DNA from: Rickettsiales bacterium
GTDB lineage: Bacteria; Pseudomonadota; Alphaproteobacteria; Rickettsiales; UBA6187
DNA length: 64,000 nucleotides
Direction: 5' to 3'
Assembly: GCA_028223895.1 (NCBI GenBank)
Contig: JAOIVE010000001.1
Span: 1 to 64,000, forward strand
Position 1 is the first letter of the stretch. The number at the start of each line of letters is the position of its first letter. This document shows positions 1 through 64,000 of the stretch, piece after piece. The notes beneath the pieces are model-generated. The model was not told where the DNA came from. It saw only the letters and a program-made list of their open reading frames with translations, and searched no databases. Made by a program: the position numbers and the translations under genes.

Positions 1-9
1 AAAACCATC

Positions 10-402
10 CTAACGCCCTCCCTGCTTAGCGTTCAGGCGGGTGACAATTTTAAGCAGGGCCATCGTCCACATCTGCCATGCCTTCGTTCTGCCGCAACCA
101 AGCCGCCAGCAAATTGGTCTCCACGGCACACGCGCAGCACGCAGCCAAATCAGGCGGCGTTCGTCTTCTTCATCCAGAAGGAAAATCCACTGGATGGTTT
201 CCTCCATGCGGCTGATAGCATCTGGCGTAGGTGGCCCCATACGCATCGGCAAGCGGTCAGCCTGCAACTGCTCCATCACGGTGCGAACTATCTCAGGCCA
301 TGCGTTGAAATGCCCTCGCACCTTTACAGATGGCATACGCTTTAGGGTGTAAGCCGCTTCTTCAAAACGGTCGGCGACATCGGTTACAGTCCATTTTTTC
401 AT
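10..402 (-). CDS. Phage early-region protein (DUF6362-like)
   Basis: 130 aa ORF; C-terminal ~75 aa nearly identical to the truncated ORF at 53685..53915 (RLGCGRTKAWQMW motif). Confidence 0.6.
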   Translation of the reverse strand: MKKWTVTDVADRFEEAAYTLKRMPSVKVRGHFNAWPEIVRTVMEQLQADRLPMRMGPPTPDAISRMEETIQWIFLLDEEDERRLIWLRAARVPWRPICWRLGCGRTKAWQMWTMALLKIVTRLNAKQGGR

Positions 403-405
403 GGT

Positions 406-1140
406 TCAGGCCTCCTTGATGGTGAGTTGAACGCCAACAATTCGGCGCGAGTTGTATGAATGCTCCGACCACCACAGATTCAGATCTGTTTGGTAATGCT
501 GCTGGAGCCATTGTTGGGTGAAGCCGTTGCGGCAGGCGATGATGACAAAAGGGCCATCGGGCGATTGCTCCACGCCGCGCACTTCCGTGCCGGAAAGCCA
601 GCTTTTGCATGTGGCTTTACCATATTTGGAAGCAAAGCATGCCAGCACATGATCCCAGCCTGTTTGCAATTTTGGATCGTGGCAGGCAGGCGGTGGCGTT
701 GGATGTTTTCCGCCTGAAAACCCTCCCTCTAAAATCTTGGCGACATGATCGGAAGATGCGATTGCCCAGGTCAGATCAATCGTCCAGTCTTTGCCGTCTA
801 ATTTGCCAAGACAAAAATCAGAAGACCCGATGATTTCGCAGTAGTAACGCCATGCTCGGATATCCCAGGCTGTCAGGTGGTTGTTTTCGTCAATCATGCC
901 TTTATCGCGAAAAGCCTGAAGAACTGCTTCAACCACCTCCAACTCAAGGTCCTGGACTACAGCCACCTCTTCGGGATCAATTTTGATAAACCCGCGAGGA
1001 TCATGTTGGGATGCCGCATCCAGCATGCAAGCCCATATCGCCACTACAACAGCCATTGGCTGGCTGGTGCGTTTGGCGATAACCCGCAATTTTGTGTCAT
1101 ACGGCATACCGTGATAAGCCCTGTACCATTCCATCGACAT
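406..1140 (-). CDS. Phage replication-initiator-like protein; C-terminal part resembles DnaA N-terminal domain
   Basis: 244 aa ORF; C-term 'SWLSGTEVRGVEQSPDGPFVIIACRNGFTQQWLQQHY' resembles the DnaA_N pattern. Confidence 0.5.
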   Translation of the reverse strand: MSMEWYRAYHGMPYDTKLRVIAKRTSQPMAVVVAIWACMLDAASQHDPRGFIKIDPEEVAVVQDLELEVVEAVLQAFRDKGMIDENNHLTAWDIRAWRYYCEIIGSSDFCLGKLDGKDWTIDLTWAIASSDHVAKILEGGFSGGKHPTPPPACHDPKLQTGWDHVLACFASKYGKATCKSWLSGTEVRGVEQSPDGPFVIIACRNGFTQQWLQQHYQTDLNLWWSEHSYNSRRIVGVQLTIKEA

Positions 1141-1149
1141 CGAGCACCT

Positions 1150-1395
1150 CTAATCATCAAGCAAACTTTGCTGGTTGCTGTCGGCTTCCTTAATGGCCCG
1201 ATCCTGATCCTGTGCTTTGAGAGAGAGCGCAAGCTCGATGCAGCCCTTGGTGAGCTTGGCGCGGTCAAACTCACGGGTTGCCTGCTTTTTGAGCTGCAAC
1301 AGGGTTTCCATATCCATCTGCCGCATGGTCTCGATTGTCAGATGACAAATTTCATCAAAAGTTGAGATTGGTTTATTGTTGTTGTGATCAGTCAT
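1150..1395 (-). CDS. Hypothetical phage protein
   Basis: ORF track 1150..1554; likely start at internal MTDHNNNKPIS. Confidence 0.45.
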   Translation of the reverse strand: MTDHNNNKPISTFDEICHLTIETMRQMDMETLLQLKKQATREFDRAKLTKGCIELALSLKAQDQDRAIKEADSNQQSLLDD

Positions 1396-1612
1396 GTTTA
1401 CCTCCGTTGTTCGAACTGTTCGAACGCAAGGCTGCATGATTTTCTGATACTTAACGTGGACCTTGGTGAGGGCTAAAGGGTGACCTTGGGTGGGGCAGCT
1501 CTGCCCCCTCTGGCGACAAATTTTACTCGATTGAAACAAAAAAAGCCCTGTCAAGGGCCTTGGGTGGGGCGGAGGTGGTACCTAGGGTGGGGCTGGAGAA
1601 GTCCCCCTAAGC

Positions 1613-2386
1613 CTACATGGCTTGCTGAGAGCGGATCTTATCGACATTGCTATCTGGGATGATAGCGGTTTTTTCCAGTGCTTCCATTGGTACATTGAGC
1701 CGGTAATATCCGCGCTCGTTAGAGATAATCATGGTGCGCCAGTGCCGTTTGTTCTTGAAGATATCACGCAGGCGCAGAGCGTTGGAGCCAGAGTCATTGA
1801 TAAGCGTTTTGCCATGCACCCATGGTTTATGGCTTTGCGAGGCATCATGCAGCTGTTCAATCACCCGCGCTTGCACATCGCCGAGGTGAAATTCCTGTCC
1901 TTCCATTTTTACAAAGCGATAATCTTCGGAAGCAATAAATGCAGGCACAATTTTTTCAGGGTGCAGATCCTGTACATTGGTTTTAGTGATTTCGTAGATT
2001 TTCTCGAATTTATCCCGATCCTGCTTGAGAACAATAAGGTCTCCCATTCTGACAAAAATTGCGGGTTGAGGCGGCTCATAGGCTAACCTTAAAATATGGC
2101 CATCACCGCAAACGGAATGAAAAATACGAAGTTTTGCGCGTCCTGTGCTGCATATGCGGCGGCAATCATCTGGCCTTACGCCAACAAATTCTTCCTGATG
2201 CTCGTGGGTTTCATAGATGAATTTTCTTTCTTTGTTGATCACACCACGCTCGACATATCGCAGTGGAAGCCAGACACAGACCCTCAGCAATCCATTTTCC
2301 ATGGCGTAGAATAAGTCTTCCTGCGATACGCCCCATCGCTTCTGCAGGCTTTTGAGCCTGTAATAATTCTTTGCTGGAAATGCCAT
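1613..2386 (-). CDS. Hypothetical phage protein
   Basis: 257 aa ORF, co-directional with phage early genes. Confidence 0.5.
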   Translation of the reverse strand: MAFPAKNYYRLKSLQKRWGVSQEDLFYAMENGLLRVCVWLPLRYVERGVINKERKFIYETHEHQEEFVGVRPDDCRRICSTGRAKLRIFHSVCGDGHILRLAYEPPQPAIFVRMGDLIVLKQDRDKFEKIYEITKTNVQDLHPEKIVPAFIASEDYRFVKMEGQEFHLGDVQARVIEQLHDASQSHKPWVHGKTLINDSGSNALRLRDIFKNKRHWRTMIISNERGYYRLNVPMEALEKTAIIPDSNVDKIRSQQAM

Positions 2387-2633
2387 GATATTCTCCCTAT
2401 GTTATTTTAAAGCAATGCTTTTTCTCCCTTTACAAATAAAAAACAGATAAAATATCTGAGCAAACCATAATACAACTGACGGTAATTAAATCAATAGCAT
2501 TAAGCACGCATTGGTTGATTTGCCTTGCATTATACAAATTTATCAAACTCACTTTTCCGATTTCAGAAGAAAGTCGTTCTTCTAGTTGATGTTATTGAAT
2601 ATCAATGGCTTCATGTCCTTCCGTTAATCCAAA

Positions 2634-3020
2634 ATGAAAGGAGGAATGATGCAAAACAATGACGAAAACCGCAATGTCGGTGAAAATATCCGGCTCTATC
2701 GGATCAGGGCTGGCCTTACGGTCAAAGACCTGAGTAACCGCATCGGGCGATTGCATGGTTTGGAGATAAAAACAGGCTCCATCCGAAACTATGAAAATGG
2801 TACGGAGAAAATCCCAGCTGTGGCATTAAACAGCATCGCGGCAATTACCCAAACCGATATCAAGGAATTTTACGAACCAGCAAACCAAGCCGTGTTGCTT
2901 AACACCAGCCAGAAACTCCACCTGCTCGAAGCCTTCAGCATGATACGTTGCCGCGCATCACGCGACACGCTTTTGCATCTAGCAAGGAAACTCAGCAAAG
3001 CCGGAGGTAGCCATGACTAA
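2634..3020 (+). CDS. XRE-family HTH regulator (phage repressor-like)
   Basis: 'VGENIRLYRIRAGLTVKDLSNRIG...SIRNYENGTEKIPAVALNSIAAI' HTH_3-like; divergent from the early operon. Confidence 0.65.
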   Translation: MKGGMMQNNDENRNVGENIRLYRIRAGLTVKDLSNRIGRLHGLEIKTGSIRNYENGTEKIPAVALNSIAAITQTDIKEFYEPANQAVLLNTSQKLHLLEAFSMIRCRASRDTLLHLARKLSKAGGSHD

Positions 3021-3291
3021 ATCAACGTTACAAGAATTGCTAAAAAAATGGGTAGATGCCGAAGAACATTTTGAGCTTGGTCACATTTCCGAAGGCGTTT
3101 TCTTACGCACCCAAGCCAGAGCCATCGACACCGCCAGCCGCCTCAAGCCCTTAACAGCCAAAGAAGCTGCCGCACAGTTGTTGTTCGCTGTTCTCATATG
3201 GAAAGAAGAAGTCATAACTCCCACCACCCCATCGCACATCGCCATGGATAAAATGCTGGGCCATGTGGTGGATTTTTTGCAGGAGCGGTAA
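3013..3291 (+). CDS. Hypothetical protein, overlaps HTH gene end
   Basis: 92 aa ORF overlapping the preceding stop. Confidence 0.45.
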   Translation: MTKSTLQELLKKWVDAEEHFELGHISEGVFLRTQARAIDTASRLKPLTAKEAAAQLLFAVLIWKEEVITPTTPSHIAMDKMLGHVVDFLQER

Positions 3292-3355
3292 TTAAGAATA
3301 GTTTATATGTATAATTAAACCATCTTAAGTACCGCTAAGTAAGAATAGAATATTG

Positions 3356-3799
3356 TTAGGCGGCTTCTTTTTTCCTGTCGGCTGGTTTTCTAGCCGCATC
3401 GGAAAATGATTCTGACGCTTTTTTATTTATAATTTCATAAGCTTGAGTATTACATTGAACAGCATCTTCAATCATTTTACCTGTGTTTTTTACGGCGGAA
3501 TCCACAGATGATTTTATAAAATCAGCATGTTTTACGGCTTTTTCTTCCATTTTATCCTTCGATAAAACTACGTCGTTAACAAACCTTGATAGCTCTTCGG
3601 AGCTTTTTTGAAAAATTTCAGCCTGATGAGAAAATAAATTTTGCCATCCCTCTGTTATAACTCTTGTAATGTCGTAGAATGCTTTGTTGCCTGAACGACT
3701 CGCAGCAACAAATTTATCCACACTGCAAGCTTCAGCAAAAGGATTATTCTCATTCATTGAACCCCATATGGATGAAAACGGATTTTGGTTATTAGACAT
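3356..3799 (-). CDS. Phasin family protein
   Basis: 147 aa amphipathic helical protein, phasin-like pattern. Confidence 0.65.
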   Translation of the reverse strand: MSNNQNPFSSIWGSMNENNPFAEACSVDKFVAASRSGNKAFYDITRVITEGWQNLFSHQAEIFQKSSEELSRFVNDVVLSKDKMEEKAVKHADFIKSSVDSAVKNTGKMIEDAVQCNTQAYEIINKKASESFSDAARKPADRKKEAA

Positions 3800-3858
3800 A
3801 ATGATTTCCTTATTTTTAAAAAGTTTGTTAATTGTTAATAGTTACGTAAAAATGAAGA

Positions 3859-4242
3859 TTATTTTTTCATCTTATCCATCTTCATATCTTTCATTTTTTC
3901 TATGCTCATTTTTATCTGTTTCATCTGTTCCTGAGCCTTTGTGATACTTTGTTCCGCTGCCTGCATTTGTTTTTTCATTTCAGCATTTGTAGTATCATTT
4001 ATCATATTTTTTATATCGTCATGCATGTTTTCCATAGATTCCATCATCTCTCCAACTTCTTCTTTCATCTGGTTCATATGATCGGACATAGGGCAGCTTT
4101 TATTGATCCATTTATGGCATTTATGATGATGGTACGTAGAATCTTTATGCCACCCCATTTTATCATGCTCATAATGCCCACATGAAGACAGTGGTAGGCA
4201 TATTGCGGATGCCAAAAGCACTGTTTTTAAAAAAGTTTTCAT
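3859..4242 (-). CDS. Met/Lys/His-rich putative lipoprotein
   Basis: MKTFLKTVLLASAICLPLSSC lipobox; coiled-coil C-terminus; start trimmed to 4242. Confidence 0.55.
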   Translation of the reverse strand: MKTFLKTVLLASAICLPLSSCGHYEHDKMGWHKDSTYHHHKCHKWINKSCPMSDHMNQMKEEVGEMMESMENMHDDIKNMINDTTNAEMKKQMQAAEQSITKAQEQMKQIKMSIEKMKDMKMDKMKK

Positions 4243-4332
4243 TTTTTTCTCCCCTTTTATATAAATATATCCGCGTAGCACTGAAAAATGCGCTGAATGA
4301 AGGGAGTGTAGTTATAAGCGCCATTGTCTGAT

Positions 4333-4346
4333 TTGACGGGTGTCAA
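4333..4346. promoter_or_regulatory. Fnr/FixK-type box TTGACGGGTGTCAA
   Basis: Palindrome upstream of the 3859..4242 lipoprotein. Confidence 0.7.
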
Positions 4347-4412
4347 ATCGTGGAGTTTTTTGTTATGCACCTTTCTTAATTATTCCATTTGTTTACGGAA
4401 TAATGCTTGTGT

Positions 4413-4575
4413 AATCTTTACTCACTCTTCCATCCGCCACCTAACGCTTTATAAAGCGCCGTCAAATCTGTTGAAACGGTGGCGAGGCTTTTTGCCTGCG
4501 AAAGTTGAGATGCATAAAGCGAACGCTTCGCATCTAACACATCAAGAAACGCTACCAAGCCATTCCTATAGCGAC
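4413..4575 (-). pseudogene. C-terminal remnant of a NodT-family efflux outer membrane lipoprotein
   Basis: Minus-strand translation RYRNGLVAFLDVLDAKRSLYASQLSQAKSLATVSTDLTALYKALGGGWKSE*. Confidence 0.75.
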
Positions 4576-4686
4576 AAAAATTCCAGGCTGCTGCGTCATA
4601 ATCAGCGCCGCAAAGGTAATGCCTATTATAATACCGATATATTTGGCGGTATCTCCGACAAGCATTTTAATAGCAATGTAGTACAT
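4570..4686 (-). pseudogene. N-terminal remnant of a DevC/FtsX-like ABC transporter permease
   Basis: Minus-strand translation MYYIAIKMLVGDTAKYIGIIIGITFAALIMTQQPGIFVAI, then out of frame into the NodT remnant. Confidence 0.65.
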
Positions 4687-4756
4687 AGCACGTTCCTCTG
4701 GCTTATCGTAAATAAGTAAAAGCTGTTGATAGGAGCATGTTTCGTTTTAGTGTGCT

Positions 4757-4770
4757 TTGATGCGTATCAA
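4757..4770. promoter_or_regulatory. Fnr/FixK-type box TTGATGCGTATCAA
   Basis: Palindrome upstream of 4987 CDS. Confidence 0.7.
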
Positions 4771-4819
4771 GTGCCAAAAGACCTTTTAGTCATTATATTT
4801 AGCGAACGCACAACCGTGC

Positions 4820-4833
4820 TTGATAGGAATCAA
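4820..4833. promoter_or_regulatory. Fnr/FixK-type box TTGATAGGAATCAA
   Basis: Second palindrome upstream of 4987 CDS. Confidence 0.7.
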
Positions 4834-4986
4834 ATCCAGGTATTCGAATTTCTGTATTATTGGAAATTCTGAAGATAAATTCATATATCTAGAAATGCCT
4901 TTAAATTGAGAGCGCGTTTAATAAACTTTTTAACCAATTTTTATGCACATATTTAGTGCTTAAAAATTAACTTTAGGAGACTTAAA

Positions 4987-5304
4987 ATGACAGAATGTAA
5001 AACTGATAACTCTTGCCATACTGATAACATACACCATGGCAATAAAGGCTCATGTAGCGAGTATAATCATAAATCTGACTGCTGTACGATGGCCGAGGAT
5101 ATTCTTGGCTTGGCAAAATGCGCCAAGCATGAATTGCTTAAAGAAAAAATGAAAATTATCCTTGAAAAGAAAATGGGCAAAAAGCTTGATAAAGTAGCTG
5201 AAGTTACCGTTGATGCTATGCTGGCCTACATGACAAACATAGCAGCAGAAAAAGAGGCTTGCAGGGATTATGAGACTAAACTACATGCGGCTTTTAAAGA
5301 ATAG
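4987..5304 (+). CDS. Cys/His-rich small protein, unknown
   Basis: 105 aa; N-term MTECKTDNSCHTDNIHHGNKGSCSEYNHKSDCC; two Fnr-type boxes upstream. Confidence 0.6.
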   Translation: MTECKTDNSCHTDNIHHGNKGSCSEYNHKSDCCTMAEDILGLAKCAKHELLKEKMKIILEKKMGKKLDKVAEVTVDAMLAYMTNIAAEKEACRDYETKLHAAFKE

Positions 5305-5315
5305 TAGCTGTTATT

Positions 5316-5364
5316 AAAGGACTGTTATAAAGTAATGTTTTTATGTTATATATGGCAGTCCTTT
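5316..5364. terminator. Stem-loop between convergent genes
   Basis: aaaggactg (5316-5324) / cagtccttt (5356-5364). Confidence 0.5.
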
Positions 5365-5961
5365 TCATTTCAGTGAAAACTCCGGATCATCTTCATCACG
5401 GATAAATTCAGCCTCGATATGCATTCGAACATTTTCTCCTACAAGAGGAACGCTATTATTCATCCCAAAATGTGAGCGGTTAATTGTAGTATCGGCGCTG
5501 AACCCTGCAATATGGTTTTTAGTTATTGGATGCTCGCCTGATTTATTGAAAGTAGTATGTAATGTGACAAACTGTTCTTTACCAAGCATATTCATCCAGC
5601 CCGAAACCTCAGCTTTTTTACCTCTATTCAATTTTATTTGCGTACTGTGAAAAGTGATTTCCGGATATACCTCCGAATTAAACCAATCCTTTTTTTGCAG
5701 CTCTTTATCCAGCTTTTCACTATCTGTACGAATGCCAGAAGGTCTTATTGTTACATGTATTTCGCTTTTTTCAGGATATTCCTCATCAAAATTAAGATGA
5801 CCGTCATAATCAATAAATCTGCCTATTTTATCCGAAAAACCAAGATGGTTGATGAAGAATAATATTGTAGTGTGCTCCTTGTCGAAATGGTATTCATCCG
5901 CAAATGAAGGTGCTGTACAGAGTGAAAGCAGGATATAGAGCACAGCAACCAGTTTCTTCAT
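5365..5961 (-). CDS. YceI family protein
   Basis: Signal peptide plus '[38 protein letters not shown]...' YceI signature. Confidence 0.85.
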
Positions 5962-6815
5962 AATTTTCTTCCTTTAAATTTAACTTCTTTATCCATTTGT
6001 TTTAGTTTTTCAATGCGCTTTTCCGTGTTGGGGTGGGTAGAAAACAAATTGTCCAAGCCTCTTTTGTGGAGTGGGTTTATAATAAACATATGCGCAGTTG
6101 CAGGGTTCCTTTCTGCTGCTATGTTGGTGGTAAGTTCTGCCTTCTTTGAAATTTTTGCAAGTGCTAAAGCAAGCCCCATCGGGTCGTTAGATATTTTTGC
6201 CCCACCATGGTCGGCATCATATTCACGAGTGCGGGATATTGCCATCTGCACCAACATTGCGGCAATGGGGGCAAGGATCGCCATTAATATAATAGCAATC
6301 GGCCCCATATTGCGATCACGACTGCCGCCGAAGAAAAATGCAAAATTAGCCAGCATTCCTATTGCTCCGGCAATGGTTGCGGTTATAGTCATGGTAAGTG
6401 TATCACGGTTTTTGATATGCATTAGTTCATGCGCCAATACGCCAGCAATTTCTCGCTCATCAAGCATGCGTAGCAAGCCTGTTGTTAGCGCTACCGCGCC
6501 ATGCTCAGGGTTGCGCCCGGTTGCAAAGGCGTTGGGCTGGTTATTATCGATGATATAAGCTTTCGGTGTTGGTATTTCAGCATCTTTCGCAAGCTTCTTT
6601 ATAATAGAAAGCAATTCAGGTGAATCCTTATCTGACACAGGCTTGGCACGATACATGGCAAGAACAATTTTATCTGAATTCCAATATGCAAACATATTCA
6701 TAGCAAGGGCAATCCCCAGCGCTGTAAACATGCCGCCTTCACCGCCTATCGCCAGACCCACTACACCAAATAGTGCAGTAAGTCCTGCTATTAATAAGAA
6801 TGTACGGGTATTCAT
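5958..6815 (-). CDS. htpX: Zinc metalloprotease HtpX (M48)
   Basis: [12 protein letters not shown] zinc motif, N-terminal TM segments, EYDADHGGA. Confidence 0.9.
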
Positions 6816-6837
6816 AATTAATTTCTAATATAAGAGT

Positions 6838-7494
6838 TTACTTCTCCAGCTCTTTGCCAACTTTAGTAACAAGCCCACCAAAATTTTCCAGCCCTTTTCC
6901 CACTTGTTTTTCTGTCCAGCCCGAACCTTCTTTCAATGATTTACCAATTGAGCGCGCCTCATTAACAACAGCAACACCATCGGCCTCTAATCCAACTTCT
7001 GCCCATGCTGCTGCGTGACGTAAATTATTTGCCGCAGCACTTATTGCTTCCCCTGCTTTATAAGCCTCCTTTTTAGCCCATGATTCTTTTGCTACAATAT
7101 ACTGATGGTGTGACATATTATATAATGCGTGGGTAAAAACCTTGTTAATTCGGTGAATGTCAACATGCTCACTTCTTTCCATATCATGAGCTAAATTAAG
7201 TAAGTTTTTATAGGATGATAATAAAGCTGTCTTACCCTCACCAGCGGCTGATTCAGACTCAAGCAGTACATACTTTGCCCCTTTGCGCACATCATCAGCG
7301 GCAATTTTGCGGTAATCTTCAAGATAAGATTCTCTGGCATGATAGAAGTGATTAGCTGGTTCACCTGAGTAAGCAATCACTATATCTTCCACTATGACCT
7401 CATTGTCACCATAAATATAAGCATACGCCTGTTGTGCCGCAATTCCGCTGCTTATTGTTAATATTATCGCGGTAGTTGTAAGTAATTTTTTCAT
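6838..7494 (-). CDS. Exported helical protein, YfdX-like
   Basis: Signal peptide; related to 14541..15206 (EPxxxFYxAR.xYL.xYxKxAADxxRxGA). Confidence 0.5.
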   Translation of the reverse strand: MKKLLTTTAIILTISSGIAAQQAYAYIYGDNEVIVEDIVIAYSGEPANHFYHARESYLEDYRKIAADDVRKGAKYVLLESESAAGEGKTALLSSYKNLLNLAHDMERSEHVDIHRINKVFTHALYNMSHHQYIVAKESWAKKEAYKAGEAISAAANNLRHAAAWAEVGLEADGVAVVNEARSIGKSLKEGSGWTEKQVGKGLENFGGLVTKVGKELEK

Positions 7495-7518
7495 GGTTAT
7501 AGCCCTTATTCTTATAGA

Positions 7519-8061
7519 TTAACTATTATGAATGCAGATATTTTTAGCATCTGTGGTTTTTAGAATTTCCTGTGCTTTTTCAACATCCTCACCAGTACCG
7601 TGTGCTATTAACAAAAATTTTTCTGCTTTTAGAGCAGTTTCATATTGCACGATTGAATCCTTCGGAATGCCTATACTGTATAAAGCTGCACCCAAGGCGC
7701 TCAATCCACCGACAGTCACTGCGCCTTGCAATGCGCCTACTAATGTTGCAACTAACGGCCCCGCAAGAACCAAGTGACCAACACCAGGTACGACAAGAAA
7801 TGCTGAACCAAATAAAAGACCCCATATACTTCCCCAGAATGCGCCTGATTTTCCCCAATATTTAACACGATCACCCATGTTATAATATCCGACAACATGC
7901 TCTTCGGTTTTGTAGTCTTTACCTACAATGGAAAGCTTTTCCATTTTATATCCTGCTTTTTGCAATGATTTTATGGCTGATTCCGCTTGTATATGGGTAT
8001 CGAAAATAGCAATACAGGCATTTTCTGCATGTGCCGTTTTGTGTTTTTTTAATGCTTGCAT
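7519..8061 (-). CDS. General-stress 17M-like protein with glycine-rich membrane hairpin
   Basis: 'AIFDTHIQAESAIKSLQKAGYKMEKLSIVGKDY'; architecture like 63374..63937. Confidence 0.55.
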   Translation of the reverse strand: MQALKKHKTAHAENACIAIFDTHIQAESAIKSLQKAGYKMEKLSIVGKDYKTEEHVVGYYNMGDRVKYWGKSGAFWGSIWGLLFGSAFLVVPGVGHLVLAGPLVATLVGALQGAVTVGGLSALGAALYSIGIPKDSIVQYETALKAEKFLLIAHGTGEDVEKAQEILKTTDAKNICIHNS

Positions 8062-8139
8062 GATAATTCTCCTAAATTCTTAATCAGGCATAAATATACC
8101 TTTCCTACTTTATTAAACACGATACGCAGGTAGATTGGG

Positions 8140-8153
8140 TTGATGGATGTCAA
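8140..8153. promoter_or_regulatory. Fnr/FixK-type box TTGATGGATGTCAA
   Basis: Between divergent operons. Confidence 0.75.
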
Positions 8154-8204
8154 TCAATTAAATTTAAATGACATTTATGATGCGTAGCCAAGCAGGAGTA
8201 AAAT

Positions 8205-8327
8205 ATGGATGACAATGCGGATGAAGAAGACACAATGCCAGACATAGAATGCTACGTATTAAATTATAAGCCAAGGGAAGCTTCATATGAGGTAAACTGC
8301 ACAATCATATTGCCAGAAATTTGTTAG
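8205..8327 (+). CDS. Microprotein (40 aa), MPDIE family
   Basis: MDDNADEEDTMPDIECYVLNYKPREASYEVNCTIILPEIC*; paralog at 55437..55592; preceded by aggag. Confidence 0.55.
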   Translation: MDDNADEEDTMPDIECYVLNYKPREASYEVNCTIILPEIC

Positions 8328-8340
8328 GGAGTGCATTATA

Positions 8341-10893
8341 ATGGGAGTTCTTTTGCGCCGCATAGCCCCCTTTCTAGGGTTGGCGTTCTTTCTGATAGCG
8401 GTTGCAATTGTACACCACGTACTAAAGCAATATAGTTATACCGATATTGTCGCTGTAATAAAATCCACTCCTTGGTATTTAATTGCTCTGGGATTATTGT
8501 TTACATCCTTTAATTATTTCACCTTAACCGGATATGATTTTCTGGCGTTAAAATATGTAGGAAAATCTTTACCGAAGTTCAGAGTAATGCTGGCTTCACT
8601 TATAGGTTTTGCAGTGAGTAACAATGTAGGCCACGCACTTGTCTCAGGGCCATCGGTGCGCTACCGTTTCTACAGTGCATGGGGCCTTTCTGGTCTTGAT
8701 ATGATTAAGCTTACTGTCTTTTTAAGCGTGATGTATTTATTAGGGGCGATGACACTGGCAGTTGCTGTATTTTTCCTTTTTCCACAAACAGAACTGGTTA
8801 ATTCACCGATACATATTGTTATTCATGCGGTAATTTATTCAGCTCTGGCGGCATTGATATTATATTGGTTGGCAATTATCAGCATACGAAGACCAGTGAT
8901 TATTTACAATGTATCGTTTTCTTTGCCATCAGTACGTATGGCGCTCGCACAAACCGTAATTTCTGGCGCAGACTTGATACTAGCGTCTCTTACTCTTTAT
9001 GTTTTTTTATATCATCAGGCAAATATTCCGTTTACCACATTCTTAGTAGTTTATTTGGTAGCTCAAGTTGTTGGCCTTTATAGTCAGGTTCCGGGTGGCC
9101 TTGGTGTGTTTGAGGGGATATTTATTTATCTAATAGGCGACATACTACCGCCTCATAATATCCTTGCCTCACTTATTTTATACCGCATTGTTTATTATTT
9201 TATACCTCTTATGTTTGCTGGGCTAGGCATATTAAGTTATGAGCTTTATGAGAAGCGCAAAGAAATTGGAGAAAATGCAGATAGCATAAGCAAAATTATT
9301 AATCAGAATATACCGCAAATTTTTTCATTATTATTACTGCTTGCAGGCGGAATATTATTATTTTCCGGAGCCACTCCCACAGACAAGGATGCACTACATT
9401 GGCTTCAGAATGTAATGCCGTTGCCTGTGATAGAATTTTCGCATCTGTTTGGCAGTATGGTCGGTGTATTACTATTGTTTATTGCCCGTGCTGTTCGGAT
9501 GCGCCTTAATTCTGCCTATTTTGCTTCAATAGCACTTCTTGCATTTGGAATTATATTTTCACTTCTAAAAGGCTTTGACTGGCAGGAAGCTATTATTTTA
9601 AGTATAATGCTGATGTTAATGCTCCCTACACGCCGTTTTTTCTACCGTGAATCAACATTATTAAACGCACCATTTACAAGATCATGGTTTATTTTTATTG
9701 CTATAATTATCTTTAGTTCCGTGTGGCTTGGCCTGTTCTCTTATAAGCATGTTGAATACAACCATGATCTATGGTGGCAGTTTACTTATAACGATGATGC
9801 TTCACGTTTTTTGCGCTCACTTTTTGTTATGGCATTGGCAGTGTCGGGATTTGCAATTATGCGCTTGTTAAGAGCTCCTCAAACAATGATACAACATCCG
9901 TCTCAGGATAACATGGATAAGCTGCTTAAACTCGCTTTAAACTCGGATAAGACGCAAGCGCATTTAGCACTCCTTGGCGACAAACAAATATTATGGGGAG
10001 AGAATTATAGCGCTTTTCTTATGTATGGCATAAGCACGAAATACTGGGTAGTCATGGGAGATCCAGTCGGAAGCATAGAGCAGCAGGAAATGCTGGTTTG
10101 GCGCTTAGCGGAAATGGCTGATCGCAAAGGCGTAAAACTAGCCTTTTATCAGGTTTCACGGGATAAACTGCCTCTATATATTGATATGGGTATGATACTA
10201 GTTAAGCTTGGGGAAACCGCATTAGTATCCCTAGAAAGCTTTGGTCTTGAGGGGGAGAAGCGCAGTGGCCTGCGCCACACTAATAATAAAATGACAAAAC
10301 TCGGCCTAACATTTGAGGTTCTTGACTTCGAACAGGTTAGAGAACACATGAATGAGCTAAAGGAAATTTCCGATAACTGGCTCTTGAACAAAAAAACACA
10401 TGAAAAGCAATTCTCGCTCGGCTTTTTCTCTGAGGAGTACGTTAGCAAAGCGGCTGTTGCAGTGGCTAAGCAGGAAGGAAAGATTATTGCCTTTGCTAAT
10501 TTATGGGTAACTAATTCAAAGCAAGAGATTTCCATCGATTTGATGCGTTATATTGATATTGCACCACGTGATGTTATGGAGTGGCTTTTTATACAGATTA
10601 TGCTTTGGGGGAAAACACAAGGATATAAGAATTTTGATCTTGGTATGGCTCCACTGGCCGGGTTGGAAACACATGCTCTGGCTCCATTATGGCATAAAAT
10701 AGGCCATATTATTTTTGAATATGGCGGTGACTTATACAATTTTGAAGGCTTGCGTGCTTATAAGGATAAATTCGACCCTGTGTGGGAACCTCGGTACTTG
10801 GCTATAGCAAATGGTTTTTCTATTCCATCGGTGTTGATTGCTATTACACGTTTAATAGCAGGTGGGAGCCTCAAAGGAGTATTTAGAAAATGA
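8341..10893 (+). CDS. mprF: Bifunctional phosphatidylglycerol lysyltransferase/flippase MprF (LpiA)
   Basis: 850 aa; N-terminal multi-TM flippase, C-terminal DUF2156-type synthase domain. Confidence 0.9.
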   Translation: MGVLLRRIAPFLGLAFFLIAVAIVHHVLKQYSYTDIVAVIKSTPWYLIALGLLFTSFNYFTLTGYDFLALKYVGKSLPKFRVMLASLIGFAVSNNVGHALVSGPSVRYRFYSAWGLSGLDMIKLTVFLSVMYLLGAMTLAVAVFFLFPQTELVNSPIHIVIHAVIYSALAALILYWLAIISIRRPVIIYNVSFSLPSVRMALAQTVISGADLILASLTLYVFLYHQANIPFTTFLVVYLVAQVVGLYSQVPGGLGVFEGIFIYLIGDILPPHNILASLILYRIVYYFIPLMFAGLGILSYELYEKRKEIGENADSISKIINQNIPQIFSLLLLLAGGILLFSGATPTDKDALHWLQNVMPLPVIEFSHLFGSMVGVLLLFIARAVRMRLNSAYFASIALLAFGIIFSLLKGFDWQEAIILSIMLMLMLPTRRFFYRESTLLNAPFTRSWFIFIAIIIFSSVWLGLFSYKHVEYNHDLWWQFTYNDDASRFLRSLFVMALAVSGFAIMRLLRAPQTMIQHPSQDNMDKLLKLALNSDKTQAHLALLGDKQILWGENYSAFLMYGISTKYWVVMGDPVGSIEQQEMLVWRLAEMADRKGVKLAFYQVSRDKLPLYIDMGMILVKLGETALVSLESFGLEGEKRSGLRHTNNKMTKLGLTFEVLDFEQVREHMNELKEISDNWLLNKKTHEKQFSLGFFSEEYVSKAAVAVAKQEGKIIAFANLWVTNSKQEISIDLMRYIDIAPRDVMEWLFIQIMLWGKTQGYKNFDLGMAPLAGLETHALAPLWHKIGHIIFEYGGDLYNFEGLRAYKDKFDPVWEPRYLAIANGFSIPSVLIAITRLIAGGSLKGVFRK

Positions 10894-12302
10894 GAATAGT
10901 TTTTATGACCGTATTATTGCTGTTTTTTATAACCGGAGTACAGGCAGCCGATATGAAAGAAGAAACCGTTAATTTTGGTTCATTCGGCGATGTGCATCTT
11001 TATTGCACCAGTGATAAACCTGACAATATGGTGCTTTTTATTTCAGGTGATGGTGGCTGGAACCTTGGTGTCATAGACATGGCAAAAGAACTCGCCTCAA
11101 CCGGTGCTTTGGTTGCCGGAATTGATATAATTCATTATTTGAAAGAATTGGGACATGTTAACGGGCAATGCTCTTATCCTGCGGCGCATTTTGAATCCTT
11201 AAGCCAGTTTTTGCAGCAGAAATATGGCTTTGAATTGTATAAATTACCTGTTCTGGTTGGGTATTCATCCGGTGCGACATTAGTTTATACAACACTGGCG
11301 CAATCACCTGATAACACATTCCAAGGCGGCATCAGTCTCGGTTTTTGTCCCGAACTATCTTTGGCCAAACCATTGTGCAAAGGCAACGGTAGCTTAACCT
11401 TTACGATGGATAAAAAGAAAACCAATACGTATATCTTTGATGCCGTAAAACAATTGCCTGCGCCTTGGGTGGCACTACAAGGCGAAATTGATCAGGTCTG
11501 CTTTCCAGAAGCTACAAAGGCCTATGTTGAGAAAGTTGGCAACGGCAGTATAATTATGTTGCAAAAGGTGGGGCATGGTTATTCCGTGCCGAAAAACTGG
11601 ATGCCGCAATTTAAAAAAGCATATGCTGATATAACCGCAAAGCCAGAAGCAATTCATGCTGATAAGCATCCTATTGCAGAATCACTTTCCGACCTGCCTT
11701 TAGTTGAACTTCATATTACTGCTTCTGGAGATAAACTTGCAATCATCGTTACAGGCGACGGTGGCTGGGCGGGCATTGATAAATCCATAGGTGAAGAATT
11801 GAATAAAGAGGGCATAGCTGTTATTGGGTTTAATTCACTGCAATATTACTGGACACGCAAAGACCCTGAGCAATCTGCAAAGGATATGGGACGTATAATT
11901 GAGTATTATAGTAAAGCGTGGAATCGTAGTGACATCATTCTTATCGGCTATTCAAGAGGGGCAGATGTTTTACCTTTTATAGTAAACAGGCTAGATCTTG
12001 ATGCTCGCACGCTGGTGAAAGAGGTAGTTTTATTAGGACAGGAAACAACTGTAGATTTTCAATTTCATGTGACCGACTGGCTAACAAGTGGGGAGCATGA
12101 AGAAGCCCGACAAGTAATGCCGGAAATGCAGAAACTAGGCAATCAGAATGTTTTATGCATTTATGGTTCTGAAGAAAAAGGTAACAGCCTTTGTACTCAA
12201 CTAGATAAGAATAAATTTCGTGTCGTAGAAATGAAAGGCGGCCATCATTTTGGCGGTGATTATGAAAAACTGTCTAAAATAATATTGGAGCATGTGAAGT
12301 GA
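10890..12302 (+). CDS. acvB: AcvB/VirJ-family protein, two VirJ-like domains
   Basis: Signal peptide; duplicated 'ISGDGGWNLG..' and 'VTGDGGWAGID..'; ATGA overlap with mprF. Confidence 0.85.
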   Translation: MRIVFMTVLLLFFITGVQAADMKEETVNFGSFGDVHLYCTSDKPDNMVLFISGDGGWNLGVIDMAKELASTGALVAGIDIIHYLKELGHVNGQCSYPAAHFESLSQFLQQKYGFELYKLPVLVGYSSGATLVYTTLAQSPDNTFQGGISLGFCPELSLAKPLCKGNGSLTFTMDKKKTNTYIFDAVKQLPAPWVALQGEIDQVCFPEATKAYVEKVGNGSIIMLQKVGHGYSVPKNWMPQFKKAYADITAKPEAIHADKHPIAESLSDLPLVELHITASGDKLAIIVTGDGGWAGIDKSIGEELNKEGIAVIGFNSLQYYWTRKDPEQSAKDMGRIIEYYSKAWNRSDIILIGYSRGADVLPFIVNRLDLDARTLVKEVVLLGQETTVDFQFHVTDWLTSGEHEEARQVMPEMQKLGNQNVLCIYGSEEKGNSLCTQLDKNKFRVVEMKGGHHFGGDYEKLSKIILEHVK

Positions 12303-12796
12303 TCTTAAACAAACAACACAGCTTGCAACATGTAGCCGCTTTAACAATTGCGGCTCTGGCTCTCTATATACCTGCTAATCTCTATCCTATCATAACAATG
12401 CAATATATGGGGCTGTATAAGGAAACCACCATTTATGAAGGTGTACAGTCGCTTTTTGATGAGGGCATGTGGTTTACCGGTACCATAGTCTTCCTTGCCA
12501 GTATTGTTATACCGTTGATTAAAATATTCGGATTGCTATTTTTGGTAATAATGGCTTCCATTAAAAAGAAATACGCGCTTGTATTTAACTTTCACCGGCT
12601 TATTGATAATATAGGCCGCTGGTCAATGCTGGACGTGTTTTTACTTTCTATTATGGTCGCTCTGGTGAAATTCGGCAGTTTTGCAACCGTAACTTCAGGC
12701 GTAGGCAGTGTTGCATTTGCCGCCGTTGTTCTGTTTACCATGCTTGCATCCATGATGTTTGACCGCAACGTGCTGCGGGAGGGACAAAATGAGTAA
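12299..12796 (+). CDS. Paraquat-inducible protein A-like membrane protein
   Basis: 'LYIPANLYPIITMQYMG...EGVQSLFDEGMWFTGTIVFLASIVIPLIKI' PqiA pattern; GTG start overlaps acvB stop. Confidence 0.8.
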   Translation: MILNKQHSLQHVAALTIAALALYIPANLYPIITMQYMGLYKETTIYEGVQSLFDEGMWFTGTIVFLASIVIPLIKIFGLLFLVIMASIKKKYALVFNFHRLIDNIGRWSMLDVFLLSIMVALVKFGSFATVTSGVGSVAFAAVVLFTMLASMMFDRNVLREGQNE

Positions 12797-13631
12797 TAAG
12801 CCATATATATCACCTTTATGGATTGTCACACTGCTATCGCTTATTGCCGGTGGTTATTTAAGCTGGCAATGGTATATCAAGCAGGGGTCAGAAATTACCA
12901 TCAGTTTTACAGATGCCTCCGGGCTGGTTCCCGATCAGTCGGGTGTCTATTATAATGGAGCAAAAATTGGGAAAATAACAGATATTTCACTGACGAAAGA
13001 GAATGAAATATTGGTAACTGCCCGTATGCAGCAAATGGCAGAGCCGTTACTAAAAGATGGTGCTAAGTTTTGGATTTCCCGTCCTGAGCTTGATTTGCAA
13101 GGCATCAGAAATCTTTCCGCTATTGCATCGGGTGCAAAAGTTGAGATAAAAGCCGGAAGCGGCAGCCCAAAACAACATTTTATCGGTAGAAATAACGCGC
13201 CGTTGGAAAGTAATTTGGCATCAGGATTGCGTATTGTTTTGGAAGCTGAAAAACTAGGATCAGTCTCAATTGGTTCTCCTGTTACTTTCCGTGATATGAA
13301 AACTGGGGAAGTTACGAATATAAATTTATCCGAGAATGCAGATTCATTACTTATTACAGCGAGGATTTACCATAAATATGCAAATCTGATACAGGATAAT
13401 ACGGCTTTCTGGAATGCGGGAGGTTTGCACACGGATATACATGCGCTAGGCACATCCTATATCAATATTCCTTCGCTTGCTTCGTTATTTACCGGCAAAA
13501 TATCTTTTGCCAATGAATCTAAAAGCAATCCAGCAAAAGACGGGCAGATTTTTACCTTGCTGGCAACAGAGCCTGGGAACCATAAGAACTGGAAGCCAGA
13601 ATTGCCATGGCAGCAGGAAAATAGCAAATAA
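12789..13631 (+). CDS. MlaD/PqiB (MCE) family protein
   Basis: N-terminal TM; two MCE-like segments; start trimmed to 12789. Confidence 0.8.
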   Translation: MSNKPYISPLWIVTLLSLIAGGYLSWQWYIKQGSEITISFTDASGLVPDQSGVYYNGAKIGKITDISLTKENEILVTARMQQMAEPLLKDGAKFWISRPELDLQGIRNLSAIASGAKVEIKAGSGSPKQHFIGRNNAPLESNLASGLRIVLEAEKLGSVSIGSPVTFRDMKTGEVTNINLSENADSLLITARIYHKYANLIQDNTAFWNAGGLHTDIHALGTSYINIPSLASLFTGKISFANESKSNPAKDGQIFTLLATEPGNHKNWKPELPWQQENSK

Positions 13632-13639
13632 TAGAATTT

Positions 13640-14161
13640 TTACCTAAAACCCATCCACAACATAACTCCTGCCATTGCAGCCATGCCTAAATTTTCAATG
13701 ATACTGACGGTACTAAGTGGAACATTAAGCGTAGTGCCGAGGCAAGCACATTTTAAGTGCTTATCGCCTGTTATAATTGATTTCATCACCCCCAAACCGC
13801 CGATAAGCATTATAATCAATGTAAGGGTATTCGTTACCACGGGCACAAATGCAGTTAGGTAAAAAAGCCCAAGCCCAAGTTCTATAAAAGGATAGGCAAG
13901 TGCATATTTATGGGAGCGTTTAGCGATCAGGTCATACATGGAAAATCCATCGGCAAAACCATGCAGGTCAATCAACTTGAACATGGCAAAATTCACCAGA
14001 AACAGCCCCATGAATGTCTCCATGAAACGGTGCATACGACTGTCCACCAGCGCCAGCGCAGCGGCAGAAAATGCTATCGTAGCGATAATGACCAATAGTG
14101 GCTTATAGCGATGTCGGAATTTTATGGCTTTATCAGTTTCATTTTTGGATTGGCTTTCCAT
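13640..14161 (-). CDS. MauE/DoxX-like membrane protein
   Basis: 4 TM helices, 'KHLKCACLGTTLNVPLSTVSIIENLGM'. Confidence 0.6.
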   Translation of the reverse strand: MESQSKNETDKAIKFRHRYKPLLVIIATIAFSAAALALVDSRMHRFMETFMGLFLVNFAMFKLIDLHGFADGFSMYDLIAKRSHKYALAYPFIELGLGLFYLTAFVPVVTNTLTLIIMLIGGLGVMKSIITGDKHLKCACLGTTLNVPLSTVSIIENLGMAAMAGVMLWMGFR

Positions 14162-14164
14162 ATT

Positions 14165-14518
14165 TTAGTGTGCCTTGCAACCTAGTCTACGCCGTTCTAC
14201 AACGCTATAGGGTTTTGTGCATTCTGGGCTTGTTAGTGGTTTAGCGTTCTCATCTCCTGTGACACCATTGATTTTACTGATATCGCAGCCCAATCTACGT
14301 CGCTCTACCGTGCTATATGATTCTTCACATTCAGGGTCGTAATTATCATCTGAGTTTGACGCTCCAAAATGGCTGGGACGGTTATTTTGCATTTCCCTTC
14401 GCGCATCATCGGGACTAAGTGGATAATCCCTGGCAAAACCGTTATTTGCAAGAGAGAGAACTACCACACTAGAAAGCAGTACTGTTTTTTTAAAATTTAG
14501 AATCATTTTATTCTCCAT
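14165..14518 (-). CDS. Exported small protein with duplicated YSxVERRRLGC motif
   Basis: Signal peptide; CEESYSTVERRRLGC and CTKPYSVVERRRLGC. Confidence 0.55.
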   Translation of the reverse strand: MENKMILNFKKTVLLSSVVVLSLANNGFARDYPLSPDDARREMQNNRPSHFGASNSDDNYDPECEESYSTVERRRLGCDISKINGVTGDENAKPLTSPECTKPYSVVERRRLGCKAH

Positions 14519-14540
14519 TATAAGAGCTTAGTAATAAACA

Positions 14541-15206
14541 TCATTCAACTGAATTGATCTGCTCCTGCAATGTTACAAGTCTCTTTTTAAATTTTCTTAT
14601 CAATCCATCCAAAATATCAAACGATGATTTCACATCTGCTTTTTCGCCCTTTGTCATCTTGCGTGCATTGTCACGTATTACATTTAAATTGTTATAATCA
14701 TCTTTACCTATTTTTTCTTGAACCCAGCTATAGGCGTGGCGGATATTATTTGCCGAAGCCAAGAGTGCTTCTCCTGCAAATATTTTTTTGTTCTCTTTCC
14801 AGTAATATCTGGCAAACATATTTTGCTCGTGAGCAAGGCGAATTAACGCCTCAGCAAATGTATAATCCATATCGGCTATGGTATAATACTCACCATTTTC
14901 TATGCTTGTTGCCATATCATTAAGGTTATCATACGACTCAAGAATATCTTTTCGTGAGTTACCAGTTACTTTTTCTGCTTCATTAGCAAGAAAACGTGCC
15001 CCTCTTCTTATTTCATCTGCAGCAGCCTTGTTATAGCTATATAAATAATCCAGCCGCGCCTGATAGAAATAATCATTCGGCTCTGCATAGTAGGAAACGA
15101 AGTACTCCTTAATGATAACGTCCTCCACAGGTTCTGCCTTAGCCAAGTTGCCTTGCAGAGTCATTCCAAGTATTATAGTGCCAGAAGCTAATAAAAGTTT
15201 TTTCAT
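14541..15206 (-). CDS. Exported helical protein, paralog of 6838..7494
   Basis: Signal peptide and shared motif blocks. Confidence 0.5.
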   Translation of the reverse strand: MKKLLLASGTIILGMTLQGNLAKAEPVEDVIIKEYFVSYYAEPNDYFYQARLDYLYSYNKAAADEIRRGARFLANEAEKVTGNSRKDILESYDNLNDMATSIENGEYYTIADMDYTFAEALIRLAHEQNMFARYYWKENKKIFAGEALLASANNIRHAYSWVQEKIGKDDYNNLNVIRDNARKMTKGEKADVKSSFDILDGLIRKFKKRLVTLQEQINSVE

Positions 15207-15223
15207 TTTCTTTGCCCTTTTTA

Positions 15224-16120
15224 TTATTTTTTAAACCAACCTTTTACTTTATTTCCCCATTCAGAAAGCTCTTCATCCGCTTTTTGCAAAAGAGTTGGGT
15301 CTTTTTTCTTTAACTCCTCTTCCAGCATGCTAATTTTTTTATCCATATCATTGACATTTTCAGCGCCTTCTTTTCTTTTTTCCAAATCTTTCTTATAGGT
15401 TTTCAGGCCTTTGCGAGCATGGTTCAGGGCAAAACGTGCACTATCATAATATTTATGGTTAAGTAGATTTTGTGCTAAAGAAAGATTGTCCTGAATTGAA
15501 AATAATGGATCTTCTATTATTTCTTCATCGGTAAGTGCGCCTTTATAAACATCGGCTAATGAAATCATGGCTTCGTCATAACGTTCATTTTCTGCATCAT
15601 CCAAAGCCTCAGAAAGCGCGTTCTTCACTTCTCTTATATCTATAGCTATTTTTGCATGCACCAGTTCAGCATCTGTTTCTTCAATATCAACTTCACCAGA
15701 ACGCTTTAAAATATCCTCAAAATCATGCACGGCAAAAACGCCGTTCAATACTGGAATATAATAGTTCTTACTCTTGCCTTTATATTCATACGATAATTTC
15801 CCGTATTTTACTTTTGTGTCAGAAGTGATGGAAGGTGAATCAACTTCCAATTGGTTAGCAATTTTTTGTGCCGCCTTAATATGCTCTACCGCTGAATCCA
15901 TAAGTTCTAAGTCAGATGCTACATAAGCCATATTCACATGTGCCAACATCGTATTCGCCTGTTTTAATGTTTCACGGTATTTCTGCACAACCGGGTGAAC
16001 CGCTGATGTTTTATAGGTGGGATCAGATTGTGTGGCTTTATCTTTTGCCGCAAAAGCAGGTTGCATTACCAGTGATCCGGCAAGGATGGTTGTTAAGGTA
16101 AGCAATTTTAAAGTTTTCAC
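15224..16120 (-). CDS. YfdX family exported protein
   Basis: Signal peptide; helical repeat pattern typical of YfdX. Confidence 0.65.
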   Translation of the reverse strand: MKTLKLLTLTTILAGSLVMQPAFAAKDKATQSDPTYKTSAVHPVVQKYRETLKQANTMLAHVNMAYVASDLELMDSAVEHIKAAQKIANQLEVDSPSITSDTKVKYGKLSYEYKGKSKNYYIPVLNGVFAVHDFEDILKRSGEVDIEETDAELVHAKIAIDIREVKNALSEALDDAENERYDEAMISLADVYKGALTDEEIIEDPLFSIQDNLSLAQNLLNHKYYDSARFALNHARKGLKTYKKDLEKRKEGAENVNDMDKKISMLEEELKKKDPTLLQKADEELSEWGNKVKGWFKK

Positions 16121-16184
16121 AGGCTTTCTCCCTATATTGATGTAAGTACAGACTACACTTTAAACAACAAAATCAATAGATGGA

Positions 16185-16198
16185 TTGATATGTATCAA
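16185..16198. promoter_or_regulatory. Fnr/FixK-type box TTGATATGTATCAA
   Basis: Between divergent operons. Confidence 0.75.
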
Positions 16199-16285
16199 AT
16201 GCTTATGTGATATCTCCATCTAGTCTAAAGTCTTGCATACTTCTTCTTAGTATTAATCAACTTAATCTTAACTATGGAGAATTTT

Positions 16286-16816
16286 ATGAAAACATTGAAC
16301 GCTCTTGTAGCTACTACGATTCTAACAGGTATAGTTTCCATGCAATCGGTTATGGCAGCAGATCCTAACACAAACACGCCAGTGCAAGTGCCTGTACAGG
16401 TACTTCAAAATGTTATTCCAAAACCTGAGACTCCACATCATAATATGATGATGAGTGATGCTAAAAGAATGGTAAATGGCATTAAAACATACTCATTTGA
16501 GAAAAAAGATGCAGCAGTAAAGACCATCAAAGAAGCTCTGGCGGATATTGACTCCCGTATTACCAAGGTCGAAAACGAGATCGATGAAAAAAAGGTAAAA
16601 TGGGATAAGAAAATGGCAAGTGAAAAAGTCTCTGGACTTGCTTCATTGAAAAAAGAAAGGGACGGGATAGATAGTAAGTATGAGATTCTAAAAAAATCTA
16701 CAAAAAATGAATGGGATGCGGCCAAGAACGATTTAGTTTCAGGATATAATAAGCTTGAAGATAGTTTGGAAAAATTAAAAATGAGAAAAACTACAAATAA
16801 GAAAAAGGGTAAATAG
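16286..16816 (+). CDS. Exported coiled-coil protein
   Basis: Signal peptide MKTLNALVATTILTGIVSMQSVMA; Lys/Glu-rich helix. Confidence 0.55.
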   Translation: MKTLNALVATTILTGIVSMQSVMAADPNTNTPVQVPVQVLQNVIPKPETPHHNMMMSDAKRMVNGIKTYSFEKKDAAVKTIKEALADIDSRITKVENEIDEKKVKWDKKMASEKVSGLASLKKERDGIDSKYEILKKSTKNEWDAAKNDLVSGYNKLEDSLEKLKMRKTTNKKKGK

Positions 16817-16819
16817 TTA

Positions 16820-19345
16820 ATGCCAGCTTTGGATTTGCCGTTTTGGAATACTCCGCTTTCCAAACTATTGCTTGAGTTTGGAGCAAGTAAGGAAAGCGGC
16901 CTTTCCGTTGAGGATGCCACAAAACGCCTTAAGAAGTATGGTAGAAATATTACCAACGATATAAGCCGAAAATCTCTTGCACTCCAATTTTTGCTACGCT
17001 TCCGTAATCCACTCATTATTTTATTGTTAGTGGCAAGCGCTCTTTCTGCGTTGACAGGAGATGTTGCCAGTTTTGTCATTATAATGTCCATGGTGGCGCT
17101 TAGTATCACTATTGATTTTGTTCAGGAGGTGCGGGCTGGAAAAACTGTAGATGCATTACGTTTTTCTGTCACATTGAAAGCTAATGTTCTACGCGATGGA
17201 CAAGAAGTATCGCTGCTTATCGGCGATATTGTACCTGGTGATATTATACTGCTATCGCCAGGTATGCTGATTCCTGCTGATGGGCGTTTAATTTCCGCCA
17301 AAGACCTTTATGTTAACCAGTCCATTCTAACGGGAGAATCGTTTCCTGCTGAAAAAACGGTCAAAGATCCTCCATCACCGTTACAAAATATAAATGAGGC
17401 GGTAAACGCAGTTTTTATGGGAACCTCTGTTATCAGTGGTACGGGAGTCATGCTTATAGTCGACACCGGAAAAAACACGCAAGTAGGAGCCATGTCAAAA
17501 AGTTTAGCACAAACTTCACCACCTACTGAATTTGAACGAGGTGTTGAGCGTTTTGGCATGCTTATTATGCGCATTACGGTAGTCATGGTCCTTTTTGTGC
17601 TTCTTATTAACCTTGCTTTTCACAGGCCATTATTAGAATCCTTTCTGTTTGCACTAGCACTAGCAGTGGGATTAACTCCTGAACTACTGCCCATGATTAT
17701 GACAATAACTTTCTCACGCGGTGCTATGCGAATGGCTGAGCAGAAGGTTATTATTAAGCACCTTCCTTCCATGCATAATCTGGGTGCGATGAATATATTA
17801 TGCACCGATAAAACCGGCACCTTAACCGAAGCTAATATTCATCTTGTAAGCGCAATGGATACTAAGTGGTTGGAAAGTTCTCGTGTTTTTGAACTAGCCT
17901 ATATAAACAGCACATTTGAATCCGGAATTAAATCTCCACTCGATAACGCCATATTAGAACATGCAAAACCGGATATCAGCGCATGGAAAAAGATTGATGA
18001 AGTGCCGTTTGATTTCGAAAGGAGGCGTGTATCAGTGCTGGCCGAGCGTGAAGGACAAAAATTTCTTATTGTAAAGGGTGCGCCAGAGGATATTCTTAAA
18101 TGCTCAACTCATTATGAGGCAGATAATCATAAAATTATGTCGCTTGATAAGAATGCGCTTGAACAATTTCAGAATAAATTTGAAGAATTTGGTGAGCAGG
18201 GGCAGAGGGTTTTGGGGCTGGCCATTCGTACGGAGGATGCAAGCTGCACCAGTGTTATAGTGACAGATGAGACTGAATTAACCTTCATCGGGTTTCTTAC
18301 TTTTCTTGACCCTCCCAAATTTGAAGCCGCAGATGCCATGCGAAAGCTCAAAGCAGACGGCATTCACGTTAAAATTATCACAGGAGACAATGAGCGCGTA
18401 ACTGCGCATCTTTGTACGATGCTTGGTCTTGATACGGGAGAAATTCTTACCGGAGATATAATGTCACTACTAAGTGACGATGCTTTATTGGCAAGGGTAG
18501 ATAGGACTATGGCCTTTTGCCGCGTGACGCCACAACAAAAAAGCCGCATCATTAGTACGCTCAGGCATCGCGGACATATTGTAGGATTTTTAGGGGACGG
18601 TATCAATGATGCTGTAGCTATGCATAATTCTGATGTGGGCATTTCGGTTGATAGTGCTACCGATGTTGCCAAGGAAGCAGCCGACATAATTTTACTGGAG
18701 CGTGATTTGTCTGTGATTCATAAAGGTGTAATCGAAGGTAGGCGTGCTGTTAGCAATACAGAAAAATATATTCTCATGGGATCAAGCTCTAATTTTGGTA
18801 ATATGTTGAGCATGTCGGCGGGTGCGTTCTTGCTCCCATTTCTACCTATGTTGCCGGTGCAGATTCTGCTCAATAACCTACTTTACGATATTTCACAAAC
18901 AGCACTGCCATTCGACCGTGTAGACAAGGAAACGCTTTCAAAACCTACACATTGGGACATGAAACGCATTAAACGTTTCATGTGGATATTCGGCCCAGCG
19001 AATTCAGTATTTGACCTGCTGACTTTTTATGTTCTGCTTAAGTTGTTCCATGCCAGCGAAACGTTATTTCACTCGGGGTGGTTTGTAGAGTCGCTGGTGA
19101 CACAAGTGCTGATTATTTTTGCTATTCGTACACGTATGCCGATGTGGCGTTCTATAGCGAATCCTATAGTTGTTTTTATGGCTCTAAGCATTGCAGGCAT
19201 TGCGGTGCTGTTACCTTATACCACTGTCGGTACATGGTTTGGTCTCTCGCCGCTACCGCCAATATTCTTTGGCTTCCTGATAGTTGTATTGCTTGCTTAT
19301 TTTGCATTGGTAGAATTGATTAAAAAAATATTTTTCAAGCAGTGA
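16820..19345 (+). CDS. mgtA: P-type ATPase, magnesium-translocating (MgtA-like)
   Basis: 841 aa; DKTGTLT, TGES, GDGINDA motifs; type IIIB topology. Confidence 0.85.
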   Translation: MPALDLPFWNTPLSKLLLEFGASKESGLSVEDATKRLKKYGRNITNDISRKSLALQFLLRFRNPLIILLLVASALSALTGDVASFVIIMSMVALSITIDFVQEVRAGKTVDALRFSVTLKANVLRDGQEVSLLIGDIVPGDIILLSPGMLIPADGRLISAKDLYVNQSILTGESFPAEKTVKDPPSPLQNINEAVNAVFMGTSVISGTGVMLIVDTGKNTQVGAMSKSLAQTSPPTEFERGVERFGMLIMRITVVMVLFVLLINLAFHRPLLESFLFALALAVGLTPELLPMIMTITFSRGAMRMAEQKVIIKHLPSMHNLGAMNILCTDKTGTLTEANIHLVSAMDTKWLESSRVFELAYINSTFESGIKSPLDNAILEHAKPDISAWKKIDEVPFDFERRRVSVLAEREGQKFLIVKGAPEDILKCSTHYEADNHKIMSLDKNALEQFQNKFEEFGEQGQRVLGLAIRTEDASCTSVIVTDETELTFIGFLTFLDPPKFEAADAMRKLKADGIHVKIITGDNERVTAHLCTMLGLDTGEILTGDIMSLLSDDALLARVDRTMAFCRVTPQQKSRIISTLRHRGHIVGFLGDGINDAVAMHNSDVGISVDSATDVAKEAADIILLERDLSVIHKGVIEGRRAVSNTEKYILMGSSSNFGNMLSMSAGAFLLPFLPMLPVQILLNNLLYDISQTALPFDRVDKETLSKPTHWDMKRIKRFMWIFGPANSVFDLLTFYVLLKLFHASETLFHSGWFVESLVTQVLIIFAIRTRMPMWRSIANPIVVFMALSIAGIAVLLPYTTVGTWFGLSPLPPIFFGFLIVVLLAYFALVELIKKIFFKQ

Positions 19346-19348
19346 GAA

Positions 19349-19678
19349 TTAATCATTACGGTGATTTTTATTTCGATCTTCTTTTTCCTTCCTGACTTTG
19401 CTTTCATCATCCATAATTTTGGCAGATGCTGCACCACTACGGTAATGTGAAGAAACATTTTCTATAAATTCTTCCGTACTTCCACCGATGCCTTTACCAG
19501 ATAATATTTCAAGCAATTCCGCTAGAGTCATGTCAGTATTGATTGCCTCTGATATAATCCCCCTTAATCGGCTATGCAACTCTTCCGGATCAGCAGAATT
19601 TTCTAGCGCCTGAGCATAGTTTTTTATCATTGTATTGAACCGATCGTATTTCTGTTTTTTTGACATTTCAATCCCCAT
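19349..19678 (-). CDS. Hypothetical protein, paralog of 54716..55027
   Basis: Shared 'ADPEELHSRLRGIISEAINTDM.LAELLE' block. Confidence 0.6.
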   Translation of the reverse strand: MGIEMSKKQKYDRFNTMIKNYAQALENSADPEELHSRLRGIISEAINTDMTLAELLEILSGKGIGGSTEEFIENVSSHYRSGAASAKIMDDESKVRKEKEDRNKNHRND

Positions 19679-19726
19679 GTGACTGAATTACTTATGACAT
19701 TATAATAAAAATTAAAAAGTAGTCGT

Positions 19727-19740
19727 TTGATCGCAGTCAA
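19727..19740. promoter_or_regulatory. Fnr/FixK-type box TTGATCGCAGTCAA
   Basis: Between divergent genes. Confidence 0.7.
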
Positions 19741-19825
19741 ACTATCGGCAAATCATTTTCTTTATTATGTCAGTTATTGGAAGCATTGTTGCTTTTATCA
19801 AAAAGCTAATTAAAAGGATAGAATC

Positions 19826-19999
19826 ATGACATTTTTTGAAAAAAAATCATCTGCCAGCTCAAAACATGAGCAAGAAAAAGATAAAAAAGCACAGCCTAGT
19901 AAAAAAAAGAACAAGGGTGAGTCGTGTGAAACTGGTTCTAAAAAGGGGAATAAAGATAGCTGTGGAACGTCTCCTAAAAAAGGAGACACTTGCAACTAA
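19826..19999 (+). CDS. Lys/Cys-rich microprotein (57 aa), CGTSPKKGDTCN family
   Basis: MTFFEKKSSASSKHEQ...DSCGTSPKKGDTCN*; C-term identical to 55185..55376. Confidence 0.65.
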   Translation: MTFFEKKSSASSKHEQEKDKKAQPSKKKNKGESCETGSKKGNKDSCGTSPKKGDTCN

Positions 20000-20011
20000 T
20001 CAGTTGGAATT

Positions 20012-20044
20012 AAGCGGCACCCGATTTTGCATTAGGTGCCGCTT
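20012..20044 (+). terminator. Intrinsic terminator-like stem-loop
   Basis: aagcggcacc / ggtgccgctt 13 nt after a stop codon. Confidence 0.6.
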
Positions 20045-20047
20045 CCT

Positions 20048-20314
20048 TTATTTGACATCATTATTCTCTTTGCATTCGCAAGGATCAGATTGGCATTTTT
20101 TGCAAACACCCTTGCTGCATCCGCAGTATTTTCTTGCCGGTATAATAGCTGCTACAATTGCAATTATTCCATACCAGTACCAATCAAGATTGAGCAATGG
20201 TGGCCATAGCTTGGCAACCATCAAAACAAATGCTGCTGTACTCAGTTTTATGAGAGAAATATCATAACATTGATATCTGTTTACTATCTTATTTTTGCAT
20301 TTTTCTGGATTCAT
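20048..20314 (-). CDS. Small membrane protein with Cys cluster tail
   Basis: One or two TM then RKYCGCSKGVCKKCQSDPCEC. Confidence 0.5.
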   Translation of the reverse strand: MNPEKCKNKIVNRYQCYDISLIKLSTAAFVLMVAKLWPPLLNLDWYWYGIIAIVAAIIPARKYCGCSKGVCKKCQSDPCECKENNDVK

Positions 20315-20323
20315 AATATCATC

Positions 20324-20512
20324 CTAATCTGTGGCTAAGTTACAGCAATGTTGTTCTTTCTGTGATAGCTCTAGCATTTTGTACTCAGCAATTTTTTCTG
20401 TTTTAAGAGTAGGTGTTTTAGTATTTATCTTGATTGCTGGCACAATAACAGCATCAGTTGACTTATATTCCTTTGAGAACACTGTGTTGTTATACATATC
20501 CATCTCCACCAA
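20324..20512 (-). CDS. Microprotein, CCNLATD family
   Basis: 62 aa ending KEQHCCNLATD; paralog 55639..55797 ends KEEYCCNLATD. Confidence 0.5.
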   Translation of the reverse strand: MVEMDMYNNTVFSKEYKSTDAVIVPAIKINTKTPTLKTEKIAEYKMLELSQKEQHCCNLATD

Positions 20513-20542
20513 AGGTTGAACATAATCACAATTTACATATAC

Positions 20543-20584
20543 ATGTATCGTGTACCGTGTATCGTGTATCGTGTATCGTGTATC
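20543..20584. repeat. Heptanucleotide tandem repeat (GTGTATC), six units, four perfect
   Basis: atgtatc gtgtacc gtgtatc gtgtatc gtgtatc gtgtatc. Confidence 0.9.
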
Positions 20585-20612
20585 AGATTATACGTGGTTA
20601 TGTAATCACGCG

Positions 20613-20626
20613 TTGACAGGTATCAA
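20613..20626. promoter_or_regulatory. Fnr/FixK-type box TTGACAGGTATCAA
   Basis: 13 nt upstream of regulator ATG. Confidence 0.75.
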
Positions 20627-20639
20627 GCAGGAGACCGAT

Positions 20640-21425
20640 ATGTCAAATATTATTGAAAAGCCTAATGTAAAAGAGCTATCAGGTAATAGTGAAAGTTACA
20701 GAAATTTTCTAAAAAGCATTCCATTATTTAGCGATTTTCCTGAAGACGCAATTAGTCAGGTTTTGGGTAATGCTCGTATAAAGAAATATAATAAGAACGA
20801 GATATTATTCATGACCGGCGATAAGGCTGAAAATTTCCGCATTATTATCACCGGGTGGGCAAAATTATATCGCCAGACGCGTGATGGGCATGAAGCTATT
20901 GTTACCGTTCTTACAAATGGCGAAATGTTTGGGAATACAGCCATTATAAAAAACGGTACTCATGCCTATACGGCAGAAACAGTTGCGGATTCTATCATGT
21001 TTCTTATCCCTGCTTCATTTATGTTGCATATGTCTGAGAGCTATCAGCATTTTGATCATTTTCTGGCAAAATTTCTTGAAGGAGGTTTGGGGCAGTCAAC
21101 TCAACTTAGTATGAATATAGAACATCTTTCTCAGATGACTTCTGCACAACGGGTTGGGTGTTTTCTTTTAAGGCTTTGTTTGGGGCAGAAAGAAGGAAGT
21201 ATTTCGTTGCAACTTCCTTACGAAAAAGGCCTTGTTGCAGGGCGGCTTGGTATGACAGCGGAGACATTTTCACGCTCTTTAAGCCATTTAATAACCTATG
21301 GAGTTGAAACCGACCATTCTATTGTAACGATTCACAATATTATGCAGCTTCGCAGGTATATCTGTGAGCATTGTTCCGCAACAACACGAGAATGCCACTT
21401 AGGTGAAGATATGGATGAATATTAA
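20640..21425 (+). CDS. Crp/Fnr family transcriptional regulator
   Basis: cNMP-binding fold; HTH 'AGRLGMTAETFSRSLSHL' with E..SR recognition residues; start trimmed to 20640 because upstream codons lie in the tandem repeat. Confidence 0.85.
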   Translation: MSNIIEKPNVKELSGNSESYRNFLKSIPLFSDFPEDAISQVLGNARIKKYNKNEILFMTGDKAENFRIIITGWAKLYRQTRDGHEAIVTVLTNGEMFGNTAIIKNGTHAYTAETVADSIMFLIPASFMLHMSESYQHFDHFLAKFLEGGLGQSTQLSMNIEHLSQMTSAQRVGCFLLRLCLGQKEGSISLQLPYEKGLVAGRLGMTAETFSRSLSHLITYGVETDHSIVTIHNIMQLRRYICEHCSATTRECHLGEDMDEY

Positions 21426-21802
21426 AAACCGAACCTGCTTTTTAACCAATCCATATCAAGTTTTTCCGGGTGTTCTATATATTTATCCGGATGTTCCAAC
21501 ACATTTTTCACGTAGCTTAAATTAACCCTCCAGGCTTTTTTTACATCTTCAGGAGTGCCGTTATGCACGAGCTTTTTATCTTTAAATTTAAGTGAGAATG
21601 CTCCTTTTGGCTCATCATCGTAAATAGTAAGGTCAATAGGCTTGTCGCCGACAACAGCGTTGGTTGCCGATAAAATTTGTTTGTATGGAAATTCGTCCTT
21701 ATGTTTATCAATAGCCTTATTGCAGATTTCCAGATATTGATTGAATAATTCGTCTATATCACCATTATCATCGGCTTTTTCGATTTTAATGCGCTTTTCC
21801 AT
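21422..21802 (-). CDS. Conserved hypothetical, paralog of 56692..57072
   Basis: 126 aa, high identity between copies. Confidence 0.65.
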   Translation of the reverse strand: MEKRIKIEKADDNGDIDELFNQYLEICNKAIDKHKDEFPYKQILSATNAVVGDKPIDLTIYDDEPKGAFSLKFKDKKLVHNGTPEDVKKAWRVNLSYVKNVLEHPDKYIEHPEKLDMDWLKSRFGF

Positions 21803-21813
21803 TTTTATTTTCC

Positions 21814-22296
21814 TTAAATATGTATAATTTTTTCAAGATATTCCTGAATTTCTTTTGGATGAAATTCCACTAAATCCTTATCAATCTCCAGAGCAATAAC
21901 ATCTTTAACTGTTTTACTTAATTCCTTACGCAAAAAGCCCAGTATTTTGGGTGGAGCGGTGATTATCAGACGGTGGTATTCTTCTTTATCAAGTTTATCT
22001 TTTAAATATTCGGCCACCTCACGCATGAATTGCTTGCGCTCCAGGGTACGATCACTGGTGTGAGGTTCGATAATATGCCTTGCACCGCCTGCGCTATCAT
22101 AGGTTCGCCCCAACTCGCCTCGTCCGGTTGGTTCATCCGTGCGGATGGGTTTTGCGCTAAGGGTATGGTGTAAATCACCCAAATGATGTTCTGTCATCAT
22201 CGTATAAAAATTTGAATGTTTACCATCCATTACAGCTATCCATGTAATACGCTTTTTCTTATTCACAAAAGTTTCCTTTTTTAATAAAAATCCCAA
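21814..22296 (-). CDS. Host attachment family protein
   Basis: 'ELGRTYDSAGGARHIIEPHTSDRTLERKQFMREVAEYL' Host_attach pattern. Confidence 0.75.
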   Translation of the reverse strand: MGFLLKKETFVNKKKRITWIAVMDGKHSNFYTMMTEHHLGDLHHTLSAKPIRTDEPTGRGELGRTYDSAGGARHIIEPHTSDRTLERKQFMREVAEYLKDKLDKEEYHRLIITAPPKILGFLRKELSKTVKDVIALEIDKDLVEFHPKEIQEYLEKIIHI

Positions 22297-22350
22297 AAGG
22301 CAAGTGGCAACTCAGCATTATGAATTGCCACAATTTAAATAATACCTTTG

Positions 22351-22854
22351 TTAGGCCGCTTCTTTGATATCAATCTTGCGAGTTGGTTTTACTGCTTCTT
22401 CTTTCTTTGGGATTTCCACCCACAGCACTCCTTTCTTGAAGGTAGCCTTAGTCTTATCGGCATTAGCTGAATCAGGAAGCGCAATGCTACGTTGGCATGA
22501 TTCATAGGAAAATTCACGGCAGATATAATCCTCATCTTTATCTTCTTTTGATTCTTTCTTTTCTGCTTTAATCGTCAGATAATTATCGTTAACCGTAATG
22601 TCTACTTCTTCCTGCTTAAACCCTGGTAATTGAGCTTCAATTTTTAGGCTCTTATCATTTTCAATGATATTAATCGGAATAGAAAGAGCGCTATTTTTTT
22701 CCCATAAAGACGATGCAGGCAACTGACTCTGAAAGTCATTAAAGAAATCTTCAAACATTTGATTCATCTCGTTTCTTAATGAAGTAGCAGGCCATTCTCT
22801 TCTTGTTTTTTTGATATTACCTGGTCGGTTCCGTAATGTAAGGTTAAGTGTCAT
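22351..22854 (-). CDS. Hsp20/alpha-crystallin small heat shock protein
   Basis: ACD signature 'LPGFKQEEVDITVNDNYLTIKAEKK...FKKGVLWVEIPKKE'. Confidence 0.9.
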   Translation of the reverse strand: MTLNLTLRNRPGNIKKTRREWPATSLRNEMNQMFEDFFNDFQSQLPASSLWEKNSALSIPINIIENDKSLKIEAQLPGFKQEEVDITVNDNYLTIKAEKKESKEDKDEDYICREFSYESCQRSIALPDSANADKTKATFKKGVLWVEIPKKEEAVKPTRKIDIKEAA

Positions 22855-22970
22855 AATAGTTCTCCTGTAAATGTTTATGGATTTATTTTGGCTTACCTAG
22901 CCTTATGTCGCGTTTGTGGTTTAGATTTATCACCTGCATTATAGAAAACCACGAAGTTGGCGTTACATAC

Positions 22971-22984
22971 TTGATAGACATCAA
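22971..22984. promoter_or_regulatory. Fnr/FixK-type box TTGATAGACATCAA
   Basis: Between hsp20 and CBS gene. Confidence 0.75.
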
Positions 22985-23004
22985 TCGCCTCAAAAGATTA
23001 TTGT

Positions 23005-23018
23005 TTGACGAGTATCAA
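23005..23018. promoter_or_regulatory. Fnr/FixK-type box TTGACGAGTATCAA
   Basis: Second box, 34 bp from the first. Confidence 0.75.
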
Positions 23019-23114
23019 GTATAGTTTGATTGGTATGTGGTTAATTACAGCTTCCTACATGCCATTATGGTGCGAAATTAGAAAGTCACAAAAACACATT
23101 AAGGGAGTTCCGCC

Positions 23115-23549
23115 ATGTCGAATACCAAAGTAAAAGATGTAATGACCGAGAATCCATCGTTAATTAAACCAGAAACCTCCCTTAAAGATGCCGCTAAAAA
23201 AATGCAGGAAGTTGGCTGTGGCGTTCTACCGGTAGGCAGTAAAAGTAAGCTTTTGGGTATTATTACCGATCGTGATATTGTTATACGCGCTATAGCCGAG
23301 GGAGCTGATATCAAAACCGAGCTAGTAGAGGAATATATGTCTGATCGGGTTTATACCTGCAATGAAAACAACACGTTAAATGAAGCTGCTGAGATTATGG
23401 GTAAGCACAAAATAAGCCGCCTTGTGGTCGAGAATGAAGACGGCAGAATCGTAGGAATTCTTTCACTTGGCTGCATGTTGCGTAACAATGCCAGTGCCAA
23501 AGAAATTGTGGCAGTAGTTGAACAAGCCAGAGGATGTAAAGCTGCGTAG
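23115..23549 (+). CDS. CBS-domain pair protein
   Basis: 'VKDVMTENPSLIKPETSLKDAAKKMQEVGCGVLPVG...GIITDRDIVIRA'. Confidence 0.85.
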   Translation: MSNTKVKDVMTENPSLIKPETSLKDAAKKMQEVGCGVLPVGSKSKLLGIITDRDIVIRAIAEGADIKTELVEEYMSDRVYTCNENNTLNEAAEIMGKHKISRLVVENEDGRIVGILSLGCMLRNNASAKEIVAVVEQARGCKAA

Positions 23550-23578
23550 TATTATTATGTATTATAAACGTTGTCAGT

Positions 23579-24139
23579 TTACTTACTTTTTTGCACGACG
23601 AGTTTAGCCACACGGACACCGAGCAACCTTGCCGTCTCCAAATCGCCTTCAGAAGGAGATTTGGAATCAGGGTCGGATTGGGCCATAGCCCCAATATAAC
23701 TTCCAATACGGTTTGTGTGATCTTTAGCACCTATAGAGCTACTCGCATCAGGCAGTTGGCCAAGGCTTATCCATATCATGCTGTGCTGCGCGGCAAAAAT
23801 TACTAGTTGCATCAGACTATTTAACTTGTCACCACTTAAGCTCTGTGAATTACTGAACCCGGCGGCATATTTATCTTTCCATTTTTGTTCATACCAGCGC
23901 GGTGAAGTAGCTTCCATAAACTCCTTAAATTTTGCACTTAGCGACCCCATATAGGTTGGCGATCCAAAAATAATAGCATCTGCCTTATCTAAATTTGCCC
24001 AGTGTTTTTCAATGTCTGATACTTTCACCAATAAAGAGTTCACCCCCTCAACAGAAGTAGCACCGCCATGTACAGACTTTGCCTGATGCTCCGTATGACC
24101 AAAGCCACTGTGATATAGCGTAACGATATTTTTATGCAT
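23579..24139 (-). CDS. Flavodoxin / NAD(P)H:quinone oxidoreductase-like (WrbA type)
   Basis: 'IVTLYHSGFGHTEHQAKSV' and 'DAIIFGSPTYMGSLSAKFKEFME'. Confidence 0.8.
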   Translation of the reverse strand: MHKNIVTLYHSGFGHTEHQAKSVHGGATSVEGVNSLLVKVSDIEKHWANLDKADAIIFGSPTYMGSLSAKFKEFMEATSPRWYEQKWKDKYAAGFSNSQSLSGDKLNSLMQLVIFAAQHSMIWISLGQLPDASSSIGAKDHTNRIGSYIGAMAQSDPDSKSPSEGDLETARLLGVRVAKLVVQKSK

Positions 24140-24308
24140 AATATTTCCTTATTAACAAACCCTTTGCTGGGATTTTATTTGAATTAAATATTTTCTGCAG
24201 TTCCGTTTTTAATGTTTCACGTTCTTTTTTCAATTCTTCACGCTCAGACTTTGTTATAGTTAGATCTAAAAACATCTCTTGGTCATTTTGTCTCGCAGAA
24301 TTTTTCAT
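24132..24308 (-). CDS. Small protein (58 aa), stop overlaps flavodoxin ATG
   Basis: MKNSARQNDQEMFLDLTITKSEREELKKERETLKTELQKIFNSNKIPAKGLLIRKYYA*. Confidence 0.45.
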   Translation of the reverse strand: MKNSARQNDQEMFLDLTITKSEREELKKERETLKTELQKIFNSNKIPAKGLLIRKYYA

Positions 24309-24385
24309 TGTTTATCCCAATACGTTGTTTTTAGAGTTGATCCTGTAGTGATGAGCGAGTTAAGCATAAGTCAAACAAGGTGGAC

Positions 24386-24399
24386 TTGACGGGTGTCAA
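24386..24399. promoter_or_regulatory. Fnr/FixK-type box TTGACGGGTGTCAA
   Basis: Between flavodoxin operon and dps. Confidence 0.75.
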
Positions 24400-24459
24400 T
24401 GCGCATATTTTTAATCATGCATAGGATAAAATTCCAATTAATTTACAAGGAATAAAACC

Positions 24460-24924
24460 ATGAGCAAAACTGTGGAAAATTTAAGCCATGTACTGGCTGA
24501 CACCTATACACTTTATTTAAAAACCCAGAATTACCACTGGAATGTAACGGGGCCACAGTTTGACACATTGCATCAATTATTTGGAAGGCAACATGCTACA
24601 TTGGCAACGGCTATTGATGAAATAGCAGAACGTATCCGTGCGCTTGGGGAACTTGCTCCTGCTACTTATAAAGAGTTTGAGCAGCTTAAATCTATGAAGG
24701 AAGGTACCTCTAGTTACTCCGCAGAAGAGATGTTAGATTGCCTATATAAAGGCCATAAGAAAGTTATTGAAATACTTAAAAATGCATTAAAAACAGCGGA
24801 AAATGAAGGTGACGTATTTACTGTTGAGTTACTAACAACACGTATTGGAGCATACCAGAAAGATGCTTGGATGCTGGCAGCCACTCTTTCTAAAAAACCT
24901 GCGTCGCAAACAAAGGCGGCTTAG
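24460..24924 (+). CDS. dps: Dps-family DNA-protection/ferritin-like protein
   Basis: 'TYTLYLKTQNYHWNVTGPQFDTLHQLFGRQH...AIDEIAERIRALG'. Confidence 0.9.
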   Translation: MSKTVENLSHVLADTYTLYLKTQNYHWNVTGPQFDTLHQLFGRQHATLATAIDEIAERIRALGELAPATYKEFEQLKSMKEGTSSYSAEEMLDCLYKGHKKVIEILKNALKTAENEGDVFTVELLTTRIGAYQKDAWMLAATLSKKPASQTKAA

Positions 24925-25025
24925 TGATGTTTATAGCTTTTTGTTTCGTTAACACTCCAAAATAATCCTTCTTTGATAGCTTTAACAGAGAGAAATTTAC
25001 TAATCACATAGATAATGAATTTGTT

Positions 25026-25472
25026 TTATATGTATGATTTATAACGCACTGTTTCCGCTTCCCTACGTTTTTTTAATCCCTTCAGCTTCTTGCCACCAGC
25101 CCAGACCCATTTCATAAATTCGGCTAGTGCAGCTTCATGCTCTTCACGGTTTACTTTCCACCGGAGGGTGGAGCGTTGGAGTGCGCCGCTGCCTAAGTTG
25201 AATGTGAATGATACTAACGCATCAAATTGACCATCAGTAAGCGGCACTTTTATTAACCTGCATACGGCTCTTTCTGCCAGCAGCACATCCTTAATCAGCA
25301 GTGCCCCACCAGCAGCTTCGCTAATTCCATTTTTAAACATTTCAGCTTCGCCTGGTAGCAACAGGTGACCATAGCCGATTGTTGGAAGGCCAGCTGCATC
25401 CAGATAGATTTCCGGCTCGAATCCTTCGAAGCGTTTGATAAGATTCAATCCTTTTTGTGTGATATGTCTCAT
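25026..25472 (-). CDS. Phage lysozyme (GH24 endolysin)
   Basis: 'GLNLIKRFEGFEPEIYLDAAGLPTIGYGH'. Confidence 0.9.
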   Translation of the reverse strand: MRHITQKGLNLIKRFEGFEPEIYLDAAGLPTIGYGHLLLPGEAEMFKNGISEAAGGALLIKDVLLAERAVCRLIKVPLTDGQFDALVSFTFNLGSGALQRSTLRWKVNREEHEAALAEFMKWVWAGGKKLKGLKKRREAETVRYKSYI

Positions 25473-25552
25473 GAAAATACTCGTTTTAGTTGTTATTGAA
25501 GAATAAATTGCTATGTTTTATGCACAGCCGTAAAAAATTATGAGAATTAGCC

Positions 25553-26965
25553 ATGTCATTATTTCAGACCCAAAGACCTGATTTTTTAATATCAGGAGAA
25601 CGTGCCAGACTTATTCCTGTCATCGCAGACACCAGCAAAGAAGGGCGCATCACAAGTTGTACTCTTGCAGCGTTTATGTCCGTAAATGAGTTTGCAAAAG
25701 GGCTTCTGGATTCAATTGGTATAAGGCTTGGAAAAACTTCAAAAGTTGAATGCTTCACTGAAATCGTATTTCAGAACAAAGACAAAACGGCTTCTAAAAT
25801 CCGTCCGGACGGGCTCATTGTTGTGACCACCGGTAAGAAGCAATGGACTGCACTTGTCGAAGCAAAAATCGGAAAAGCGGAGCTGACCGCTGAACAGGTT
25901 GAGTCTTATTTGGATTTAGCAAAAGAGCACAAAATTGATGCGGTTATTACATTGTCGAATCAATTCTCCGCCACTCCAACCCACCATCCAATTACTGTAA
26001 GCAAAAACAAGCTACGTAGTGTCGGCCTTTACCATTGGTCATGGACTTTTCTTATTACAGAAGCTGTAATGTGGGTAAAATACCACGGAGTAACCGACCC
26101 CGATCAGGCATACATATTAGAAGAACTGGTGCGCTACTTGCAGCATGATGGCTCTGGGGTTTTATCTTTTGATAGCATGAACGGCACATGGAAGGATGTT
26201 TGTGCCGCAGTACAGAATCGTATAAGCCTCAAGAAAACATCCCCTGAAGTTTTAGATAGCGTAGCAAGCTGGCATCAGCTCAGCAGAAATCTTTCCCTTC
26301 ACTTAGGGCTGGCTGTAGGTGCAAATGTTGGTATTTTTCTAAAAAAGGCGCACAAAGATGATTCCAAAAAACGTCTTGATGACGACGCAGCTTTATTAGT
26401 TTCAGAGCAACTTCTGATAACAGAATTTGATGTACCTGCCGCTGCAGGAAGAATAAAGTTTGCAGCGGATGTTGAGAAACGTTGTGTTGTTGTCTCAATG
26501 CGCCTTAGAGCTCCAGAGGAAAGAGCTACTACTAAAGGCAGGATAAACTGGCTCACCAGCCAGCTTAAGAAAGCTACTAACCCTGATTTATCTGTACGTG
26601 CTATATGGCCAAGCCGAGCAGCGGATACAATGGCTTTACTCTCCGAGATTAATGAAAAAGGCGCAGATGCCTTACTTTGTGAGAACAACTCACTTAAACC
26701 GGTATCGTTCGAAGTTGTTCTAACGCGTGACATTGGTGCAAAATTTAAAGGCTCCAGAACATTTATTCAGGAATCAGGTCCATTGCTTATGGAGTTTTAT
26801 GAGCAGGCAGGGCAACATTTAAAAGAATGGGTTGCTTCAGCTCCAAAAATAAAAACAAAAAAAATAGATAATACACTTGAAGATGAAATTGATGAAACTA
26901 TAGAGAAGGAAACAGTAATTCCTTCGGTTAAGGCTGAGAAAACCAATATCAATTCAGCTGCATAA
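25553..26965 (+). CDS. Uncharacterised protein with PD-(D/E)XK nuclease-like N-terminus
   Basis: 'KIRPDGLIVVTTGKKQWTALVEAKIGKAEL' (D...ExK); opposite strand to phage genes. Confidence 0.5.
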   Translation: MSLFQTQRPDFLISGERARLIPVIADTSKEGRITSCTLAAFMSVNEFAKGLLDSIGIRLGKTSKVECFTEIVFQNKDKTASKIRPDGLIVVTTGKKQWTALVEAKIGKAELTAEQVESYLDLAKEHKIDAVITLSNQFSATPTHHPITVSKNKLRSVGLYHWSWTFLITEAVMWVKYHGVTDPDQAYILEELVRYLQHDGSGVLSFDSMNGTWKDVCAAVQNRISLKKTSPEVLDSVASWHQLSRNLSLHLGLAVGANVGIFLKKAHKDDSKKRLDDDAALLVSEQLLITEFDVPAAAGRIKFAADVEKRCVVVSMRLRAPEERATTKGRINWLTSQLKKATNPDLSVRAIWPSRAADTMALLSEINEKGADALLCENNSLKPVSFEVVLTRDIGAKFKGSRTFIQESGPLLMEFYEQAGQHLKEWVASAPKIKTKKIDNTLEDEIDETIEKETVIPSVKAEKTNINSAA

Positions 26966-26976
26966 AGCCAAATAAT

Positions 26977-27009
26977 ATCGGGTGTCTCGTTTTTGTCGAG
27001 ACACCCGAT
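26977..27009. terminator. Perfect 13-bp stem, 7-nt loop
   Basis: atcgggtgtctcg / cgagacacccgat. Confidence 0.7.
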
Positions 27010-27026
27010 TGGGATGTTGAAGCCGC

Positions 27027-27323
27027 CTAATTCTTCTCCAGCGTAGCAATCACATTCAGTTTCTTGCTGCCATATTCAAATGTTCCCCACCATTGCTCTT
27101 GCCCTGAAATTTTGCGGCGTTCAATCATTAGTGTGAAGCGGTTCACACCGACTATCTTTGCCGAGGCAAAATCTTCTAATTCAAACCATGATTTGCGTGC
27201 AGGTGTGGTTGCCATCTTCTTGACTGTGTTGGCATAAATATCCAGCAGATTTTCGATTTCATTATCGGTGCATCTGTCGTTCTGGATGTCTTCAATCATG
27301 GCTTTATAAAATAATTTGCTCAT
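27027..27323 (-). CDS. Hypothetical phage protein
   Basis: MSKLFYKAMIEDIQNDRC... Confidence 0.5.
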   Translation of the reverse strand: MSKLFYKAMIEDIQNDRCTDNEIENLLDIYANTVKKMATTPARKSWFELEDFASAKIVGVNRFTLMIERRKISGQEQWWGTFEYGSKKLNVIATLEKN

Positions 27324-27412
27324 TGTTTCCCCCTTTGTTTTGGTTGGTTTTGGTGTGTACAGTAACGCTTCTTCTGCGAAGGTAATCAACTGAATAAGAA
27401 GAGAAAATCGAA

Positions 27413-27838
27413 CTATTTCCCCTGTCGTAACTTACTCATAGCCCGCTGCCCGAAATAGAAGCTGATAATGCCTGCAAAGATGGCTTGATCTTCAGGTGTC
27501 CATAGCATCCATGGCAATCCGGAGAAAAACTGCATTAGCTTCACCAACGCATATAAAACAAAAAAGCTATATGCGATGACGGGGCGCACGGTGCCATTTA
27601 ACGTATCTACCCAGCGAATACCTGTGTTGTAGGTTTTGTAGAGCGCACGGGATTCCGCAATATCTGCCTCGACATGGATTTCTTCCAGCCGATTGCTATG
27701 CCCCTGCGCTTGCTGCTGCATCTGCAATTGCAAAATGGTGAGTTCGTGTTTTCTATCCTGATGATCTCTGATTAGTTTTAGAAAATCAGGAAATGCCGCG
27801 CTGATAAACCCCAGCAGTGATCCAAGTAATGTAACCAT
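27413..27838 (-). CDS. Putative holin (3TM GTA-holin-like)
   Basis: TM segments separated by charged helix; adjacent to lysozyme module. Confidence 0.6.
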   Translation of the reverse strand: MVTLLGSLLGFISAAFPDFLKLIRDHQDRKHELTILQLQMQQQAQGHSNRLEEIHVEADIAESRALYKTYNTGIRWVDTLNGTVRPVIAYSFFVLYALVKLMQFFSGLPWMLWTPEDQAIFAGIISFYFGQRAMSKLRQGK

Positions 27839-27839
27839 T

Positions 27840-28088
27840 TTAACCTCCGTTTATGATTGATTTTACGCCCTGCCATAATGCCACCAGCACACCAGTTGCG
27901 GCGGCGGTAACGCATGAGCGTTTTGTCCATTTGAGAATTTCATCTGAGCCGGTTCGGGATTTTCGCAAATACACCATGTCGGCCTGCATGGCGGTTGGAT
28001 CAGTGGTATCCACGCCATATTTAGTCAAAGCATCCTCGATGCCATCGCGCACAGCGCAGCGGATGGCTTTTTTTAGTTCTTCGTCCAT
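27840..28088 (-). CDS. Small phage membrane protein (DUF6127-like)
   Basis: MDEELKKAIRCAVRDGIEDAL..., C-terminal TM. Confidence 0.45.
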   Translation of the reverse strand: MDEELKKAIRCAVRDGIEDALTKYGVDTTDPTAMQADMVYLRKSRTGSDEILKWTKRSCVTAAATGVLVALWQGVKSIINGG

Positions 28089-28090
28089 GA

Positions 28091-28855
28091 TTAAAGCCTC
28101 CATTTTGCAAACAAATATGACCAAATCTTTATAATTTCAGACTCAGGAAGGATGGTTTGGTAAATAAGCAATTCACCCCATGTGGCAAAGCCTCCACCTG
28201 CACCAATTCTGCCGCCGTTTGAAGTGGCGGAAATTTTTGTAGAGCCAATGTTGCTGCTATAATTGGTACTGTTTACGGTAGTTAGAAACTTCTCGTTATC
28301 TGTTGATAATTTTAGAATATTAGGGGCGTTATCTAAAATAGGTTTGCTTTGACTATAATATCCAAATTGCAATGCTATATCGTTCGGGTTTGGCTTTACA
28401 CCATGCACCATTGGTTTTCGCCCAGTGGGGTTAAATTGGCTTCCATCTATGTATAAATATTCAGGGTAATATCCAATAGTGGCGGCATTATTAGGATGGA
28501 AAACGATAAAGGCTGTAATTGGCGGAGCGATGCCAAGATTAGGTAGGTTTAATGATGCCGTTTCAAAGCTTAGAGATTTTACACCATTTATTGACCCGAG
28601 ATTAACACTACCAACACTTGCATCAGCACGAATGGCATTTCGCTGCTTACCACTTTTATCCTTCCAAGTCGTAAGCTGTCCTTCGCTATTAAAAACATGA
28701 GTTTTTGTGTCATGAGCATCCAGCCAAAGTTCTACCTTATGTGCAAATGGTGGTACAAAATCAGTAGATAGTATATTGCGAAAACAATTCGCCATAGGGT
28801 CAGCGAAGGTATTCTGATAATGAAAAGCATTGGGCATAACAATTACCAATTCCAA
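28091..28855 (-). CDS. LamG-like tail fibre protein
   Basis: 'LWLDAHD...WKDKSGKQRNAIRAD' pattern. Confidence 0.5.
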   Translation of the reverse strand: MELVIVMPNAFHYQNTFADPMANCFRNILSTDFVPPFAHKVELWLDAHDTKTHVFNSEGQLTTWKDKSGKQRNAIRADASVGSVNLGSINGVKSLSFETASLNLPNLGIAPPITAFIVFHPNNAATIGYYPEYLYIDGSQFNPTGRKPMVHGVKPNPNDIALQFGYYSQSKPILDNAPNILKLSTDNEKFLTTVNSTNYSSNIGSTKISATSNGGRIGAGGGFATWGELLIYQTILPESEIIKIWSYLFAKWRL

Positions 28856-29547
28856 GGGCCACGGGGTTGTAAATATTGCATGGTTGCGCGGATCACGCCG
28901 CCGGTGAAATCACTACCGTTTGCGGTCAGGCGAACAGCAGTATCTGAATAAAAAGCGGTAGGGCCGATAATGCCGATATTGGTGGAGTCTTGCCCTACAC
29001 CAATTGACCCACCGAATTTGCTGGTTTCTCCACTGATTCCGACATCGAAGGACGATGCACCAGTCACGGCTGTTAGCACACGCACATTCACCGTCAGCAA
29101 AATCGAGCGATTTGGTATGGTGATGGTGGTATCTTTGGATGCACCAGAATCCACTGTCACATCTTCCTGCTGGTGACCAACACGCAGATATTCACCCGTG
29201 TCTTTCATAATCAGGCCGAATGGCACCCAAGTAGTACCGTCATAAGTTACGCGGGTATCTAAACTTTCGACTACCGCATCCATCCATTTAAATGGCGTGT
29301 AAAAAATCCAGCCACCTGTGAGATACTGCGCTATTTTATTTTCCTGTCCGGTAAAGTCGTCAGTTCCGCCAGCTCCGACTATATACAAGTCACCTTCTGT
29401 CGGGCTGCCAGGTGGAGCGGTAATGATATCAATTATGATTGGTGTAACGAACGCATCGAGGCGGTTTAGCCCCTCATTATGCGTTACTTCTTTTTGGGCT
29501 TGAGACGTAATAATATACGGCAAGCCCAACCTTCCGGTCTGGGACAT
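28843..29547 (-). CDS. DUF2793-type phage protein
   Basis: 'RLGLPYIITSQAQKEVTHNEGLNRLDAFV'. Confidence 0.75.
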   Translation of the reverse strand: MSQTGRLGLPYIITSQAQKEVTHNEGLNRLDAFVTPIIIDIITAPPGSPTEGDLYIVGAGGTDDFTGQENKIAQYLTGGWIFYTPFKWMDAVVESLDTRVTYDGTTWVPFGLIMKDTGEYLRVGHQQEDVTVDSGASKDTTITIPNRSILLTVNVRVLTAVTGASSFDVGISGETSKFGGSIGVGQDSTNIGIIGPTAFYSDTAVRLTANGSDFTGGVIRATMQYLQPRGPWNW

Positions 29548-29569
29548 GATTTTCTCCAATTAGGTTTGA

Positions 29570-32500
29570 TTAAAATGTAGCTGCCGTCGCGTATCCACGC
29601 CCCACCACAGCCGAAAGCTGGTAGATTTTTACATCCACGCTGCTTTGTACTGATCCAAAATCAGTGGTTTGATCGGCGGCAGAATAGCTGGCAGTTGCGC
29701 TAGTTACTTCAATGGTTCGCACTACGGTGCTGCCATCGAAAATATCCACCTCATAGCTTTCCGATTCCTCGCCCAGCGGAATACCCACACCATCGCGCCA
29801 TTCACCATCAACACGGCTGCGACGTATCCAGCTAATAGTTAGGTTGCCGGAACCATCACGCACACCTTTCACATGTACGGGGGCGAAGGGTTTTAAGTTC
29901 CGCCCTGTGTAGGTGAAAGCTGCTTCATCGGTATTACCGAGTGAATTACCAACGCTCACTGCCTTGTAGAATAGCTCGCGCCCGATCAGGTTATTGGCAA
30001 TGGCTGTGGTGTAAAGCGCAGGAGTGATCAGCACGAAGCGGTCACCCGCCGCGTGGCTACCAATTGCCCATTCCGTTCCCTGACGACCGCGTAGAAACTG
30101 TGTGAGTTTATACGTGCTTTCACCAATCAGCTCAGCATTTTGGAACTGTACCAACTCATCGCCGATAAGCGCGGCATTTGCACCATTGAACACCGCTAAT
30201 TCATTCACCGAAGCCAGCGAGCCGGAGGTTAGAATTACTTCCACCTCGTTCACCGTATCCCATGTTTCAAATGGGCCAGCAGGCAGGTTGGTAATAATGC
30301 TTCCAAATGTTGCCGCACCATCCATGCCAGCTAAAACAGAGAAGCTATTGCCACCGGATTCGCCACCATCATCAGAGCGGTAAATTGCCGCGCCATTCCA
30401 GTTTGCGCCATCTGCTGCCACACCAATCCTAAGAAAACACTGATTTGAGCTTGTATCGGTCGGTAGTGGCGGAGCGTCCACAAACTGCACAAGCGTATCC
30501 GGTACCAGCACTGGCGGTGTCAGCTTCTTTTGCGTTTCACCAGGCGGGGTGTAAAAGTCGTAAGAGCTGATATCCTCGGCTGCTGCGCTAATTTTCATCA
30601 GCCCGTTAGCTTCCATATCGGTTTTTACCACCCGCATTTCATGGGCTACGCCGTAAACAGTCACGGTGATAACGTCGGTCGGTTCAATCCGCACATATTT
30701 CGGCGGTAGCGTTAGCTGAAAGCTATTGCGCTCCTTCCATGCGCTATACAGCGTGATATCGGCGATCTGCTTGGCCTGCGTTGCACCCATCACAATGGGC
30801 AGATTCATGGTGACCTGTTCCACCGCTCGCACCACCTGCCGCTGCGAGGTTTGCGTGACCGGATCATAGTTAAACGGACGATCGATATAGGTCACATTCA
30901 CCCGTTGCGGCAACTCCATCTCCTGAGCGCGGACGATTTCCAAAACGTCCTGTACATCCTTTTTCCTGGACGGAATCAGGTCATCTTCCGGCACGGCTTT
31001 GACAGATTCATTGCCACGCGGTACGCATTTTAAGATGCCGTCGCTTTCCACAATATCGAAGAAAAACGATGTGGTGAGAAACTCCAGCGCATTCCGCACT
31101 GTGATGGGAGCATCGAGAATAAACCCTTCCACCGTATCGGTCAGACGCGACACATCGTAATCACTGGCCGAAAGACCAGCCGCTTGCAATAACTCCGCCA
31201 CAATCGCGCCAAGCGTGGAATTGCCCAGCTTGCCTTGCACCCAATGACCGGTCGCCCACAGGATAGAATCCTGCCATACACCTTCTAAATCAGGCCAGAA
31301 AGAAAATGGTCGTGCATCCCATGTCCAGATGAAACGGCGTGCAACAAGACCGCTATTGCCAGCTTCCTGCTCACGCGATTCCAAATAATCCAGTGTAGCA
31401 TTAAGTGCCTCGCGCTGTGCCTGAAAATCAATTCGCCCCTTTGACCCACGCGGAAAGAAGCTCTCCGAGCTGGTCGGATCATAAAACACATTGGGTTGGT
31501 TGGTGCAGCCATCCACGCTTGGAAAACCAAATTCGGTAAACCAGACAGGCTTCATTTTAGCCGTCCATGCAGTGGTGTTTGTATCTGGATTAGTATGCGT
31601 GTTTTTCCACCAATATTCCAGATTCTTCCATGCATAGGTTGGGTCACCGCCATAGCTGGTTTGCCCTGTACGTGCGACTGAATCGGCGAAGTAATAATCC
31701 CAGCCTTCGCCTTTTTCCCAATATTCAGCAATCAACTCTTCGGTAATCTGAATCTGCGGTAGATCCGGCGTTAGCGGGAAATAGCTATCAATCCCCACAA
31801 AGTCGATATTGCTGGAAGCCCAGAGCGGATCAAGATTAAACCAGCCTCCCACGCTGTGATATTCGCTCCAGTCCGCCGCATAGGTAATCTGCGTGCTACC
31901 GCCCATAATGCCTTTAACGGTTGCTGCTAGACTTACCAGTTCATTCACCGCCGGATAGCTACCAGACGTATCGGTAAAGCCGGTCATACCAATCAACTCA
32001 GAACCGATAACAAAAGCATCCGCTTTGTTCTTCACCAGATTGGCATAATGGGTGATGAACGCATTATAGCCGTTGGTTTTAGTGAACCAGCTTGCAGCAT
32101 CAGTCGCATTGGCAGGTTCAATCCGTCCGCGCCATGGCTTTGGTATGGGCGTGATGGTATCGACAAACACCATTGGATAGAGCATTACATTTAAGCCTCG
32201 GCTTTTTAGCTCATCGACGATCTGCACCACCGTATGATCGGAAGGCGTGCCGCCATAAGTTGGTGTTTCAGGGTCAAATTTCAGCACCACTTCGGCAGAG
32301 GCGCGGTTAATGCCAGCCACATTCCAATCAGCAGGCAACACCTGCGTTGTGCCTTGAAATTCCACTTTCGGGATAATTTCGCATGCACCGGCATCAAGGC
32401 TGGTGGCAAACCACGTTACCACTACCGCCACCCATTCCAGATTTGGCAGGGTTTTTTGCATCTGATCAATGGCAACCAGCACATCGGCTTCGCCTTCGTA

Positions 32501-33319
32501 ATTATGCATGTTGATATAAGATTTATCGGCTGAAGGAGTAAATCCACCACCGATAAATGAGCCGTCTTGCTTGGTTTGTATGTCTGTGCCATAGACCATT
32601 TCGCCTGCACCTGGAATCATGATCATATCGGTGATTTTGTCTTCTACGCTTGGGGTAAACTTTACCGAACGCCTTACCTCAAAGGTAAAATTGGGAATAC
32701 GATTGCCATATTCAGCCAGCGGGAAATCCTCAATCACCACATAAGCCATGCCGCGATAAGCTGGAATCGTGCCAGCCGCCAGATATTTTGCCATGATGTC
32801 GTCCACCATCTGGTCTTCTGAACCAAGATGGACATTATATTTACCCTGCGCGCTCGACAGCACATCTTCGGTCAGCACTTTGCTATCCGCCCATACACGG
32901 ATCACTTCATCAATTGCTCCTTCACAAATGGCAATTGCCAGCGTCACGAAATATTCGTAGGTCACGGTTGTCTGGCTGGTCGTGGTTTTGCCACCACCAC
33001 CGCCTTTACCGCCACCTGATGATGTTTGTGTGCTGGTTTTCTCGGTTTTTACCTCCTTGATATCGGTTGACCAGATGACGTTTCCGGCAATACGCATGGT
33101 ACCGAATATGCGTGGCACTACATTGCCGTAAGTCGAAGTCTGCGCCCGAAGGTCGGCTAGCCGTGGGCCTTCCTGAGTTGGTAGTTGCACTCGGTGATTT
33201 TTCGGAAAGAACGCACCGGCTGCCATACCACCAAGGTTTGCTCCAAGAATCGCACCGCTAGGACCGCCCAGCACAAAGCCCACCGCGCCTCCGACTACGG
33301 GTAAAACAATATCAGCCAT
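29570..33319 (-). CDS. GTA TIM-barrel / phage tail hub protein
   Basis: 1249 aa; TIM-barrel-like glycosidase region and tail hub region as in GTA gp15. Confidence 0.85.
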   Translation of the reverse strand: MADIVLPVVGGAVGFVLGGPSGAILGANLGGMAAGAFFPKNHRVQLPTQEGPRLADLRAQTSTYGNVVPRIFGTMRIAGNVIWSTDIKEVKTEKTSTQTSSGGGKGGGGGKTTTSQTTVTYEYFVTLAIAICEGAIDEVIRVWADSKVLTEDVLSSAQGKYNVHLGSEDQMVDDIMAKYLAAGTIPAYRGMAYVVIEDFPLAEYGNRIPNFTFEVRRSVKFTPSVEDKITDMIMIPGAGEMVYGTDIQTKQDGSFIGGGFTPSADKSYINMHNYEGEADVLVAIDQMQKTLPNLEWVAVVVTWFATSLDAGACEIIPKVEFQGTTQVLPADWNVAGINRASAEVVLKFDPETPTYGGTPSDHTVVQIVDELKSRGLNVMLYPMVFVDTITPIPKPWRGRIEPANATDAASWFTKTNGYNAFITHYANLVKNKADAFVIGSELIGMTGFTDTSGSYPAVNELVSLAATVKGIMGGSTQITYAADWSEYHSVGGWFNLDPLWASSNIDFVGIDSYFPLTPDLPQIQITEELIAEYWEKGEGWDYYFADSVARTGQTSYGGDPTYAWKNLEYWWKNTHTNPDTNTTAWTAKMKPVWFTEFGFPSVDGCTNQPNVFYDPTSSESFFPRGSKGRIDFQAQREALNATLDYLESREQEAGNSGLVARRFIWTWDARPFSFWPDLEGVWQDSILWATGHWVQGKLGNSTLGAIVAELLQAAGLSASDYDVSRLTDTVEGFILDAPITVRNALEFLTTSFFFDIVESDGILKCVPRGNESVKAVPEDDLIPSRKKDVQDVLEIVRAQEMELPQRVNVTYIDRPFNYDPVTQTSQRQVVRAVEQVTMNLPIVMGATQAKQIADITLYSAWKERNSFQLTLPPKYVRIEPTDVITVTVYGVAHEMRVVKTDMEANGLMKISAAAEDISSYDFYTPPGETQKKLTPPVLVPDTLVQFVDAPPLPTDTSSNQCFLRIGVAADGANWNGAAIYRSDDGGESGGNSFSVLAGMDGAATFGSIITNLPAGPFETWDTVNEVEVILTSGSLASVNELAVFNGANAALIGDELVQFQNAELIGESTYKLTQFLRGRQGTEWAIGSHAAGDRFVLITPALYTTAIANNLIGRELFYKAVSVGNSLGNTDEAAFTYTGRNLKPFAPVHVKGVRDGSGNLTISWIRRSRVDGEWRDGVGIPLGEESESYEVDIFDGSTVVRTIEVTSATASYSAADQTTDFGSVQSSVDVKIYQLSAVVGRGYATAATF

Positions 33320-33324
33320 AATTG

Positions 33325-33810
33325 TTACTTAATTGATTTGAGTTGTTTCTTTTTAAAGCGGTAAGCATGGGTCAGCATTTTCACCCATGCCATGGAAAAT
33401 GGCTGCTCGACCACCATGCCTGCGCTTGAATTACAGTGAATCAGTCCTGGACCACCACCCGGATACTGCGTGAGCAAGCCAACATGCTGCGGGTCTTTGA
33501 AGGTTTTAAATAGCAGGATATCGCCCACCGCCATTTTCTCTATCGGCACTTCGCGCAAATGCTGTTGGATGGATTTCACCAGCCGCCCTTGCTCAGGATA
33601 CATGGAATAATTGGTTTCATCCGCCGCAACGAGCGAATTGCCTTCACCGTCCTGAATACCCAGCTCATCAATGAGGCCCATAATAAGACCAATGCAATCC
33701 ACACCACCTGGACCGCGAGTTGATTTTTTTAATCTACCCTGATGGTGATAATGAGTGCCAAGCCACGTTCTCGCCTGCGCTACAATCTGTTCTGATGTGA
33801 TATTAGCCAT
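33325..33810 (-). CDS. NlpC/P60 tail peptidase
   Basis: 'ARTWLGTHYHHQG...GGVDCIGLIMGL'. Confidence 0.8.
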   Translation of the reverse strand: MANITSEQIVAQARTWLGTHYHHQGRLKKSTRGPGGVDCIGLIMGLIDELGIQDGEGNSLVAADETNYSMYPEQGRLVKSIQQHLREVPIEKMAVGDILLFKTFKDPQHVGLLTQYPGGGPGLIHCNSSAGMVVEQPFSMAWVKMLTHAYRFKKKQLKSIK

Positions 33811-34666
33811 TTCTACCTGTCTTATTTAAGGTTCCTGCGGTGGTTAGAAGTTTATCGACACCAGGAACATCCGGTTCACCGCGAAAATTAATGATGTTAC
33901 TGAATTTGCTCTGGCAGGGTTCGCGGGTTTTATCGCAGCCTGCTATGATATCGAACGTGTCACCCACCTGAATTGATTTACCCATGGGCAGTGCCAGCAC
34001 TACTTGCGTGGATGCAAATTCCTTCACTTCCATGCGCCGACCATCGTTATTGCCCGATGACCACTGAACCTCACCACCTGTGAACCAGCCAGCCGCCTGA
34101 GAAAGCGTGCTTGCCTTGAAGGTCTGGTTGTTGATGACTTCTGTGACCGTGGTAGCAACCGTAAAACCAGCCAACGCCACTTTGCATTTGCTATCGCCTA
34201 ATATGGCACGGCAGGATGGGGAGAAAACCTGACCGATTGTTTGCGACAGATGCTGCGTCAGCCCACGCACCTCCGCCTGAAACATTTGCTGGTTAATGGT
34301 GACCTCGCCAAGGCTACCTCGCTTGACCACCATTTTGCCCTGAGTCAGGTCTTCATAATTAACGATGAAGATCTCAATCTCGGCAAAATCATATAACCCA
34401 GCCAGCAATTCTTCCTCGGTAATCTTTGATGGGAAGGTCTGCCCTTCCACATCGAGATTATCCACGCTCATATTGGATTTGCTCTCCACCGTGGTGGGCG
34501 TGAATCCTGCAATGGAATCATAATCCAGACTATCAAAGGTGATCGGCTCGTCATGGTCGGTAAAACCAAGCTCCATGCCATCGGTACGGATGATTTTCCA
34601 GCAGGTGGCAAGAGTGGTTAACCCACTGGCAAAGTGCGCTTCTAATTGTGGGGATATAACCTTCAT
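33803..34666 (-). CDS. DUF2163 / TIGR02218 tail protein
   Basis: GTA-like order and 'CRAILGDSKCKVAL' motif. Confidence 0.8.
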   Translation of the reverse strand: MKVISPQLEAHFASGLTTLATCWKIIRTDGMELGFTDHDEPITFDSLDYDSIAGFTPTTVESKSNMSVDNLDVEGQTFPSKITEEELLAGLYDFAEIEIFIVNYEDLTQGKMVVKRGSLGEVTINQQMFQAEVRGLTQHLSQTIGQVFSPSCRAILGDSKCKVALAGFTVATTVTEVINNQTFKASTLSQAAGWFTGGEVQWSSGNNDGRRMEVKEFASTQVVLALPMGKSIQVGDTFDIIAGCDKTREPCQSKFSNIINFRGEPDVPGVDKLLTTAGTLNKTGRNG

Positions 34667-35262
34667 ACGCGCACCTCAATCAATGGAATGCTGCTCCAAT
34701 TCCCAGCGTCAAAGCTATCCATAGAAATTGACATCTCATCGGTATCAAAGCGCACTGGTACATCAAACTCAAAATCAGCAGAAATAATGTCGCCATCTGC
34801 AGGGGCGGTATCAAATGTGACAATGCCTGTGGTCGTATCCACGCTCACGCCGCTACTTTGCAGCACCGCACCCACATAAATATCAACCGTACCTGCCACC
34901 GGTTTGGTAATATCACGGGAAACGGCAACAGAACCGCTGGAGTAGAGCTTCACCAACTGAAATTCTGTGGTGCTGTCATCACCCACGCCGATCTGGACGT
35001 TTTCAGCCTTATAATCACTCCAATCCTTGAATCGAAAGCCCACCGCCTTTCCACGCCGCGCTCGAAAAAAGGCAATCAGTGCCGCCCACTGGCTTTCGGT
35101 TTTAATGCCAGATGCCACATTATACTTAGCGCGGGATTGGCTCCACTTGCTGTTGCGTTGCTCGTAGCCCGACACGGTGGCTACCACATCGGTCATAAAC
35201 ATAGGGCCACCGGTTGCACCATAGCTGATATCGGTGGGGAACTGGATTTCTTCAAAACTCAT
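34663..35262 (-). CDS. DUF2460 / TIGR02217 tail protein
   Basis: 'EIQFPTDISYGATGGP' and 'FFRARRGKAVGFRFKDWSDY'. Confidence 0.85.
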   Translation of the reverse strand: MSFEEIQFPTDISYGATGGPMFMTDVVATVSGYEQRNSKWSQSRAKYNVASGIKTESQWAALIAFFRARRGKAVGFRFKDWSDYKAENVQIGVGDDSTTEFQLVKLYSSGSVAVSRDITKPVAGTVDIYVGAVLQSSGVSVDTTTGIVTFDTAPADGDIISADFEFDVPVRFDTDEMSISMDSFDAGNWSSIPLIEVRV

Positions 35263-35274
35263 GGTTACACCTTA

Positions 35275-35343
35275 TATTCTGTAATATTGCTATTTACTTA
35301 CAGCTTTTATTCTGTTATATTAACTCCTATAAACAGAATATAG
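35275..35343. promoter_or_regulatory. Putative operator: TATTCTGT(A/T)ATAT direct repeats and inverted ACAGAATATAG
   Basis: 35275-35287, 35308-35320, 35333-35343. Confidence 0.5.
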
Positions 35344-35351
35344 GCTGTAAA

Positions 35352-35801
35352 ATGAGTGATAAACTGAAACACCTGCAAATACAGACGTTAGACCGCCATA
35401 TCGCGGAAATACGCGTGTGTGACCGTCCAAGTGACGGCTGGATCGCGGCTATCCGTAAATCTTTAGGCATGAGCGTGCGCCAGCTGGCAGAACGTATCGG
35501 CATCACCCAGCAATCCACCGCAAGGCTGGAAACCAACGAGACTGACGATTCCATCACCCTGAAATCACTTCGCAAAGCTGCCGAGGCACTCGATTGCCGC
35601 GTGGTTTATGCATTAATTCCCAATGAAGGCAGCTTGGAAGTCACCATCAGGAAACAGGCGATAAAAAAAGCCAGCGAGCTTGTCAAAGACGTTGACCACA
35701 CCATGCAACTTGAGGCGCAGGGCGTAGGTAATGTCGATGCCAAAATCAAAGAGCTGGCTGAAGATTTAGCAAAAAATCCTAACTCAAAATTATGGGACTA
35801 G
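35352..35801 (+). CDS. Mobile mystery protein A (XRE HTH)
   Basis: 'LDRHIAEIRVCDRPSDGWIAAIRKSLGMSVRQLAERIGITQQS'. Confidence 0.85.
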   Translation: MSDKLKHLQIQTLDRHIAEIRVCDRPSDGWIAAIRKSLGMSVRQLAERIGITQQSTARLETNETDDSITLKSLRKAAEALDCRVVYALIPNEGSLEVTIRKQAIKKASELVKDVDHTMQLEAQGVGNVDAKIKELAEDLAKNPNSKLWD

Positions 35802-35802
35802 G

Positions 35803-36396
35803 GTGGTGCAATATCACTACATAGAGGGTCAAACCCCGCTGGATGAAGACGAAAAGCGCGATCTGATTCCCAGCATTGTAAGCCGTGAAGATCTTGATGC
35901 TTTCGAGCAGGAAAACATCCTTGAGGCTCGCAAATGGGTCATGCAAAAATCCGTTCTCTCCAAGCAGGACATCTTCACTGAAAAATTTATCCTGAACCTG
36001 CACAAACGCATGTACGGCCATGTGTGGAAATGGGCTGGCACATACCGCAAAACCAACAAAAATATCGGTGTGGAAGCTTACCTGATTCCTACCGAACTTC
36101 ACCAATTGCTAGGCGATGCCAAATACTGGCTGGAGCATAAAACATACTCCATCACTGATCTGGCCATCATATTCCACCACCGCTTAGTGAAGATTCACCT
36201 GTTCCCCAACGGTAACGGCAGGCACGCCCGTTTATGTGCCGATGTTATCGCCCTCAAATATGGTGGCGAAAAACTATCGTGGGGCGGCAATTCCGATCTC
36301 ACCAAACCCGATGAAATCCGCAAACGCTACATCGCCGCGCTGCGCGAGGCGGATGCTGGTGATTACGAGCCGTTGTTAGCGTTTGCTAAGTCATAG
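35803..36396 (+). CDS. Mobile mystery protein B (Fic domain)
   Basis: 'HHRLVKIHLFPNGNGRHARL' Fic core motif. Confidence 0.9.
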   Translation: MVQYHYIEGQTPLDEDEKRDLIPSIVSREDLDAFEQENILEARKWVMQKSVLSKQDIFTEKFILNLHKRMYGHVWKWAGTYRKTNKNIGVEAYLIPTELHQLLGDAKYWLEHKTYSITDLAIIFHHRLVKIHLFPNGNGRHARLCADVIALKYGGEKLSWGGNSDLTKPDEIRKRYIAALREADAGDYEPLLAFAKS

Positions 36397-36398
36397 AT

Positions 36399-37007
36399 TT
36401 ACAAAATATTTAGCAGTCTTTGAGTTATTTCGGACATTGCCATAAATAATACGGTGCAGAATACGATACCTACCACAACACCTATAATCGCTAGAGCACC
36501 ATCTTTTTCTAGCATTCCAAGTCCTATCAGAAAAATAGCCAATGCAGGAACAAAGTTAGTGAATGGAAACGGTATTAATATCACTAAACAAAACACAACA
36601 ATAACCCAACCCATCAACTTTAATGCGGTAGATGAACTTAAAATAACAAGGCGTGGTTTGATATAGGGTTCTATTTTTTCCAGATAAGGGCTTACAACAC
36701 CTAAAGCCTTAAGGAGTGTTGCCTTTTTTATTTCTTTTTTAGCAATGAATTTAGGCAGCTTTGGTTTGTCTATGCCAAGTGCCATCTGAAATGAAAAAAT
36801 AATCATCAGTAATCCGGTAAGAGCGGAAATGCCAAGCACTCCCGACACTGGTATAGCGTTAGGCAATGTAAGCAGAACGAGTAAAATACCGTATGTACGT
36901 GTACCAAGTTGCTCGATAAGAGCACTAAACGACACCTTATCTCCTTCCAGCGCATTAATTGCATCATCCAACACTTTAGATAATCTGCGTGGAGGATTAT
37001 TTTGCAC
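36399..37007 (-). CDS. ExoD-family exopolysaccharide synthesis protein
   Basis: 'FSALIEQLGTRTYGILLVLLTLPNAIPVSGVLG'. Confidence 0.8.
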   Translation of the reverse strand: MQNNPPRRLSKVLDDAINALEGDKVSFSALIEQLGTRTYGILLVLLTLPNAIPVSGVLGISALTGLLMIIFSFQMALGIDKPKLPKFIAKKEIKKATLLKALGVVSPYLEKIEPYIKPRLVILSSSTALKLMGWVIVVFCLVILIPFPFTNFVPALAIFLIGLGMLEKDGALAIIGVVVGIVFCTVLFMAMSEITQRLLNIL

Positions 37008-37707
37008 GTCTTTTCCTAACTATCATATTCATAACCTCCACACCTAGTGAAAAGGCCATGCCAAAGTATATATAGCCCTTAGGCACATGGAAACCCAACC
37101 CTTCCGCAACTAAGAATACCCCAATCATCATAACAAACGATAGAGCCAACATTTTTAAGGTTGGGTGAGTGGCAATAAAATCCGCAATATAACCTGATGA
37201 CGCTAACATAACACCCATTGCAATTGTCATTGCTGCAATAATTACATAAATATGCTCGGTAATACCAACGGCAGTTATGACAGAATCAAATGAGAAAATC
37301 ATATCAAGTATGACTATCTGGATGATGGTACCAATAAATCCTCCACGAAATTTTTCGTACGCCGTTTTTCTATCGCCGGTCATTTCATCATGGATACTGT
37401 TTGTTGCTTTATGTAACAAAAACAACCCGCCGCCGAGCATCATAAAATCTTTTCCGGAAAATTCAAAATCAAACAATTGAATCCATGGTTCTTTCAAAGA
37501 AATAATCCATACAATACCAAACAGCATAGCTATTCTGAATAAAAGTGCGAGGATAAGACCAATTACTCTTGCTCTTTCTTGCTGCTGCTTCGGCAAATGA
37601 CCGACTACCAGAGCAATAAATACAACGTTATCAATCCCCAGCACAATTTCCAGTGCTGTTAGAGAAAGAAAGCTTGCCCAAAGGTGGTAATCAGTTAGTA
37701 ATTCCAT
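36997..37707 (-). CDS. TerC family membrane protein
   Basis: 'LEIVLGIDNVVFIALVVGHLP...DMIFSFDSVITAVG'. Confidence 0.9.
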   Translation of the reverse strand: MELLTDYHLWASFLSLTALEIVLGIDNVVFIALVVGHLPKQQQERARVIGLILALLFRIAMLFGIVWIISLKEPWIQLFDFEFSGKDFMMLGGGLFLLHKATNSIHDEMTGDRKTAYEKFRGGFIGTIIQIVILDMIFSFDSVITAVGITEHIYVIIAAMTIAMGVMLASSGYIADFIATHPTLKMLALSFVMMIGVFLVAEGLGFHVPKGYIYFGMAFSLGVEVMNMIVRKRRAK

Positions 37708-37859
37708 AGTTTTTCCAAGTGAGTATTTGACTTATGAACTTACTCTAACCATAGAAAAAGTCTACTCTTCCTTATGAATTTACAGGAATAATTCTATTGT
37801 AGTTGTTTGAGGCTGTGCCATAATAATCGCTATCTGTAGTTACTAAAATAAAACAACTG

Positions 37860-38624
37860 GTGCTTGTGTCTGATTTCTTTCTTTTTATATGCGTTGGTTT
37901 TGCGGCGCAACTTGTGGATGGCTCTATCGGTATGGCTTATGGCTTGATTGGCACATCAACACTTTTCTCAATGGGCATTCCGCCAGCCACGGCCAGCGCA
38001 AGCGTTCATGCCGCAGAAGTGTTCACCACCGCCGCCTCAGGAATATCACACTGGCGATTTAAGAATATTGATTTTAAATTGGTAAAACGCCTTGCTCCGG
38101 CTGGTATGCTTGGCGGGTTTATTGGGGCTTATATACTTGCCACCCACGCTAATATTTTACTTAATTTTCTTATAGCCTGCTATCTTCTTGTAATGGGAGC
38201 TATTGTCTTGCTTCGTGGTATGCGTAAATTCTCGGAGTCGAGGAAGCCTCCTCAACACATCCCATTATTAGGGTTCTTTGGTGGAATGTTTGACGCTATT
38301 GGCGGCGGCGGGTGGGGGCCTATGGTAAACAGTAATCTAATGGGGCAAGGCACTAATCCACGCATAGCTATTGGCACTACAAGTCTTTCAGAGTTTTTTG
38401 TTACTGCTACTATTTCCTGTACATTCTTGCTTACCATTGGGCTGGAGCTATGGCCTATCATCACCGGCCTTATTATTGGCGGGGTTATCGCAGCTACCAT
38501 TGCCGCTTATGCTGCCAAACGCTTACCAGTAAGGGTGCTTATGATTATTGTTGGAATTGTTATTATAATACTGAGCGCACGAACCATGCTAACAACTGGG
38601 CTCAATATATTTCAGTCATTATAA
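37860..38624 (+). CDS. TSUP (TauE/SafE) family sulfite-exporter-like protein
   Basis: 'GFAAQLVDGSIGMAYG...GGFIGAYIL'. Confidence 0.85.
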   Translation: MLVSDFFLFICVGFAAQLVDGSIGMAYGLIGTSTLFSMGIPPATASASVHAAEVFTTAASGISHWRFKNIDFKLVKRLAPAGMLGGFIGAYILATHANILLNFLIACYLLVMGAIVLLRGMRKFSESRKPPQHIPLLGFFGGMFDAIGGGGWGPMVNSNLMGQGTNPRIAIGTTSLSEFFVTATISCTFLLTIGLELWPIITGLIIGGVIAATIAAYAAKRLPVRVLMIIVGIVIIILSARTMLTTGLNIFQSL

Positions 38625-40361
38625 ATTCCTCTTTGCTCGATCAATTGAACGCGCCATATCTGCCGCAATCTGACTCTGACTTTGATTAAAGCTACGCACA
38701 TCTGGTGTTTGGATGTTCATATTAACGGTAACGGGTGCTGCGCCCGTGCCATTTGGCATGATGTTAAGCGGAGAGCTACCAGCAAATGCCAGTTCAGGCC
38801 CACGTTCACCCACCACGCCGAATTGACCAGGTTTCAGTTTTCCACCATCGGCAAAGAATCCGCCGAACATGCTTGCTGCGGTTGAAATAAGGCCACCGAT
38901 TCCTGATCCATCACCGCCGCCACCAAATGCACCACCGAGTGAACTCATTAAACCACCAATCAAGCCGCCTTGACCACCAATACCTAGATCTTTCATGGCG
39001 GTTTTGAGTAGCGTTTGGTTGATATCGGATAGGATGCCTTTTGCTAAATCTTTAAAGCCGGTAAACTTCCCACCGACTATATCCAGTGAATCCACCAGCT
39101 TGCTCTCAATAGAATCGCCAAGGCTTTCAAAATCTTTTTCGATTTGCGATGTCGTTTCTTTGGAATCCTTCTCCAGCTTTTTATTGGCATTGCCTGCAGG
39201 AGAAGTGGTATCTGTTTTTCCTTCAGGTTTCTTGAATAAATCACCAAGCGACTGTGCTTTTTTCGCATTGGCTTTGACAATCTTATCTGCCGCTGCACCG
39301 ATTTCAGCATCTATGGCCGCATTAAACTCACGCGCTTCTGCCAGTGCCTTATCGAAGGCATTGCCCATCGCATCAAGCAAGCCGGTTTCCAGCGCAGCGC
39401 GGGTATTCTCAAATGATACACCGCCCAGCGGATTTTCAATAAATGCAGCAAGGTCTTTGCCTAACGCTTCAAAACGAGCGGAAATGGCATCGCCGAACGC
39501 ATTAAATGCATCGCCGACACCTTCAAACACCGCAATAAATAGCCGCCCGAATTTTATCACCTCAGCAATGATGGCTTTAAATCCCAGCTTAAACGGCTCA
39601 ATAGAGTTGGTTATTTTCTCTGCCAACCATTTTATAGAATTTGCAATGCCTGTTAATATGTCTGTTAGTCCGGCATCACCAATGGCTTTGACCAATTTGG
39701 AAAACGCATCCCCCATATTGGACAGAGCTACATTTAAGGTCTTGGATTGCTCCTGCATCGCTCCGGCAAACTGCACATTGCCGATGCTTTGCAAGTAGGC
39801 TTCAATTTCAGCTGCGTTTTTGCCAACGGTGGTGCTGATGCCCTGAAAAGTAAAAGTCACCTGATCGCCCTGGCTTTTGGATTTAATACCAAACTCCTTC
39901 AAGCGTTCAAACTCACCTGTGGCAGCATCTGCAACCGCTTCAATCATCTGATTCAGGCTTTTTCCCATCGCCGTGGCGGTATTGCCGTAGGATGTTAATG
40001 CCTCAGCAGATGGCGTTAGCCCCAATGCTTTCAATTTGATAAAAGCATCAGTGACTTCCTCCAACTGAAAAGGCGTGGTCGCAGCAAAATCCTGAATAAA
40101 GCCAAATGCAACGGCAGCTTTTTCAGCAGAGCCGGTGATGGTACGCAAACTGGCTTCCAGCTTCTCAAACTTGGTAATCGTATCCACCACCTGCCTGCCA
40201 ACAAAGGCAGTGGCCATCAGGCCACCAATACGCTGCAATCCACGTCCCATTTTGCTAAAACGCCGATCCATATTATCAACGCCCTGATTAATCTGGGCGA
40301 AGGCTTTCTGCGTTTTATTAACGGCGCGAACGGTAAATTTTGCTTCAGCGAATCTTGCCAT
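38619..40361 (-). CDS. Phage tail tape measure protein
   Basis: 580 aa; coiled-coil and hydrophobic regions; Gly-rich C-term 'FADGGKLKPGQFGVVGERGPELAF'. Confidence 0.8.
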   Translation of the reverse strand: MARFAEAKFTVRAVNKTQKAFAQINQGVDNMDRRFSKMGRGLQRIGGLMATAFVGRQVVDTITKFEKLEASLRTITGSAEKAAVAFGFIQDFAATTPFQLEEVTDAFIKLKALGLTPSAEALTSYGNTATAMGKSLNQMIEAVADAATGEFERLKEFGIKSKSQGDQVTFTFQGISTTVGKNAAEIEAYLQSIGNVQFAGAMQEQSKTLNVALSNMGDAFSKLVKAIGDAGLTDILTGIANSIKWLAEKITNSIEPFKLGFKAIIAEVIKFGRLFIAVFEGVGDAFNAFGDAISARFEALGKDLAAFIENPLGGVSFENTRAALETGLLDAMGNAFDKALAEAREFNAAIDAEIGAAADKIVKANAKKAQSLGDLFKKPEGKTDTTSPAGNANKKLEKDSKETTSQIEKDFESLGDSIESKLVDSLDIVGGKFTGFKDLAKGILSDINQTLLKTAMKDLGIGGQGGLIGGLMSSLGGAFGGGGDGSGIGGLISTAASMFGGFFADGGKLKPGQFGVVGERGPELAFAGSSPLNIMPNGTGAAPVTVNMNIQTPDVRSFNQSQSQIAADMARSIDRAKRNL

Positions 40362-40500
40362 TTTGTTTGCTCGTAATTATATGGTTTGCTGCACGCATAG
40401 AAAACCCACCACACCTATTTTCTAGGTGTGCTGTTTTCATTATTTGGATGTGTAGGTGTTATATTCTGCGGCTTTCGGGACAAAGATGACGTTCATTTAA

Positions 40501-41301
40501 CTAAGGAAGGTCACCAGCATATTGCACATTTTGCATATTCTTCATTTCATCAAGTGCCCATGCGGCTAATCCCATGTCTTTGCTTCCAAGAGTTTGAGTT
40601 AGTGGCCAGCTTATTTGAGCTAACTGTTCTGGAAAAATACGAGTTAGTTTGGGAAGGTTCAAAAAATCGGCTGCTTTAATCTCATTTTCTCTAATTGCTA
40701 TAACATAAACAAAAAGAGGCCCACATATAAAAGCAATAGATTGCATATTACGCTTCAAGTTACCAAGAGGCGGGTTAGGACCAGACTTTGTTCTAGCTAT
40801 TGTTTGAGATGTTCTTAACCAAGCCGTATCTGAATCTTCATTGTGCTTACCAATATAAATTGCAAAATATTCTGGTATTGTCCGTTGGGTCATAAATAAA
40901 TAACGATCATTTTGCGGTGTTACATTTGTGTCTTGTTCCGCATGTTCTCCAACTATTGACTTTAAAGTAACCCAAAGGGCAAGAATATTCTGTTTTTGAG
41001 CGCAAATATGAAACTCTTCGTTTTTTAAAATTTTTTCCAATATAGGCTTGGCTTCACTTTCTATCTTACTCATCCAGCCGTTGTTGCAATCCTCACAGAC
41101 CACCCTTAGCTTTTTAGTTGTAAGGTGGCCTTGTCGTTTTAATTTTTTAGCCCCTGTCTGTTCTTTCCATTTAAAAGTGTTTACCTCGCTAGTGTTATTA
41201 GCATCGCCAATAATTGGTAAAAACGTATGCATCCACTCCGGCCAGATATGCTCTTTACTTTTTTTCCGAGTTCTATTGCAAAAAATACAAGTTCTGTTCA
41301 T
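40501..41301 (-). CDS. HNH-endonuclease-like protein
   Basis: 'CIFCNRTRKKSKEHIWPEWM...CEDCNNGWMSKIE'. Confidence 0.65.
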   Translation of the reverse strand: MNRTCIFCNRTRKKSKEHIWPEWMHTFLPIIGDANNTSEVNTFKWKEQTGAKKLKRQGHLTTKKLRVVCEDCNNGWMSKIESEAKPILEKILKNEEFHICAQKQNILALWVTLKSIVGEHAEQDTNVTPQNDRYLFMTQRTIPEYFAIYIGKHNEDSDTAWLRTSQTIARTKSGPNPPLGNLKRNMQSIAFICGPLFVYVIAIRENEIKAADFLNLPKLTRIFPEQLAQISWPLTQTLGSKDMGLAAWALDEMKNMQNVQYAGDLP

Positions 41302-41415
41302 TTTTTTCATAAAAGTACTGCATTTCATTTGAGGGGTTTAAACGTCCGCTTTGAGTCTCAATCTGCCATTTTTAATATTAAAATAGCACGGTTTAATTAA
41401 ATAACATGCCTTTTT

Positions 41416-41577
41416 TTAACCGTATTTCCTGCTTGTATCAGCCTGTAGTTCAAAGAAAGCGACCCATTCCGTAAATTGACGCGTGTCCATGGCTTCAATT
41501 TCTGCCAAGGGGCGGCAGAGGCGTACAGCTAATGCTAGCTGGTTGCGTCTGGTTGGGTCGCGCCTAAGTTTCCCTTT
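41416..41577 (-). CDS. T extension of tail assembly chaperone GT, reached by -1 frameshift
   Basis: -1 frame reads KGKLRRDPTRRNQLALAVRLCRPLAEIEAMDTRQFTEWVAFFELQADTSRKYG*. Confidence 0.75.
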   Translation of the reverse strand, partial: KGKLRRDPTRRNQLALAVRLCRPLAEIEAMDTRQFTEWVAFFELQADTSRKYG

Positions 41578-41912
41578 TGGGTTTCCACATCACCGAAGAA
41601 ATGATCTTCGATTTTCTCTGCAATACGCGATACCACACGGTAATCAGCTTCCTGCATTAGCTTGTCGCGGTCGGTCACGGTAAAGAGGCGTTTGCCTTCT
41701 TTATCCTTGGCTTTTACCACGATGATATTGGCGGCTTGCTCGATGTTGCTGGCCTTTTTGCTGGCAATCTTCTGCATCAGGTTTACCTCTGCCATGGTCA
41801 TTGGGAATACATGGATTTCCAGCGGTCCAGCTTCATCGCCCCATTCAGAAACGGCAATAATTAGCCGCTCTTGTGCGGCGTAGTGTTTTGTTGCGCGGTT
41901 AATAGCACTCAT
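41535..41912 (-). CDS. Phage tail assembly chaperone (gpG-like)
   Basis: 125 aa between tail tube and tape measure; frameshift product extends to 41416. Confidence 0.7.
   Translation of the reverse strand: MSAINRATKHYAAQERLIIAVSEWGDEAGPLEIHVFPMTMAEVNLMQKIASKKASNIEQAANIIVVKAKDKEGKRLFTVTDRDKLMQEADYRVVSRIAEKIEDHFFGDVETQKGNLGATQPDATS
41571..41577 (-). promoter_or_regulatory. Programmed -1 frameshift slippery heptamer A_AAG_GGA
   Basis: Zero-frame CAA AAG GGA AAC; fits X_XXY_YYZ. Confidence 0.75.
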
Positions 41913-41923
41913 GATTTTCTCCT

Positions 41924-42316
41924 TTATGCTACGGTTGATTCAGTAAGCGCACCTGTGCCGGTAAAGCTGAAGGAAGCCTCAACAATTCCGTCAAAGGATG
42001 CGTTGTAAGAAATTGAAGTGATGATGGCATCGCCACTCCAGTAGGTAGCACCAGAATCATCGCCTTCAGGGTAAAGATTAAGCGTGACCGTGCCACCAAC
42101 GGATAATGCGCCCTGACCATTGGTGTCGGTTTCATCCCAGAATCCTTCAAAACTGCCAGACCAACCTTTGATGGTGGCTTGGTTTTTTCGCCATGATGTA
42201 CCGATGATGGATGCATCCACCGTGTCACTGGTAATTTCCAGCGACCATGATTTAATTTCTGCAACCTGATCCGATCCAATAAAGACCTTACCTTCGCTGC
42301 CTGCATGAGTAGCCAT
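41924..42316 (-). CDS. Phage tail tube protein
   Basis: 'VFIGSDQVAEIKSWSLEITSDTVDASIIG'. Confidence 0.75.
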   Translation of the reverse strand: MATHAGSEGKVFIGSDQVAEIKSWSLEITSDTVDASIIGTSWRKNQATIKGWSGSFEGFWDETDTNGQGALSVGGTVTLNLYPEGDDSGATYWSGDAIITSISYNASFDGIVEASFSFTGTGALTESTVA

Positions 42317-42339
42317 AGTTTTCTCCTTGAGTTGGTTTG

Positions 42340-42783
42340 TTAAATAAGGGTTTGTGGTGCGGTTTCTTTAACGGCATAAAGCACTGAAAACGTCATCATC
42401 ATGACCGCAATCGGCTTTTCTCCATCATCGGAGAATTGCATTTGCGTGGTATCAAGCGCGGTATCTTTTACCAAGCCGCCAAGCGTCTGGTCGGCTGCAA
42501 TCAGTTGTTCAATTTCCAATGCCAATGTATCGATGATTTCATCTGCATTGCTGTTTGCCTTCACATAGGCTTCGACCGTAAGCAATAATTCACGGTGCTG
42601 CGTGCGTGGGCGGGACATGGATTGTTCACCCACCGTTTCTTGCTTGGTATAAACCAGCAACGCAGGAAGTTTGGGATCATCCAGAGGATAGGCGCGTGCT
42701 TCAAATACGTTATTGCCAGCGGAGGTATTGCCTTTGAGCAAAGTCGTTATTGCATTTCTGATTTGGGTGCGTGCGTGGCTCAT
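42340..42783 (-). CDS. Minor tail protein (gpU-like)
   Basis: Position and 'ARAYPLDDPKLPALLVYT' pattern. Confidence 0.6.
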   Translation of the reverse strand: MSHARTQIRNAITTLLKGNTSAGNNVFEARAYPLDDPKLPALLVYTKQETVGEQSMSRPRTQHRELLLTVEAYVKANSNADEIIDTLALEIEQLIAADQTLGGLVKDTALDTTQMQFSDDGEKPIAVMMMTFSVLYAVKETAPQTLI

Positions 42784-43091
42784 AGTTTCTCCAGAATAAG
42801 TTCGGTAATGCCCTCACTATCGGGGCGGATAACGGCGACTTCATAATCCTGCCCATCGATCTGAAACTGATCGGCGGTTTGGATTTCCAGAATGTCGGCA
42901 GTGCGAACGGAAAGCACGGGACGACTTGCCACCACGTCCACGCTCTCACCGCCAACAATTTCCGTAAATTCCTGCAACATGCCGGATAGAACGCGAGGGC
43001 TTCCACCACCCTGAGTGTAAGTCACCACGCGTCCATCTAGCGTTTGCAGGAGCGACAGATCATGCAGCCGCATATCATCGAGGAAGCTCAT
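42780..43091 (-). CDS. Head-tail joining protein
   Basis: Position between capsid decoration and gpU; 'SVRTADI' pattern. Confidence 0.55.
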   Translation of the reverse strand: MSFLDDMRLHDLSLLQTLDGRVVTYTQGGGSPRVLSGMLQEFTEIVGGESVDVVASRPVLSVRTADILEIQTADQFQIDGQDYEVAVIRPDSEGITELILEKL

Positions 43092-43424
43092 TTACAGCCC
43101 CACATTGAGCAATATTTTTACATTTGCATCACCCGACGCCGCAGCTTCTGCCGCCACACCAACGATAGTATTGCCCGATGCGGTGGTGGTAAGGTTGCTG
43201 TTAGCAGTGCTCCAATAGAGCTTTGCACCCTGCGTTACCGCGCCACTGGCTTTGGGAACGCTAAACACGCCGCTAATATGCACCGCACCAGTTTTGCCAT
43301 CGGCAATGGCGGTCTTTGCCACTGCACCGATTGCACCCACCAGCACAAAATCGCCGGAAGAAACATCTGCACCTGATGGTGTGTAGTCGAGAGCTTTGCC
43401 CTCTTGAACATAGTTAGTAGCCAT
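43092..43424 (-). CDS. DUF2190 capsid decoration protein
   Basis: 'MATNYVQEGKALDYTPSGADVSSGDFVLVG'. Confidence 0.8.
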   Translation of the reverse strand: MATNYVQEGKALDYTPSGADVSSGDFVLVGAIGAVAKTAIADGKTGAVHISGVFSVPKASGAVTQGAKLYWSTANSNLTTTASGNTIVGVAAEAAASGDANVKILLNVGL

Positions 43425-43509
43425 AAGATTTCTCCTTTAGTTTAGGCATTAAAAAAGCGGCTCAGAGAATCTGGCCGCCTGTAAGGTTGGGGTTGGTTGA
43501 GATTAGAAA

Positions 43510-45429
43510 TTAAGCACCTGGGTTTTTATACATGGTACGATATTCAAGAGGCGATGCCGCCGCATCAATGCGTACCTTGTATTCACGCCCATCAATCGTC
43601 CAGCCATCCATGTCATCTAGGAATGGCAGTGCCACACCGTCCAGATAGCCAACCTCGATAGTATCGAAGGAATTGGCATCTGCCAGTAGGTACCATGCCG
43701 TGGCTGAGGCCGCATCCAAACGGGCATCGGCAAGCACCTCAAGCGCACCATTAACGGTGGCCAGATTGCGTACTCGGCTGTTTGCCTGATCGGGATTGGT
43801 TTCAGACGACATCAGCACGGCTGCTGTATCCACTATATCTACTGGTGTTAGCATAAAGCTCGGACGGATATTCAAGGTTGCATCACCATCCTTTTGTTTA
43901 CGCATAGCAGCTCTAGCTTTACTAACACTTGCAGCAGAAATAGCAGTTCCAGATGCCGCCAGATTCTTATGATCAGCATGGAATACAGCTTTTCCGTCCG
44001 ACATATTTGGATTGTCTGTCAAAATTGAAAAGACCAGGTCACCCACAGTACGCGCTGCAGCACGTCCTAGTGTACGTGGAATGCGTGTGAATGCTTCCAG
44101 ATCATCATTGATAATGGCGTGACGGGTGATACTAAACAGTTCTCCATAAGTAGCTAACTGGATTTGCTCTCCACGCTCCCCGATTGTGGTATGTTTATAT
44201 TCGCCACCTTCTTCAACCTTGCGCAATGATGCCACCGTACCAATGCCTGTTCGAGTATGAATCTTGAAATCAGACAGATTTCCGGCGCGGGTGAATCGAG
44301 GGAATATCTCTGGCGCTTCTTCATAACCACGCAACATGGCCTTACGGGCATTGTTTTCCAAAATCTTTGGAAAATCACTGCTGGAATGGGTGAAGGCTCG
44401 TCCAATCATCGTGCTACGATCCATACCCTCGGTACGCACATTATGCAGCTCTAAGCATTTACGTGCGATATCCACCAGCTGATAACCGCATAGCTCACTG
44501 GCTTTGCTGCGATCATCCAGCAGACCCGCACGAACAGAAATAGCATCTTCCGCAGCACGAGAAAATTTCTCCGCAGCAGATTCGCCCATTTCAATGCGCT
44601 GACCACTTGCTGCTGGTTGCTCATTTTTACCGATAGCATCGAGCAGCAATTTACGCGCCTCGTTGATATCAATTTCAGGATCATCAAGGCAGGCATCGCG
44701 TACTTCCGTATGGTCATCGTGATTGGTAAAGAGCGTGCGAATCTCAGTACGGCGTGCTTTTTCAAGCTCCAGCGCACGGGTAGCACCTTCATCCGCTGCC
44801 GTTTTACGCAAGGAATCGATATCTACCTCCTCATTACGCTCCGGCATTTCATTTAATTTTTTAGGCATAATAGTCTCCTCTTGGTTAGGTTGGGGTTGGG
44901 TTTCTTCACTCCGACCAACTCCAACGGTAGAGTCGGCGGGAATATCGACCAGTGAAATCTCCATCGGTGTCCAACTGGTCACGCGATAGAGATCTGGTGT
45001 ATCTTTGTTCTCCTGTTCGAGTTTGCGCTCGTTAATACGATAAGCGACAGAAACATTACGAAGGATTCCGTCGCGCACATCCTGCCAGATGCCTTCCACC
45101 TCAGCGCGTTTAGAAAGGCGCACTTCTGCATGGCCACGGCCTTTTTCAATCCATGCACGCTCAACAACGCCGATACGATTATCGCGCTCGGAACGATCAT
45201 GGTTATAAAGAAGTGGCGCAGAGCTATTGAGGCGTTCAAGGTCTGCTTCATCCTTGTCATGCCCCAGCACCTCAATCCATGGTTCGCTGAAAAAGCTCTG
45301 GCGGGTGACAGGTTCTTCCGACGAAAAAGAAAGCCGCACAAGGCGGCTATTTTCATCAACAATCGATTCTCGCGTGAGGTCAATCGTCCTTGTCAGTAGT
45401 TCCTGATTCTTTGTCGTTTTCTTTGGCAT
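43510..45429 (-). CDS. Prohead protease-major capsid protein fusion
   Basis: ~639 aa from MPKKTTKNQ; N-terminal prohead protease region, C-terminal capsid region; ORF track start (45645) judged too early. Confidence 0.75.
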   Translation of the reverse strand: MPKKTTKNQELLTRTIDLTRESIVDENSRLVRLSFSSEEPVTRQSFFSEPWIEVLGHDKDEADLERLNSSAPLLYNHDRSERDNRIGVVERAWIEKGRGHAEVRLSKRAEVEGIWQDVRDGILRNVSVAYRINERKLEQENKDTPDLYRVTSWTPMEISLVDIPADSTVGVGRSEETQPQPNQEETIMPKKLNEMPERNEEVDIDSLRKTAADEGATRALELEKARRTEIRTLFTNHDDHTEVRDACLDDPEIDINEARKLLLDAIGKNEQPAASGQRIEMGESAAEKFSRAAEDAISVRAGLLDDRSKASELCGYQLVDIARKCLELHNVRTEGMDRSTMIGRAFTHSSSDFPKILENNARKAMLRGYEEAPEIFPRFTRAGNLSDFKIHTRTGIGTVASLRKVEEGGEYKHTTIGERGEQIQLATYGELFSITRHAIINDDLEAFTRIPRTLGRAAARTVGDLVFSILTDNPNMSDGKAVFHADHKNLAASGTAISAASVSKARAAMRKQKDGDATLNIRPSFMLTPVDIVDTAAVLMSSETNPDQANSRVRNLATVNGALEVLADARLDAASATAWYLLADANSFDTIEVGYLDGVALPFLDDMDGWTIDGREYKVRIDAAASPLEYRTMYKNPGA

Positions 45430-46930
45430 CGGGTTCTCCTTCGTTTTGATTAAAAAGTGATAATTGCTTGCCGCCATTACTGGTGCTAAAGCTGATGCCA
45501 GCTTCTTTTTCCTGTTCGCGTTCCTGCTTGATTTGCTCAAACGTATCCTGCGGATTGCCACCGCGTTCACGGATAACCTGAGCACGCGATTTAAAACCAG
45601 CGGCAACAGCCTTTTCCTCGGCAGTGACTTCTTTTTGTGGATCAATCCACGGCATCACTGGCCCTTGGAAGCCAGCTTTTTTGAGTGTGCGCGGGTTAAT
45701 CTCGTTCTGCGGCACTTGCAATTGACCAGATAACACCGCCATATCTACAAACCGCTCCCAGATAGGGCGGACGCAGCGTTCAATGAAATATTCCCTAAGC
45801 ACCGCATAATGTACCGATTGCTCCACCAGTTCCTGACGCTGGGCGGAGTATGTGCCGTTATAATCCTTGGCAATGGAGGAGTAGCCAGTGGAAGTACCAG
45901 CTGCCACCGCACGCAATTGTGAATTACGGAACTGCTCCAGCATGGTGTTGGGGCGGTTGCTATCAATCATGCCGACTTCTTCACCTGGCAGAAGATTGTC
46001 AAAAATCATACCAGGCTGCATTTTCATCAGACGGTTTCCGGCACTATCGACCTGTACACCGGATGCGGGGCCATCGAGTGATTTACGCACATAAGCGCAA
46101 ATACTCGCTGCCACCTTTGCCGCCAGCCGTTCGGAAAGCTCATAATCCTTGATATCCTCCATGCGTGTAAGCACGCTGGCAAAGATGGATACTCCGCGTG
46201 TCTGGCTGATACGCTTGGCTATTTTTAAATGGATGATCTTCTCGGCGGCAAAGCGCTTGGTATCCTGCCGTGTTACCAGCGTGTGGGCATTGCCGGGATG
46301 CTCCTTATAAAGGTAATAGGCTCGCGCTCTGCGCCATGCATTCTTTTCCACGCCGTGGAGAATGCGTTTTTTCTGGTCACTCAGGTCAAACGGCAGGAAA
46401 TCTGCTTCAATCATCTCCAGCGAATATGGAACCAGCGTATGGTGGTCAATGGTGCTACTGGTGCCTTCAATATGTTTGATAAGCACTTCACCATCGCGGA
46501 ACCAGTGCCGCGCCAGCAGGCGAAGCATGTGATTCCAGTGGCATTCCCAAGTCACTTCAGGGAAGCGAATCCATTCCTCCCACAGCTCAATCAGCTGGTC
46601 GTTGACAGGTTTGGCAAGCTCGCCTGATTTTAATTTTACCTGCGGCTCAACATTAACCCCACGCCCCACCACATTATTAACGAGGCAGTCCAATACGCCA
46701 CCAGCCAGATCATGGTTTTCATCCAAGTGACGCGCTTGCAGGCGCAAGGATTCCCCAGCGCGTTCAACAATAGCATCGCCAGAACCAGAATCCGTTTTGG
46801 TTTTCCGCAGGCGTGAAGGCTGCGCGGCTTCATAAGCACGCTGTGCTTTAAGCACTTTACGCGCCGTATCGCGACGAAGAGCTGATTCAGGCGAAATAAG
46901 CTCGATTGTTTTATCAATAAAATTAGACAT
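45380..46930 (-). CDS. Phage portal protein (lambda family)
   Basis: 516 aa; 'NHDLAGGVLDCLVNNVVGRGVNVEP' and 'DYNGTYSAQRQELVEQ'. Confidence 0.9.
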   Translation of the reverse strand: MSNFIDKTIELISPESALRRDTARKVLKAQRAYEAAQPSRLRKTKTDSGSGDAIVERAGESLRLQARHLDENHDLAGGVLDCLVNNVVGRGVNVEPQVKLKSGELAKPVNDQLIELWEEWIRFPEVTWECHWNHMLRLLARHWFRDGEVLIKHIEGTSSTIDHHTLVPYSLEMIEADFLPFDLSDQKKRILHGVEKNAWRRARAYYLYKEHPGNAHTLVTRQDTKRFAAEKIIHLKIAKRISQTRGVSIFASVLTRMEDIKDYELSERLAAKVAASICAYVRKSLDGPASGVQVDSAGNRLMKMQPGMIFDNLLPGEEVGMIDSNRPNTMLEQFRNSQLRAVAAGTSTGYSSIAKDYNGTYSAQRQELVEQSVHYAVLREYFIERCVRPIWERFVDMAVLSGQLQVPQNEINPRTLKKAGFQGPVMPWIDPQKEVTAEEKAVAAGFKSRAQVIRERGGNPQDTFEQIKQEREQEKEAGISFSTSNGGKQLSLFNQNEGEPDAKENDKESGTTDKDD

Positions 46931-47150
46931 CTGAAAAATCCGCTAATGCTGCTTGTTGGTTTTGTTGGATGGTTTGCTCAAAAGCAGAAACGCGCCGTTC
47001 CCAATATTGAATCTGCTCGCGTATTTCCTTCGAGTTAGCCAGTGTCAGGCTGCGTCCATTCATGGTATAGCTTTGCCCTTTGGCTACCGCTAAATCCGCT
47101 GCAATCCACGCATCAAGTGCGGTTTGCGCTTGTGTTAATGTGAGTGCCAT
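46923..47150 (-). CDS. gpW-like/DUF6148 head-tail connector
   Basis: 75 aa between terminase and portal. Confidence 0.65.
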   Translation of the reverse strand: MALTLTQAQTALDAWIAADLAVAKGQSYTMNGRSLTLANSKEIREQIQYWERRVSAFEQTIQQNQQAALADFSDV

Positions 47151-47159
47151 ATTGTTCTC

Positions 47160-48959
47160 CTAGTTAAAATTCCAATCTTCATAGCCAAGCCATTCGCTGG
47201 TTTGGCTGGACTCTGGCTGTTGTTCTTCTTTTTGTTTAAGTCGTTCGCGTTCTTGCTCTTTTGCTAATGCATCCAGATTTGGATTCAGGATGTGCAGTGC
47301 TGCCAAGCCATAGACGCGGCAATCTAACGCCTCGTTACGCCTGCCTTTTGGCATCACCCATATGCGTGTGGGATGGCCGTTGATGAACTTGGTCTGAATG
47401 CGTTCTGCTGTCAGTTGCTTAAAATATTTCTCCGGATAATCCGCAGGGAAATGACAATAGCCTGCGCCGGGCTGATGAATCTTCAGCCGCGAATAAATCA
47501 TCTGCTTGGCAGTATCCGTACCAATTGAAAATAATTTCACGCGCAATTTATTGTTACGGCTGAACTTGCTAACCAGCGGCTTGCCAATTTGCGATGCACC
47601 TTTGATGGCATAAACGCGTTGATGCTCACGGTTTTTACAATATTCATAAACCTTTTGCGTATGGTGACCGCCCGTATCAACGCATGCACAGGAGATTGCT
47701 AGCGTGCGCCCATCGGTCGTCGTCACCATCTGTTGCAGCACTTTGTCTAAATCTTCCCAGACTTTTAGCTGAGCTGGATCGCCATGCAGCACATGATATT
47801 GCAGCGACCAGCTTTCCTGACCCAAACCCCAGCCGATTAACTCAATTTCTAATCGGTCGTCCTGCACGTCCACACCAGCGGTAATCACCACCACGCCTTC
47901 TGGCGATATGCGCCCCCAGTTTTCTTTGCGTCCGAGCAAACCCGATGGATCAATCCCTTCGGTGGCTTCTTTCCATGTTTCGCCAAGGCTGGTATTCACC
48001 CAAACTTTGAGAGTTTCCGGCAGGCGTTTGGCTTTAAAAAAATTTACCACCATCTCTGACCATTTAACCCATGGGCTATACAGCTCAGAGATATGAAAGC
48101 CTGCAATGCCGTTAAATGCGGCTTCGGCTTTCCATTCGCCTCGTGCCAGCATCCATATTTTATCGCTCTCTTGTAGCTTGGCCTTGCAATGCTCACATTC
48201 ATAATGCGTGGTTTTAGGCTGGCGTTTCTCAAACTTCACCTGCGCCCAACTGAGCACTTGAAATGCCCCACATTCGGGGCATGGTACATAATATTTCTGC
48301 TGATCGCTTTGCTCATAACGTGCTGCAATCTTACTCTCTCCCTCATTGGTGGGAGTAGACGCTGAAACCAACAGGCGGTTCCAGAATGTCGTGGTACGCT
48401 TATAAGCCAGCGAGCCTGGGTCACCTTCCGTACCAGCCGAATGCGGATAACGGTCTTCTTCATCCAGCAGCACAATCCGTATCGGGCGACTGGCAAGCGA
48501 GGCGGGGCTATTTGCTCCCGCCATCGTAATATGCCCACCTACGAATTTCTTGTGCAGCAGCGTGTTGTTGCTATTGCGGCTGCGCGGATCACCTAATAAT
48601 TCCGCCAGCTCATCCGTATCACGAATCATCGGCGCAAGGCGGTCTTTACTCCATGTTTCCGCCATATCCAAAGTTGGCTGAATCAGCAGCAGGGGCGATG
48701 GGTCCTGATGCATAAAATAACCGATGATATTATTGATAATCTCGGTTTTGCCGATCTGCGAGCTGGTCATGTACACCACCTCCGATACGCCCGGCTTATT
48801 CACCGCATCCATCATCCCCCTTTGATACGGTGCGCGATCGGTTACCCACTTTCCCGGTTCCGAGCTTGCTTCCGGACTCAGGCGGCGATACTGATCCGCC
48901 CACTGGCTCACCGTCAGTTCCGGCGGCGGAGTCCAGGCCTTCATCACCGTCTTCATCAT
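47160..48959 (-). CDS. Terminase large subunit (GpA family)
   Basis: 'YMTSSQIGKTEIINNIIGYF' Walker A-like; start trimmed to MMKTVMKAW. Confidence 0.9.
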   Translation of the reverse strand: MMKTVMKAWTPPPELTVSQWADQYRRLSPEASSEPGKWVTDRAPYQRGMMDAVNKPGVSEVVYMTSSQIGKTEIINNIIGYFMHQDPSPLLLIQPTLDMAETWSKDRLAPMIRDTDELAELLGDPRSRNSNNTLLHKKFVGGHITMAGANSPASLASRPIRIVLLDEEDRYPHSAGTEGDPGSLAYKRTTTFWNRLLVSASTPTNEGESKIAARYEQSDQQKYYVPCPECGAFQVLSWAQVKFEKRQPKTTHYECEHCKAKLQESDKIWMLARGEWKAEAAFNGIAGFHISELYSPWVKWSEMVVNFFKAKRLPETLKVWVNTSLGETWKEATEGIDPSGLLGRKENWGRISPEGVVVITAGVDVQDDRLEIELIGWGLGQESWSLQYHVLHGDPAQLKVWEDLDKVLQQMVTTTDGRTLAISCACVDTGGHHTQKVYEYCKNREHQRVYAIKGASQIGKPLVSKFSRNNKLRVKLFSIGTDTAKQMIYSRLKIHQPGAGYCHFPADYPEKYFKQLTAERIQTKFINGHPTRIWVMPKGRRNEALDCRVYGLAALHILNPNLDALAKEQERERLKQKEEQQPESSQTSEWLGYEDWNFN

Positions 48960-49437
48960 CTGCGGATATGTCTTCTTCTTCCGATTCATAGGTAGCCAGC
49001 TCCGATAACGCCTCAAAAATGGTGCGCTTTAAAAACTTCTCAATTTCATGCGTGTCTTTTAAGTTAGAGATCTGATAGGCGGTCTTGGTCGGGATGCTCA
49101 GCATCTTGGCGCGGCACGCCGTAACCATCTGGCTCCAGTCTGCTTCCACCCGTTCTACCGTCACCAGTTCGCCCGTTCGTTCTGCCAACTCAATCTCAGC
49201 CATATCGGCTTGCGCTTTGAGCAGCCGTGCTCGTTCCAGATGCGTATCCTGTGGCGCGACACCCTGACCGAAAGCACGTTGTTGCAGATAATTGATGTAG
49301 GATCGAACGCAGCCGATTAACTCATACTGGTTCTTTTCCGGCTTCGGGATAACACCTTCTCGCGCCAGTTGCTGTACCCGCCGTTCGGATAGTCCGAAGA
49401 GTTTTGCAATAGTGCTGACAGGATAAGCCGTTGGCAT
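48796..49437 (-). CDS. Terminase small subunit (Nu1-like)
   Basis: N-terminal HTH 'VSTIAKLFGLSERRVQQLAREGVIPK'; overlaps large subunit. Confidence 0.75.
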   Translation of the reverse strand: MPTAYPVSTIAKLFGLSERRVQQLAREGVIPKPEKNQYELIGCVRSYINYLQQRAFGQGVAPQDTHLERARLLKAQADMAEIELAERTGELVTVERVEADWSQMVTACRAKMLSIPTKTAYQISNLKDTHEIEKFLKRTIFEALSELATYESEEEDISADDEDGDEGLDSAAGTDGEPVGGSVSPPESGSKLGTGKVGNRSRTVSKGDDGCGE

Positions 49438-49556
49438 GGTAATACGCTCATTTTATTCATAATTTTCCATCTAATTGACTTGATTAAGAGCGTGATTGAA
49501 GCATTCATGGATATGTCCTCAAAGGGCAAAACATTAATCAAAAAAGGAACTTAACA

Positions 49557-49745
49557 ATGAATCAAGAAGCTAGATTTAACGCATTTATCAAACAGCTAAC
49601 TCTATTATCCAAAGAGCATGGCATTGCCATACAAGCCATAGGAGGCGTGCATATTTTTGATAAACCCGAAGATGCCAAAAACATCGCTTATAGCCAAGAT
49701 CACACAAGCGGCGACCTTGAATACACACTTAATGAGCAGGAGTAA
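49557..49745 (+). CDS. Hypothetical small protein
   Basis: 62 aa ORF with aaggaa upstream. Confidence 0.45.
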   Translation: MNQEARFNAFIKQLTLLSKEHGIAIQAIGGVHIFDKPEDAKNIAYSQDHTSGDLEYTLNEQE

Positions 49746-49750
49746 TTACC

Positions 49751-50070
49751 ATGAAAAATACCAACAAAACTAATAAAACAAAATCACCCTCTAATGCTGC
49801 ACAAGCAACATCCAGCAACAGCGTGCAACACGATGCAACACCAAGCAACGCACCTAAAAGCCGGAAACCAAACAATCGATTATCATTGGCTTGCTCACCC
49901 GCGAGGAGGGAGCAACACTACCAGAACTCATTGCCGCCACCGAATGGAAACCCCATTCGGTACGCGGCCATCTTTCCAACCTGCGGAAAAAGCGAGGCAT
50001 GCCGATTGAGACATTTACCAACACTGATGGCAATCGCGGTTATCGTCTGGTTGAAGCTCAAGCCTCCTGA
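49751..50070 (+). pseudogene. DUF3489 family protein, frameshifted at an A-run
   Basis: After aaaa at 49856-49859 the -1 frame reads KPETKQSIIIGLLTREEGATLPELIAATEWKPHSVRGHLSNLRKKRGMPIETFTNTDGNRGYRLVEAQAS*. Confidence 0.7.
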
Positions 50071-51290
50071 CGCTTCGCCGCCACCTGCGCGAACGATTTC
50101 TTTTCACCGGCCAGCGTTGCGTTGTTGCCGGTGAACTCTTCCCACCGTTTCACAATCACATCACAGTAAATCGGATCAAGTTCAATCAGCCGTGCTTGCC
50201 GTTTCAATTTCTCGCAAGCGATTAAGGTTGAACCTGAACCACCAAAGGAATCCAGCACAATATCACGAGTCTTGCTGGAATTCTCAATCGCACGGCACAC
50301 CAGCTCAACAGGTTTCATGGTGGGGTGCAGGTCGTTAACATTGGGTTTGTTATAATTCCAGATATCACTCTGGCTGCGATCACCACACCAGTAATGCTTG
50401 CTGCCTTCAGGCCAGCCATAGAGGATAGGCTCATACTGCCGTTGATAATCGGCACGCCCCATGGTAAAAGTATTCTTCGCCCAGATGATAAACGTTGACC
50501 AGTGCCCACCGGCTTCAAGGTAAGCCTTTTGCAGCGTGTGTAATTCGGAGGAGGACATGCAAATATACATCGCACCCTTGCATACCTTTACCATGTTGGT
50601 GCAGGCGTCCAGCAGGAACTGATAAAACCCAGCACCGAGATTATCATTCTTGATCTTCCGTTTGTTACCACGCACGCTATCTTTCATGCTCTGACCATAA
50701 TCGACATTGTAAGGCGGATCGGTGAAAACCATGTCGGCCAGTTCGTCACCCATCAGCTTTTCTAGGGTTTTGGCTTTTGTGCTATCGCCGCAAATCAAAC
50801 GATGATCGCCCAACAGCCAGATATCACCTTCCTTGGAAACGGCCACTTCGGGAGCTTCCGGTATGGCATCTTCGTCGGTGAGACCGTCCATCCCCACATC
50901 GCCCAGCAGTTTTTCAAGCTCAACAGTATCAAAGCCTGTAAGATCGAGATCAAATCCCAGATCACCTAATTCGCCCAGTTCAATCGCCAAGAGTTCTTCG
51001 TCCCATTCCGCATCTTCATGGGTGCGGTTGTCAGCCAGCCTGTACGCCTTTATCTGCGCTGGAGTTAGGCCGTCGGCAATATGCACGGGAACTTTCTTTA
51101 ACCCCAGCGACTGCGCCGCCTGTAGGCGCGTGTGGCCTGCAATAATGACCATTTCCTCATCCACTACGATGGGCTGGCGGAATCCATACTCCTTGATGGA
51201 AGCTGCCACCTTGGCGATTGCGTTTTCATTGTGGCGTGGATTCCGCGCATAGGGAATCACCCGACCGATTTCGATCAGTTCTACTTTCAT
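50058..51290 (-). CDS. ParB-like N-domain fused to DNA methyltransferase
   Basis: 'IPYARNPRHNENAIAKVAASIKEYGFRQPIVVD' and 'DMVFTDPPYNVDYG', 'DSFGGSGSTLIACEKL'. Confidence 0.9.
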   Translation of the reverse strand: MKVELIEIGRVIPYARNPRHNENAIAKVAASIKEYGFRQPIVVDEEMVIIAGHTRLQAAQSLGLKKVPVHIADGLTPAQIKAYRLADNRTHEDAEWDEELLAIELGELGDLGFDLDLTGFDTVELEKLLGDVGMDGLTDEDAIPEAPEVAVSKEGDIWLLGDHRLICGDSTKAKTLEKLMGDELADMVFTDPPYNVDYGQSMKDSVRGNKRKIKNDNLGAGFYQFLLDACTNMVKVCKGAMYICMSSSELHTLQKAYLEAGGHWSTFIIWAKNTFTMGRADYQRQYEPILYGWPEGSKHYWCGDRSQSDIWNYNKPNVNDLHPTMKPVELVCRAIENSSKTRDIVLDSFGGSGSTLIACEKLKRQARLIELDPIYCDVIVKRWEEFTGNNATLAGEKKSFAQVAAKRQEA

Positions 51291-51332
51291 GTTGGTTCCT
51301 GTATGTTGATTAATTCTGTGCATCCGCCATTG

Positions 51333-51366
51333 CAAACGAAATGGCTCAAATACCCCATTTCGTTTG
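51333..51366. promoter_or_regulatory. Perfect 12-bp inverted repeat upstream of methyltransferase
   Basis: CAAACGAAATGG (51333-51344) / CCATTTCGTTTG (51355-51366). Confidence 0.6.
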
Positions 51367-51529
51367 GAAACGACCTAAGTATTTGTTTTATAGAGATTCA
51401 TGCGCCGCCCAAACGAAACGAAATGCAAAGTTTTGTTTTATGCCTAGCCAAAAGCCGCGCCCTCGGCGTACCCGTAGGGGCAACCCCACGGGAGTACCTT
51501 TTTGAATCGGGCTGATTAGGTGCGGTGTG

Positions 51530-52114
51530 TTAGCGGCTTTTGAGTCGCTTGAGATAGAAGGCAAGGTTGCGCGCAAACTCAATGGGGAAGCGTTCCCGTA
51601 TCGTTGTTTGCATCACCTGATCGTTCTCACGCTGCCGGAACAACTGCATGATGCCAGGACCATACAACATCTTAAGCGGCTTACGCTTAGGGCCTTTGCG
51701 AATGTAAACCGTGGTCTTGCTTGACCCGCTGCGGCGCGGAGCGATGAAAGCTTTGCTGTAGGTGCGTGTCTTGCCATAGACCTTTGCTTTGACCAACCCA
51801 CGCTTGCCACCCTTTTGCTGAGTGGGTTTCTTGCTGCCCACCACAAACTCAATGAGCTGTAACGCACGGTCACGCGCCACCAACGTTGCCCACAAACGTT
51901 TGAAGGTTGCTTTCTGTGTTTCAATGCGCCGCTTTACACCAGCCTGCCTGCTGTTCATTTGTGGTGCTATGTGTCTGGCACTTGCCACTTTGGCACTCTC
52001 TGCCACACGATTAAGCGTCCGCACAGTTGCCTGCGGTGCCACCTGTTTTTCAAGCGTGCTTAAACTCCGCCTCAATTTCTTGAGATCGTGCTGTACTGTG
52101 ATGTCAAATGCCAT
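51530..52114 (-). CDS. Phage minor tail protein Z-like
   Basis: Arg/Lys-rich 194 aa, 'ATVRTLNRVAESAKVASARHIAPQM'. Confidence 0.65.
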   Translation of the reverse strand: MAFDITVQHDLKKLRRSLSTLEKQVAPQATVRTLNRVAESAKVASARHIAPQMNSRQAGVKRRIETQKATFKRLWATLVARDRALQLIEFVVGSKKPTQQKGGKRGLVKAKVYGKTRTYSKAFIAPRRSGSSKTTVYIRKGPKRKPLKMLYGPGIMQLFRQRENDQVMQTTIRERFPIEFARNLAFYLKRLKSR

Positions 52115-52342
52115 GGTAAAAATCCTAAAATGCTAGGCTGCAAGCCGTTGTTCACGCGCTCTGAATATGATTGACCAGTCCTGCAAAAGGTCTATTAATT
52201 GGTTCGAATTATTTCGGACGATGTCCACCACGCTTCGCCCTTCGGGCTATGCGTGGCGCAGCCACGTGTAGAACGTTAGGCCGAAGCAGTGCCCGGCGTA
52301 GTTAGAGCAAATCGGAAACGTAGACGGGCTGGAGCAAATACA

Positions 52343-52585
52343 ATGTGGTATGTTTACATAATCAGAAGCATTAATCACCCAGAGCAAGAATACACTGGCG
52401 CTAGCCAAGACCTCAAACAACGCATCAAAGAGCATAACTCCGGCAAATCAACCCACACAGCTAAGTTTGCACCTTGGGAATTAGTGTGGTATTGTGCCTT
52501 TCCAGATAAATACAAAGCCCTTGAATTTGAGAAATATTTGAAGTCGCATTCTGGTAGGGCCTTTGCAAAAAAGAGACTCTGCTAG
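52343..52585 (+). CDS. GIY-YIG nuclease domain protein
   Basis: 'MWYVYIIRSINHPEQEYTGASQDLKQRIKEHNSGKSTHT'. Confidence 0.85.
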   Translation: MWYVYIIRSINHPEQEYTGASQDLKQRIKEHNSGKSTHTAKFAPWELVWYCAFPDKYKALEFEKYLKSHSGRAFAKKRLC

Positions 52586-52658
52586 CCGTTTAATGAGTTG
52601 ATATTTGCCTTGTAAATCCTATAGTTGAGGAGTTCGACTCGGGTTTGGTATAAATAAA

Positions 52659-53465
52659 ATGGTTTTTTTGCAGCATAGCATTATAAGGCACACTACTATT
52701 GAAAAAATGCTGAAATATGCTGTTCAGTTGAATGCTCTCTTTATCCCTGCAAACTCGGTACAAAGTTCACTATCACGTTATACTCATCCTCCTGTTATCC
52801 ATAATCACAATGAAGAAATTTATACATGTAGCTTAAGAGGATCATCTATAGGCATATATTACCGAAAGCGATACCTACTTTTATGTACACGTCACCAGCT
52901 AAACGGATGCGATTATAAGGACGTAGGATTAATCGATAAAGATGGAGATAGCCTACATACCTCTGCTGGAAGTTGGCATTACCCCCCTAGTGTAAATGAA
53001 ACTGATTTGAATGATTTAATTGTATTTGATTTCACTGCGCCATGTAACTATAGTCCATATATGAAGGAGTGGTTTTTCTCTCTTGAATGTTTTCCACCCA
53101 ATTCACCGTCAAATGGGATAATTGCTTTTATTATTTCTGGATATCCTTCTCAAGAACAAAAGTATAACTTAGGAGAAGAAGAAAAACATTTAGGATTCCG
53201 AAGAGAATCAATTACCTGTTTATTAGGATCCTACGATGATCAAGTAAAAGGAGATCCTTCTATCTTATGTCTATCGTATGATCATAATTCTGATTTTAAT
53301 CCAGATGGTATGAGTGGTGGCGCTGCCTTTGTTATACAGTTAGTAAATGGCAAACCACGTGCATATCTAGCCGGTATGGTAGTTCGAGCTGGAAATGGTA
53401 AATTCTATATACTGAGAATAGGTTTTATACAGAAGTTTATTGATCAATATTTAGATCGTCTTTAG
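52659..53465 (+). CDS. Trypsin-like peptidase-fold protein
   Basis: 'LLLCTRHQL', 'DLIVFDF', 'DGMSGGAAFVI' compatible with His/Asp/Ser triad. Confidence 0.5.
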   Translation: MVFLQHSIIRHTTIEKMLKYAVQLNALFIPANSVQSSLSRYTHPPVIHNHNEEIYTCSLRGSSIGIYYRKRYLLLCTRHQLNGCDYKDVGLIDKDGDSLHTSAGSWHYPPSVNETDLNDLIVFDFTAPCNYSPYMKEWFFSLECFPPNSPSNGIIAFIISGYPSQEQKYNLGEEEKHLGFRRESITCLLGSYDDQVKGDPSILCLSYDHNSDFNPDGMSGGAAFVIQLVNGKPRAYLAGMVVRAGNGKFYILRIGFIQKFIDQYLDRL

Positions 53466-53482
53466 TTGTTCCTCGTGTAAAA

Positions 53483-53683
53483 CTAAACTCCTTTCTCCAA
53501 CACCACCCGCGCCATCAACTCAATCGTATTCACCAACTCTACCTTCTGCTCTTCCGTGAGATCAAAATTATCAATATGAGGTCGATACGGCGCGAGAGGG
53601 TCATTTTCGCCCACCTCTGCCGATGATATTAATGAAGGTACGATTTTTTGTTCATCCTGTTTAGTCTTTTTTTGTTCGAACAC
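53483..53683 (-). CDS. Hypothetical phage protein
   Basis: 66 aa ORF directly downstream of DUF6362 fragment. Confidence 0.45.
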   Translation of the reverse strand: MFEQKKTKQDEQKIVPSLISSAEVGENDPLAPYRPHIDNFDLTEEQKVELVNTIELMARVVLEKGV

Positions 53684-53684
53684 T

Positions 53685-53918
53685 TTAACGCCCTCCCAGA
53701 TTCGAATTCAGGCGTGTAACGATTTTAAGCAGCGCATACGTCCACATCTGCCATGCTTTGGTACGACCACAGCCAAGCCGCCAGCAAATTGGCTTCCATG
53801 GAATTCGGGCGGCACGGAGCCAGACCAGCCTGCGTTCTTCCTCATCATCGAGCCAGAAAATCCAATGCAGCGTTTTTTCCATCCGGCTGATTGCGTCTGG
53901 CGTAGGTGGCCCCATGCC
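53685..53918 (-). pseudogene. Truncated DUF6362-like gene (C-terminal part)
   Basis: Aligned to 10..402 from MGPPTPDAISRME to stop; homology ends at ggtggccccat. Confidence 0.75.
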
Positions 53919-53919
53919 G

Positions 53920-54662
53920 CAGCGATAGCCAATAACTTACCACCCAAACAATATCCTACAGCATGTATCTTTTTGTCAGGCACGACATCCTGCGCCGCAT
54001 CAATTGCTTCGAATAACCCGCGCTTGAGATAATCATTTAAACCAACATTCCGATATTCGGCGGTGGGGTTTTTCCACGAAATCATAAATACCGTATGCCC
54101 CTTGATCCACGAGATATTTCACTAGAGAATTATGGTCAGATAAATCAAGAATGTAATATTTCATAATCCATGCCGGAACGATAAATACCGGCTCGGCATA
54201 AACATTATTAGTAATGGGTTTGTATTGAATCACCTCCAGCAACTCATTGCGGAAGATGATTTTTCCTTTTGTAATGGCAAGATTTTTTCCGACCTCGAAT
54301 TGTTCTAAACCCACTGGCTTTTCATCATTTACCAAGCAAGACATATCCTCCAACAGGTTCATCCAACCGGTGACGAGGTTTATGCCCTTTTGCTCTTGCG
54401 TTGCCTTCGTCAGTAATGGATTGGTGGGCACGAAATTGGAAGGGGCGATGGCATCGATCATCTGGCGAATGGTAAAGGATACGAGGTCAAGACTATGCGG
54501 ATTCACCCCGCGCACATGGCTCGTCGTCTGCTTCCACCAATCCCGATAAAGTAGAAATGATTGCTGGTAGACATTATAGGGAAATTGGCACAAGCCCTCT
54601 GCCTTGAACCGACGATCTGTTGGGTCGGGATTCACCGGGCATGCTGGATTATCTTGTATCAT
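53920..54662 (-). pseudogene. phaC: PHA synthase (phaC) remnant, frameshifted and truncated
   Basis: 54033..54662 carries N-terminal part, frame changes at cccc 54098-54101, then GHTVFMISWKNPTAEYRNVGLNDYLKRG...HAVGYCLGGKLLAIAAA. Confidence 0.8.
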
Positions 54663-54715
54663 GGTGTTTGTTGATTTCTATAACTTTTGGCATGTGGTTT
54701 ATTCCGTTTCATTAA

Positions 54716-55027
54716 CTATTCTTTTCTTTTTCGTGCGATTTCCTCACTGGCTATTTTCTTATCATCCAGGGCTTTTGCAGAGTCTACACTTCTTTGGTAG
54801 TGCAAAGAAACATTATCTATGAATTCCTTTGTAGTCCCGCCTTGACAATCAGATGATAGCTTTTCAAGTAGCTCCTCAAGTAGCTCCTCAAGAGCCATAT
54901 CTATGCTGACCGCCTCAATAAGCAAACCTTTTAGGCGGCTGTGCAACTCTTCGGGGTCAGCAAAATTTTCTACTGCTTGGGTATACCCCTTGATTATCGT
55001 ATCAAACCGGCTGTTTTTTTTTGACAT
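54716..55027 (-). CDS. Hypothetical, paralog of 19349..19678
   Basis: Shared 'ADPEELHSRLKGLLIEAVSIDMALEELLE'. Confidence 0.6.
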   Translation of the reverse strand: MSKKNSRFDTIIKGYTQAVENFADPEELHSRLKGLLIEAVSIDMALEELLEELLEKLSSDCQGGTTKEFIDNVSLHYQRSVDSAKALDDKKIASEEIARKRKE

Positions 55028-55085
55028 TTGAACCCCCTGCGACTGGATTATCTATAATTTTTAACAAAAAATAAAATATGCTATC

Positions 55086-55099
55086 TTGATACCTGTCAA
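55086..55099. promoter_or_regulatory. Fnr/FixK-type box TTGATACCTGTCAA
   Basis: Between divergent genes, as at 19727. Confidence 0.7.
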
Positions 55100-55184
55100 A
55101 TCATGAGAAAATAATGTTCTTTATATTTCAGTGCACAGGAGATATTGGGTTTCCGGTAATAACCGATTTTTAAGGATAACGATC

Positions 55185-55376
55185 ATGATATTATTTAAAA
55201 AAGAATCATCTTTCGGACATAAACAAGGACAAGGAAGCAAAAAACAGGAGCAACCCTCTAAAAGTGCCCAGTCGCACAAAAACAAGGACGCTTCCTGTGA
55301 TACTAAACCTAATAAGGGCCACAAAAGCGGATCATCTTGTGGAACTTCTCCTAAAAAAGGTGACACCTGCAATTAA
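55185..55376 (+). CDS. Lys/Cys-rich microprotein (63 aa), CGTSPKKGDTCN family
   Basis: MILFKKESSFGHKQ...SSCGTSPKKGDTCN*. Confidence 0.65.
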   Translation: MILFKKESSFGHKQGQGSKKQEQPSKSAQSHKNKDASCDTKPNKGHKSGSSCGTSPKKGDTCN

Positions 55377-55436
55377 AATGGTAAGCGCATACCTTCCTGT
55401 GTATAACAGGGAGGTGTGTGTTTAGGTCGATGAATT

Positions 55437-55592
55437 ATGGAAAGTGATCATATAATGGACGATGAGGTCGAAAATGGTAATCAGCTCCTGGTAAATATGC
55501 CTGATATTGAGAATTATATTATTGAGTATACGCCTAGAAAAAGCTCCACCATGGTTAATTTCTTCCACGCAGGCTTAACAAATGTTGAGTAG
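55437..55592 (+). CDS. Microprotein (51 aa), MPDIE family
   Basis: MESDHIMDDEVENGNQLLVNMPDIENYIIEYTPRKSSTMVNFFHAGLTNVE*. Confidence 0.5.
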   Translation: MESDHIMDDEVENGNQLLVNMPDIENYIIEYTPRKSSTMVNFFHAGLTNVE

Positions 55593-55638
55593 TATAAATT
55601 TTTGAATTTCCCTTACAACGGTTAGTGGCAAATCCTCA

Positions 55639-55797
55639 TTAATCCGTTGCCAAATTGCAGCAATATTCCTCTTTCTTGTTGAGTTTTTTTGAATTATCAA
55701 TGTGTTTTTCAACTATCTTTAAGCTAGATTCCTTTGGAAGATTTTGCTGTATTTCCTTTATATCAGATTTCTCGATTATCCTATTGACAACACGCAT
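55639..55797 (-). CDS. Microprotein (52 aa), CCNLATD family
   Basis: MRVVNRIIEKSDIKEIQQNLPKESSLKIVEKHIDNSKKLNKKEEYCCNLATD*. Confidence 0.5.
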   Translation of the reverse strand: MRVVNRIIEKSDIKEIQQNLPKESSLKIVEKHIDNSKKLNKKEEYCCNLATD

Positions 55798-55869
55798 TAT
55801 TTTTTCTCACCTTTAAGTTGTAAAGAAGTTGCTTTGATATATGCTTATAATCAAAAACCCGGTAAAACC

Positions 55870-55883
55870 TTGATGGGTATCAA
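55870..55883. promoter_or_regulatory. Fnr/FixK-type box TTGATGGGTATCAA
   Basis: 14 nt upstream of regulator ATG. Confidence 0.75.
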
Positions 55884-55897
55884 GTGAGACAAATAAG

Positions 55898-56695
55898 ATG
55901 GAAAAACTACTTGAAAAATCGGCATCACAAGGGGTGTTACACAAATTTATGCAAAGTAAAGAAGCTTATAGAAGTTTTCTAAAACGAATGCCTTTATTTT
56001 GTGAGTTTTCTGAAACGTGCTTAAGTGAAGTTCTGGCCAATAGCCGCATTAAACACCATAAAAAAGGCGACATCCTTTTCATGACTGGTGATAATGCTCA
56101 AAACTTTCGTATTATTGTCAATGGCTGGATAAAACTTTACCGAGAAACACGTGATGGGCATGAAGCAGTTGTTTCTGTTCTTACAAATAACGAGGTTTTT
56201 GGTAAAACCGCTATTTTGAGTAAAGGAACCTACGCCTATACGGCTGAAGCAATAACAGATACGGAGATGTTGATGATTCCTGCTGCGTTTATGTTAAAAA
56301 TGGCCGAACATAAAGATGATTATGATCATTTTCTGGCAAAATTCCTTGAAGAGGAGCTAAATGACAGCAATCAGCTTGGTTTGCATGCGGAGCACCTGGG
56401 GCAAATGACCTCAGCCGAAAGAGTCGGCTGCTTTCTTCTACGCTTATGTAGTATACAGAAAGAAGGAAGCATTACGTTTCAACTTCCATATGAAAAAGCT
56501 CTGGTTGCCGGGAAGCTGGGTATGACAGCAGAAACTTTTTCACGGTCGTTAAACCAATTGATCACTCGTGGGGTAGAAACAAAAAACTCCGTTGTCACCA
56601 TTCATAATATAGAGCAACTGCGTACCCATATTTGTGAACACTGCTCCGCTACAACTCTTGAATGTCCACTTGGTGCAGAAACAGAGACCATTTAA
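55898..56695 (+). CDS. Crp/Fnr family regulator, paralog of 20640..21425
   Basis: HTH 'AGKLGMTAETFSRSLNQL'; C-term HICEHCSATTLECPLG. Confidence 0.85.
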   Translation: MEKLLEKSASQGVLHKFMQSKEAYRSFLKRMPLFCEFSETCLSEVLANSRIKHHKKGDILFMTGDNAQNFRIIVNGWIKLYRETRDGHEAVVSVLTNNEVFGKTAILSKGTYAYTAEAITDTEMLMIPAAFMLKMAEHKDDYDHFLAKFLEEELNDSNQLGLHAEHLGQMTSAERVGCFLLRLCSIQKEGSITFQLPYEKALVAGKLGMTAETFSRSLNQLITRGVETKNSVVTIHNIEQLRTHICEHCSATTLECPLGAETETI

Positions 56696-57072
56696 AATCC
56701 AAGCCTGCTTTTTAACCATTCAAGATCAAGTTTTTCAGGGTGTGCAATATATTCTTCGGGGTGTTTCACTACTTGTTCAATATAACCCAGATTCACCCTC
56801 CATGCTTTTTTAACATCCGCCGGTTTGCCGTCCTGCACCAATTTGTTATTCTTGAATTTTAATGAAAAAGCACCTTTTGGTTTTTCATCATAAATGGCAA
56901 GATCAATTGGGCGATTTCCCATCATCGTTTCAGTGACGGATAAAATTTCTTTATAGGGAAATTCATCCTTATGCCGCTCAATAGCCTTGTTACAAATAGC
57001 CAGATAGAGTTCAAAAAGATTTTCTATGTCTTTTTGATCGTTCCCATTTTCTATTTTAATGCGTTTTTCCAT
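56692..57072 (-). CDS. Conserved hypothetical, paralog of 21422..21802
   Basis: 126 aa, same length and motifs. Confidence 0.65.
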   Translation of the reverse strand: MEKRIKIENGNDQKDIENLFELYLAICNKAIERHKDEFPYKEILSVTETMMGNRPIDLAIYDEKPKGAFSLKFKNNKLVQDGKPADVKKAWRVNLGYIEQVVKHPEEYIAHPEKLDLEWLKSRLGF

Positions 57073-57083
57073 TATATTTCTCC

Positions 57084-57533
57084 TTACACATGCACAATTT
57101 TATTCAAATGCTCTTGAATCTGCTCAGGTGTAAGCTCCATCAAGTCCTTATCCAATTCCAGGGCGATTATATCCTTAACTTCCTTACTCAGCGCTTTACG
57201 CAAAAATCCCAGCACTTTTGGCGGTGCGGCCACTACAAGTCGATTATATTCTTTTTCTTCAAGCGCCTTATCCAGATGATCGGCTACTTCATGCATGAAT
57301 GCCTTGCGTGACAAAGTCCGGTCACTTGTATGCGGTTCAATAATGTGTCTGGCTCCTCCGACGCTATCATATGTTCTTCCCAATTCACGCCGCCCTGTAG
57401 GTTCATCGGTACGGATCAGTTTTGCCGTAAGAGTATGGTTTAGTTCTCCCAAGTGATGATCTTCATTCCTTGTATAAAAACGGGCATGTTTGCTATCAAT
57501 TACAGCTATCCATGTTATTATTTTGCGTGTCAT
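57084..57533 (-). CDS. Host attachment family protein
   Basis: Paralog of 21814..22296. Confidence 0.75.
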   Translation of the reverse strand: MTRKIITWIAVIDSKHARFYTRNEDHHLGELNHTLTAKLIRTDEPTGRRELGRTYDSVGGARHIIEPHTSDRTLSRKAFMHEVADHLDKALEEKEYNRLVVAAPPKVLGFLRKALSKEVKDIIALELDKDLMELTPEQIQEHLNKIVHV

Positions 57534-57547
57534 ATGTTTTCCAATAA

Positions 57548-57853
57548 CTATATCGGCGCAGCGTCGGTAAAACTATTACGCTGGTGTTTAATGCAGCGTC
57601 CGATAGTGAGTGTTCCGTTCTGGACAGTAAGCATTACGGCATCACTTCCATTGTGTGGGAATTCAAATGACATACGCACAGCTCCACCACGTTGTAATAG
57701 TTTACTATGTTGCTCTAATATGGTAGCGCTGAGTTCATGGCAGAGCGTTTTAAAATGCTCTGCCTCTTCATCCGATAATGCGTCTGCTTTTAAAGCAGGA
57801 GAAACCTCAGATAATTTCTCCCACTTTAATGCCGTGGATTGTTGGTATGCCAT
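57548..57853 (-). CDS. Hypothetical protein
   Basis: 101 aa ORF within co-directional stress operon. Confidence 0.5.
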   Translation of the reverse strand: MAYQQSTALKWEKLSEVSPALKADALSDEEAEHFKTLCHELSATILEQHSKLLQRGGAVRMSFEFPHNGSDAVMLTVQNGTLTIGRCIKHQRNSFTDAAPI

Positions 57854-57862
57854 GATTACCTC

Positions 57863-58195
57863 CTATGCTGCCTTGCTATGATCGCCAGTAAACCAATCTT
57901 CAACACCGCCTTCATAGGCATACACATTGGCAAAACCGGCCTTTTCCAGTTTTTTAGCTGCCTTGATAGAGGCATCACATTTAGACCCGGCGCAATACAC
58001 CACTACTTTACGTTTTTTTGAGCCAACAGTTTTTTCCACAGTTTCCTCAAAATTACCTTGATCATGAGGAATATTAATAGAAGTCTCTATATGCTTTTTA
58101 TTAAAATATTCCTGTGAAAGTACATTAATAAGCACAAAATCCTCATGCTTCTTATCATGCATTTGCTTGATTTCTTTTTTAGTGATCGTTTTCAT
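57863..58195 (-). CDS. Rhodanese-like domain protein
   Basis: 'VVVYCAGSKCDASIKAAKKLEKAGFANVYAYEGGVEDW'. Confidence 0.85.
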   Translation of the reverse strand: MKTITKKEIKQMHDKKHEDFVLINVLSQEYFNKKHIETSINIPHDQGNFEETVEKTVGSKKRKVVVYCAGSKCDASIKAAKKLEKAGFANVYAYEGGVEDWFTGDHSKAA

Positions 58196-58206
58196 TTTTA
58201 TTCTCC

Positions 58207-58980
58207 TTATGCTATTTTTATTTTTTTATCTTTGGAATCGGATTCACGGTTAGGTTCTTTAGCAGATGAAACTTCCCTTCCTGCGGTTTTTGACCATTCA
58301 ATTGCCTCCTGTTTTTTCTTCTCGCTTTTTGAAGATTGGGCACCGCTTTGGGCTTCAATCTTTAATTTGCGGGATTTGCTTTTTGCTTCCTGCTTTTTCG
58401 GTATTTCCACCGTAAGTACGTTCTGCTCAAATCTGGCACTGGCTTTTTCCACATCCGCTTCTTCAGGCAATGCAATGGTACGGCTAAAAGCACCAAAATG
58501 ACATTCACGGCGAAGATAGCTATCACCTTCATCTTTTTCTTCCGAGCAGCGTGTGCCGCTTATGGTAATAGCATTGTCGGAAATGGAAACCTCCAGATCT
58601 TTAGCACTTAAACCGGGAACATCTGCCCTGACTTTAAATTTATTACCATTTTCTATGATATTGACATAAGGCTCGGTCGTTGTGCCTGTCACCCAGGGTG
58701 TAGACATTTGGCGGTTATTGAACAATTCGCTAAATATCCGGTGCGTGTTTCGTTGAAACGCAGAGAATATATCTTCTTCGGCATCCCAAACTGAAGGAGC
58801 CATAAAAGATGGTCTGGAAAAGTTTGAAAACGCCTCTCTTGCGGAACGGTTCAGTTCCCGCTGGAGAGAAAACATCGGTTGCCACCATAAGGCATCCTTC
58901 GGATTTGCTGCACTTTTTAGTATGTTAAGTTGCTGAGTCATTTTGGTTTCCTTTAATTTAGGTTTTAGTTGTAACTTCAT
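58207..58980 (-). CDS. Hsp20 family protein, extended
   Basis: ACD 'VPGLSAKDLEVSISDNAITISGTR...ARFEQNVLTVEIPKK'. Confidence 0.85.
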   Translation of the reverse strand: MKLQLKPKLKETKMTQQLNILKSAANPKDALWWQPMFSLQRELNRSAREAFSNFSRPSFMAPSVWDAEEDIFSAFQRNTHRIFSELFNNRQMSTPWVTGTTTEPYVNIIENGNKFKVRADVPGLSAKDLEVSISDNAITISGTRCSEEKDEGDSYLRRECHFGAFSRTIALPEEADVEKASARFEQNVLTVEIPKKQEAKSKSRKLKIEAQSGAQSSKSEKKKQEAIEWSKTAGREVSSAKEPNRESDSKDKKIKIA

Positions 58981-59484
58981 TTAAGCAGCCTCTTTTATTT
59001 CCACTTTACGCGAAGATTTTACCGCTTCTTCTTTTTTAGGTATTTCCACCCAGAGCACGCCTTTCTTGAAACTAGCCTTTGCTTTATCGGCATTAGCCGT
59101 TTCAGGCAAAGAAATGGTACGTTGGTATGAACCATAGAAGCGCTCACGGCGGACGTAATTATCCTCTTTGTCTTCTTTGGATGCTTTCTTTTCCGCTTTT
59201 ATGGTTAAATAATTATCATTAATGGTAACATCCACATCCTCCTGTTTTAATCCCGGCAGTTCAGCCTCGATTTTAAAACTCTTATCGTTTTCAATAACGT
59301 CAACGGGAAGTGTGAGTAAATTATTGCCAGCCCATAAAGAAGAAGTTGGCAATTCATTCTGAAAGCCATTGAAAAAATCATCAAAAACCTGATTTATTTC
59401 TTGATTCAGAGAGGTAAAAGGACTCCTTTCTTTTCTTACGTTGATATTTCCAAATCTGTTCCAGGGTGTAATATTAAATGCCAT
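58981..59484 (-). CDS. Hsp20 family protein, paralog of 22351..22854
   Basis: Same length (167 aa), high identity. Confidence 0.9.
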   Translation of the reverse strand: MAFNITPWNRFGNINVRKERSPFTSLNQEINQVFDDFFNGFQNELPTSSLWAGNNLLTLPVDVIENDKSFKIEAELPGLKQEDVDVTINDNYLTIKAEKKASKEDKEDNYVRRERFYGSYQRTISLPETANADKAKASFKKGVLWVEIPKKEEAVKSSRKVEIKEAA

Positions 59485-59578
59485 GGTAATTCTCCTATAA
59501 TAATTTAGTTATATGTCCAAAACCTATGGGGAACATACAGGTTAAGGGTTGCCCCCTTTTTTGTATCTCCCCACAGGA

Positions 59579-59611
59579 GTAGACGGAAATTTTCATTTCC
59601 GTCTACTTTTT
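59579..59611 (+). terminator. Intrinsic terminator-like hairpin, plus strand
   Basis: gtagacggaaat-tttc-atttccgtctac followed by ttttt. Confidence 0.65.
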
Positions 59612-59709
59612 CCTGGTTGCTTTCATTTAAACATTCCTGTTTTTGATACTGTTTTTTCTGAAAGGCTAACCAAGTAAGCATAAAAAAACACTTTCCTGTC
59701 GATCTTTAC

Positions 59710-59723
59710 TTGATAGGCATCAA
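59710..59723. promoter_or_regulatory. Fnr/FixK-type box TTGATAGGCATCAA
   Basis: hsp20-CBS intergenic. Confidence 0.75.
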
Positions 59724-59761
59724 CCGGTTTTAAGAATTTATTTTTTAGAAAAATTATGCGC

Positions 59762-59775
59762 TTGATAGCTGTCAA
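59762..59775. promoter_or_regulatory. Fnr/FixK-type box TTGATAGCTGTCAA
   Basis: hsp20-CBS intergenic, second box. Confidence 0.75.
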
Positions 59776-59919
59776 GTATTTACCTGGCGGAATCTGGTTC
59801 TCTAGCCCTACCATGATGCGTTCATATGCGGATTACCAAAAGTAATTACTATAAAAAAACCGGCATCACTGATGTTCATGGTGTTTTTTATTCAACACTA
59901 AATTGTAAGGAGAATCGTC

Positions 59920-60069
59920 ATGGTTCAGGTTCAGAAAAGACAGCCGAAAGGCAAACAAAAGCAGCCCCAACCTAAAGGGAAACAACAACCTTCTTCACCG
60001 CAAAAACTGTTGGAGCTTAAGCCCAATAAGCAAAGTTCCAAGCCGGAGAAGCATGGAAGCTGCAGTTAA
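59920..60069 (+). CDS. Lys/Gln/Pro-rich microprotein (49 aa)
   Basis: MVQVQKRQPKGKQKQPQPKGKQQPSSPQKLLELKPNKQSSKPEKHGSCS*; aggag upstream. Confidence 0.5.
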   Translation: MVQVQKRQPKGKQKQPQPKGKQQPSSPQKLLELKPNKQSSKPEKHGSCS

Positions 60070-60146
60070 ATAAATGTTGGGATCTCCGGTAAATATACCG
60101 GTTGTCCTACTTAAAACAAATAATTTTTATCAATAGGAGAATTATC

Positions 60147-60581
60147 ATGAATGCACGAGTTAAAGAATTAATGACAGCCAATCCAACACTTATCAGTCCG
60201 GATGCAACATTGCAGGAAGCTGCCGAGAAAATGGAGAAAATTGACTGTGGCGTATTACCGGTAGGGAAGGAAAGCAATCTGGAAGGTATTATCACCGACC
60301 GCGATATTGTCACCCGCGCCATTTCAAAAGGCAAAAACCCTGCTAAAGAAAAGGTTAAGGATTATATGTCCAAGAAGGTTCATGCCTGCAAGGAAAGTGA
60401 TGCCCTTAGAGATGTTGCCGACCAGATGCAGAAACATAAAGTAAGCCGTCTTATTGTAAAAAATGATAGCGGCAAAGTAACCGGTATCTTATCTTTGGGT
60501 TGTATCTTGCGTAAAGAAGCTGATGCCGAAGAAATTGTGGATGTGATTGAACGTACACGCGGTAAGGCTTGCGCTGCATAA
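60147..60581 (+). CDS. CBS-domain pair protein, paralog of 23115..23549
   Basis: MNARVKELMTANPTLISPDATLQEAAEKMEKIDCGVLPVGKE. Confidence 0.85.
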   Translation: MNARVKELMTANPTLISPDATLQEAAEKMEKIDCGVLPVGKESNLEGIITDRDIVTRAISKGKNPAKEKVKDYMSKKVHACKESDALRDVADQMQKHKVSRLIVKNDSGKVTGILSLGCILRKEADAEEIVDVIERTRGKACAA

Positions 60582-60584
60582 GGA

Positions 60585-61037
60585 ATGAATATGGAACAAG
60601 CTGTATTGCTCATGGCAGGCATCAGTATGCTTGTCTTTGGTTTATCTTATTTTTTCCGCGCGAAAGAGTGGGATGCCTGGTTATTACATACAGAGAAACG
60701 GGGAAACCGGGCATCCCTTGTGTTTGGAAGCGTGAATCTGCTGCTTGGCAGTTTTATTGTAGCTTTCCACCCTGTTTGGGAAGGTATCCCGCTTATTCTG
60801 ACTATTATGGGGATTCTTGCCGTTTGTAAGGGGTTTTCCTATTTATTGTTCCCACAGTGGCTGCCCACAAAATTAAAATACGTTAATACCAGTGAAAAGC
60901 CTTTATTACAGGCGTCCGGAATCGTGTTTATTATCATTTCCTTATTATTTCTGGGTAGCTGGTGCATTCAGCATGATATAAAACTGGGAGATATATGGCA
61001 TAATAAAATGCCGATGCACCGAAACCAACAGGAGTAA
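60585..61037 (+). CDS. Four-TM membrane protein, unknown
   Basis: 150 aa hydrophobic ORF. Confidence 0.6.
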   Translation: MNMEQAVLLMAGISMLVFGLSYFFRAKEWDAWLLHTEKRGNRASLVFGSVNLLLGSFIVAFHPVWEGIPLILTIMGILAVCKGFSYLLFPQWLPTKLKYVNTSEKPLLQASGIVFIIISLLFLGSWCIQHDIKLGDIWHNKMPMHRNQQE

Positions 61038-61041
61038 CTAG

Positions 61042-61782
61042 ATGTGTTTTTCCCCGGAAGTTAGTTTTGTCGCTGGTGTCGTTATTGCTTCCATAGGAAT
61101 CGCAACATTACGTAAGGTTGCGTATCGTGAGGAAATTCTCTTTGCTGCAATTCCACTGCTTTTTGCCAGCCAGCAATTTATAGAAGGATCACTGTGGCTG
61201 GTGCTGCAAAAAGGCGGTATGCCCATGCCACAATATTGGTTAACCCAGATTTTTAGCGCCTATGCAGGAATTATATGGCCTATACTGGTTCCGCTTTCAA
61301 TATTTATGATTGAGGGTAATGAAGACAGGAAAAAAGTCCTGGGACTATTGTTCATTATGGGTTTTGGTATCGCTATTTATATGGCCTATGGAATGATGGT
61401 CGGTGAAATCAGCTCACAAGTAGTCGGCCATTGTATCCAGTATAATTACCCATTATCACAAGGTCATTATGTCAAATGGATATACCTGGCCATTGTAGGG
61501 CTGCCATTTTTCTTATCACGGCATCCGATACTCCATAAAATAGGCATCATTAACATCATTATGTTTTTTATAGCTTATTATGCGTATACCGAGACATATG
61601 TTTCGGTATGGTGCTTTTTCGCAGCGGTAATCAGCGGCCTTATCTATTTTTACTTCCGGGCTATACTTAAAGGTAAGTCTTCGACCGCTTCATACGCAGC
61701 CAGAAAACATGTTTTTGTTAAATCACACCCACAAGTAAAAATAACTATTATGAGGAGGCTATTATGTTATCAATTACAATAA
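61042..61782 (+). CDS. DUF6629-like membrane protein
   Basis: MCFSPEVSFVAGVVIASIGIATLRKV... multi-TM. Confidence 0.6.
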   Translation: MCFSPEVSFVAGVVIASIGIATLRKVAYREEILFAAIPLLFASQQFIEGSLWLVLQKGGMPMPQYWLTQIFSAYAGIIWPILVPLSIFMIEGNEDRKKVLGLLFIMGFGIAIYMAYGMMVGEISSQVVGHCIQYNYPLSQGHYVKWIYLAIVGLPFFLSRHPILHKIGIINIIMFFIAYYAYTETYVSVWCFFAAVISGLIYFYFRAILKGKSSTASYAARKHVFVKSHPQVKITIMRRLLCYQLQ

Positions 61783-62129
61783 CTACATCAGATAATCTGA
61801 TTGAAGTAACGGTATCAAATAAACTACAGACAAGGGATTTTAAAGAACTTGCCGATCATGTTGACGCTTTGATCAAAAAGTATGGCAATATCCGAATATT
61901 AATTAATGCTATGGCATTTGATGGTTGGGAAAGCGTTAAAGCCGCTGAAGAACATTTTTGTTTTGTCAAAAAACACCATAAAGATGTTGAGCGTATAGCG
62001 GTCATTGCAAGTCACAGCTGGCAGCACTGGCTGGTTGCTATGGCCAGAGTGTTTGTGCATCCGAAGATTGAGGTATTTGACGTTGATCAGATTACTAAGG
62101 CGAAAGAATGGATAAAAAACGATGAGTGA
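61764..62129 (+). CDS. STAS/SpoIIAA-like protein
   Basis: 'LITEV..' type SpoIIAA-like fold pattern: 'NIRILINAMAFDGWESVKAAEEHFCFVKKHHKDVERIAVIA'. Confidence 0.7.
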   Translation: MLSITITTSDNLIEVTVSNKLQTRDFKELADHVDALIKKYGNIRILINAMAFDGWESVKAAEEHFCFVKKHHKDVERIAVIASHSWQHWLVAMARVFVHPKIEVFDVDQITKAKEWIKNDE

Positions 62130-62139
62130 TAATAACCAA

Positions 62140-62153
62140 TTGATAGCGGTCAA
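62140..62153. promoter_or_regulatory. Fnr/FixK-type box TTGATAGCGGTCAA
   Basis: Upstream of 62221 lipoprotein. Confidence 0.75.
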
Positions 62154-62220
62154 TTGGACTTACGTTGTTTTGCTATATGTATGATTACTCTACATACAAT
62201 AACTTTTATGAGGAAAATAT

Positions 62221-62466
62221 ATGAAAAATTATTACATACTTACCGCCATTATGTTGATCGGTCTTTCCGCGTGTACTACGGCGTCAAAAGATGGAGCGTC
62301 GTTATCTTCTAAAGACCGCGCTTTATTAATGGAAACCCGTGATCTGGCACAGGACGCTAAAAGGCAGTCATCTAAGGCATTGGATGAAGCAAAAAATGCG
62401 CGTGAGACAGCTAATAGGGCAGCTATGAAAGCAGACCGTATTTTCCGTGAGTCGCAGGTAAAGTAA
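62221..62466 (+). CDS. Lpp-like alanine-zipper lipoprotein
   Basis: Lipobox LSAC; heptad Ala-rich helix; C-terminal ...RESQVK. Confidence 0.7.
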   Translation: MKNYYILTAIMLIGLSACTTASKDGASLSSKDRALLMETRDLAQDAKRQSSKALDEAKNARETANRAAMKADRIFRESQVK

Positions 62467-63366
62467 TCATGGCCGTGTAAAAATAGGAACAACTATACCA
62501 TCATGCTTGCGGATAGCATCTTCAACATGAGGCCAGCGTATTCCGGCTTTTGTTCCGGCTTTTTTGGCAATCATATCATAAACCTCCGGCATAGCATAAG
62601 GAGTAGTTTCTGAATGGTTCATAATAGTATCACTTTGTTCCTGCGTTGGTCTTACTTCAAGAAAAAGAATATTATTTTTCCAGCCTAGATTGTAATGGCT
62701 GTCAATAATGGTTACTTTTATTCCAACACTGACATTATTGAACAAGACTTCAATATCTTCCGGGTACATGCGTATACAGCCATGGCTGGAACGTGACCCG
62801 ATACCATATGGTTTGTTAGTACCATGTATTGCTAATTCAGGGATACCAAGGTTAAGGGCATATTTGCCAAGTGGGTTGTCCGGCCCCGGTGGTACGAATT
62901 TCGGTAACTCCGGATCTTTTTTGCGGATAGAAGAAGGGGGAATCCAGGTAGGGTCTTTACGTTTTAATGCTATCTTTGTTATTCCAACAGGAGTGCGCCA
63001 TCCTTCCTTGCCAATACCTATTGGAAAACTCATTACAGTCTTATCATCAGGAAAATAAAATAATCTGAGTCCGGAGAGGTTAATTACAATACCGCTACGC
63101 TCTGTATCCGGAAGTACATGCATAAGAGGTAGGAAAAGCAATGTATCCTGCCCCGGAAGCCACGGATCAATGCCCGGATTTGCCGCCATTACTTCAACGA
63201 TGCCAAGGTCAAATTTTCTGGCGATGGAATAGAGAGTTTCATCCTTTCCAATAGTATAATGACGTACTTCACCTATGACATCTTCTGTGCGGTCATATGT
63301 TGCACTTACTGCCAATGTAGGCGAAGCAATAAAAAGGACGAGAAAAAGCCGGGCATAATGTTTCAT
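62467..63366 (-). CDS. LysM + L,D-transpeptidase (YkuD/ErfK)
   Basis: 'HYTIGKDETLYSIARKFDLG' and 'IHGTNKPYGIGSRSSHGCIRMYPEDI'. Confidence 0.9.
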   Translation of the reverse strand: MKHYARLFLVLFIASPTLAVSATYDRTEDVIGEVRHYTIGKDETLYSIARKFDLGIVEVMAANPGIDPWLPGQDTLLFLPLMHVLPDTERSGIVINLSGLRLFYFPDDKTVMSFPIGIGKEGWRTPVGITKIALKRKDPTWIPPSSIRKKDPELPKFVPPGPDNPLGKYALNLGIPELAIHGTNKPYGIGSRSSHGCIRMYPEDIEVLFNNVSVGIKVTIIDSHYNLGWKNNILFLEVRPTQEQSDTIMNHSETTPYAMPEVYDMIAKKAGTKAGIRWPHVEDAIRKHDGIVVPIFTRP

Positions 63367-63373
63367 ATTTTAC

Positions 63374-63937
63374 TTATATAGCTATATCATGAATATGTAC
63401 ATCATGGGCGGAATGTTTTTTTAGAATTTTAAGTGCCCATTTTTCACGTATAACACCATCCGTTTGCACCCATAGCAATAGGCCTCCGTGTTCAATTTGT
63501 TCCTTGATATAATCGGCATGGTGCTGCCCCAGCATCCAGGCATATAGCCCGCCAAATGAAGCCCCAACAGCTCCTGCGGCTATAGCAGCGGTAATAGCTG
63601 CCAATAATGTGCCACCTGATGCAACTACCATTGCCGTTGCAGTAGTGGCCACAACATAAAGCGGGAAACCAGTCAAAGCGCCTTCGCCTTCACCGATGGA
63701 TTCTAGTGGCACGAAAATAGTACGCGGGGCTTTAGGATCGTCTTCCTCTTTTTCTACGTGCTTGTAAATATGACCAAATTTTTTCTTTATCGTTTTAGCA
63801 TCGGCTAATACGCTAAAATGTCTGCGTTCAAACCCATAGGTTTGTAAGTCATCAAGTGCGGCTTGCAAGCTATCTGCATCATTGAATACGGCAACTGCCT
63901 CACGGACGGTTTCTAGTTTTTTCTTTGACTGTTTCAT
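63374..63937 (-). CDS. General-stress 17M-like protein
   Basis: Architecture like 7519..8061. Confidence 0.5.
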   Translation of the reverse strand: MKQSKKKLETVREAVAVFNDADSLQAALDDLQTYGFERRHFSVLADAKTIKKKFGHIYKHVEKEEDDPKAPRTIFVPLESIGEGEGALTGFPLYVVATTATAMVVASGGTLLAAITAAIAAGAVGASFGGLYAWMLGQHHADYIKEQIEHGGLLLWVQTDGVIREKWALKILKKHSAHDVHIHDIAI

Positions 63938-64000
63938 GCTGCATGACTCACTTTTGCGTGAGCCTTATTCAATGTAGCACCTAACATCCAATGATTTTTC

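Follow-up and report, generated by a model that had tools for sequence, protein, structure and literature searches.

A rare heptanucleotide array upstream of a CRP/FNR-family regulator gene in a Rickettsiales bacterium, a possible slippage-type control element

A short tandem repeat precedes the gene of a CRP/FNR-family regulator in this Rickettsiales bacterium, and the question is whether it could act as a phase-variable switch of that gene or is a neutral product of slippage. The window, i.e. the whole stretch of DNA analysed, was 64,000 nucleotides long (contig JAOIVE010000001.1). The heptanucleotide array occupies positions 20543-20584, with no strand assigned, and consists of ATGTATC, GTGTACC and (GTGTATC)x4, giving four perfect units and two with one mismatch each, about six in total. 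The initial annotation had described six 7-bp units, the last four perfect, which ended about 55 bp before the regulator ATG and were lacking at the paralog at 55898. This description was borne out by the unit sequences, the lag-7 run, TRF and shuffles, by the position of the ATG at 20640, and by examination of the region upstream of the paralog.

The array was well above chance in the window and rare in the genome. An exact lag-7 run of 29 bp (20556-20584) lies inside it; simulation of 60 sequences of 64 kb produced lag-7 runs of at most 17 bp. It was the highest-scoring tandem repeat of the window (TRF score 75), and a search for three units with no more than 3 mismatches gave four matches at the array and not one in 100 shuffles. 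The genome background was taken from sampled stretches of 662 kb, or 46% of 1.45 Mb, in which the array was the sole lag-7 run and the only non-coding run of period 4-9 with a length of at least 21 bp. It was counted as non-coding, the ORF overlapping it being a spurious GTG extension that runs through the array. The three other runs of this kind were all in ORFs with units of 6 or 9 bp, leaving the array as the sole short tandem repeat in the sampled 662 kb with a unit that is not a multiple of 3. No second allele was found in the collections searched, which include no other genome of the genus.

The unit GTGTATC was single-copy in the source genome, occurring only as this array, and was not found in 343 other genomes of the order; no match to the array flanks was found in viral contigs. 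Elsewhere, GTGTATC arrays of 3-17 units were present in unrelated MAGs and isolates (L036-L083; Nitrospirae, Saprospiraceae, Patescibacteria, Photobacterium), several per genome in some of them, and 31 of 56 lay over an ORF of at least 100 aa compared with 82% of bases. A mobile or shared element was rejected on the spread of these 48 GTDB stretches over unrelated phyla and contexts, together with the zero count in the order. Nor is the array part of a dispersed heptamer family of the STRR or TAACTGA type, with many arrays of the same unit per genome, as only one array was found. The intergenic TAACTGA repeats of Beggiatoaceae are likewise short heptamer arrays near gene starts, but number 169 sets per genome (PMC4679880). 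The flanking inverted repeats (20533-20548 / 20590-20605, 81%) and the 7-bp direct repeat TAATCAC on either side of the array, which might have suggested an insertion, were no better than other chance repeats within the same 361 bp. Known RNA families gave nothing above chance at the locus.

The regulator (20640-21425, plus strand) has 261 aa and carries cNMP_binding (PF00027, 2.7e-19) and HTH_Crp_2 (PF13545, 2.3e-09) domains, the cyclic-nucleotide-binding fold and Crp-type helix-turn-helix of the CRP/FNR family. Its top NCBIfam scores were FtrB, FixK and Fnr, all far under the equivalog cut-offs, and it stayed under the cut-off of every NCBIfam equivalog; its best relatives of solved structure were cyclic-nucleotide-binding-type regulators and Dnr. 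It resembles FtrB, Dnr, FixK and FNR (class II, TTGAT-N4-ATCAA) in its domains, in having FNR-like recognition residues, and in the box with its spacing to the -10. The recognition helix shows E..SR, and its ETFSR segment matches the E..SR residues with which FNR recognises TTGAT. FNR has N-terminal cysteines, whereas inspection of the regulator N-terminus revealed none before the cNMP domain, so that the 4Fe-4S feature of FNR proper is absent. A C-terminal CxxCSA...EC motif, common to all five orthologs and paralogs, may form a metal or redox site. A Shine-Dalgarno sequence (AGGAG, 20629-20633, plus strand) was seen by inspection 6 nt before the ATG. The paralogous regulator (55898-56695, plus strand) has 66% identity.

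Between the array and the regulator ATG, just before AGGAG, lies an FNR-type box, TTGACAGGTATCAA (20613-20626, no strand assigned). Pattern matching gave another, TTGATGGGTATCAA (55870-55883, no strand assigned), in the equivalent position before the paralog, and the distant orthologs of genomes G032 and G008 have a box there too. In the window 15 TTGAYNNNNRTCAA sites were counted where 0.41 would be expected, and in the whole genome 33, compared with 5 for the reversed pattern; 17 of the 33 are on the contig of the window. A -10-like hexamer, defined as TAnnnT with at least 4 matches to TATAAT, stands 19-24 nt from the box on one side at 12 of the 17 contig boxes (5.1 expected), a spacing close to the class II arrangement, in which the site is centred at -41.5 (PMC7349173). 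The boxes thus show the DNA specificity of the FNR/Dnr/FixK type, an enrichment of TTGAY-N4-RTCAA upstream of genes at class II spacing. Genes near the boxes encode a phasin, YceI, an M48 protease, a YflT-domain protein, LPG synthase, YfdX, Hsp20, CBS proteins, baeRF/host-attachment proteins, a flavodoxin-like protein and a Dps-like ferritin, a set suggestive of a regulon for survival under stress or low oxygen. From the box counts and the -10-like spacing the existence of an FNR-box regulon is well supported, and the excess of boxes suggests that the array-bearing regulator probably heads it.

In the window the 15 boxes stand between 4333 and 62153 before a duplicated stress-gene island. In the island, a copy of the same 126-aa ORF follows each of the two CRP/FNR paralogs, and baeRF/host-attachment, Hsp20 and CBS genes are also present. 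On the minus strand at 54662-53708, a PhaC-like polyhydroxyalkanoate synthase is apparently split into two overlapping frames (PhaC_N match 54036-54662).

On its other side the array is flanked by a divergent ORF of 59 aa (20324-20503, minus strand), which starts with ATG at 20503 after GGTGGAG and ends in EQHCCNLATD. Homologous short divergent ORFs with the same CCNLATD-type ending adjoin the paralog (55639-55797, minus strand, 52 aa, ending EEYCCNLATD) and the G032 and G008 orthologs. The family (20324-20503, 55639-55797, L006, L007) has a conserved end (E)xCCNxATD, had no Pfam or NCBIfam match for the one member searched, and is probably activated via the FNR-type box. The putative -10 of the 59-aa ORF is TATAAT on the minus strand (20587-20592), 20 nt from the box; at the paralog, TATAAG stands at the same 20 nt. 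If the minus-strand TATAAT is a promoter, transcription of the divergent ORF would start inside the array, which would then be leader. For the regulator, inspection gave a weak candidate -10, TATACG (20589-20594, plus strand), on the upstream side of the box at 18 nt; TATAAT occupies the equivalent position, also at 18 nt, relative to the box of the paralog. With these candidate hexamers between array and box, the array would lie upstream of the core promoter of the regulator as well as in the leader of the divergent ORF. Measured from the box centre, the small-ORF ATG is 116.5 away at the array locus and 79.5, 95.5 and 89.5 away at the other loci; the array has thus lengthened the interval on the side opposite the regulator.

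Orthologs of the regulator in the order were found in only three further genomes (G004, G032, G008), and 384 other genomes of the class gave no more at E<=1e-55. The closest, with 64% identity, belongs to G004, of the same family and another genus, and carries a different array, (AAAG)8.8, 35 bp long and ending at its ATG. This is the only run of at least four AAAG units in the 2.3-Mb G004 genome. When 30 CRP/FNR loci of the order were surveyed for repeats of at least 18 bp within 400 bp upstream, only the array-bearing regulator and the G004 ortholog had one, the 28 others none; the paralog and the two distant orthologs had no array. Neither a divergent small ORF nor an FNR-type box exists at the G004 locus, so the element common to both array loci is the regulator. 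The G004 background has about 5 other arrays in 753 kb, and chance coincidence would be roughly p = 0.01-0.1, allowing for intergenic bias and the four loci examined, which is suggestive and not proof. Different repeats before the same gene in two relatives suggest, without proving it, random tuning of the regulator by repeat slippage.

Other repeats of G004 have the form of contingency loci. Six prepilin paralogs (L154:3397-3466, L114:18952-18993, L173, L174, L175, L176), one of them with a PF07963 match, carry, between their start codons and the GFTLIEL motif, AAAGACC arrays of 2, 4, 5, 6, 8 and 10 units. Five of the six are in frame with one of two alternative ATG starts and the copy with six units is in frame with neither; the set looks like a phase-variable pilin repertoire. 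In addition, a 151-aa ORF has GTTGT x6.2 within its predicted signal peptide (L145:14440-14470), where gain or loss of one unit would break the frame. These arrays make slippage of a heptanucleotide plausible in the lineage.

The best single reading, still a tentative one at somewhat less than an even chance, is that the array is a phase-variable or rheostat element tuning the regulator. It would be a simple-sequence-repeat element in the control region common to the regulator and the divergent small gene, with slipped-strand mispairing adding or removing 7-bp units. With each unit, the DNA upstream of the regulator core promoter would rotate through roughly two thirds of a helical turn, and three units, 21 bp or two turns, would restore the phase; the leader length of the divergent gene would change as well. 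The outcome would be graded, heritable and reversible differences in regulator level between sister cells, and hence in their FNR-box regulon. The array has two of the properties of a contingency locus of simple repeats, a tandem run of short units well above chance and a place in the 5' region of a gene, ending 55 bp before the ATG next to a putative promoter. Of the phase-variable switch proposed in the initial annotation, what stood was thus a real regulator preceded in its 5' control region by an array that is rare and prone to slippage, with none at the paralog, a different array before the closest ortholog and slippage-type arrays in the prepilins of a relative. Its two modes of action, altered promoter spacing and altered reading frame, did not stand: no recognisable -35/-10 pair brackets the array, which would sit upstream of the core promoter, and the regulator has its own ATG and Shine-Dalgarno sequence. 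A -35/-10 spacing switch was rejected on the same ground, as the sole sigma-70-like pair in 20250-20750 is at 20294-20322, and shuffles give more.

Slippage control is favoured because the array is the sole non-coding short tandem repeat in 662 kb, the closest ortholog has an independent array where 28 other loci have none, the prepilin arrays of G004 show that slippage loci exist in the family, and the well-supported FNR-box regulon is joined by precedents in Haemophilus influenzae and Helicobacter pylori. The hmw1A/hmw2A promoter repeats of H. influenzae are also slippage-prone 7-bp tandem units upstream of a gene, but have 13-38 units instead of six and serve an adhesin instead of a transcription regulator, and their variation and expression effect are demonstrated, where those of the array are putative (PMC8262952, PMC2651432). 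At hmw1A the heptanucleotide array lies between two promoters and more units give less transcript (PMC8262952); in the same species a receptor gene is preceded by an AACAACC tract with 1-7 units (PMC2651432). The T-tract rheostat of H. pylori sabA acts by axial alignment; it too is a repeat beside a core promoter whose length would alter helical alignment, but is a mononucleotide tract with a measured effect (PMC4081817). The reading is weakened because only four units are perfect, two have decayed and no length variant was seen, because the paralog and two distant orthologs manage without an array, because the two arrays sit differently relative to their putative promoters (upstream versus leader) and so would not share a single mode of action, because the G004 coincidence is no stronger than stated above, and because no good sigma-70 promoter was recognised for the regulator in 20250-20750.

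A neutral microsatellite is the main and serious rival, nearly as likely because the array is short, partly decayed and showed no length variant: it would have arisen by slippage in an intergenic gap that tolerates it and would now be decaying slowly, with the regulator under its promoter and FNR-type box only. Two of the six units are already degenerate, the paralog and distant orthologs lack it, the 48 unrelated GTDB stretches share no common context, and its RNA folds no better than shuffles. Against this stand the great rarity of such arrays in the source genome and the second, different array before the closest ortholog.

It is improbable that the array is a fixed leader element, the start of the divergent-ORF mRNA, in which GAUACAC repeats following a class II FNR-type promoter would be a landing site for an RNA-binding protein, as was suggested for the Beggiatoaceae repeats (PMC4679880). 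The minus-strand TATAAT at 20 nt from the box, with TATAAG equally spaced in the paralog, would indeed put the start inside the array. However, the small ORF of the paralog has no array, GTGTATC is single-copy in the genome, unlike a dispersed binding site, and the transcript ends are inferred only. A coding switch, in which translation of the array would lengthen the regulator at its N-terminus and the number of units would set the frame, is very improbable: with six units, a frame does run without a stop from GTG 20550 across the array and on into the regulator, but no Shine-Dalgarno sequence precedes 20543/20550, the internal ATG 20640 has AGGAG, and neither the orthologs nor the paralog have the extension.

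Surface structures, restriction-modification systems or methyltransferases are the usual targets of variation by simple sequence repeats. The array is probably a promoter-region simple sequence repeat, a known kind of element, unusual in its target. It is a more doubtful proposition, held at low confidence, that a master stress regulator of the family, not a surface structure, came under slippage control via repeats arisen separately in different genera, as a bet-hedging dial on a dormancy-like regulon. Because an unrelated repeat precedes this gene in a second genus, the idea can be tested through unit counts in metagenome reads. If the array tunes the regulator, the whole stress regulon, including phasin, Hsp20, CBS proteins, Dps-like ferritin, M48 protease, YceI, LPG synthase and others, would be heterogeneous between sister cells.
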